A stretch of DNA of 33,497 nucleotides from Acidimicrobiaceae bacterium (GTDB lineage Bacteria; Actinomycetota; Acidimicrobiia; Acidimicrobiales; Aldehydirespiratoraceae), in the NCBI GenBank assembly GCA_018699415.1, contig JABIQM010000177.1, forward strand, positions 1 to 33,497. The letters are read 5' to 3'. Positions 1 through 33,497 of the stretch are shown here, piece by piece (position 1 is the first letter of the stretch; each line of letters opens with the position of its first letter). The notes beneath the pieces were generated by a model. The model ran no database searches, was not told the origin of the DNA, and saw only the letters and a program-made list of their open reading frames with translations. The translations under genes were made by a program, and so were the position numbers.

Positions 1-511
1 CATGAAACTGCTGTGTTCGTTCGGCATCGCTGCCTTCGACAAGTTCAACCCTGATGACTCGCACACCCAACAGCGTTGCCGGGTCGACATAGACCTCATC
101 CACCCTCGTCCCAAAATGAAAGCCCTGAGCGGCAACGGCCACTTGCTCGCCGGTCTCTACCCTGTCACCTCGCTTAACAAGCAGCACCCCGACGAAGGAG
201 TAACTGGATTTCAGTCCTCCACCATGGTCGACCGTAATGTGCAACGCCCCCGCCACTGGTCCTGCGAAAACCACCGTGCCTGGGCCGGCTGCGGCAATCG
301 GGTCACCAACCGAGGTGTCATATTCGATTCCTCGATTGCCGGACCCGTAGGGACCATCCGGCAGGCGGAACGGGTCAAGCACCGCGGCTGACGTTGGCCG
401 CCGGAGAACCGGCTCAGTAGCCCAAACTCGACCTAGATCGACGACGAACAAGAGCACGAGGGCAGCAAGAGCCAACCCAGGTACACGAATAAGGATCTCG
501 CGAACGCACAT
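1..511 (-). CDS. M23-family (LytM-like) peptidase domain protein, partial, probably catalytically degenerate
   Basis: Reads leftward from an ATG at 511 and leaves the window without a stop. Residues 8-25 form a hydrophobic signal or anchor segment, so the protein is envelope-located. From about residue 50 the chain has the M23 beta-barrel pattern: a GxGNRGIEYDT block, PIAAAGPGTVVFAG, ITVDHGGGL, a V-x-x-GDxVxxGxxV strand, and GFHFGTR followed by VDP. In active LytM enzymes the first block carries HxxxD and the last HxH; here they read N..E and G-F-H, so only one zinc-ligand His is kept. I infer a non-enzymatic activator or binding role like other degenerate M23 proteins. In actinobacteria an M23 gene commonly sits between whiG and rpsB, matching this position 75 bp after the sigma gene. 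Confidence 0.85.
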   Translation of the reverse strand, partial: MCVREILIRVPGLALAALVLLFVVDLGRVWATEPVLRRPTSAAVLDPFRLPDGPYGSGNRGIEYDTSVGDPIAAAGPGTVVFAGPVAGALHITVDHGGGLKSSYSFVGVLLVKRGDRVETGEQVAVAAQGFHFGTRVDEVYVDPATLLGVRVIRVELVEGSDAERTQQFH

Positions 512-566
512 AACAAACCCGCATCAGAGACAGTTGACGGGGAAGTCAGGTTCGGGGAATTGGTTG

Positions 567-580
567 AGCAGCGAACTGCT
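567..580 (-). terminator. Small UUCG-loop hairpin after the sigma gene
   Basis: On the minus strand AGCAG and CTGCT flank a TTCG tetraloop, just past the sigma-factor stop at 587. There is no T-tract, so it may be an attenuator or mRNA-stabilising hairpin rather than a full terminator. Confidence 0.3.
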
Positions 581-586
581 GAGGCG

Positions 587-1363
587 CTAGGCCGGTTCGC
601 GTTCGATGGCGATAAGCCGGGACCGAAGCTGGAGAACCGCCTTGGCGTGAATCTGACACACCCGGCTCTCAGTGACCCCCAACACACGGCCGATTTCAGC
701 GAGCGTGAGGCCTTCATAGTAGTAGAGGGTGAGCACAATCTTTTCGCGCTCGGGCATCCGATTGATCGATGTAGCGAGGGTTTGCCGCATCTCTTCAACC
801 TCATAGACGCCCGTCGGGCCATCGCCGGTGTCGGCAACGGTGTCGCCGACAGAGACAGACTCACCGCGATCACCGCCCGCCAGCATCTCGTCAAGTGCAG
901 CGATGCCCATGAAGGAGATCTGGCTCAGGGTGGTTTGGAGCTGTTCCTCGGTGATCTCCATCTCTGCCGCAACTTCTTCATCCGTGGGCGAGCGATGATG
1001 CTCGGCTTCAAGCTTGGCCATCGCTCCTTCGAGCGTGCGGGCCTTACTGCGCACTGAACGGGGGACCCAGTCAATGGAGCGAAGCTCATCGAGAATCGCT
1101 CCTTTGATACGGGCGATTGCATAGGTCTCGAACTTGTAGCCGCGCTCGGGATCGAACTTCTCGATGGCATCGATCAAACCGAAGATGCCAAAGCTGACGA
1201 GCTCGGCTTGCTCGACGTTGCGGGGCATACCAACACCCACGCGGCCAGCTACGTATTTCACGAGCGGCGAGTACTGAATGATGAGTTTGTCGCGGAGCTC
1301 TAGCGAGCGCGACTGTTTGAATTCGGTCCAGAGTCGGCCAGTGTCGGCGTTGCGATCGGTCAC
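587..1363 (-). CDS. whiG: RNA polymerase sigma factor, WhiG/FliA family
   Basis: 258-residue sigma-70 group 3 factor. Region 2 is clear ([17 protein letters not shown], then a [19 protein letters not shown]-type core-binding and -10 recognition segment around residues 55-85). Region 3 spans about 95-150, and region 4 carries the helix-turn-helix [19 protein letters not shown] near the C-terminus. It directs core polymerase to a special promoter class: sporulation genes in Streptomyces (WhiG) and flagellar genes elsewhere (FliA). No flagellar gene is visible here, and the xerC–sigma–M23 order matches the actinobacterial whiG locus, so WhiG is the better name, though the regulon is unknown. The ATG lies 12 bp after the xerC stop, implying co-transcription. 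Confidence 0.93.
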
Positions 1364-1375
1364 GTGGACTGGTTC

Positions 1376-2254
1376 CTAAGCACGAGGGTGAGTCTGGCGA
1401 TGGATGTCGCGCAAACGCTCCCGACTGACACGAGTATAGATCTGGGTCGTAGCGAGATCGGAATGACCCAAAAGTTCTTGCACAGAACGCAAGTCGGCGC
1501 CGCCATCCAAAAGGTGAGTGGCAAATGTATGACGAAGTGCATGGGGGTGTGTGGGACTGACCGCTCGGCGGTCCAAAATACGCCTCACATCGCGTGGTGA
1601 GAGTGCGCGCCCACGCCGGTTGAGGAATACGGCATCGGCTGGAGACTCCGATGTTGTGAGATCCTGTCGGCCTCGCTCGAGCCAAGACGAGAGCTCCTCC
1701 GCGGCCGGCTTCGAAAGCGGAAGTCGCCGCTGCTTGTTGCCCTTGCCCCACACCGTGATCACGTCGAACTCGGGAGCAACGTCTGCTCTGGTGAGACCAC
1801 ACAACTCGCTCACCCGAAGACCACTGCCATAGAGCAACTCGACAATAGTGCGATCTCGAAGATTGATTACCGGATCGTCGTCGGATCTCGGTGAGCCTTC
1901 GACCAAAGCATCGAGTTCCGGTGCCGACAAGATCCGCGGGAGCGTCGACGATCCGCGCGGGGCCGAGAGGCCGGCTGCCGGATCTGAATCCGCGCGGTCT
2001 GTGCGCCGCGCCCAATCGAAGTAGCGACGTACTACTGAGGCCTTTCGTGCGGTGGTGCGCCGCGCGTAACCTTCCGAATCGAGGAAGGCCAGATACCGCC
2101 GCAGATGCCGCCGAGTAGCGGCATTGGGTGAGTCGACTTGCTGCGTTTCCAGCCATAGCACGGCATCGCGCATGTCCCGCGAGTAAACGTCGCGCGTCGA
2201 CGGCGCGACTCGAGTGAGCGACTCGAGCCAGAGTGGGAGATCCCATGAGGGCAC
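1376..2254 (-). CDS. xerC: Tyrosine recombinase XerC
   Basis: 292 residues, the usual Xer length. An N-terminal SAM-like core-binding domain (about 1-95) is followed by the catalytic domain. All active-site residues are visible: R147 in SGLRVSEL, K171 in VWGKGNKQRR, H238 and R241 in HALRHTFATHL, H264 in LLGHSDL, and nucleophile Y273 in TTQIYT. Xer recombinases resolve chromosome dimers at dif, usually as a XerC/XerD pair. The location between dprA and the sigma gene is conserved in actinobacteria and supports a housekeeping XerC rather than a mobile-element integrase; no element ends were seen nearby. The start is the ATG 75 bp after the dprA stop. Confidence 0.93.
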   Translation of the reverse strand: MPSWDLPLWLESLTRVAPSTRDVYSRDMRDAVLWLETQQVDSPNAATRRHLRRYLAFLDSEGYARRTTARKASVVRRYFDWARRTDRADSDPAAGLSAPRGSSTLPRILSAPELDALVEGSPRSDDDPVINLRDRTIVELLYGSGLRVSELCGLTRADVAPEFDVITVWGKGNKQRRLPLSKPAAEELSSWLERGRQDLTTSESPADAVFLNRRGRALSPRDVRRILDRRAVSPTHPHALRHTFATHLLDGGADLRSVQELLGHSDLATTQIYTRVSRERLRDIHRQTHPRA

Positions 2255-2329
2255 AAATCCACCTTAGTACCTCACGAGAGGAGCGGGCCCAGCTACATCC
2301 AGCGGCCGCGACCCGTGATTGTTCAACCC

Positions 2330-3409
2330 TCATGCGCGGCGCACTCGGACCCCGTCAGCCACGATGTGGCCGCTCGTCATGAGCCGTTCGAGCGCGAGGT
2401 AAACCGCACCGAGATCGAATCCGCTGTAGTCGACGATCTGATCGACCGATGTCGGCCCATCATCGATTGCGGCAAAAACGGTCCCGGTGTCACCGCTCGG
2501 CGATGGCCGTTCTCCGCTGCGACGAGTGGCCGAGTCGATGGTGGCAAGACCCAGGGCCATCAGTACGTCGTCGGCCCCGCGAACAGGAGCACACCCGTCG
2601 ACCAGTAGCTGATTGGTGCCCGCTGCCGCACCATTCTTCACCGAGCCCGGCACAGCCATCACATCGATACCTCGCCGTACGGCCTCGTCAACGGTCAGCA
2701 AACTCCCGCCAGTAGACCGGGACTCGACAACCACGATGAGGTCTGACATTGCTGCGATCAGCCGGTTCCGGGCTGGGAACCGCCACGGTTCCGGTTCGGC
2801 TCCAACCGGGGCCTCAGTGCAGACACAACCAACTGATGCAACCTTCTCCCAGAGCTCTCGATGCCGGGCCGGGTAGATGACATCGATACCACTGCCGACG
2901 ATGGCGACTGGCTGCGCTCCCCCGGCAGCAACTGCCCCGCGGTGTGCTGCGCCGTCAACTCCAAGCGCAAGCCCTGATAGCACCGAGACGCCGGCTTCAG
3001 AGAGCGATGCCCCCAACTCGTACGCAATCTCCTTACCCGGACCGCTGCACCGGCGCGTGCCAACGATGCCAACAGTGGGCGTGGTCGGGTGTGGCAACTC
3101 CCCACACCGAAATAGGACCGGTGCCGGATCGATGTCGTCGCGGAGCCGCAGCGGATGATCATCGTCATGCCATGAGCTCACTCGACACTTCAGCTCCACC
3201 AACCGCGCCGCGACCTCGTCAAGTTCGGTCTGGGCCAGCTGACTCGCCCAACGGACCGAATGCTCCTTCGGAACCGCCGGTGGACTGGCGTCACCAGCGA
3301 GGACCAGCGCCCATGCTTCCGACGGCAGGCGTCCATCAAGAAGGTGACCCAGGCGCCGACTCGACATTCCGGGGAGTGCAGCGAGGGCCGAAAGCTTGCT
3401 CTCAGACAT
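2330..3409 (-). CDS. dprA: DNA-processing protein DprA
   Basis: DprA/Smf protein that binds incoming single-stranded DNA and loads RecA during transformation. The Rossmann-like core shows VGIVGTRRCSGPG, the hallmark SGLALGVDGAAHRGA, a GSGIDVIYPARH loop, and FPARNRLIAAMSD with downstream ESRSTGGSL. A winged-helix-like tail follows at the C-terminus (VDQIVDYSGFDLGAVYLALERLMTSG). I place the start at the ATG at 3409, which overlaps the comM stop by 8 bases as in coupled genes. An in-frame GTG at 3436 would add nine residues. It is adjacent to comM, another transformation gene. Many non-competent actinobacteria keep both, so competence itself is not proven. Confidence 0.93.
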   Translation of the reverse strand: MSESKLSALAALPGMSSRRLGHLLDGRLPSEAWALVLAGDASPPAVPKEHSVRWASQLAQTELDEVAARLVELKCRVSSWHDDDHPLRLRDDIDPAPVLFRCGELPHPTTPTVGIVGTRRCSGPGKEIAYELGASLSEAGVSVLSGLALGVDGAAHRGAVAAGGAQPVAIVGSGIDVIYPARHRELWEKVASVGCVCTEAPVGAEPEPWRFPARNRLIAAMSDLIVVVESRSTGGSLLTVDEAVRRGIDVMAVPGSVKNGAAAGTNQLLVDGCAPVRGADDVLMALGLATIDSATRRSGERPSPSGDTGTVFAAIDDGPTSVDQIVDYSGFDLGAVYLALERLMTSGHIVADGVRVRRA

Positions 3410-4910
3410 GGTCGCCGCCGATCGGCGGACGGGCACGCAGTTGAAGTGCCATTGAGACGTCGATCACCCGAAGACCATCCGCCGCGTCGCCAAGGTCACG
3501 AATGGTGCGTGCGACGCAACGAAGCCGACGAAGCCCTCGAGCACTGAGACGCCCTCCATCCAGTGCGTCGGCGACCATCAACGTGGCCTCCTCGTCAAGC
3601 CAGGCCACTTCGTCGAGCAGCGACTCGCACATTTCAGCGTTGCAGCGCACCCCTCGCAGGGCCGACATTTCTCGAACTTTGGCAACCCGTTCCGCCACCG
3701 CACACGACGCTTCAGCCGGCTCCGACGAGAGCAGTGCAGGTGTCGACGGCCGATCGACCTGAACCATGAGGTCGATGCGGTCAAGGAGCGGCCCAGATAT
3801 CCGTCGGGAGTAACGGACACGCTCAGGTGGCCGACACCGACACCCCACATTTCCACCCTCACCACACGGACATGGGTTCATGGCAGCCACAAGAAGAACT
3901 CGAGCGGGATGTTCCCGCATGCCATCGCTACGGGCGACTCTCACGACGCCTTCCTCGAGTGGCTGCCGGAGGGCATCGAGCACGCTCGGCGGGAACTCAC
4001 CCAACTCGTCGAGAAAGAGCACGCCGCCGGATGCCGCGCTGATCTCTCCGGGCCGAGCGGATCTCGACCCTCCGCCCACGAGGGCCGACATTGAGGTGTT
4101 GTGGTGTGGCGCCCGAAATGGCGGCCGTGTGACGAGCCCGGACAGTGGGAGCCTTAGGCCTGCCGCACTATGAACCCGCGTGACAGCGAGCGCGTCCTGG
4201 TGGGCGAGGTCGGGCATGATCCCCGGGAGTCGGCGCGCCAGCATCGTCTTGCCCGCACCCGGCGGCCCCACAAGGAGTAGGTGATGCCCTCCCGCAGCAG
4301 CGATCTCCAACGCATCTCGAGCCTGACCCTGGCCACGGACGTCAGCAAGATCGGGCTCGGGTTCGACAGGATCGTCGGGAAACGATAGGTCGACATCAGG
4401 CCAGGGCAACCCGCAATGCAGAGCGTCGACAACATCACGCAAGCAACGGACTGGACGGATTCGCGAGCCAGCAATCAGCGCAGTTACGCAGGCATCACCT
4501 GCGGGCACGACCACTCGAGATGCCGGAACCGCGTCGACCAGCGGAAGAGCGCCGACAATCGGCCGAACCGATCCGTCGAGCCCGAGCTCGCCAAAAGCTC
4601 CCAAACTCTCGATCTGGGAACGGGGGATCTGCTCTGAGGCAACGAGTAAGCCGATGGCGATGGGCAAATCCAGGGCTGCGCCGGTCTTCGGCAAGCCGCC
4701 GGGAGCGAGATTGACGGTGATCCGTCTCATCGGCCACTGGAGCTCGCTCGATTCAAGAGCTGCACGAACACGATCACGTGCTTCTCGACACGTCGCATCT
4801 GGCAACCCCACGATCGAAAACGAGGGCAACCCGTCCGCTACGTGAACTTCGACAGATACGGGGACGGCATCGACCCCAACGAGGGTGGATGAAACAACGG
4901 TGGCAAGCAT
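3402..4910 (-). CDS. comM: ComM/YifB family Mg-chelatase-like AAA+ ATPase
   Basis: 502 residues, full family length. The N-terminal Lon-protease-like fold (about 1-170, including VEVHVADGLPSFSIVGLPD) is followed by an AAA+ module with Walker A GPPGAGKT (about 215-222), Walker B GGVLFLDELGEF and sensor AAMNPCPCG, then the C-terminal Mg-chelatase subunit C domain. ComM is a hexameric helicase that promotes branch migration when transforming DNA integrates. A strong Shine-Dalgarno (GGAGGT) lies 5 bases before the ATG. Its 3' end overlaps dprA. It likely begins the dprA–xerC–sigma transcription unit, since upstream genes are unrelated and an inverted repeat sits in its leader. Confidence 0.93.
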   Translation of the reverse strand: MLATVVSSTLVGVDAVPVSVEVHVADGLPSFSIVGLPDATCREARDRVRAALESSELQWPMRRITVNLAPGGLPKTGAALDLPIAIGLLVASEQIPRSQIESLGAFGELGLDGSVRPIVGALPLVDAVPASRVVVPAGDACVTALIAGSRIRPVRCLRDVVDALHCGLPWPDVDLSFPDDPVEPEPDLADVRGQGQARDALEIAAAGGHHLLLVGPPGAGKTMLARRLPGIMPDLAHQDALAVTRVHSAAGLRLPLSGLVTRPPFRAPHHNTSMSALVGGGSRSARPGEISAASGGVLFLDELGEFPPSVLDALRQPLEEGVVRVARSDGMREHPARVLLVAAMNPCPCGEGGNVGCRCRPPERVRYSRRISGPLLDRIDLMVQVDRPSTPALLSSEPAEASCAVAERVAKVREMSALRGVRCNAEMCESLLDEVAWLDEEATLMVADALDGGRLSARGLRRLRCVARTIRDLGDAADGLRVIDVSMALQLRARPPIGGDHV

Positions 4911-4938
4911 GGCGACCTCCGAACAAGAATTGTTGGGA

Positions 4939-4960
4939 GGTCGTCGTAAGGCCGACGACC
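4939..4960. repeat. Perfect 8-bp inverted repeat upstream of comM
   Basis: GGTCGTCG, a 6-base spacer, then CGACGACC. It lies 29-50 bases before the comM ATG, so it would be a 5'-UTR hairpin or an operator. A second small inverted repeat, AACAA-GAA-TTGTT, is at 4922-4934. Neither matches the spacing of the actinobacterial LexA box. Confidence 0.4.
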
Positions 4961-4996
4961 GAGCGCTTGATACACCCTAAGGTGCGAGTGTGACAA

Positions 4997-5380
4997 TCAG
5001 CGGAGAACCTCGCGGGTATAGCGAGCTACCGCCTCCAACTGATCATCACTAAGAGCGCCGGCGAACGAGGGCATGCCGTTCTTGCCAGCGGAGATGATCT
5101 GAATCTGGTCAGCAATGTCGGGGTAGGCCTCGACGACGGCGCCCGCATCGAGCTTGGGCCCCGTTCCGCCACCGCCACTCGACCCATGGCATCGGGCACA
5201 TCGAGACCCATAGATCTCGCGGCCGGCGTCGAGGACCGGATCAGGTTGACCATCAGAGCCCAGGGGTGCCTCCGGAGAACCAGTCGCACACGCTCCGCCA
5301 AGCAGGATCAGAATACAGACGACAAACACTGTCCGTTGGCGAATCAGAGAATGCTGAGCAAGAGGGTGGCGTCGAGTCAC
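4997..5380 (-). CDS. Secreted c-type cytochrome lipoprotein
   Basis: Small monohaem cytochrome c. From the GTG at 5380 the protein is about 127 residues: a basic n-region, a hydrophobic stretch (TVFVVCILILLGGAC) ending in a lipobox Cys, a short acidic/Pro linker, then a cytochrome c domain. Haem attachment is CARCH, and the likely axial Met is in GKNGMPSF. The C-terminus LSDDQLEAVARYTREVL is the usual class I cytochrome helix. It would sit outside the membrane and carry electrons to an oxidase or reductase not seen in this window. A longer version from the GTG at 5419 is open but would overlap the divergent small peptide gene. It stands alone, inserted between comM and yraN. Confidence 0.82.
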   Translation of the reverse strand: MTRRHPLAQHSLIRQRTVFVVCILILLGGACATGSPEAPLGSDGQPDPVLDAGREIYGSRCARCHGSSGGGGTGPKLDAGAVVEAYPDIADQIQIISAGKNGMPSFAGALSDDQLEAVARYTREVLR

Positions 5381-5400
5381 ACGGGGACGATACTGACGCC

Positions 5401-5511
5401 ATGGGTATGGATCCCACACGGCCGCACCGCCGACGACCCACCGACATCGTGTTCGTTGTTGCCGCCTGCCTGACCACGGTTGCCCTGCTCACCTGGGCAC
5501 TGTTCCTCTGA
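5401..5511 (+). CDS. Putative 36-residue single-pass membrane peptide
   Basis: The ATG at 5401 opens a short frame with a basic N-terminus (PHRRRP) and one strong transmembrane segment (IVFVVAACLTTVALLTWALFL), ending 18 bp before the zinc-ribbon gene. Short frames can arise by chance. The basic-inside/hydrophobic design and tight spacing to the next gene favour a real gene. I do not recognise the family. Confidence 0.5.
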   Translation: MGMDPTRPHRRRPTDIVFVVAACLTTVALLTWALFL

Positions 5512-5529
5512 GCTGCGGAAGGCACCACG

Positions 5530-5754
5530 ATGGATGATCCAGAAGCCTATGGCGAGGTTGACGTCCGCTTCTTGCAGCCGTATCAAGCCACCAAGATGTA
5601 CCTCTGCCCCAACTGCAACCGAGATATCCCACCCGGCACCGGCCACTACGCCGTCGTGCCGAAAGAAGCGCCCGACCTGCGTCGCCATTGGCACCGTGGT
5701 TGCTGGGACGGTCGCAAGACCCGTAAAGCACCAACCAAACGAAAACGGCGCTAG
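5530..5754 (+). CDS. Conserved small zinc-ribbon-like protein
   Basis: 74 residues opening with MDDPEAYGEVDVRFLQPYQA, then CPNC, and a later HWHRGC that would complete a Cys/His metal site. The tail is strongly basic (TRKAPTKRKRR). The pattern (AYGEV.VR.LQPYQA…CP.C…PDLRRHWH..CW) is one I recognise as a conserved small actinobacterial protein, sometimes mislabelled as ATP/GTP-binding; its function is unknown. Nucleic-acid binding is an inference from the ribbon and the basic tail. A good Shine-Dalgarno (GGAAGG) precedes the ATG. It follows the small membrane peptide and precedes the M20 peptidase on the same strand. Confidence 0.8.
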   Translation: MDDPEAYGEVDVRFLQPYQATKMYLCPNCNRDIPPGTGHYAVVPKEAPDLRRHWHRGCWDGRKTRKAPTKRKRR

Positions 5755-5801
5755 TCCTCTGGGATCTAGGGTGAGGCACCGTCACACCGGAAGGACACGC
5801 G

Positions 5802-7190
5802 ATGAGCCGTACCGAAGCACTCGATCGAACGGAGACCTATTTCCAGGACGGCGACTTCCAGTTGGAGTTGGCGCGGCGGGTGGCCTACCGGACCGAGAGC
5901 CCCGCCCTGGAGCAACGGCCTGAGCTCTACCGCTACTTGAGCGACGAGTTGACCCCGGCGCTCGAGTCGATGGGATTCAGCTGTCGGCTCTACGACAACC
6001 CCATCCCTGACGGGTGCCCGTTTCTCGTCGCACGCCGTCACGAAGCCAACGGCCTCCCCACCGTCATGTCCTATGGCCATGGCGATGTAGTCCTCGGCTA
6101 TGACGATCAGTGGCGCGATGGATTGAGCCCCTGGCACATCGTCGTCGAAGGCGACCGTTGGTATGGCCGCGGAACGGCTGACAACAAGGGCCAGCACACC
6201 ATAAATCTTGCGGCGATGCGTCACGTGCTCGATGTCCGAGGCTCGCTGGGATTCAACGCGGTGCTGTTGTTTGAGACTGGCGAGGAGACAGGGTCGCCGG
6301 GGTTGGAGGAGTTCTGTGCCGATAACGCAGACCTCTTTGCCGCTGACGTCTTCATCGCGTCAGACGGTCCCCGTATGCAGCCCAGCACGCCAACGATTTT
6401 TATGGGTTCCCGGGGAGCGTTCAACTTTGCCATGCGGCTCACGCTTCGAGATGGCGGACATCACTCAGGCAACTGGGGTGGGCTACTCGCCAACCCGGGC
6501 GTGATTGTTGCCAATGCCCTTGCCACGATGATCAGTCCTTCTGGTGAAATCCTCGTCGATGGCTGGAAAGCCGAACCGATGACTGACACCGTCCGTGCTG
6601 CCGTCGCTCAGCTTCAGGTTGGTGGTGGTGATGACTCCCCCACCATCGACCCCGACTGGGGCGAGCCGGGCATGAGTGCCGAGGAGCGCGTGTTCGGCAC
6701 CAACACGTTCGAGGTGCTCGCGTACGAGACAGGCAACCCGCACCACCCGGTGAACGCCATCCCACCATCAGCCGTGGCGCATTGTCACATGCGTTTCGTC
6801 ATCGGAACCGAGCCTGTCGACTTGCTCCCTGCACTCCGCCGGCACCTCGACGATCGCGGCTACCAGGCGATCGAGTTGGAGCCAGCGGGTGTGGCCATGA
6901 AGGCCACACGACTCGACCCCAGTCATCCGTGGGCTAAGTGGGCCATTGACTCAGTGGGCCGAACGAGCGGCAAGGATGTCGCCGTGATCCCGAACCTCGG
7001 CGGGAGCCTGCCAAACGACGTGTTCGCCACTGTGCTTGGCCTGCCAACGATCTGGGTGCCGCACTCCTATGCCGGATGTTCACAGCACGCGCCCAACGAG
7101 CACATCCTTGCTTCGACCTGCCGGGAGGCGCTGCAGATCATGACCGGCCTGTGGTGGGATCTCGGGGCGGGCGACACTCCACTCGCCTAA
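5802..7190 (+). CDS. M20 family metallopeptidase (dipeptidase/deacylase type)
   Basis: 462 residues, usual for M20 dipeptidases. Metal ligands are visible: H93 in SYGHGDV, bridging D127 in GRGTADNKGQ, the catalytic and metal E161-E162 in ETGEETGS, an Asp in ASDGPR, and a C-terminal His in PHSYAGCSQHAPNEH. The catalytic domain is interrupted by the lid/dimerisation domain around residues 200-320. It would hydrolyse a small peptide or N-acyl amino acid in the cytoplasm, as no signal peptide is present. AAGGA lies 7 bases before the ATG. Its stop overlaps the convergent yraN stop by a few bases. The substrate cannot be told from sequence. Confidence 0.9.
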   Translation: MSRTEALDRTETYFQDGDFQLELARRVAYRTESPALEQRPELYRYLSDELTPALESMGFSCRLYDNPIPDGCPFLVARRHEANGLPTVMSYGHGDVVLGYDDQWRDGLSPWHIVVEGDRWYGRGTADNKGQHTINLAAMRHVLDVRGSLGFNAVLLFETGEETGSPGLEEFCADNADLFAADVFIASDGPRMQPSTPTIFMGSRGAFNFAMRLTLRDGGHHSGNWGGLLANPGVIVANALATMISPSGEILVDGWKAEPMTDTVRAAVAQLQVGGGDDSPTIDPDWGEPGMSAEERVFGTNTFEVLAYETGNPHHPVNAIPPSAVAHCHMRFVIGTEPVDLLPALRRHLDDRGYQAIELEPAGVAMKATRLDPSHPWAKWAIDSVGRTSGKDVAVIPNLGGSLPNDVFATVLGLPTIWVPHSYAGCSQHAPNEHILASTCREALQIMTGLWWDLGAGDTPLA

Positions 7191-7528
7191 AACGCCCCCT
7201 CGATAACTTCGATCGTCGGCCCAATCACGGTCGCAACATCAAACCGAAGGTTGCCACGACGGTCGTGCACATCAAGCCACGACATCGCTGTGCGGCGAAG
7301 AAAGCGTTGTTTACGGCCGTCGACTGCTTCAAACCCGCTCCCGAACCGCGTCGACGAACGCGTCTTTACCTCGCAAAACACGATCATGTCGCCGCGGCCC
7401 AGCACAAGGTCGATCTCGCCGCCCCGGACCTGCCAATTCTGGTCAATGACGGCGTACCCAGCCGACTCGTAGTGACGTGCCACTCTACGTTCGCCCCATC
7501 GCCCCAAAGCCACTCGTGATTGGTCCAT
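7187..7528 (-). CDS. yraN: YraN (UPF0102) family endonuclease-like protein
   Basis: 113 residues, full family length. It has the N-terminal G-x-x-GE-x-x-A-x-x-Y pattern and the restriction-endonuclease-fold core GGEIDLVLGRGDMIVFCEVKTR, where E, D and E-x-K correspond to the PD-(D/E)xK active site. The biological role is unresolved, though Holliday-junction or DNA processing has been suggested for the family. In actinobacteria it normally lies directly upstream of comM. Here about 2.3 kb of unrelated genes separate them. A TAGTGT hexamer ends 6 bases before the ATG, so the mRNA may be leaderless. Confidence 0.92.
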   Translation of the reverse strand: MDQSRVALGRWGERRVARHYESAGYAVIDQNWQVRGGEIDLVLGRGDMIVFCEVKTRSSTRFGSGFEAVDGRKQRFLRRTAMSWLDVHDRRGNLRFDVATVIGPTIEVIEGAF

Positions 7529-7534
7529 GGACCG

Positions 7535-7540
7535 ACACTA
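7535..7540 (-). promoter_or_regulatory. -10 element for leaderless yraN mRNA
   Basis: TAGTGT (TANNNT class) with 6 bases to the ATG at 7528; no Shine-Dalgarno and only a weak -35. Confidence 0.45.
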
Positions 7541-7563
7541 GAAACGGGGTGTGACACAGACAG

Positions 7564-8019
7564 TTAGTCGCCGAGGGTCAGCTTCTGGACAAGCCCATTG
7601 AGTGTTTCGATGTGTGCGTCCTGGTGCTCAAGGAGTCGTTCGACGGTTTGGCGGTGGGCCGCAAGTTCCATCTCGTATTTCGCGGCGAGCGCATCCGTTG
7701 CATTGGCGAGATCCGTGCCGTGGGCCTCGGTCAGCCGCTCAATGCTCAGGGCCAGATCTGCCACAGTGGCCGTCAGATCCGTAATCTGTTGGCTCACCGA
7801 CGACTCCGGTCGAACGGTAACTGGCCGAGGTGGTGCCCCGGGCAACGCCGGCGATGGAACCGCTGCTTGGGTCAAGGACTGTGACGGCTGAAGCCGGCGG
7901 TCCGTGGGCTCGGGCCGCGCAGTGTCCTCGATTGCCTTACGAACAGCACGAACATGATCAAGGCCAACACGACGACGCGCCTGGGTGTAGCTCAGGTTCT
8001 CATCGTCTTCACCTGCCAT
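7564..8019 (-). CDS. Hypothetical coiled-coil protein
   Basis: 151 residues, not recognised. The N-terminal 30 residues are charged (YTQARRRVGLDHVRAVRKAIED), followed by a Pro-rich linker (about 45-75). The C-terminal half has heptad-like Leu/Ile/Val spacing (QITDLTATVADLALSIERL…ALAAKYEMELAAHRQTVERLLE), predicting a long coiled coil. There is no signal peptide or membrane segment, so it is probably cytoplasmic and oligomeric. It occupies the place where lepB and rnhB often lie. A TAGTCT -10 hexamer sits 6 bases before the ATG, giving its own leaderless promoter. Confidence 0.75.
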   Translation of the reverse strand: MAGEDDENLSYTQARRRVGLDHVRAVRKAIEDTARPEPTDRRLQPSQSLTQAAVPSPALPGAPPRPVTVRPESSVSQQITDLTATVADLALSIERLTEAHGTDLANATDALAAKYEMELAAHRQTVERLLEHQDAHIETLNGLVQKLTLGD

Positions 8020-8025
8020 ACGAGG

Positions 8026-8031
8026 AGACTA
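8026..8031 (-). promoter_or_regulatory. -10 element for leaderless coiled-coil gene
   Basis: TAGTCT, 6 bases before the ATG at 8019. No Shine-Dalgarno is present. Confidence 0.45.
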
Positions 8032-8095
8032 GATGCGGACAAGCGATGCCGTCGAGAGACATCGTCGCCGTCGCTGTTGATCAGTCGACTAGGCA

Positions 8096-8380
8096 TCAGC
8101 CGCCCCAACTCGGCGAATCGCCATGAACCCCACTCGAGTACACATCGGTACCGTCGGCGTTCATCACGAAGATCTCAAAGTCGGTGAAAACCTAGGTGCG
8201 GAAGGCGATGCGTCCGTCCCTGGTGCGCTCGTCTTCAGTACCCTCTTCGTCAACTTCGCCGCCCGTACCCTCATCCTTGCCGCTGGCACTGTCGAACGAG
8301 ATGCTGTCTCCCCACTCATTACCCCCGCCGCATCCGGCACCCATGACCACGCACGCCAACACTGCTATTCGCCACTTCAT
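8096..8380 (-). pseudogene. Small lipoprotein with TolB-like motif, interrupted by an in-frame amber codon
   Basis: ATG at 8380, signal peptide MKWRIAVLACVVMGAGC with lipobox Cys, then an acidic Gly/Glu/Asp linker (about 20-54). The frame reads DGRIAFRT and meets TAG at 8192-8194. Past the stop, in the same frame, it continues with FEIFVMNADGTDVY and GDSPSWGG before TGA at 8096. That continuation matches a TolB/WD-type blade (GRIAF…FEIYVMNADG…PSW), so the TAG looks like a recent nonsense mutation or base error rather than the true end. Without readthrough the product is 62 residues. The intact version would be 94, a single-blade lipoprotein of unknown role. Confidence 0.6.
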
Positions 8381-8769
8381 CCGCCGAGCCTGCCAAAGGA
8401 GCACCGAACGATCAGGCCTGCGTGAATAATCCGAGCATGGGGAAATTTCACTGGTGTCGGTCGATACTGATACCCAAAACCCCACACTGGGGCTTGACCA
8501 ATAGAGGCGCTCGCTGCGAGTTCACGTGTCGGGCAGTTGAGATGTCCGCCAATCGTTCCGCTCAAAAGTTCGCCCGATGGCAATCCGTGGTCGCCTCTCG
8601 CCAGCGTAAACCTCTGGACCGTGCGGCCCTGGATCACCTGCTCGAAGATCTGTGTGGGTCTCAGCGCGGCGGGTTGACCTCCGCGGGCATAAGCATCAGC
8701 GACCCTCACCGGGGCGAGCCCGTCAGCGGATGAGTTCCCGCTTGGGAAGAGGGTTGAGGTTCGAGAACC
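8381..8769. other. Gene-free interval between the broken lipoprotein and rplS
   Basis: About 390 bases. It holds the hairpins just after rplS (8735-8748 and 8755-8772) and the terminator at 8476-8495. Open frames on both strands here (for example 8709-8377, minus) have no recognisable domain. lepB and rnhB, frequent at this position, are not found. Confidence 0.5.
8476..8495 (-). terminator. Rho-independent-type terminator downstream of rplS
   Basis: Minus strand: AAGCCCCA, loop GTG, TGGGGTTTT, a 5-bp GC stem extended by one G·U and two A-U pairs, with a short T run. It closes the non-coding stretch after the rplS operon. Confidence 0.55.
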
Positions 8770-8772
8770 TCA
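8735..8772 (-). terminator. Two tandem hairpins at the rplS 3' end
   Basis: TGAGGTT/AACCTCA with a 4-base loop (8755-8772, starting at the rplS stop codon) and TTCCC/GGGAA with a 4-base loop (8735-8748). No long T-tract follows; a partial terminator or 3'-end stabiliser is likely. Confidence 0.5.
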
Positions 8773-9117
8773 GTTGAAGCGCTTTTCCTTGACCTTGGCA
8801 GCCTTACCGATGCGATCACGCAGATAGTAGAGCTTCGCACGGCGAACATCGCCGCGGGCTCCGACCTCGATCTTCTCAACGATTGGAGTGTGCAGCGGGA
8901 AGGTTCGCTCCACGCCAACGCCGAAGCTGAGCTTGCGAACGGTGAAGGTTTCACGCACGCCAGAACCCTGACGGCGGATGACAACACCCTCGAACAACTG
9001 GGTGCGCTCGCGGTTTCCCTCGATAACACGGACGTGCACCTTTAGTGCATCGCCGGGGCCAAAATCGGGGATGTCGTCCCGGAGGCTGAGGTTGTCGACA
9101 AGATCGGTGGGCTGCAT
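8770..9117 (-). CDS. rplS: 50S ribosomal protein L19
   Basis: 115 residues, typical for bL19. It starts [23 protein letters not shown] and contains the family signatures [45 protein letters not shown] and the basic C-terminal [23 protein letters not shown]19 lies at the 30S-50S interface. The ATG at 9117 agrees with family N-termini. A longer frame to 9252 exists but its extra 45 residues do not resemble L19. It follows trmD by about 100 bases and ends the rpsP–rplS operon, with hairpins starting at the stop codon. Confidence 0.97.
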
Positions 9118-9220
9118 CGCTGCGCTCCGTACGGATCGGGAGGTGAGACTCGTGGAATTGACTAGTCGGTTGACCAAGCCAGCGACCGAGTTTAGAGGCG
9201 CAATGCCCCGGTCCCACCCG

Positions 9221-9973
9221 CTAGAGGCCGAACTCCGCGAGCAACTTCTCATCGCTAGCCGTCAATCCACCACGAGCATCAATCAGGTCGGGCCGAATAC
9301 GGATGGTGCGAGCGAGCGCCTGAGCGTGCCGCCAGCGGTTCACTTTCCCGTGATCACCGGATCGCAACACGGCCGGTACCTCCCAGCCGCGGAACTCTGC
9401 AGGTCGGGTGTAGTGGGGATATTCGAGCAGGCCATCGCTGAACGACTCGTCCTCAATCGACGTGGAGTTGCCCAAGACGCCGGGTACCAGGCGACCGACA
9501 GCTTCAAGAATCACGAGCGCTCCGATCTCACCACCGGCAAGGACAACGTCACCAAGCGAAACCTCGCCGTCGACCAGATGTTCGCGCACCCGCTCGTCGA
9601 CACCCTCGTAGCGGCCACACAGCAGGGAGAACCCACCAGACTCCGCCAACTCGTGCGCCATCGCCTGATCGAAGCGTCGCCCAGCCGGCGACAGGTAGAG
9701 AAGGGGTCGAGGAGGATCGACAGCCTCAACGGCACTGAACAATGGCTCAGGCTTCATGACCATCCCGGCACCGCCACCGAACGGGGCATCATCGACGGTG
9801 CCATGCACATCGGTGGTGCTTGCCCGTAAGTCGTGGGCTCGCACATCGAGCAAACCCTCGCTACGACCGCGGCCTATGACCGACTCGTCAGCCACCCGAT
9901 CGATCATCTCCGGAAAGATCGTGAAAATATCGATCCGAAGCGAAGTGTCCGTCGAATCTCCCGCGTCAACCAT
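9221..9973 (-). CDS. trmD: tRNA (guanine37-N1)-methyltransferase TrmD
   Basis: About 250 residues. TrmD methylates G37 in tRNAs reading CNN codons, preventing +1 frameshifts. The SPOUT trefoil knot is evident: [23 protein letters not shown], and [21 protein letters not shown] with RLVPGVLGN following. The early DIFTIFPEM and [12 protein letters not shown] blocks match the family. The start is either the ATG at 9973 or the GTG at 9976, immediately after the rimM stop, so translation is probably coupled. It lies in the canonical rpsP–khpA–rimM–trmD–rplS operon. Confidence 0.97.
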
Positions 9974-9976
9974 CAC

Positions 9977-10447
9977 TCATCGACCGTTGTCCAAATCGAA
10001 AAGTCCATCGGGCACATCGACTCGGATCTCGACGCCTGGCTCGTACGACACGATGAACTGCACAGGTACAAGGTGGCCGGTGTCGAGTTCGAGAATGTCA
10101 GACGCAGGATTCTCAAGGACTCGGGCGACTCGGCCACGCGATTCTTCACCTTGATCGATCACCATCGCATCAAACAGTTCGTGGATCCAAAGCTCATCAG
10201 GATCGTCGATCGGTTCGGCCGACAGGACCGTGTTGCGAAGGGCCTCGGATTGGTCTCGGAAGTTCACGCCCTCGAACTTCACGATGAAGCCGTTCTTGTG
10301 CGGACGTGCCGAAATAACGGTCATCGGACCGCTCGGCGTCGACAAAACTGACCCGCGATCGAGCCGTTCCGTTCGGTTAGATGTGAGCACGACATTCACA
10401 TCGCCACCCACACCGTGCGGGCTGGTGATACGGCCGATTTCGAGCAT
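9977..10447 (-). CDS. rimM: Ribosome maturation factor RimM
   Basis: 156 residues from the ATG at 10447 (MLEIGRITSPHGVGGDVNV). It has the RimM N-terminal beta-barrel (GRI..PHGV.G, later FIVKFEGVNFRDQSEALR) and a C-terminal PRC-barrel (ELFDAMVID, GRVARVLENPASDILELD, LVPVQFIVSYEPGVEIRVDVPDGLF). RimM binds S19 and matures the 30S head. The frame stays open upstream to 10564 but overlaps khpA and lacks family similarity, so it is excluded. The stop is adjacent to the trmD start. Confidence 0.96.
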   Translation of the reverse strand: MLEIGRITSPHGVGGDVNVVLTSNRTERLDRGSVLSTPSGPMTVISARPHKNGFIVKFEGVNFRDQSEALRNTVLSAEPIDDPDELWIHELFDAMVIDQGEESRGRVARVLENPASDILELDTGHLVPVQFIVSYEPGVEIRVDVPDGLFDLDNGR

Positions 10448-10472
10448 CGAAGCGCTCACTGACGCAGAAGCG

Positions 10473-10721
10473 TCAGTCGACGAACTCAACCTCAATGGTC
10501 GATAGATCGTCGTCGACACCAGCGGCACGCACGACGGTGCGAATCGCACCAGCCACACGACCACGCTTGCCGATCACACGACCCATGTCGCCATCACCAA
10601 CGGTGACATCAAGACGCAGGGTGCCGGCGTTGTCACTGCTCGAGACAGACACAGCGTCGGCGTCATCGACGATTTGCTTGATGATGAACTCACAAACCGC
10701 GGCCGCAGCGTCAGCGCTCAT
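10473..10721 (-). CDS. khpA: KH-domain RNA-binding protein KhpA
   Basis: 82 residues with a single type II KH fold. The GxxG loop is in [22 protein letters not shown], and [13 protein letters not shown] precedes it. KhpA, often with KhpB/Jag, binds RNA and influences cell division and length. The ATG at 10721 overlaps the rpsP stop as ATGA, showing coupling, and the order rpsP–khpA–rimM is conserved in Gram-positives. Confidence 0.94.
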
Positions 10722-11107
10722 TCGTCGCCCTCCGCGTCAGCAGCGGCTTCTTCGGCGGGCGCAGCGGCAGCCTCGGCGGCTTCGACGTCCTTCTCAAGCT
10801 GCTTCTTGCTCTTGCGAACGACACTTTCTGGTACTGCTGCATCAACGGCTTCGCCGGTGTGCTCAGTCCATGCACCAGAAATCTTCAGGAGCTTCTCAAC
10901 ACGCTCAGTCGGCTGGGCGCCATGGCCAAGCCAGTGAACGGCGCGCTCGTTGTCGATCTTGATGATCGACGGATCCTGGCGTGGCTCGTACGTGCCGATG
11001 ATTTCGATGAAACGCCCATTGCGCGGGGAACGCGAGTCGGCGGCAACAACGCGATAGGTGGGCTGCTTCTTCTTGCCCATCCGCATGAGGCGGAGCTTGA
11101 CTGCCAT
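10718..11107 (-). CDS. rpsP: 30S ribosomal protein S16
   Basis: 129 residues. The first 80 are canonical bS16 ([53 protein letters not shown]). The rest is a charged, Ala/Glu-rich tail ([19 protein letters not shown]…), a common actinobacterial extension that is probably disordered. It is the first gene of the rpsP–khpA–rimM–trmD–rplS operon. AAGAAAG about 10 bases upstream is the likely ribosome site. Its promoter must lie in the long leader region upstream. Confidence 0.96.
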
Positions 11108-11323
11108 TTTCGTGTGGTCTTTCTTCGGAGATGATATGCGCGGCGAAACGAGGCCGAGCGACCGGCTAATTCAATCTGGGTAGCGGGCCTGTTCCAACCT
11201 TCGACGTTAATTCACTGAAAGGAAGGCCCTCGAGCGCTGGAACCGCACCGGGCCGCGTTGAAAATGTTGGCGTCCACTATGCCCGTCAGCGGTGTGAAGT
11301 TTTGCTGCCCCTTGCCGTCGATA

Positions 11324-11359
11324 CGTTCGTGCTACGACTCGCTCGTATGAACACGAACG
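11324..11359. repeat. Long imperfect inverted repeat in the rpsP–cspA gap
   Basis: Outer arms CGTTCGTG and CACGAACG (8 bp) enclose inner arms TACGA and TCGTA (5 bp) around a CTCGC loop. No gene or terminator explains it; it could be a small RNA, leader structure or operator. Confidence 0.45.
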
Positions 11360-11511
11360 CAGCACAGTCGCCATTTCGATCGGGTAACACCACGCCTGTT
11401 CTGGCATCTGGGGAGTATCCGTCAGCCGGTCAACGCACTGACTCGGCAAATGAGTCTTCGCTCTTCCCCTGCCGAGCAGTGAAGCACGTAGGTGGGAAAA
11501 GTTCACCTGAA

Positions 11512-11548
11512 AACGGCAATCGCCGCCGACCCAGAAGGCCGGCGGCGA
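11512..11548 (-). terminator. Intrinsic terminator of cspA
   Basis: On the minus strand TCGCCGCCG pairs with CGGCGGCGA (9 bp) across an 11-base loop, followed by TTGCCGTTTTC. It starts 17 bases after the cspA stop. Confidence 0.75.
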
Positions 11549-11564
11549 TCACAAGAGAGTTAGA

Positions 11565-11762
11565 TCAGACCGCGCGGACGTTCTGAGCTTCCTCGCCTTT
11601 ACGGCCAGGAGCGACGTCGAATTCGACGAGCTGACCCTCTTCGAGCGACTTGTAACCGTCGCCAGCGATGTTAGAGAAGTGAACGAACACGTCGTCACCG
11701 CCGTCTCGAGAAATAAAGCCGAAGCCCTTTTCGTTGTTGAAGAACTTCACTGTTCCTTGCAT
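11565..11762 (-). CDS. cspA: Cold-shock domain protein (CspA family)
   Basis: 65 residues, one OB-fold. RNP1 is KGFGFIS and RNP2 [25 protein letters not shown] is the standard N-terminus. It binds single-stranded RNA and melts structures at low temperature or serves as a general RNA chaperone. It is monocistronic: an intrinsic terminator follows, and about 110 bases separate it from ffh. That leader is richer in A/T than the surroundings, as in other csp genes, but I see no defined cold box. Confidence 0.96.
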
Positions 11763-11871
11763 AAAACCACTTTCGCTTCGATCAGACGTTGTGTCAGACC
11801 TGCATCAGATCGTAAGGGCTTTTGACAAGAAACCGCTTTTCTCGGACAGATCGTCAAGAAAGTCAATTCGG

Positions 11872-13332
11872 CTAGTTGCCGCCGAAGAGACCCTCGCCGT
11901 CCTCAAGTCCGGGAAGGCTGAGTGGCATCTTTGAGACTTTGGCCGGGCCCTTTTCGGTGACGCGACCGCCACCTTGCTTGTGCCGGCCGCCCTTCTTTGT
12001 CTTCTTGCCCTTTGCCTTCTGGCGCTGTTTCGGGTTCATCTTCTTGGTGCCGAAACCGGCGAACTGCTTCATCATCTTCCGCATTTGTGAGAACTGTTCG
12101 ATGAGTTGCTTCACATCGGCAGGCGACTGCCCGCATCCGATGGCGATGCGCTGACGGCGTGACCCGTCGATGACTTCGGGGTTCACACGTTCGGCTGGCG
12201 TCATCGAATGGATGATGCCTTCGATGCGATTGATCTGCCGATCGTCGATCTCAACGTCGCGGGCTTCCTTCGGCATACCCGGCATCATCCCCATGAGGTT
12301 GCCGAGGGGACCCATCTTCTTGATCTGCTGCATCTGCCCGAGGAAGTCCTCCAGTGTGAAGGTGCCCTCCATGAGGCGGGCGGCAGTCTCTTCTGCCTCT
12401 TCCTTATCGAAGACTTCTTCGGCCTTTTCGATGAGCGATTCCACGTCGCCCATACCCAGGATGCGGCTAGCAAGCCGTTCCGGATGAAATATTTCGAACT
12501 CGTCGAGCTTCTCGCCGATAGAGGCGAAGGCGATTGGCTTACCAACAACTTCCTTGACCGACAATGCCGCACCACCGCGAGCATCGCCGTCGAGCTTGGT
12601 CAGGATCACACCGTCGAGCTCGAGCGTTTCGTTGAACGACTGAGCTGTTGTGACCGCGTCCTGGCCGGTCATCGCGTCGATGACAAGGAAGGTGTAATCG
12701 GGGCTGACAGCGTCTGAGATCTGACGGATCTCTTCCATCAGTTCCGCGTCGACAGCGAGACGACCTGCGGTGTCGACGATCACAACATCGCGGCCTGTGC
12801 GGTTGGCTTCAAGGATCGCTTTCTTGGCAACATCGACCGGATCGGTTGCTTCAGAAAAGACCGACACCCCGACTTGTTCGCCGAGTGTGCGAAGTTGCTC
12901 CACGGCGGCCGGACGCTGAAGGTCGGCGCCGACGAGCAACGGATTGCGGCCTTGCTTCTTGAACCAGGCGGCGAGCTTGCCAGTGTTGGTGGTCTTGCCT
13001 GCACCCTGCAGGCCGGCCATCAGTACGACTGTCGGCGGCTTCGAGGCGTAGCTGATCTTCATTGCCTCGCCACCGAGACTTGCCGTCAGCTCCTCGAGGA
13101 CGATCTTGATGACCTGTTGCGCTGGGTTGAGGGCGCCGCTCAGTTCCTCGCCAACAGACCTCTCACGAATCCGAGCAACGATGCTCTTGACCACATCAAG
13201 ATTGACGTCGGCCTCAAGCAGGGCGAGACGAATCTCGCGCATCGTCTCATCGACGTCAGCCTCGGTGAGCTTTCCACGGCCTCGGATCCGGCCAAAAATG
13301 CCGTCGAAGCGATCAGTAAGAGTGTCGAACAT
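11872..13332 (-). CDS. ffh: Signal recognition particle protein Ffh (SRP54)
   Basis: 486 residues. The N domain (1-85) is followed by the G domain with GLQGAGKTTNTGKLA (G1), DTAGRLAVD (G3), TKLDGDARGGAALS (G4) and FASIGEKLDEF. The C-terminal methionine-rich M domain (LGNLMGMMPGMP, QFSQMRKMMKQF) binds signal peptides and the SRP RNA. The tail is very basic (KQRQKAKGKKTKKGGRHKQGGG). In the RNA-binding loop the usual G-S-G appears as GCGQSPADV, a mild deviation. It works with FtsY to target membrane proteins co-translationally. The SRP RNA gene itself was not seen in the window. Confidence 0.97.
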   Translation of the reverse strand: MFDTLTDRFDGIFGRIRGRGKLTEADVDETMREIRLALLEADVNLDVVKSIVARIRERSVGEELSGALNPAQQVIKIVLEELTASLGGEAMKISYASKPPTVVLMAGLQGAGKTTNTGKLAAWFKKQGRNPLLVGADLQRPAAVEQLRTLGEQVGVSVFSEATDPVDVAKKAILEANRTGRDVVIVDTAGRLAVDAELMEEIRQISDAVSPDYTFLVIDAMTGQDAVTTAQSFNETLELDGVILTKLDGDARGGAALSVKEVVGKPIAFASIGEKLDEFEIFHPERLASRILGMGDVESLIEKAEEVFDKEEAEETAARLMEGTFTLEDFLGQMQQIKKMGPLGNLMGMMPGMPKEARDVEIDDRQINRIEGIIHSMTPAERVNPEVIDGSRRQRIAIGCGQSPADVKQLIEQFSQMRKMMKQFAGFGTKKMNPKQRQKAKGKKTKKGGRHKQGGGRVTEKGPAKVSKMPLSLPGLEDGEGLFGGN

Positions 13333-13400
13333 GCGGGGACGAGACTAGCGCCCGACAACCTTCACCCGAACAGCGCGTCCGTGAACGTCGACCAGGCCGT

Positions 13401-13406
13401 TATTGT
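13401..13406 (+). promoter_or_regulatory. -10 element for the 13414 gene
   Basis: TATTGT with 7 bases to the GTG at 13414, suggesting a nearly leaderless message and supporting that start. Confidence 0.4.
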
Positions 13407-13413
13407 CGACTGT

Positions 13414-13872
13414 GTGAACTTCTCCCTGAGCCAATGGCTCATCGTCATCGTTCTCGCGGCTGGGTTCATCGGCTCCGCACTATGGCTCTCCTCGACTGGC
13501 TCCGGCGAGATCGCCAGCACAGACGTGGTGACAGAGGTCGATGAGGATGCCGTGTGCGCCGTGCTCGGACAGGTCTCAGCCTGGGGCAGCATTCTCGATG
13601 GGTCTGCCGACGGCGATGATCCTGGCGACGTTGCCAACCTGCGTGCGGCGTTAGCGGACGCACGCCACCTAACCCCGGTCGATCTCTCCATTGATCTCGC
13701 TCGGCTGCTCGACCTCGCAATGCTTACCGACTTGGCCCTCGCAGATGACGTCACCCTCACCGAAGCGCTCGCCGCTGGCTCATCACAAACGGACCCTGAA
13801 CGAGTCGCGGAAGCTGTAGGTCGGGTCAACGACGCAATCGTCGAGTGCGGCCATGCTCCTGTGACGCGCTAA
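13414..13872 (+). CDS. Membrane-anchored hypothetical protein
   Basis: 152 residues from the GTG at 13414. An N-terminal transmembrane helix (QWLIVIVLAAGFIGSALWL) is followed by an extracytoplasmic, acidic, largely helical domain (DEDAVCAVLGQVSAWGSIL…LARLLDLAMLTDLAL…AVGRVNDAIVECGHAP) with two Cys that could pair. I do not recognise the family. It is on the opposite strand, between ffh (divergent) and ftsY (convergent, stops 3 bases apart), so it is not part of an SRP operon. The frame stays open far upstream inside ffh, but that part is antisense and not credible. A second GTG start is at 13381. Confidence 0.7.
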   Translation: MNFSLSQWLIVIVLAAGFIGSALWLSSTGSGEIASTDVVTEVDEDAVCAVLGQVSAWGSILDGSADGDDPGDVANLRAALADARHLTPVDLSIDLARLLDLAMLTDLALADDVTLTEALAAGSSQTDPERVAEAVGRVNDAIVECGHAPVTR

Positions 13873-13875
13873 CAG

Positions 13876-14976
13876 CTACTCAAATAGTGCCTCGACGAAT
13901 TCGCGCTCGTCGAACTCGACCAGGTCGTTGATTCCTTCACCCAGACCCACGAGCTTCACCGGCAGTCCAAGCTCAGAATGGATAGCGATGACGATGCCAC
14001 CCTTGGCGGAGCCATCAAGTTTGGTAAGCACAACGCCGGTGACGTCGACGGCGTCGGCGAACTGTTTGGCCTGACTCATGCCGTTCTGGCCGGTGGTGGC
14101 GTCAACGACAAGCAACGTCTCGGTGACGGTCCCAGCGCCCTTTTCGGCCACACGCCGAACCTTGGATAACTCCTCCATGAGGTTCATCTTGGTCTGGAGC
14201 CGACCGGCGGTATCGGCGAGGACGAGGTCCGCGTTGCGAGCATTGGCCGACTCCACCGCGTCGAACACGACCGATGACGGGTCGGCACCCTTGGCGCCGC
14301 GCACTATGTGAACGTCGCTGCGCTCGGCCCACATGGTGAGCTGTTCGGCCGCAGCAGCACGGAACGTGTCGCCAGCGGCGAGTACAAGTGACTTACCCGC
14401 AGCGGTTTCGCGCGACGCGAGCTTGCCGATCGTTGTGGTCTTGCCAACGCCGTTAACCCCAACGAAGAGCCACACGGCGGGGCCCGGTTCGCCCCCTGCC
14501 GCAATGACATCGGTAGAGAGGGAGCGATCGAATCCGGAGAGCCGGTCGACGAGTTGATCCTTCACCAAGCCGACGAGATTCTCCGATTCGGTGACGTCGC
14601 CGGCCTCGGCCTCTGCCTTTACCGCTTCCATGATCTCTGTCGAGGTGGCCACGCCGATGTCAGCCCGAATCAAGGCTTCCTCCAGCGACTCCCATGTGTC
14701 GGTGTTGATACCACCCGAGAACACGCCACCCAGAAACCCCGAAAGAGACGAGCGAGCGGTGGTCAGCCGGTCCCGGAAGGTCGGCCGCTGGGAAGGATCT
14801 TCGATTTCACGGACTTCAGTCGGCGCCGACATCTCGACATCGGCAACGTCGACGACCTCTGGAGTCTTGGCGTCTCCGTCGATGATGAGTTCCGCATTGC
14901 GGTCCCGACGAAGAACAACGAACGAAGCGCTAATGATGACGAACGCAGCAATGGCAATAATGATTGCGAACAACAT
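13876..14976 (-). CDS. ftsY: Signal recognition particle receptor FtsY
   Basis: 366 residues. Unusually for many FtsY proteins it begins with a real transmembrane helix (MLFAIIIAIAAFVIISASFVV), as in many actinobacteria. A short acidic A-region follows, then the N domain (RDRLTTARSSLSGFLGGVFSG) and the G domain with VGVNGVGKTTTIGKLA, AGDTFRAAAAEQL, DTAGRLQTKMNLMEEL and TKLDGSAKGG. It docks Ffh-ribosome complexes at the membrane. The smc gene, often directly upstream in actinobacteria, is not here; a decayed region lies upstream instead. Confidence 0.97.
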   Translation of the reverse strand: MLFAIIIAIAAFVIISASFVVLRRDRNAELIIDGDAKTPEVVDVADVEMSAPTEVREIEDPSQRPTFRDRLTTARSSLSGFLGGVFSGGINTDTWESLEEALIRADIGVATSTEIMEAVKAEAEAGDVTESENLVGLVKDQLVDRLSGFDRSLSTDVIAAGGEPGPAVWLFVGVNGVGKTTTIGKLASRETAAGKSLVLAAGDTFRAAAAEQLTMWAERSDVHIVRGAKGADPSSVVFDAVESANARNADLVLADTAGRLQTKMNLMEELSKVRRVAEKGAGTVTETLLVVDATTGQNGMSQAKQFADAVDVTGVVLTKLDGSAKGGIVIAIHSELGLPVKLVGLGEGINDLVEFDEREFVEALFE

Positions 14977-15446
14977 GAGCGGCGCATCTTATCGGCGGCT
15001 CGCTGGCCCACGCCGGCCGCAGCCTCGAGAAGGATGTGTGCCTGTGACCGGAGCAGGTCACCGACAGTGAATTCAAGCGGGGTTCCGTCAGGCTGCACCG
15101 GAACGCAGTGTTCTGTCAGGTTGAGGTTGTACATCGGCACCACATCTCAGTCATGCACCGGCACCGCTCGTCGGATTAACCCACCGAGGTCTGCGCCCGA
15201 GACAAGGGTCCCTAACTCCGACTCCCAGTCACCGTCGAGGCGGGATCGCCCGTGGGTGTCCGCCAACATGGTCTCGTGACGCAGGCACAGCGATACACCC
15301 CAGCACACGGCCAGTCGCTCTAACAGACGACGAGCCTCATACTCTGTTGTGGGCGAGGCGAGCAAGAGACGCCGTACGCCGCGGCAGGACCAAGGCCACG
15401 GCACGGCAACTGGGATCCGGTGCGCGGCTACCAGTTCATGAACCAC
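14977..15446 (-). other. Decayed stretch upstream of ftsY with gene-like remnants
   Basis: Two minus-strand stretches look formerly coding. 15446-15147 reads RLLLASPTTEYEARRLLERL and later ADLGGLIRRAVPVHD, which I do not recognise. The frame from the ATG near 15131 reads MYNLNLTEHCVPVQPDGTP then LEFTVGDLLRSQA, resembling the N-terminus of an AMP-binding acyl-CoA synthetase, but it degenerates after about 35 residues. Neither is a credible intact gene. The first overlaps the crotonase remnant on the other strand. Confidence 0.35.
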
Positions 15447-15902
15447 AACGTTCGTCGCTTCATGTCATTGTGGGACTGCCCGAAACCGGTAATTGCCAAG
15501 ATCGCCGGTTGGGCTGTGGGCGGCGCCACCGATCTCGCGATGTGCGCCAACCTCCCTTTCATGGCCGACGATGCCCACATCGGTTACGCCTCGACGGATC
15601 GGATTGGTGAGTGAGGTCCATCCGGCAACGGATCTCTCGGCTGCGACCGAAGCCGAGGCTCGTCGCCTCGCCACCATTCCCGCCAACCAACTCGCGCTCA
15701 ACAAACTGCTCATCAATCATGCCTACGAGAACATGGGACTACGCACCATCCAGATGCTTGACACCTTCTTCGATGGCTTGGCCCGTCACCCCGAACAAGC
15801 CGTGCGCTGGATCGAGGAGATCACCGAGAACGGTCTGAGCGAGCTGATCGCGGACCGCGACCGACCCTGGAAAACCACGGGCAATCACCCTGTTGACGAT
15901 TC
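15405..15902 (+). pseudogene. Enoyl-CoA hydratase/isomerase (crotonase) family, deleted and frameshifted
   Basis: Frame 1 reads NWDPVRGYQFMNHNVRRF, SLWDCPKPVIAKIAGWAVGG and MADDAHIGYASTD before a TGA at 15612-15614; this is the crotonase CoA-binding/oxyanion region (AGWAVGGATDLAMCAN). A second frame resumes at about 15596 as RIGLVSEVHP, then ATEAEARRLATIPANQLALN and the C-terminal helices. The roughly 40 residues that normally join these blocks are missing and the reading frame changes at the junction. The N-terminal third, with the first oxyanion Gly motif, is also absent. It is a non-functional relic, perhaps of the same acyl-CoA degradation set as the flavoprotein next door. Confidence 0.8.
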
Positions 15903-16185
15903 TGAGTTACGGATCCTTCACCAGATTCTCTCCCACGCGCCCACACACCGCTCTCAGGTGTGCGAAGTCCGGTCGGCATCGTGCTGCATGCCATCCACGG
16001 CTTCGGGAAGCTCTGCTTCCTGCTTCTGAGCGAACTCTTTCCCACTGTGCTGTGGCCGTGATGCCATGTTCGAGCCTGATACCTCCACCGTATTGAGGTC
16101 GCTGTGTCTCCGGCTCGACTAGCTCCAGCGTGTCACAGGCCATTGTTAATGGAACGCGGGTTTGCCCCCTCGTCGCTGCTACGAA
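15903..16185. other. Gene-free interval after the crotonase relic
   Basis: About 280 bases. Short frames on both strands lack domain features. Nothing recognisable. Confidence 0.4.
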
Positions 16186-17364
16186 TCAGTTTCGTGAAAT
16201 CGGATTCAGCCCGACGAGCAGCCGACCAAGGTTCAGCGCCGTGCGATCGCTGTCAAGCAAGTAGTGGGTTCGGATCGCAACCAGATCGCGCCATGCCCGC
16301 ATCAGCGGTTCGCCCTCGCGCACGACACTCGACCCGGCAACGGTGCCGAGTGCTTCCACGGCACTGCACACGTCGAGAACCAGACCCTGGACCGCAATCA
16401 GGGCACGACGGGTTTCTGTCTCGTCGTAGAAGCAGGTCGACGTCCGAGCCGCCGCGTCGTAGTCGCGGGCTACACCCACCAAGACGCGATGAGCCCGATC
16501 GACGGTGCCCGCAGCACGGCCCAGTCGGGCCTGCACCGATTCTGAATCGCTGAGAGTTCCATACGGTGGAAACGGACTGGTCTTGCCCCGGGCCCGTTCA
16601 GCGAACAACTCCACGAACGCACGCCCCACCCCAACGGCCACCGCGCCGAGTTCACATATGAACAAGGGCAGCATGGGCGCACGAAAGAACCCCTCATCGG
16701 GACCGCCGAGTGGTGCTGAACCAACCGGTTCACCGTCGGAGCCCAACCTGATGGCGCGGCGCGACGGCACGTAAACACCGTCGATCACCGCTCGCTTGGA
16801 TCCGGTACCGCGCATGGCCTCCACATGCCAGTTGTCTTCAATGTGGTACTCCGAGGCCCGGATCACCGCCGAGATCACACCCGCCGGCGGTCCATCCTTC
16901 GCAGCGCCGGGGATCACGGCGGTGATACCGAGCCAGTTGCACACGTCGCAGCCCGATACGTAATCCCACGTCCCCGACAAGTCATAGCCGCCATCTATCG
17001 GGGTGGCCTGACCTTGAGGGGCCACCACCAGGGGAAACCGCAGATCGCCGTCGTCGCCGTACATCTCTTCTTGCCCCTCGATGGGAAAGAAGCCTGCCCA
17101 TTTGTTGTGGGCCGCCGTGAGCGAGGTGATCCACCCGGCCGACCCATCACCCCGAGAGATCTCAACCATCGACTCCACGAAGGTTTCCGCACCGAGCTGA
17201 TGGCCACCGAAACGCCGGGGCTGCACTAGCCGGAACATGCCAGAATCGGTGAGAGTCCGCATGGTGTCATCGCTCATCCGCCGCTGGGAATCTGCTTCCG
17301 AGGCGCGTTCACGAAGAAGTGGGACCAGTGCCCGGGCTCGATCGATGGCTTCGACGGCTTCCAT
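16186..17364 (-). CDS. Acyl-CoA dehydrogenase-fold flavoprotein, HsaA-like monooxygenase
   Basis: 392 residues. It has the acyl-CoA dehydrogenase fold, with an N-terminal helical domain (FRLVQPRRFGGHQLGAETFVE), a middle beta domain (GGYDLSGTWDYVSGC, then NWHVEAMRGTGSKRAVIDGVYVPSRR), and a C-terminal 'type 2' helical domain. The WHVxGMRGTGS-type motif is characteristic of HsaA/HpaB-like oxygenase components that take reduced flavin from a partner reductase and hydroxylate phenolic compounds; HsaA acts in steroid-ring degradation. The general acid-base Glu of true dehydrogenases is not obvious. No reductase or ring-cleavage gene is nearby, so the substrate is unknown. It starts 78 bases after htrA and may be read from the same strand. 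Confidence 0.82.
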   Translation of the reverse strand: MEAVEAIDRARALVPLLRERASEADSQRRMSDDTMRTLTDSGMFRLVQPRRFGGHQLGAETFVESMVEISRGDGSAGWITSLTAAHNKWAGFFPIEGQEEMYGDDGDLRFPLVVAPQGQATPIDGGYDLSGTWDYVSGCDVCNWLGITAVIPGAAKDGPPAGVISAVIRASEYHIEDNWHVEAMRGTGSKRAVIDGVYVPSRRAIRLGSDGEPVGSAPLGGPDEGFFRAPMLPLFICELGAVAVGVGRAFVELFAERARGKTSPFPPYGTLSDSESVQARLGRAAGTVDRAHRVLVGVARDYDAAARTSTCFYDETETRRALIAVQGLVLDVCSAVEALGTVAGSSVVREGEPLMRAWRDLVAIRTHYLLDSDRTALNLGRLLVGLNPISRN

Positions 17365-17442
17365 CGGGCCACACCTTACATCAGCCGATGGTCATGACTT
17401 AGGTGCCCCATGACGAGAGCGGGAACGCCGCCCAAACCAGGG

Positions 17443-18990
17443 TCAGTTGCTCCCGACCACGATTGAGAACGACATGCGCTCACCGTCGCGGAGCACGTCG
17501 ATCTCGACAGTCTCGCCGGGCCGGAAGAACTTGAAATTGGCCGCGAGTTCCTCCATGGTGCGCACCACAGCGCCATTAACCGAAACGATGAGATCTCCGA
17601 CCTCCATGCCAGCAGCTGCCGCAGGAGCGCCCTCGACCACACCCGTCACGATCGCACCCATGGTGCCATCGGTGAGTGTGTCACCACTCACACCAAGGAA
17701 GCCGAGTTCGAGCGACTCACCGTTCACGATTCGCTCTGCAATGAGCACGATGGTGTCGGAGGGCACAGCAAAGCCCACGCCAGCATTGTCGCTCGAGACG
17801 CCATCAGTGCGGATCGATGTATTCATGCCGATCACTCGACCTTGACGGTCAGCGAGCGCGCCACCGGAGTTGCCCGGATTGATGGGGGCATCGGTCTGAA
17901 TCATCGCAACCGGCACCGGATTGGCTGGATCGGAACCACCAAACGGGTTGATGCGGTTCACGGCGCTGACAATGCCGGCAGTCACCGACTGGTCGAGACC
18001 AAACGGGCTGCCAACCGCAACAGCAAGCTGTCCGACATCGACTGACGCAGTGGGGGCAAAGATCGCAGCCACGAGATCAACCTCCGCTGGATCCACCTGG
18101 ACGACGGCAATATCGCGAGCCGAATCGCCACCGACGACCGTGCCGACAACCTCGACACCGTTGTCGAACCGCACCGTAACGGTCGTGGCATCGCCGGCGA
18201 CATGGTCGTTGGTCACGATGTAGCCATTGGCAGCGTCCCAGACGATGCCCGAGCCTTGGCCAACGCCAGTTTGGATCAAGACAACCGAAGGTGAGATCGC
18301 TTGTGCGACCGCAACGATTGGTTCGGCGGTATCACTGTCAATCAGCGGGACGGGAACGGTGCTGGGGGCCAAGGCTTCATTGTCGCTTCGGGCCAACTCG
18401 GTAGAGCCAATGTCATCGCTAACATCAGAAGCCGGTGCCGGATCGTCGTCAACGATCTGTGCGAGTCCAAAACCACCAGCGACAAGCAAAGCGCTCAAGG
18501 CCATGCCGCCGATGACACCTGCCGCCACCCGCCAACGGCCACCGTTCGTGCCGAGAGGCGGTGGCTCGAACGAAGCCGAGGCGGGCGACGTCGTAGGGGG
18601 TCCGGGCGGGCCGGCGACAGGACCCACCCCATAGGGGGCTGGGCTCGGTGCGCTGGCAGACACGGGGGGACGCGTCCATGGTGCCGTCGAAGGGGTCGAC
18701 CCCGGCCCAGCCATGGGGGGTGGCGGAGGCAGGGTCGACGAGTTATGCCCGGAGGCTGGGACAGCCGTGGTGGGCGAGTTGTAGCCCGCCGGGCGATCAA
18801 ACACACTGGCCGAAGTGCTAGCCGGAGGGGGCTCCGGAGCGGGGGGAATCGGCGAGGGCGCTGCTGGGGGAAATTCAGCGCCGCTACTGTCTTGCGTGTT
18901 GGACCGCTCAGCGGCGGGCCGGTCCGACGCGGCGAGGGAACCATCGTCGGAGTTCTGGGGGGAAGATTCGTCGATCGGATATCGATCCAT
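17443..18990 (-). CDS. HtrA/PepD-like membrane serine protease with PDZ domain
   Basis: 515 residues. A long Pro/Ser-rich cytoplasmic N-terminus (1-150) is followed by one transmembrane helix (VAAGVIGGMALSALLVAGGFGL), a trypsin-like domain with H263 (TNDHVAG), D293 (SARDIAVVQVD) and S375 (NPGNSGGAL), and a C-terminal PDZ domain (about 420-505, with ELGFLGVSGD and GAPAAAAGMEVGDLIVSVNG). The protease faces the outside and would degrade or refold damaged envelope proteins. It follows a response regulator and histidine kinase on the same strand, the arrangement of mycobacterial mprA–mprB–pepD. A TACTGT -10 element lies 6 bases before the ATG, so it has its own likely leaderless promoter. Confidence 0.93.
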   Translation of the reverse strand: MDRYPIDESSPQNSDDGSLAASDRPAAERSNTQDSSGAEFPPAAPSPIPPAPEPPPASTSASVFDRPAGYNSPTTAVPASGHNSSTLPPPPPMAGPGSTPSTAPWTRPPVSASAPSPAPYGVGPVAGPPGPPTTSPASASFEPPPLGTNGGRWRVAAGVIGGMALSALLVAGGFGLAQIVDDDPAPASDVSDDIGSTELARSDNEALAPSTVPVPLIDSDTAEPIVAVAQAISPSVVLIQTGVGQGSGIVWDAANGYIVTNDHVAGDATTVTVRFDNGVEVVGTVVGGDSARDIAVVQVDPAEVDLVAAIFAPTASVDVGQLAVAVGSPFGLDQSVTAGIVSAVNRINPFGGSDPANPVPVAMIQTDAPINPGNSGGALADRQGRVIGMNTSIRTDGVSSDNAGVGFAVPSDTIVLIAERIVNGESLELGFLGVSGDTLTDGTMGAIVTGVVEGAPAAAAGMEVGDLIVSVNGAVVRTMEELAANFKFFRPGETVEIDVLRDGERMSFSIVVGSN

Positions 18991-18996
18991 GCCCAG

Positions 18997-19002
18997 ACAG
19001 TA
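18997..19002 (-). promoter_or_regulatory. -10 element for the HtrA gene
   Basis: TACTGT, then 6 bases to the ATG at 18990. Suggests a promoter separate from the two-component genes. Confidence 0.45.
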
Positions 19003-19067
19003 CGGCTAGAAGGCGAAAGTTTTGGTAAGGAACCCCGAAAATTCAGGGAAAGTCCCAATCGGTTCGT

Positions 19068-20285
19068 TCAGACCTGATTTTGAGACTCAGGGAACCAAAG
19101 TATGAACGTGGAACCGTCGTTGGCATTCGATGAGAGATCCACGCGGCCGCCGTGACCTTCCATGACTTGGCGAACAATCGTGAGTCCAAGCCCTGATCGG
19201 CCCTGCTCTCGAGCCTCCTGCTTATCGCCTCGCCAGAAACGCTGGAAGACCCGATGGTGATCCTCAGGCGGGATACCGGGACCCTCGTCAGCGATGGTGA
19301 TGGTGTTCCAGTCGTTGTGACGGGCGCATGCCACGGTCACCGATGTGCCCGACGGGGCCAGTCGTATTGCGTTTGCCAAAAGGTTGGCCACGGCGCGGCG
19401 CACCGCAGGGGTATCCCCACAGACGGGCAGCGTTTGGTCCGAGATGTTGAGGGTGAGCACAAGACCGCGCGCCTCTGCCGGCGCTTCGAACTCCTCGGCC
19501 AAATTGCCCACAATCTCGACAAGATCAAAGTCCTCTTCACGAGTGGTGCGTTCACCGTGACGGGCATACAAAAGGAGATCATCCACCAGAGTTGTCATGC
19601 GTTCCGCTGAGCGACCAACAACTTCGCTGATCGAACGCAGTTCCTCGGCATCGGCATCCGGATCGCCGAGAGCAACATCAATATTGGTGCGAATCACCGC
19701 CAACGGATTGCGCAGCTCATGGCTCGCCTCATGAATGAATTCACGCTGTGACTCAAAGGCATCATCGATGCGGCCAAGCATCTCGTCGAAGGTGTCGGCC
19801 AAGTGTTTGAGTTCGTCGTCCGGCCCATCCAGATTGATTCGGCGAGAGAGATCTGTGTGTTGGATGTCGCTGGCCACAGTTCGGATGCGTTCAACCGGCC
19901 GAAGTACCAGGCCCGACACAAACCAACCCACGCCAAGACTGCCGATGAACAAGATACCAAGCGCACCAAAGGCGTACGTGCGTAGTTGGTCGAGTGCCTG
20001 CTCGTTCACTTCGCGTTCAAAGAGGGCGAGTGGGTCGGTCCTCTCGAACTCGATCGTTCCGATCATGTCCTGACCATCACGATCGCGAAACAGCGCCACG
20101 ACGGCGTCGGTGCGGCTCACATCCTGATCCTCCAGGCTACGAGCGAGGCCGGCATAGATCCCACCAACAACAATCGTGGCAAGTCCAAAAAGCAGAACCG
20201 AGTAGAGCACCGCAAGTCGGAACCGAATCGATCCGGCCCAATCCGTGCGAGGGCTCGTCTTGGCGGCCCGCTCCGCCTCAGCCAT
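19068..20285 (-). CDS. Sensor histidine kinase, MprB-like
   Basis: 405 residues. Two transmembrane helices (about 22-46 and 104-127) flank a short extracytoplasmic sensor of about 55 residues. HAMP spans about 128-180. The HisKA domain has phospho-acceptor H189 in HEASHELRNPL, and the HATPase domain has the N box (RAVANLLANAIRLAPSG), DEGPGIPPED, FQRFWRG and GRSGLGLTIVRQVMEGHGG. It would sense envelope state and phosphorylate the regulator encoded just upstream. Its ATG overlaps the regulator's stop by 8 bases, so the pair is coupled, and an HtrA-type protease follows. Confidence 0.94.
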   Translation of the reverse strand: MAEAERAAKTSPRTDWAGSIRFRLAVLYSVLLFGLATIVVGGIYAGLARSLEDQDVSRTDAVVALFRDRDGQDMIGTIEFERTDPLALFEREVNEQALDQLRTYAFGALGILFIGSLGVGWFVSGLVLRPVERIRTVASDIQHTDLSRRINLDGPDDELKHLADTFDEMLGRIDDAFESQREFIHEASHELRNPLAVIRTNIDVALGDPDADAEELRSISEVVGRSAERMTTLVDDLLLYARHGERTTREEDFDLVEIVGNLAEEFEAPAEARGLVLTLNISDQTLPVCGDTPAVRRAVANLLANAIRLAPSGTSVTVACARHNDWNTITIADEGPGIPPEDHHRVFQRFWRGDKQEAREQGRSGLGLTIVRQVMEGHGGRVDLSSNANDGSTFILWFPESQNQV

Positions 20286-20988
20286 CGTGCTCCGGCGTAT
20301 CGCTTGCGGCTTCAGCGAGCAGACGGTAGCCCGACCCGATCACCGTTTCGAGCATCTGAGCCTCGTCGCCCTCAGAGAGCTTTCGCCGCAAGGTACCCAC
20401 CGTGACCCGTACCGTGTTCGTGAACGGATCGGCATGTTCATCCCACACATGTTCGAGCAAATGTTCCTGCGATAGCACGCGGTCGACGTGGGACATGAAG
20501 TATCGGAGCAGGGCAAATTCCTTCGCAGTCAGGTCGAGTTCACGATCACCACGACGCACACGGTGCTTCGCATCGTCAAGCTCAACGTCGCCAACATTCA
20601 GAACCGACGTGGACCGGGATGCGTCGCGACGGAGAAGTGATCGGACTCGAGCCGTGAGTTCGCCAAAGGCAAACGGCTTGACCAAATAGTCATCGGCGCC
20701 ATGATCAAGACCAGCGATTCGATCTTCGAGACCGTCGCGGGCAGTCAGCATCAATACCCGAGGCGGCACGCCCTCAGGCGGGTGCTCACGAAGTCGCTCG
20801 CAAACCTCAAGGCCATCGACGCCAGGCATGGTGACATCGAGACACACCAGGTCGTAGGGCGTCAGCGACGCCTTGTCGAGCGCTGACTCTCCATCGTGGG
20901 CAATGTCAACTGCGTAACCCTCGCGACGTAACCCTCGCGCAACAGCGTCTGCGAGTTCGACTTCATCGTCAACAACCAGAATTCGCAT
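20278..20988 (-). CDS. OmpR/PhoB-family response regulator, MprA-like
   Basis: 236 residues from the ATG at 20988 (MRILVVDDEVELADAVARGL). The receiver has D7-D8, phospho-acceptor D51 in VCLDVTMPG, T82 and K104 (DYLVKPFAFGEL). The C-terminal winged helix (KEFALLRYFMSHVDRVLSQ, VRVTVGTLRRKLSEG, TVIGSGYRL) binds DNA as a dimer. It pairs with the adjacent kinase. A TAGCGT hexamer 7 bases before the ATG suggests a leaderless message. An upstream extension to 21249 is open but lacks receiver homology. Confidence 0.95.
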   Translation of the reverse strand: MRILVVDDEVELADAVARGLRREGYAVDIAHDGESALDKASLTPYDLVCLDVTMPGVDGLEVCERLREHPPEGVPPRVLMLTARDGLEDRIAGLDHGADDYLVKPFAFGELTARVRSLLRRDASRSTSVLNVGDVELDDAKHRVRRGDRELDLTAKEFALLRYFMSHVDRVLSQEHLLEHVWDEHADPFTNTVRVTVGTLRRKLSEGDEAQMLETVIGSGYRLLAEAASDTPEHDG

Positions 20989-21299
20989 TCGCACGACGCT
21001 ACCTGCCGCCGCAGGAGGTCGACAGGCTTCATTCTTTCGCTCCGTCTTTTGGAACAACTGCGTATCGTGGGTCGAGTTAGCCAGACGGGTCTGAGTCATC
21101 GTTCGCCATCGCAGCATGTCTAGGCGAAAGTCAACATAAGTCCCTCCAGCACGAAACAGACAAGACAATCGTGAACGACCGCGACTATGTCGGGTTTGAG
21201 GGTGAGCGTGGCACGGGCACCGGCAACGGTGGCGAGGTCCGGTCACCACCCTTGTGAACGGTCAGCGAAGCCTTCGGTGACCGGTCAGCACCGTCTCCT
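20989..21299. other. Intergenic region between the ArsC-like gene and the response regulator
   Basis: About 310 bases. It contains the regulator's putative -10 (20996-21001), AT-richer DNA with TTGACT near 21130, and a cluster of GGTCA-type inverted repeats (21239-21286) after the ArsC-like gene. No gene seen. Confidence 0.45.
21260..21282 (-). terminator. Hairpin downstream of the ArsC-like gene
   Basis: Minus strand: GGTCA, one mismatch, CGAAG/CTTCG core, one mismatch, TGACC, a near-perfect 23-base palindrome. Wider arms CCGGTCACC (21239-21247) and GGTGACCGG (21276-21284) allow an alternative fold. No T-tract, so the terminator function is tentative. Confidence 0.45.
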
Positions 21300-21668
21300 T
21301 CAGCCGAACAGTTCGGCGAGGCGCTCTTTCGCCTTCGCCTCACCGAGTGGACGACCGATGATGGCCTTGTCGTCGGCAACGATCACCGGGCGCTGAAGCA
21401 GCTTGGGGTAAGCCAAGAGAACGGCCACGACTGCATCGGTGTTGCCGACATAGTCGTCCTCGTTCAGTTTGAGCTTGGTGAACTGCGCATCCTTGCGGAC
21501 AAGGTTCTCGACGGGGTCTTCCAGCTTGGCGATGATCTCGCGCAGCGTCGCTTCATCAGGCGGCGTCTTCATGTAGCGAATCTCTTCAAACTCGACGTTC
21601 ATCTCCGTGGCGACCACCACGGCATTTTTTGACGAGTTTCAATTGGGGTTGTGGTAGATGGCAGTCAT
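21300..21668 (-). CDS. ArsC/Spx-family thioredoxin-fold reductase, predicted selenoprotein (UGA = Sec10)
   Basis: If UGA at 21641-21639 is read as selenocysteine, the ATG at 21668 gives a 122-residue protein beginning MTAIYHNPN-U-NSSKNAV. ArsC-family proteins begin with IYHNPxC-xxS-[RK], and the UGA falls exactly on the catalytic Cys, giving a U-x-x-S active site with no gap in the alignment. The rest is a complete ArsC-like domain: NVEFEEIRYMKTPPDE, DPVENLVRKDAQF, LLAYPKLLQRPVIV and IIGRPLGEAKAKERL. Without recoding, the first downstream start (GTG 21620) would lose the whole active site. A SECIS-like hairpin follows the UGA. The likely role is thiol/selenol redox chemistry; arsenate reduction is possible but unproven. 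It lies 12 bases after a small hypothetical gene. Selenocysteine machinery genes are not in this window. Confidence 0.8.
21589..21638 (-). promoter_or_regulatory. Candidate bacterial SECIS element
   Basis: Directly after UGA on the minus strand: a 6-bp base stem (AACUCG, 21638-21633, with CGAGUU, 21594-21589), a symmetric 10+10-base internal loop, a 6-bp upper stem (CCGUGG, 21622-21617, with CCACGG, 21610-21605) and a 6-base apical loop UGGUCG. The apical loop starts 22 bases after the UGA and has G at its second position, both within the published bacterial SECIS consensus as I recall it. Confidence 0.7.
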
Positions 21669-21680
21669 TGGTTCATGATC

Positions 21681-21971
21681 TTAGGACCACGAACCGGCTC
21701 CGGGGACATCGGTTGCCTGGTCATCGATCGCATCAACCGGCGGCCACCGCTCTTTCACCAACGACGCGACCACTACTGGAAACTCTGCAGCGAACCGAGC
21801 GAGGCCAGCAAGCAGTTCGGACTCGACGCGAACGGTGTGGAGTAGCACATAGCGGCCGAAGAACTCGGACTCTGTCTCAATGTCGAGGCGAGTCGCTGCG
21901 GAGAAGAGCTTCAAGGCCACGTTCTCGTGCGCGATCAACGTCGACGGCGCGTTGATAGGCAGTCGCGCCAC
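21681..21971 (-). CDS. Hypothetical protein upstream of the ArsC-like gene
   Basis: 96 residues from the GTG at 21971. No family recognised. The protein is mixed alpha/beta in look (STLIAHENVALKLFSAATRL, FFGRYVLLHTVRVESELLAG, FAAEFPVVVASLVKERWPP) without signal peptide or membrane helix. The frame stays open and looks codon-like above the GTG (reading AQVFRKHHGATTSG) but has no ATG, GTG or TTG there, so the true start may be different or lost. It ends 12 bases before the ArsC-like ATG, suggesting one transcript. A TATAAG at 22026-22021 could be the -10 of that transcript. Confidence 0.55.
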   Translation of the reverse strand: MARLPINAPSTLIAHENVALKLFSAATRLDIETESEFFGRYVLLHTVRVESELLAGLARFAAEFPVVVASLVKERWPPVDAIDDQATDVPGAGSWS

Positions 21972-22020
21972 CGCGCCACTTGTCGTCGCGCCGTGATGCT
22001 TTCGAAAAACTTGCGCTGTG

Positions 22021-22026
22021 CTTATA
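22021..22026 (-). promoter_or_regulatory. Possible -10 for the hypothetical–ArsC-like pair
   Basis: TATAAG on the minus strand, about 50 bases before the GTG at 21971; the -35 is weak (CGACTG region). Confidence 0.3.
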
Positions 22027-22076
22027 GAACCTGGTCGGCGGCGGCGCAGTCGGCGCTCGTCGTTCGCCCGCGTGGT

Positions 22077-22340
22077 TTATTCGAAATCGGTCCAGCCCCG
22101 TCCATCAAATGCGTGTACATCCCCGTGGGAACCGGGCCGTGTCACGACATTGGTCGCCGTCCACCCCTGCCCGCCGGTAGAAGCAAACGTGCGGAACCGA
22201 ATTCGACCGAGGTTAGGTCCGTCGTGTTCCTGGTATCGCAATCCCGAGGCGGATACCGTTCGGGCCACGAGCCGTTCACGGCCACGATAAAGCACAAGAC
22301 TTCGTAACAGCCAGAGTCCAACGACCATGGCGCCGATCAA
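22077..22340 (-). CDS. Small membrane-anchored protein, possibly the 3' part of an interrupted gene
   Basis: 87 residues from a TTG at 22340 (next in-frame ATG 22328). An N-terminal transmembrane segment (WLVLIGAMVVGLWLLRSLVLY, beginning upstream of the TTG) is followed by a basic stretch (RGRERLVAR) and a short soluble domain of about 55 residues (RIRFRTFASTGGQGWTATNV). Upstream, in the same frame, codons reach back through WTPW and FSEQWW to a TGA at 22376-22374, then continue as a 20-codon GTG-started segment (VPFQTDEPTTGGPGEDDGWQ). Joined, this is a typical acidic-head, single-pass protein, so the TGA probably replaced TGG. Function unknown. Confidence 0.5.
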   Translation of the reverse strand: MIGAMVVGLWLLRSLVLYRGRERLVARTVSASGLRYQEHDGPNLGRIRFRTFASTGGQGWTATNVVTRPGSHGDVHAFDGRGWTDFE

Positions 22341-22482
22341 GACGAGCCAAGGGGTCCACCATTGCTCACTAAATCACTGCCAGCCGTCGTCTTCCCCGGG
22401 TCCACCGGTTGTCGGCTCATCTGTTTGGAACGGCACCGCCGCCTACCGTTGATCGGCGGATGACCACTCACGATCAGGAAGC

Positions 22483-22958
<476 letters not shown>

Positions 22959-22975
22959 ACAAAGTTGGTTCTTGG

Positions 22976-22981
22976 TACAAT
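22976..22981 (+). promoter_or_regulatory. -10 element for the GntR-family gene
   Basis: TACAAT with 6 bases to the GTG at 22988, fitting a leaderless message; the dyad at 22949-22962 lies in the -35 area and could give autorepression. Confidence 0.5.
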
Positions 22982-22987
22982 CATTAG

Positions 22988-23419
22988 GTGTACAGCCGCC
23001 CGGTCGTCACCTACCTCGACCAATTCAGCATCGAACGCCGGATGATCATCCGCCTCGAAGACGGCACCGCCATCCCCCGGTTCGAGCAGCTACGGGCACA
23101 AATTTCGGTGATGGTGGCGGTCGGCCGACTCGAGCCCACTCAACGCCTTCCCACAGTCCGCGATCTCGCTCAACAACTCGACATGGCCCCGGGCACTGTT
23201 GCTCGCGCCTATCGCGAGCTAGAGACAGATGGACTCGTCGAGGGTCGGGGCCGAGCGGGCACATTCGTCGTGGATGAGCCTCCCCACTCGGAGCCGCTGC
23301 GGGAACGTCGCGAACGAATCGCTCGTCTCGCTGTGGGGTTCACCTTCGATGCTCGGCAAGTAGGGGCAACCAACGAAGAAGCGCTCGCTGCCGTAGCCGA
23401 AGCGCTGAGCATTGAGTGA
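22988..23419 (+). CDS. GntR-family transcriptional regulator, YtrA-like
   Basis: 143 residues from the GTG at 22988. It has an N-terminal winged helix-turn-helix (PRFEQLRAQISVMVAVGRL, RLPTVRDLAQQLDMAPGTVARAYREL, ETDGLVEGRGRAGTFV) and only a short C-terminal helical tail, as in the YtrA subfamily, which lacks a large effector domain. YtrA regulators usually control an adjacent ABC transporter; none is here. The leaderless -10 supports the GTG at 22988, while family N-termini would also fit the ATG at 23042. A TTGTATCAATACAA dyad just upstream is a candidate binding site. Confidence 0.9.
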   Translation: MYSRPVVTYLDQFSIERRMIIRLEDGTAIPRFEQLRAQISVMVAVGRLEPTQRLPTVRDLAQQLDMAPGTVARAYRELETDGLVEGRGRAGTFVVDEPPHSEPLRERRERIARLAVGFTFDARQVGATNEEALAAVAEALSIE

Positions 23420-23676
23420 CGCTTCGCTACGAGGAGATCGCAACTTGAGAGGCACGCAGCGGTGATCGCTGAGCTGCTTAAGCCCCCTCCACGAAACGTG
23501 TCGAGAACGAAAAGCTCAACCAGTTCGGTCGTCTCGCCGCTACTCGTCGTAATGATGCCGCAGAGCAGATGCTCTGTCCCACAGTGTTCGTCGCCCATGG
23601 CAACAGCTGTCCCCAACGCCACGTCGAGAGTATGCAATGCGTCAGCGTCCAGAAAGAGGCCACTCATATGTTGCAC
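23209..23676 (-). CDS. Clp N-terminal-domain-like protein, probably degenerate
   Basis: From the ATG at 23676 the first 60 residues (DALHTLDVALGTAVAMGDEH, CGTEHLLCGI, ELVELFVLD) resemble a Clp repeat domain (A…A…E…IGTEHLLLGLL). After a G-rich run near 23480 the sequence loses that pattern and runs antisense through the GntR gene to 23209. The other frame at that point stops at 23478 after RFVEGA. I suspect a real gene of about 65 residues ending near 23478 with a frameshift at the G run, or a remnant. Clp N domains bind substrates or adaptors in ClpC/ClpB, and stand-alone versions (ClpS2/ClpN-like) exist. Confidence 0.35.
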   Translation of the reverse strand: MQHMSGLFLDADALHTLDVALGTAVAMGDEHCGTEHLLCGIITTSSGETTELVELFVLDTFRGGGLSSSAITAACLSSCDLLVAKRHSMLSASATAASASSLVAPTCRASKVNPTARRAIRSRRSRSGSEWGGSSTTNVPARPRPSTSPSVSSSR

Positions 23677-23721
23677 GCTACGAGTCCGCGGAGTTTGACC
23701 GCCTGAGTGATCCGAACCGAA

Positions 23722-24198
23722 TCAGCGTGAAACGACAAAATCCAAAGGCTTGGCATCGGTGATCTGCTGGAGCTTGGCCGAGCTAATCGGGAAGCACGCG
23801 TCCGGAGCGCCAGCAGCAGCGTAGACCAGTTCGTGGGCCAGCAGAGCCGGGTCGATCCACGCAGGGATGGGAACGGGATGAGCGAATGGCGGAGTGCCGC
23901 CGATCGCATACCCGGACGCGACTCGCGCCTCCTCGGGTGTTGCCATCCGAACGTGACCGCCAACAATCTTTGAGAGCTTCTCAAGATCGAGGCGGTTGTG
24001 GCCGGCGGTCAACGCGAGGACGGCGCCATCGGGGCCCGAGCACACCAGCGACTTGGCGATTTGGGACAGTTCGCAGCCGATTGCGGCTGCGGCCGCGATC
24101 GCAGTGCGTGTGCCATCTGGATACCGGACCGGTTCGACCACGATCGATAGCTCCGCTGCTGCGGCGCAGAACCGACTGACTGCATCTTCTTTGACCAT
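23722..24198 (-). CDS. YbaK/EbsC-family aminoacyl-tRNA deacylase
   Basis: 158 residues, the usual length for free-standing YbaK/ProX domains. Motifs: a conserved Lys in IAKSLVC, a strand VLALTAGHNRLDLEKL, EARVASGYAIGGTPPFAH (the family's G-x-x-x-GGxxPxG(H) loop) and a C-terminal FPISSAKLQQITDAK. These enzymes hydrolyse misacylated tRNA such as Cys- or Ala-tRNA-Pro. A Shine-Dalgarno GGAGGA is about 10 bases before the ATG. It is divergent from the CoA-transferase gene, sharing a 115-base intergenic region. Confidence 0.92.
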   Translation of the reverse strand: MVKEDAVSRFCAAAAELSIVVEPVRYPDGTRTAIAAAAAIGCELSQIAKSLVCSGPDGAVLALTAGHNRLDLEKLSKIVGGHVRMATPEEARVASGYAIGGTPPFAHPVPIPAWIDPALLAHELVYAAAGAPDACFPISSAKLQQITDAKPLDFVVSR

Positions 24199-24300
24199 AG
24201 GTTGCTGTTCCTCCGCCCTTGCTTTCGGGCAAATCGTCGATACCGGACGCTCCGAACTTGCTGCGACAGCCGAGGCGGGCTTTCACCAGGCTGAGAACCG

Positions 24301-24306
24301 TAGAGT
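24301..24306 (+). promoter_or_regulatory. -10 element for the CoA-transferase gene
   Basis: TAGAGT followed by 7 bases and the ATG at 24314; no Shine-Dalgarno. Confidence 0.4.
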
Positions 24307-24313
24307 ATCCAAC

Positions 24314-25528
24314 ATGTCAGGGCCATTGGATGGAGTAAAGGTTGTTGAGATCGGCGTTTGGATCGCCGGACCTGCTGCGGCTGGCATCCTGGCCGACTGG
24401 GGTGCCGACGTCGTCAAGATCGAGCCGCTCGGCGGCGACCCCTGTCGGTTGTTTCGCCAAATCCTCGGCAGCGACATGCCGACTAACCCGATTTTCGAGA
24501 TGGACAATCGCTCGAAGCGATCGATCGCTCTCGATCTCACCACCGAAGCTGGCCGTGAGATCGCCGAGGAGTTGATCAGTGAAGCTGATGTATTGGTCAC
24601 AAATGTTCGACTGGCCGGACTCGAACGACTCGGCCTCGACCCGGAATCCGTTCGGGCCCGTCACCCAGAACTGATCTATGCGGCCATTACCGGCTATGGC
24701 ATGGACGGCGACGATGCCGATCGGGCCGCCTTCGACATCTTGGCGTTCTGGGCTCGTTCTGGAATCGCTCACATGTTGACTACGCCAGGCCAAGACCCGC
24801 CTTTCCAGCGCGGCGGCATGGGCGACCACAATGCGGGTCTTGCTGCGGCAGGAGCAATTAGTGCCGCACTATTTCATCGTGAACGTACCGGGGAGGGCCA
24901 ATTGCTCTCGACCTCGCTGTACCGAGAAGGGCTATACACCCTCAGCTTCGATCTCTCGATCACGCTCGGCTGGGGGATGACGCTTGAGACCGGCAAACGC
25001 GAGACGATGCGGAATCCGGCGAACAACAACTATGTTGCCGGCGACGGCCGGCGCTTCTGGATCGTCGGACTCGAAGCGGACAGGCACTGGCCCCCTCTCG
25101 CTCGCGTCCTTGGCCGTCCCGAGTGGATCAACGACGAGCGCTACGCCACAGCGGCAAGCCGGGGTGACCACGCCGAAAAGCTCATTGCCGATATCGACGC
25201 AATCTTCGCTACCAAGACTCTCGATGAATGGAGCGAGATCTTCGAGACCGAATCTGACTTCTTCTGGGCACCCATCAATAGTCCCGAGGATCTCTTAGCC
25301 GATCCGCAGTTCTACGCAGCCGGTGGTCTTGTCGAGGTGCCCGACGGGGCCGGGTCGACCAGCATGATCGCCACCCCGGTCGACTTCCACGGCACACCAT
25401 GGGCACCACGCTCGCTCGCTCCGGATCTTGGCGAGCACAGCCGCGACATCCTGACCGAGCTTGGCCGGGGCGAACAGATCGACGGGCTACTTGCGACGGG
25501 GGTCGTGGGCGAGCCTGAGACAAATTGA
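24314..25528 (+). CDS. CaiB/BaiF (class III) CoA-transferase
   Basis: 404 residues, full length. It starts MSGPLDGVKVVEIGVWIAGP and has ILADWGADVVKIEPLGGDPCR, NRSKRSIALDLTTEAG and YAAITGYGMDGDDADR. The catalytic Asp is D171 in RGGMGDHNAGLAAA. The family moves CoA between acyl-CoA and a free acid through an aspartyl-CoA intermediate, in carnitine, bile-acid, oxalate or branched-chain acid metabolism. The substrate is not evident. The frame is open upstream to 23996 but that part is antisense to the YbaK gene. It may belong with the acyl-CoA genes elsewhere in the window. Confidence 0.94.
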   Translation: MSGPLDGVKVVEIGVWIAGPAAAGILADWGADVVKIEPLGGDPCRLFRQILGSDMPTNPIFEMDNRSKRSIALDLTTEAGREIAEELISEADVLVTNVRLAGLERLGLDPESVRARHPELIYAAITGYGMDGDDADRAAFDILAFWARSGIAHMLTTPGQDPPFQRGGMGDHNAGLAAAGAISAALFHRERTGEGQLLSTSLYREGLYTLSFDLSITLGWGMTLETGKRETMRNPANNNYVAGDGRRFWIVGLEADRHWPPLARVLGRPEWINDERYATAASRGDHAEKLIADIDAIFATKTLDEWSEIFETESDFFWAPINSPEDLLADPQFYAAGGLVEVPDGAGSTSMIATPVDFHGTPWAPRSLAPDLGEHSRDILTELGRGEQIDGLLATGVVGEPETN

Positions 25529-25678
25529 GTCCGTGCGTTCCTCCCGCTGGCTCCATCAACTTCTCAAAGAACTTGGTTCTGCGATGGAATCCAAGAATTT
25601 GCCGCCGCTGGTCCGTGTCTCTAACGGTCGCGATGGGGCCACGGGCATGATCAAATTCAGCCGGCTAGGTGATGGCAG

Positions 25679-26257
25679 GTGAGGTGGGCAGAGCTTCGCG
25701 GACTGGTTGCATTGGTCGCAGTGGCCGGTGCGATCGTCTTCGCATGGACCGCCATCGAGGAACGCGAAGTCACGTCGGGTGCTGCCACCACGAGCACCAC
25801 ATCGACCACCACCACAACAGTCGTCGTCACGAGCACCATCACACCGGCGCATGCGGCCGATGCTTTGTGTGCCCAGACCGCAGCACTGTCCGCCGAGATC
25901 GGCCTTCTTCCTTCCGATGTCGGCCCTGGCCCCATTGCCCACATCGCGCTCGACTACTACACCCGGATCAAGCGGTTGGTGCCGCCGGAGATCGTCCCAG
26001 AAACGGCGGCCGTCATTGGCTTCTACGAGAATTTCATCGCTACGGGTGAGCCCTTCGACTACAACACCGTGAAGATTATTCTCGAGGGCGATAAGGAGAA
26101 ATACCAACAGTTGGTCACCCGTCCTGCTCCTGGACTTGAAAGCGTTCGAACAGTCGTAGTCGAAACATGTGGAGTCGAGATCCCGGCACAATACCGAATC
26201 AGCAGTCTTGGCTTCGATGATCTTGAAGACGAACTCCTGGATCCACCTGACGAATAG
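25679..26257 (+). CDS. Membrane-anchored hypothetical protein with Thr/Ser linker
   Basis: 192 residues from the GTG at 25679. One N-terminal transmembrane helix (LRGLVALVAVAGAIVFAWTAI) is followed by a low-complexity Thr/Ser linker (about 35-55) that would span the wall or act as an O-glycosylation stretch. A soluble extracellular domain follows, with two Cys (ADALCAQTAAL and VETCGVEIPAQYR) likely forming a disulfide. The design is common among actinobacterial exported proteins of unknown function. It precedes a lipoprotein on the same strand by about 100 bases. Confidence 0.75.
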   Translation: MRWAELRGLVALVAVAGAIVFAWTAIEEREVTSGAATTSTTSTTTTTVVVTSTITPAHAADALCAQTAALSAEIGLLPSDVGPGPIAHIALDYYTRIKRLVPPEIVPETAAVIGFYENFIATGEPFDYNTVKIILEGDKEKYQQLVTRPAPGLESVRTVVVETCGVEIPAQYRISSLGFDDLEDELLDPPDE

Positions 26258-26357
26258 ACCGAGTCAACCTCAGTTGGCACCATCGCATGTGGCAAATCTG
26301 CGTTACAGCCGTGGACAGAGCTACCCGTTCAACCTCCCTCAGTGCCACTATGACGGT

Positions 26358-27245
26358 GTGGTCCACTCCCCTATTTCGCGCTCACTCACCATCGCGTTGA
26401 CGCTCGCCTTTCTCGTTGCTGCGTGCTCCGACGACTCAGGCCACTCGTCCGCTACGTCACTCTCCGCGCCGACTGAGACCAAGCGAGCAGGGGCTACCAG
26501 CGAGTTCGGCATCTGGCCGAACGACCCCACTCTGCTCAATGGCGATGCTCCGGCGCTCTGGACAATCGAGGTAGTCGACGTGCTGCCCCACGACGCCGAC
26601 TCATACACCCAGGGTCTTGAGTTGGCCGGCGATGTGCTGGTGGAAAGCCGCGGCCGCTACGGCAACTCCGAAATTCGGCTCGTCGATCCAACAACGGGCG
26701 ACATCCGAGTATCGGCTCCGCTCGGCGACAAGGAGTTCGGCGAGGGCGCCACTGTGGTTGACTCGACCATCATTCAGCTGACATGGCAGGAGGAGGTCGC
26801 CTACGTCTGGTCCCTCGATGACCTGACACTGCTCGATCAGTTCAGCTACATCGGTGAGGGTTGGGGCTTGTGCGCACAGTCAGACCGTCTTGTGATGAGC
26901 AATGGATCGTCCACGCTCACATTTCGCGATCCGACTGACTTCCATCCGATCGACACAATCGACGTGACCCTGAACGGCACACCGGTCCCCTTACTGAATG
27001 AGCTCGAGTGCGTCGACGGCTTCGTGTTTGCCAACCTCTTCCGGAGCGACCAGATTGTCGTGATCGACCCCGATACCGGCAAGGTTGTGGCCAGCGTGGA
27101 CGCATCTCCACTCAACGCGGTGATCGACCGTCCAAGTGATAATGGCGCAGTACTGAACGGCGTCGCCCGTTGGACCGATGACTCATTGATTCTCGGCGGT
27201 AAATGGTGGCCCGAGATGGCGGTGGTTCGCCTCATCGCCGGGTGA
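26358..27245 (+). CDS. Glutaminyl-peptide cyclotransferase, secreted lipoprotein
   Basis: 295 residues from the GTG at 26358, chosen because it gives a clean signal peptide (RSLTIALTLAFLVAAC) with lipobox Cys. The mature part has the beta-propeller glutamine cyclotransferase signature: DSYTQGLELAGDVLVESRGR, YGNSEIRLVDPTTG, FGEGATVVDS, GWGLCAQSDRLVMSNGSSTL and NELECVDGFVFANLF. Bacterial enzymes convert N-terminal Gln of peptides to pyroglutamate outside the cell. The frame stays open upstream into the previous gene but that portion is unlike the family. Confidence 0.88.
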   Translation: MVHSPISRSLTIALTLAFLVAACSDDSGHSSATSLSAPTETKRAGATSEFGIWPNDPTLLNGDAPALWTIEVVDVLPHDADSYTQGLELAGDVLVESRGRYGNSEIRLVDPTTGDIRVSAPLGDKEFGEGATVVDSTIIQLTWQEEVAYVWSLDDLTLLDQFSYIGEGWGLCAQSDRLVMSNGSSTLTFRDPTDFHPIDTIDVTLNGTPVPLLNELECVDGFVFANLFRSDQIVVIDPDTGKVVASVDASPLNAVIDRPSDNGAVLNGVARWTDDSLILGGKWWPEMAVVRLIAG

Positions 27246-27272
27246 GTCCAGGCATCTGTCAGACCCTCGTCC

Positions 27273-27278
27273 TACAGT
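27273..27278 (+). promoter_or_regulatory. Possible -10 element for the exonuclease gene
   Basis: TACAGT, 6 bases before the ATC at 27285, the same spacing as at other leaderless genes in this window. Confidence 0.3.
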
Positions 27279-27284
27279 CATCTC

Positions 27285-27899
27285 ATCATTGATCACTTCC
27301 CACCGCTCTACGGTCTCGACATCGAGACCGATACCACCATCAACGGCCTCGACCCGTCGACGGCTGCCGTGGTCGCGGTAGCGATCGCCGGCCCAACCGG
27401 TGAATGGGTTCTCGATGGCGATGAAGCCACAATTCTCGCCGATACCGACCGCATTCTGGCCGACCTTACGCCTGGGGTGATCGTCACCTGGAACGGCGCC
27501 AACTTCGATCTGCCATTCCTCGCCGACCGAGCTCGCGGGCATGGTCTCTCACTCGGCCTCGAATTGGTCCACGACGCCAATATGGCCGGTCGCCATAAAC
27601 CATTACCCGGGCATTCTGGCCCGTATCGAGCCCGCTGGCACCGTCATGGGCACCTCGACGCTTACCAACTCTACCGGGCCGATGTCGGGGCTATCCTTGG
27701 TCTCCCCTGCGGCCTGAAACCGCTCTCGCGCTATGTCGGCCTCCCCGTGGTTGAAGTCGATCGAGAGCGCATCCATGAGATGTCAGTTGAGGAGCAGCGA
27801 GCATACGTTGCCAGCGATGCGCGCCTTACCCGAGCGTTGGCGCAGAGGCGTCCGACTGCCCTCGCCGCAGTTGATCAGCTCGCTGACTCGATCGGCTGA
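27285..27899 (+). CDS. DEDDy 3'-5' exonuclease (DnaQ/RNase D-like), non-canonical start
   Basis: About 204 residues. ExoI is GLDIETDTT, ExoII is NGANFDLPFLADRA, and ExoIII-like YVASDARLTRAL has the Tyr and Asp of the DEDDy class; HLDAYQLYR lies between. It would remove nucleotides from DNA or RNA 3' ends. No ATG, GTG or TTG exists between the preceding TGA (27243-27245) and a GTG at 27369, and starting at 27369 would remove ExoI. I therefore place the start at ATC 27285 or ATT 27288. Its 3' end overlaps the convergent nuclease-like gene by 25 bases. Confidence 0.75.
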   Translation: MIDHFPPLYGLDIETDTTINGLDPSTAAVVAVAIAGPTGEWVLDGDEATILADTDRILADLTPGVIVTWNGANFDLPFLADRARGHGLSLGLELVHDANMAGRHKPLPGHSGPYRARWHRHGHLDAYQLYRADVGAILGLPCGLKPLSRYVGLPVVEVDRERIHEMSVEEQRAYVASDARLTRALAQRRPTALAAVDQLADSIG

Positions 27900-28888
27900 T
27901 AGCCAGCTACCTCGTGGTGCGGGGTATCGAGATACACCTTCGCCTCCGGCGCTCCAGCAAACTTGCCGTGACTCCACCGGATCTCGACGTGTCCCTCAAT
28001 GATGCGGGAGCGATCTTCTTCACGATCGGAGACATCGGCCCGCCATCGAACGGTGGGCTGACCGGCATGCTCACCCCACATGTCGAAGGAGCGGACCTTG
28101 AACCGGGTGCGGAAATCCCACGGGGTAGTGACGCGATATCGCAGTGGCGCTCCTTTCAGATCGGCGCCCAATACGAAGTACGGGGCGGCCTGAAGTCGGA
28201 GCAAACGCCAGAGAAATTCTTCACGCTCGCCCGACGTAGTCATTCGCGAGAGAAGGTGAGCTGCACTCGACCGCGCGATCTCGAAGGCGACGAGCTCCCA
28301 GATCTCGCGCAGTTCGGTTGGCCAGCGGCCGCGTAAGGAAGTACGGAGGTGTTCTCGACCAGCGGCATCGAGGTCGGCGACATGCGCCGGCAATGTCGTG
28401 GACCGAAGATGATCTCGAGCCGCAACATAAAGCTGCTGATATGACTCGGGAGCCACTGCCAGGAACCAATCGTCGTTGTTCTTTGCCCGCCCGGCCAAAC
28501 CTCGATCGAAGAGATGCCATGGTGACGCGTTGTGCAGGATGTTGCTTCCGTATTTGCAGCTGATCAGATACACGTGGTCCACCCGTAAATCGGCCGGTAT
28601 CTGCTCGTAGGCGGGAGGGCGGTGAGGGCCCTTCCATTCGATCAACCAGGGCGGCCGACCACGCAGACCCTGGTCGCAGCGGGCAAAGACGCATCCGTTG
28701 CCCCATGCGGTAGCGAAAACATCGGCGTGCTGATCGGCTGCGAATGCCTCATCGAGTCGGTCATAAACAGCGTCGTCGACATTGGTGATGAACCGGGGTC
28801 GCCCCGCCAGAGCTCGTTCGAGATCACGGAAACCGAATAGCCCGAGACCGGTGACGATCTCACTGATCTCGGTGCGGAGGTCAGCCAC
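27875..28888 (-). CDS. Putative nuclease of a methyltransferase-linked operon
   Basis: 337 residues, not a family I can name. Candidate catalytic features are E84-W-K86 in PWLIEWKGPHR, and D104 followed by SCK (110-112) in RVDHVYLISCKYGSNILHN. The latter resembles a PD-(D/E)xK-type D-hhhh-x-x-K element with Ser/Cys in place of Glu. Basic and aromatic C-terminal segments (FRTRFKVRSFDMW, HVEIRWSHGKFAG) could bind DNA. There is no signal peptide or membrane segment. It is the last gene of a tight operon (gap 3 bases) after a 114-residue protein and a DNA methyltransferase. Context suggests a restriction endonuclease or defence effector; this is inference. Confidence 0.6.
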   Translation of the reverse strand: MADLRTEISEIVTGLGLFGFRDLERALAGRPRFITNVDDAVYDRLDEAFAADQHADVFATAWGNGCVFARCDQGLRGRPPWLIEWKGPHRPPAYEQIPADLRVDHVYLISCKYGSNILHNASPWHLFDRGLAGRAKNNDDWFLAVAPESYQQLYVAARDHLRSTTLPAHVADLDAAGREHLRTSLRGRWPTELREIWELVAFEIARSSAAHLLSRMTTSGEREEFLWRLLRLQAAPYFVLGADLKGAPLRYRVTTPWDFRTRFKVRSFDMWGEHAGQPTVRWRADVSDREEDRSRIIEGHVEIRWSHGKFAGAPEAKVYLDTPHHEVAGYQPIESAS

Positions 28889-28891
28889 GGC

Positions 28892-29236
28892 TCAGCGGGG
28901 CAGAGTGGGTTCGACCACGGCGCCTTCGGCGAAGAGCCGGGTGAATTGGAGTTGTGCGCCGATCATGTCGGCCGGGAGGTCGTCATCGCCGTAGACGCTC
29001 TTGCCGTCGTAGACGTCGATTCCGGTGCCAGTCGCCTGAATCCAGGCAACGGTGGCGTCGCCCCAGCGTTCTTCGAGCAGCGCTTCGCGAATCAACTCTG
29101 CTCGATGGCCCAGAAGGGCGGGGTCCGTTCTCGCCACCACCTCGAGGGCGAGCACACGGTGCAGGAGTTCGAGATCTTCGGCGAGAAAGATCGAGGGAGG
29201 CTCGTTGTGAACGACGGCATAGGCAACGGTGCCCAT
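28892..29236 (-). CDS. Small hypothetical protein of the methyltransferase operon
   Basis: 114 residues, unrecognised. Mostly helical and acidic in the N-terminal half (IFLAEDLELLHRVLALEVVA, LIREALLEERWGDATVAWIQ), with a middle ATGTGIDVYDGKSVYGDDD loop rich in Asp and Gly. No obvious DNA-binding motif. It begins 5 bases after the methyltransferase stop and ends 3 bases before the nuclease-like gene, with no clear Shine-Dalgarno, so it is translationally coupled to both. It could be a subunit, specificity or control factor. Confidence 0.65.
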   Translation of the reverse strand: MGTVAYAVVHNEPPSIFLAEDLELLHRVLALEVVARTDPALLGHRAELIREALLEERWGDATVAWIQATGTGIDVYDGKSVYGDDDLPADMIGAQLQFTRLFAEGAVVEPTLPR

Positions 29237-29241
29237 AGCAA

Positions 29242-30774
29242 TCAGGTTGGCCGCGAGCGGGCGGCCTCGTATCGCCCGATATCGGCTTCGGACCAGAATC
29301 CTGGGCTCGGTAAGACCGCACCGCCTTCGGCATACGCCTCAAGGCGAGCTACACCAGCTTCGTCGAACATCTCGACTGCATCCCAAACCTGGTCAGGGCC
29401 CACCGCACGCAGCGCTTTGTCGCCCTCGCTCTTCTCCTTCGGTAGGCTAGATGTGAGAACGAGCACTCGACTTGGGTTGAGTGGCTCATCGGTGGCCCGC
29501 AGCACATGGATCCGACCGAGGGCTTTCCATAGCGTGTCGGTTCGCATGAGACCAGGTCGAACAGTGGTGAACGCGCCAGACACGTCGACATAGAACTGGC
29601 CGCCCTCAGCGTCCTCAACGAGGAAGTTGAACTGAACACCCACTTTGGGGACCTTGATCGGACTCTTCACAACTTCAAAGCCGGCGTCGGTCAAGACACG
29701 CTCGGCAATATCCGCCGCCTTCTTGCCTTCGCTCGTGGCACGCGCTTGGAAGAATTCCTGACGATCTTCATCATCGTCGGGCAACTCGAACAGCGGCTCC
29801 TCGCCAAGCACCTCGACCGTCCGAATTCGGGGCCGGGCCTGCTCGGCTTCGAGTCGTTCGCGCGCGATTTCGCAGTACTCGGAATCAAGGTCGAAACCGA
29901 AACCGCGTCGCCCAGTGCGCTGGGCTGCCACGAGCGTGGACCCGGATCCGAGGAACGGATCGAGTACCACATCGCCTTCATAGGTGTAGAGGTCAATCAA
30001 ACGGCGGGGAAGCTCAACCGGAAACGGCGCCGGGTGCCGAACTCGGCGAGCCGACTCAGGGCTGATCTTCCAGACATCAAGTGTGGCTTCCATGAAATCG
30101 GCAGCGGAGAGCGTGCTGACATGTGGAAGCCCACGTTCTTCGCGGCCCTTGGACAGCGAACGATCGAACCGCCCCTTGCTGGCGACGATCACTCGCTCGG
30201 TGAGATCACGCAGCACGGGATTCGTGGCCTTGCGATAGGAGCCCCAAGCAACTGACCCGGTGGCGCCTTCAGCCTTTTGCCAGATGATCTCACCTCTCAG
30301 GAGCAATCCGAGATCGTCCTGCAGGATGGAAATGACGTCAGCTGACAAGCTGCGGTAGGGCTTGCGACCGAGGTTGGCCACGTTGATGGCAATGCGCCCA
30401 CCTGGCTCGAGAACATCAACACAGGAACGGAAGACGTCGTGCAGCATCTTGAGATAGTCAAGATACGAGGTGGGGATGCTCGGCACCGAGTCGCGCGTGT
30501 CGGGATCGCCGGTAACGGCAAGTTCGTACTCCTTGCCAACGAAGTACGGTGGTGAGGTCACGACGAGGGCCACCGAGTTGGCAGGAAACACGGCGGCGAT
30601 GTCACGACTGTCACGATTGTGGATATTTCCCAGGCTTTCGGGCACCACATTGACCGTGTCGTCGGCAGAAATCTCTGGAGCGTTGAATCGGCCGTAGAAC
30701 TCCGAAGAGTCATGGCTCTCTCGCCGACCCACACCAAAAGCGGTGGTAGCCGTTGCTCGCTTGCGTTCAGTCAC
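29242..30774 (-). CDS. Beta-class DNA methyltransferase with C-terminal nuclease-fold-like domain
   Basis: 510 residues. Motif IV is TSPPYF (73-78) and precedes motif [10 protein letters not shown] (272-280), giving the beta-class order; [20 protein letters not shown] leads into motif I. SPPY fits N4-cytosine or some N6-adenine enzymes. After about residue 345 comes an extra 165-residue domain: helix [16 protein letters not shown], strands [39 protein letters not shown] and [10 protein letters not shown]. This order of elements resembles a PD-(D/E)xK nuclease fold, but the E-x-K position reads D-V-S-G, so it may be catalytically dead and act in DNA binding. The GTG start has a strong Shine-Dalgarno (GGAGAAAG). 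First gene of a three-gene operon. Confidence 0.88.
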
Positions 30775-30974
30775 TGATCTTTCTCCGGTTCAGAGCGAAT
30801 CCTAGGCGTGCCTCACTCTGACAAGTGGGTATGACAGTCCCGATTTCTGAACCAACCACCCCATCAAGCCCCATCTGTCACACCGGGTTGGCACACTGCA
30901 AACCAGCCGCTGCTTATTCCCAGCGAGCTCCTTGCGATCCGGACCGACCGTCATCACCCGTCTCCTTTAAGAGC

Positions 30975-31724
30975 ATGATGCGATCTGTCTCTCATTCACT
31001 TGCAGCCTTGGCCCGCACCGCCAGCGCCCTGCAGCGGCCACTCGGCCGGCTGAGCTTCCCATCCGGCCATCTCTGTCCACTTGATTCGCTGTCGCGCCCC
31101 AACCAGTGGCGGTGGATGCACGGTGCGCGATGCGGCCCGAGCATCGATGAAGTTGCCGTGCCGTACGGCTGGTGTATCGACGGGGAGGGCCCGATCACCG
31201 TGGCCGTCAACCGCTGCGCTCACGCAGTGGTCTTTGAGCCATGCCGCGACGCCCTGCGGTTACCCGCCAATGTTGAGGCCCTGGTTGTCGATGCCGCCCT
31301 TCGGCTTCTGGGGGTCTCCACTCCACCCCCGAACGAAACCCCGAGTGAGCTAATCGACGCGTTCTGGCTCGACCAACTCCTCGGACTCTGCATGATCTCG
31401 CCACTCGGGGAACCACCGTCCTGGCCGATCCTCGCGGCACTTCACCCATGCACCACAGGGTTCCCCGTCTCGGGGCTGGTCCGACATGAGCAGGCGTCGG
31501 CCATGTCGACATGGGAGCAGCTTCGTACCGATGTCATGAACAGTCGGGTGCCATGGGTGCCTCTCACCCCGACACTTGCGGCCTGGTTCGACGAAGGCTC
31601 GCTGGCTCGCTGGCTACACGCCGGCTTTCCCGACACAGAAACGATGCTCAACGAACTCGCCGAGTTGCTCCCGCCTGTCGATTTTGAACGGGTTCTTGCC
31701 TCGTTGACGTCATCTCAACGCTGA
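30975..31724 (+). CDS. Hypothetical protein upstream of carD
   Basis: 249 residues from the ATG at 30975 (a second ATG follows at once). Not recognised. It is soluble and Leu/Ala/Pro-rich with several Trp (NQWRWMHGARCGPSIDEVAV, IDAFWLDQLLGLCMISPLGE, TLAAWFDEGSLARWLHAGF) and a C-terminal helical end (MLNELAELLPPVDFERVLAS). An open extension back to 30825 lacks codon and composition support. It ends 129 bases before the CarD start and may be in the same transcript. Confidence 0.65.
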   Translation: MMRSVSHSLAALARTASALQRPLGRLSFPSGHLCPLDSLSRPNQWRWMHGARCGPSIDEVAVPYGWCIDGEGPITVAVNRCAHAVVFEPCRDALRLPANVEALVVDAALRLLGVSTPPPNETPSELIDAFWLDQLLGLCMISPLGEPPSWPILAALHPCTTGFPVSGLVRHEQASAMSTWEQLRTDVMNSRVPWVPLTPTLAAWFDEGSLARWLHAGFPDTETMLNELAELLPPVDFERVLASLTSSQR

Positions 31725-31853
31725 TTGGCATTTGTGACAGCAACAATTGTTTCAACATCAGAGTGTCTCAACTGTCACTCCGCGTTTGCGAAACCGCTAA
31801 GACCTGGCATCCTGAGCACCGTTGCAGTGCGATTATTCGAGGACGGTTCTTCT

Positions 31854-32333
31854 GTGAGCTATAAGCCTGGCGACCGAGTCGTGTATCCCCATCATGGGGC
31901 GGCAGTGATCGAGAAGAAAGAGAAGCGCACAGCGTTCGGTGAAGAAACCGAATATCTGGTGCTGCGAATGGCGCATGGTGAGATGACGTTGGCCGTCCCT
32001 GTCGACAAGGCCGACGAAGTCGGTATGCGTTGGCCGATCTCAGAGGAAGACGTCGAGGACCTGTTCGAGGTGCTGGGCAAGCGCGACGTGCGTGAGCCGG
32101 CCAACTGGTCGCGCCGTTTCAAGAACCACCAAGAGAAGCTCAAGTCGGGCGACGTCTACCAGGTCGCTGAAGTTGTGCGGAACCTGGCGCTGCGCGATAA
32201 CGCCAAGGGCTTGTCGGCGGGCGAGAAGTCGCTCTATACGAAGGCGCGCAACGTACTCGTGTCCGAGCTTGCGTTTGCCCTCGATGTTGAAGAAGACGAT
32301 GCCATGGCCAAGGTTGACGGAGCCCTCGTCTGA
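31854..32333 (+). CDS. carD: CarD-family transcriptional regulator
   Basis: 159 residues from the GTG at 31854, the usual length for actinobacterial CarD. The N-terminal RNA-polymerase-interacting Tudor-like domain is clear (VSYKPGDRVVYPHHGAAVIE, EYLVLRMAHGEMTLAVPVD). The C-terminal helical domain contains the DNA-contacting part (NWSRRFKNHQEKLKSGDVYQ, ALRDNAKGLSAGEKSLYTKA). CarD binds the polymerase beta subunit and stabilises open complexes at rRNA and housekeeping promoters. The frame remains open upstream to 31725 with unrelated residues. An alternative GTG lies at 31827. Confidence 0.95.
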   Translation: MSYKPGDRVVYPHHGAAVIEKKEKRTAFGEETEYLVLRMAHGEMTLAVPVDKADEVGMRWPISEEDVEDLFEVLGKRDVREPANWSRRFKNHQEKLKSGDVYQVAEVVRNLALRDNAKGLSAGEKSLYTKARNVLVSELAFALDVEEDDAMAKVDGALV

Positions 32334-32437
32334 ACGACGAGCGCACAAACCGTTAGGCAAAGGTTTTCCATAGCCCTTCTCGCGCTTTCGCTGATGCCGC
32401 GGGGTTGACGATGGCCGGGTAGTGGGCGAAAGGCCCC

Positions 32438-33016
32438 TTATCGTTTACGGATCCTCCGACCGGCAAGTGCGGCAAAGAACCAAATCGTGCAAAAGGTGAA
32501 AACGGGTCCCCAGAACTCCCCTGACCAGGAGTCATCGAGTTCGTGGGCGAGTCCTCTCCCGAAGGCCGGGGCGAGAATCGCTGTGGTGCTCACCTGACGT
32601 CGAGTCGAGTAACGAATCAGCATGAGTTGCTCACCGACGAAGTCGAGCGTGGCGGGGGCACACAACGTCCAGATGAACCACACGTCGAAGGCCTCGGGCC
32701 ATGGGGGCAAACCGAGGAGCGACGCCACCGCCACCACCACGGCCAGGGGGTAGAGCGTGAGACAACGCCGACACACCGGCCGCCCACCGATCATGGTGCA
32801 ACGGTCGTATTCATCGGGCCAGTGATGGGCATGCCACATGGCACGACCTCCGACCCGTTCGTTTTCGCGAGCGTCGATCGACGCGACGGCGGCTGCGAAC
32901 TTGCGCTCGGCATCGTTGTCCATCGCTGGAAGATCCTCAGGATGGTTTGGTCCCACGTTGCACACCTCCACGCTTTCCCATCGGCCATGGGTCGGGTCGG
33001 CTGAGGACTCGCTCAT
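32438..33016 (-). CDS. DUF2085-like integral membrane protein
   Basis: 192 residues from the ATG at 33016. A hydrophilic N-terminus is followed by HAHHWPDEYDRCTMIGGRPV and VCRRCLTLYP, matching the DUF2085 pattern of conserved His/Cys (C…G.PVC.RC) just before membrane helices (LAVVVAVASLLGLPPW, VWFIWTLCAPATLDFV, VFTFCTIWFFAALAG). The Cys/His cluster could bind metal at the membrane face. Function of the family is unknown. It begins 8 bases after the stop of the ArsI/CadI-like gene, so the two are probably one operon. Confidence 0.72.
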   Translation of the reverse strand: MSESSADPTHGRWESVEVCNVGPNHPEDLPAMDNDAERKFAAAVASIDARENERVGGRAMWHAHHWPDEYDRCTMIGGRPVCRRCLTLYPLAVVVAVASLLGLPPWPEAFDVWFIWTLCAPATLDFVGEQLMLIRYSTRRQVSTTAILAPAFGRGLAHELDDSWSGEFWGPVFTFCTIWFFAALAGRRIRKR

Positions 33017-33024
33017 CGCGTTCG

Positions 33025-33456
33025 TCAGGCGCAGCAGGTGCCGCCGTCTCCGACCGTGCTCTTGAACGGGGCTATGGACTCGGTACCGAAGTCCTGGGTG
33101 TCGGCGGTCTTGACGTACCATTCCCACCGTTCGGCGTCTGGGCCAGTCACCCAGGTCTCAGTTTTGCCGGCATAGCAACAGACGGTGTCGTTCACCCCGG
33201 TGGTGTCGAGCCCGCTCTCTTCGAGGCGAGCCTCAGCAGCCTCAACCTGCTCACTGGTCTCGGTCTCTACTCCCAGATGATTGATCGTGCCGCCACCATT
33301 AGCGTTTTCGAAGAGCACGAGCTTGAGCGGCGGGTCGGTGATGGCGAAGTTGGCGTAGCCCGGCTTGCGCTTGTACGGCTCGGTGGCGAAGAGCTTGCTG
33401 TAGAAGTCAACGGCTTCATCGATATCACTGACGTCAAGAGCGAGTTGCAGACGCAT
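33025..33456 (-). CDS. ArsI/CadI-family VOC metalloprotein
   Basis: 143 residues from the ATG at 33456, with GGAGAAA just upstream as ribosome site; ATGs at 33468 and further up are alternatives. It is a vicinal-oxygen-chelate fold (RLQLALDVSDIDEAVDFYSK, NGGGTINHLGVETE, RWEWYVKTAD). The family's vicinal Cys pair is C93-C94 in TVCCYAGKTETWV, with metal-ligand candidates H60 and E113, and the C-terminus ends GGTCCA with another Cys pair. ArsI cleaves the C-As bond of trivalent organoarsenicals; CadI is a cadmium-induced relative. It is co-directional and nearly contiguous with the DUF2085-like gene. No arsR is in the window, though the gene lies at its edge. Confidence 0.88.
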   Translation of the reverse strand: MRLQLALDVSDIDEAVDFYSKLFATEPYKRKPGYANFAITDPPLKLVLFENANGGGTINHLGVETETSEQVEAAEARLEESGLDTTGVNDTVCCYAGKTETWVTGPDAERWEWYVKTADTQDFGTESIAPFKSTVGDGGTCCA

Positions 33457-33497
33457 GGGTTTCTCCATCTTTGCGGACACGGGATTTCGAGACGATA

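Follow-up and report, generated by a model that had tools for sequence, protein, structure and literature searches.

An ArsC-family gene of Acidimicrobiales with an in-frame UGA at the catalytic cysteine position almost certainly encodes a selenoprotein

Introduction

Arsenate-reductase selenoproteins of the UxxS type were described from the Sargasso Sea in 2005, with 14 sequences (Zhang et al., PMC1088965), and 77 sequences of the type, named 'ArsC 1', were found in the GOS data in 2008 (PMC2398784). A TIGR00014/UxxS row is also included in a 2026 review (PMC13188914). The enzyme class has been known since 2005, and the preliminary description of the present locus was right in linking it to marine metagenome surveys (PMC1088965, PMC2398784); what is added here is its fixation across a family of uncultured actinobacteria. 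On selenoproteins of Acidimicrobiia, including such fixation across an Acidimicrobiales family, we found no paper in the open-access literature.

The gene analysed here lies in a stretch of 33,497 nucleotides from an Acidimicrobiaceae bacterium, called the window below. Its predicted product shares with the UxxS selenoproteins the PF03960 domain, selenocysteine (Sec) in place of the catalytic Cys, the UxxS motif (here U10-N-S-S13), a bacterial SECIS just downstream of the UGA and widespread Cys homologues. Compared by description, the two differ in that the UxxS reports concern ocean metagenomes, whereas here the gene belongs to a genome that has all of the Sec machinery, and an Acidimicrobiales family conserves it throughout. 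With R773 ArsC, the glutaredoxin-coupled arsenate reductase encoded on E. coli plasmid R773 (PDB 1I9D, 1JZW), the protein has in common the predicted fold (TM 0.82 to this E. coli enzyme), the position of the nucleophile, the H-N-P-x-C/U-x-x-S motif and three arginines; it differs from it in having Sec for Cys, a shorter C-terminus, 27% identity and a gene outside an ars operon. The UxxC selenoprotein 'ArsC 2' (cd03032; NF041106) also combines an ArsC-like fold with Sec at the active site, but the window protein is of the UxxS type and has zero cysteines. Spx and YffB share the ArsC-family fold, but their sequences match less well: TIGR01617, the model for Spx, scores 58 bits (cut-off 75), below the arsC model.

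Reading frame of the gene

Read on the minus strand with TGA as Sec (U), the frame begins MTAIYHNPN-UGA-NSSKNAV, ends in LAELFG and contains a single internal UGA (Table 1), directly followed by the residues NSSKNAVVVATEMNVEF. The preliminary description had proposed this frame, in phase with an ArsC-like domain and with the strand unstated, and had placed the UGA at the redox-active Cys in an ungapped alignment. Both proposals agree with our data: the frame goes on into a complete ArsC domain, and the alignment with Cys homologues runs ungapped through residue 10. It had also anticipated that mechanical gene calling would start at the GTG and lose the active site, and the table-11 ORF listing indeed gives 21300-21620 from the GTG, 106 aa, with the active site missing. 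We conclude that the apparent stop codon is almost certainly a selenocysteine at the reactive position of the enzyme, and that the GTG at 21620 is very probably not the true start.

Table 1. Positions in the window of the Sec ArsC gene, its recoding signals, catalytic codons and conserved neighbour
Feature	Position	Strand	Remarks
Predicted Sec-containing ArsC-family reductase gene	21300..21668	minus	ATG 21668, stop TGA 21302-21300; 122 aa
In-frame UGA, codon 10	21641-21639	minus	read as selenocysteine at catalytic Cys position
GTG used as start in mechanical gene calling	21618..21620	minus	within SECIS stem
Bacterial SECIS hairpin CCGUGGU-GGUC-GCCACGG	21605..21622	minus	7 bp, loop 23 nt after UGA
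Apical loop GGUC	21612..21615	minus	G at loop positions 1-2, as in bacterial SECIS model
Arg58 codon	21495..21497	minus	counterpart of Arg60 in E. coli R773 ArsC
Arg93 codon	21390..21392	minus	counterpart of Arg94 in R773 ArsC
Arg106 codon	21351..21353	minus	counterpart of Arg107 in R773 ArsC
PII (GlnB/GlnK-type) gene	22483..22926	minus	conserved upstream neighbour; not in Sec system itself

ArsC family membership and catalytic residues

When the UGA is translated as Cys, the product scores 52.9 bits against the Pfam ArsC model (PF03960, gathering cut-off 24), and the GTG version without the N-terminus scores 38.3 bits. Among all NCBIfam models TIGR00014 arsC is the best, at 85 bits with Cys replacing Sec, a score that does not reach the equivalog cut-off of 106 bits. 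The AlphaFold prediction has a pLDDT of 95 and its best PDB matches are arsenate reductases. The PF03960 score above the gathering cut-off, together with the thioredoxin-like ArsC fold seen with AlphaFold and Foldseek, places the protein in the ArsC family.

An alignment of 62 relatives showed that C/U10, Y32, R58, D60, R93, P94, R106 and P107 are invariant, and 59 of the 62 have no Cys apart from residue 10. We take U10, R58, R93 and R106 to be the counterparts of Cys12, Arg60, Arg94 and Arg107 of R773 ArsC, combining the alignment with what is known of that enzyme; for Arg106 the correspondence is drawn from the IGRP motif, the full-length profile match and the known features of R773 ArsC. 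On this assignment, equivalents of the R773 catalytic set (Cys12/Sec, Arg60, Arg94 and Arg107) are present, and they are invariant in the 62 sequences.

Genomic neighbourhood and physiological role

The PII gene is found upstream of the ArsC gene in 19 named relatives, and in at least one relative an acyl-CoA synthetase gene lies between the two. The neighbours comprise PII, a response regulator and others; no arsR, arsB or acr3 adjoins the gene, and a search of the genome for Acr3 and ArsB gave no recognisable match. Arsenate resistance as the role of the protein is weakened by this absence of an ars operon and of Acr3/ArsB in the genome. Directly upstream of the Sec ArsC gene there is a 96-aa ORF of unknown family (21681-21971, minus strand), whose homologue in same-genus relatives has about 38 extra internal residues. 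The contig also carries, at its edge and 11 kb from the Sec ArsC gene, an arsenic-related gene for an ArsI/CadI-family metalloenzyme (33025-33480, minus strand; NF041414, 174 bits, cut-off 116).

By analogy with the ArsC family, the likeliest activity is arsenate reduction, and we lean, with some reserve, towards arsenate as the substrate. The same selenoprotein could instead have a job other than arsenate resistance, as a general Sec-based thiol redox enzyme with a housekeeping role, either deglutathionylation- or demycothiolation-like or reducing another oxyanion. The position of the gene outside an ars operon and beside PII in the named relatives, and the empty searches for Acr3 and ArsB, are consistent with such a role, as is the retention of the gene in 48 of 51 same-family genomes, which is core-gene-like rather than typical of a resistance cassette. 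Against it stand the invariance of the arsenate-binding residues known from R773 ArsC, the arsenate reductases found as nearest solved structures and the ArsI/CadI gene on the same contig; moreover, the exporter search covered Acr3 and ArsB. We consider the general redox role a serious possibility, if the lesser one. A broader proposal makes the Sec-dependent ArsC-type reductase a housekeeping enzyme in the core genome of Acidimicrobiales families, fixed in the chromosome beside PII, in genomes without ArsB or Acr3, and serving a function other than arsenate detoxification; within the gene family Sec and Cys would have been exchanged repeatedly and the SECIS hairpins would be unrelated. We put this proposal forward tentatively, and as a whole it seems rather unlikely.

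Conservation of the UGA codon among relatives

Exactly one TGA was found inside the gene in all 48 family genomes that have it, at codon 10 in every family locus read; these are independent assemblies, and the internal codon is never TAA or TAG. The named relatives are mostly MAGs of Acidimicrobiales/Acidimicrobiaceae. The preliminary description had held that TGC or TGT in close relatives, together with a sequencing error behind the TGA of this strain, would overturn its reading, an objection that fails, the close relatives having TGA as well (48/48). A nonsense mutation, a pseudogene or a sequencing error at the catalytic Cys would look alike if a lone in-frame TGA were seen in one MAG, but the conservation across independent assemblies, the intact frame on both sides and a SECIS conserved with compensatory changes refute this explanation, which we rejected as having a negligible probability.

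The sample at order level consisted of 397 genomes, and among the close matches listed 117 genomes have the TGA and 30 do not. In the 21 non-UGA genes that were read, from the order and from outlying genomes, the codon is TGC in every case. Among the matches listed, selA is present in 113 of the 117 UGA genomes vs 7 of the 30 non-UGA genomes (Fisher p = 6e-17, relatedness uncorrected), and the four UGA genomes without a selA match are 73-83% complete. A quick tree of 91 proteins requires at least six Sec/Cys changes, two of which are forced by its strongly supported branches alone. Outside the order, in the wider class, both TGA-containing and TGA-free forms occur.

Some genomes carry a second ArsC-family gene that is divergent and likewise contains an in-frame TGA (G026:C13, G027:C215, G028:C1:1418436 and G030:C205; also L121 and L125). 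These genes share genomes with the main gene and are possibly a further Sec ArsC paralogue.

Selenocysteine machinery

The genome that holds the window is an assembly of 3.45 Mb in 333 contigs (98.7% complete, 5.6% contaminated), in which the window is contig C259. The preliminary description had let its reading depend on selA, selB, selD and tRNA-Sec, and all four were found in this genome, so that the argument from their absence falls away. selB (L001) scores 291.6 bits (cut-off 242) and is adjoined by selA, at 391.3 bits and above its cut-off; a tRNA-Sec with anticodon UCA (L009) and selD (L017, C144:3350-4285; 358 bits) complete the set. The genome is a MAG, and the sel genes are on contigs other than the window's. 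Contamination is an unlikely source of them, because selA is present in all 18 same-family genomes of the order sample, the window's own included. Here selD is a selenoprotein gene in its own right: a single in-frame TGA occupies the catalytic position, in the motif SHGAGUGCK.

A genome-wide reassignment or readthrough of UGA as Trp, Gly or Cys would leave the frame open equally well, with TGA standing for any residue. The gene and its same-genus relatives nevertheless end in TGA themselves, the full Sec machinery is present and the homologues have Cys at the site, not Trp or Gly; we therefore rejected reassignment, which we regard as extremely improbable.

The SECIS hairpin

The bacterial SECIS model consists of a stem of 4-16 bp and a loop of 3-9 nt with G at its first two positions, located 16-37 nt from the UGA and with an MFE of at most -7.5 kcal/mol (PMC13188914). 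The hairpin of the window agrees with this model in its stem of 7 bp, its loop of 4 nt with G at positions 1-2, its distance of 23 nt and its core energy of -11.8 kcal/mol. The 57 nt from the UGA fold with -20.8 kcal/mol (z = -3.5). No Rfam family matched the window, a result that is not evidence against a bacterial SECIS.

In the main clade, represented by 34 distinct sequences, 96.6% of the stem cells are paired and 18 cells have changed on both sides. The covariation score of 0.308 was reached in 0 of 500 shuffles, whose mean was 0.164, and slid controls gave at most 0.053. In the alignment, the most frequent covariation between the two sides of the stem joins a V-to-L change (GUG to UUG) to a T-to-E change (ACG to GAG). 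Synonymous codons in the loop region are fixed, with GCG in 52/52 Ala and GTC in 55/55 Val, whereas other conserved columns mix synonyms; the mean synonymous entropy is 0.34 bits inside vs 1.08 outside. A bSECIS-like stem of at least 6 bp was found in 62 of 67 UGA sequences vs 8 of 22 Cys sequences, and in 18% of shuffles. By folding energy of the 36 nt after the codon alone, UGA and Cys genes could not be told apart (means of -12.6 vs -13.4 kcal/mol, Mann-Whitney p=0.43), while the positional hairpin, the covariation and the codon conservation do separate them. This covarying SECIS, absent from the preliminary description, adds independent support at the sequence level for the selenoprotein reading.

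Two other hairpins were observed in the same gene: a second UGA clade (L124, L126, L128, L129, L131-L133) has CAAUGC-CGUGC-GCAUUG at 17 nt after the UGA, while L122/L123 have a third type, GCAGCAC-UGGAU-GUGCUGC.

The start at GTG 21620, which would give a truncated and inactive ArsC-like domain and is what mechanical ORF calling puts out, is hardly credible and was rejected, given that different families conserve the codons ahead of the UGA (YHNPN/H), that the GTG falls within the SECIS stem and that the protein would lose its first strand together with the active site.

Proposed mechanism

We hold it to be very highly probable that the gene encodes a functional selenoprotein with an ArsC fold, a judgement that leaves the substrate aside. 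The UGA, the SECIS, the machinery, the conservation and the catalytic residues were read in the sequences, and from them we infer Sec insertion itself, catalysis and the thiol partner, as follows. SelB with selenocysteyl-tRNA-Sec would decode the UGA at codon 10 on meeting the downstream SECIS hairpin, and would place selenocysteine where ArsC-family reductases hold their sole essential Cys. The product is predicted to adopt the fold of the glutaredoxin-coupled ArsC of the R773 type. As in the mechanism of the ArsC family, the selenolate of U10, activated where helix 1 begins, would attack arsenate, with Arg58, Arg93 and Arg106 presumably holding the selenolate and the oxyanion substrate. Since the protein itself lacks cysteine, resolving and reducing the Se-As(V) adduct would probably require a redoxin and a low-molecular-weight thiol from outside.

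Significance

The general picture of selenoprotein function is unchanged by this finding. Because the catalytic residue is lost in routine gene calling, a widespread selenoenzyme family would be annotated as inactive fragments or missed. The 117 UGA and 30 non-UGA genomes, with several Sec/Cys exchanges and more than one SECIS type, form a natural set for the question of when bacteria retain or lose Sec, and selenium use emerges as a conserved trait of many Acidimicrobiales.
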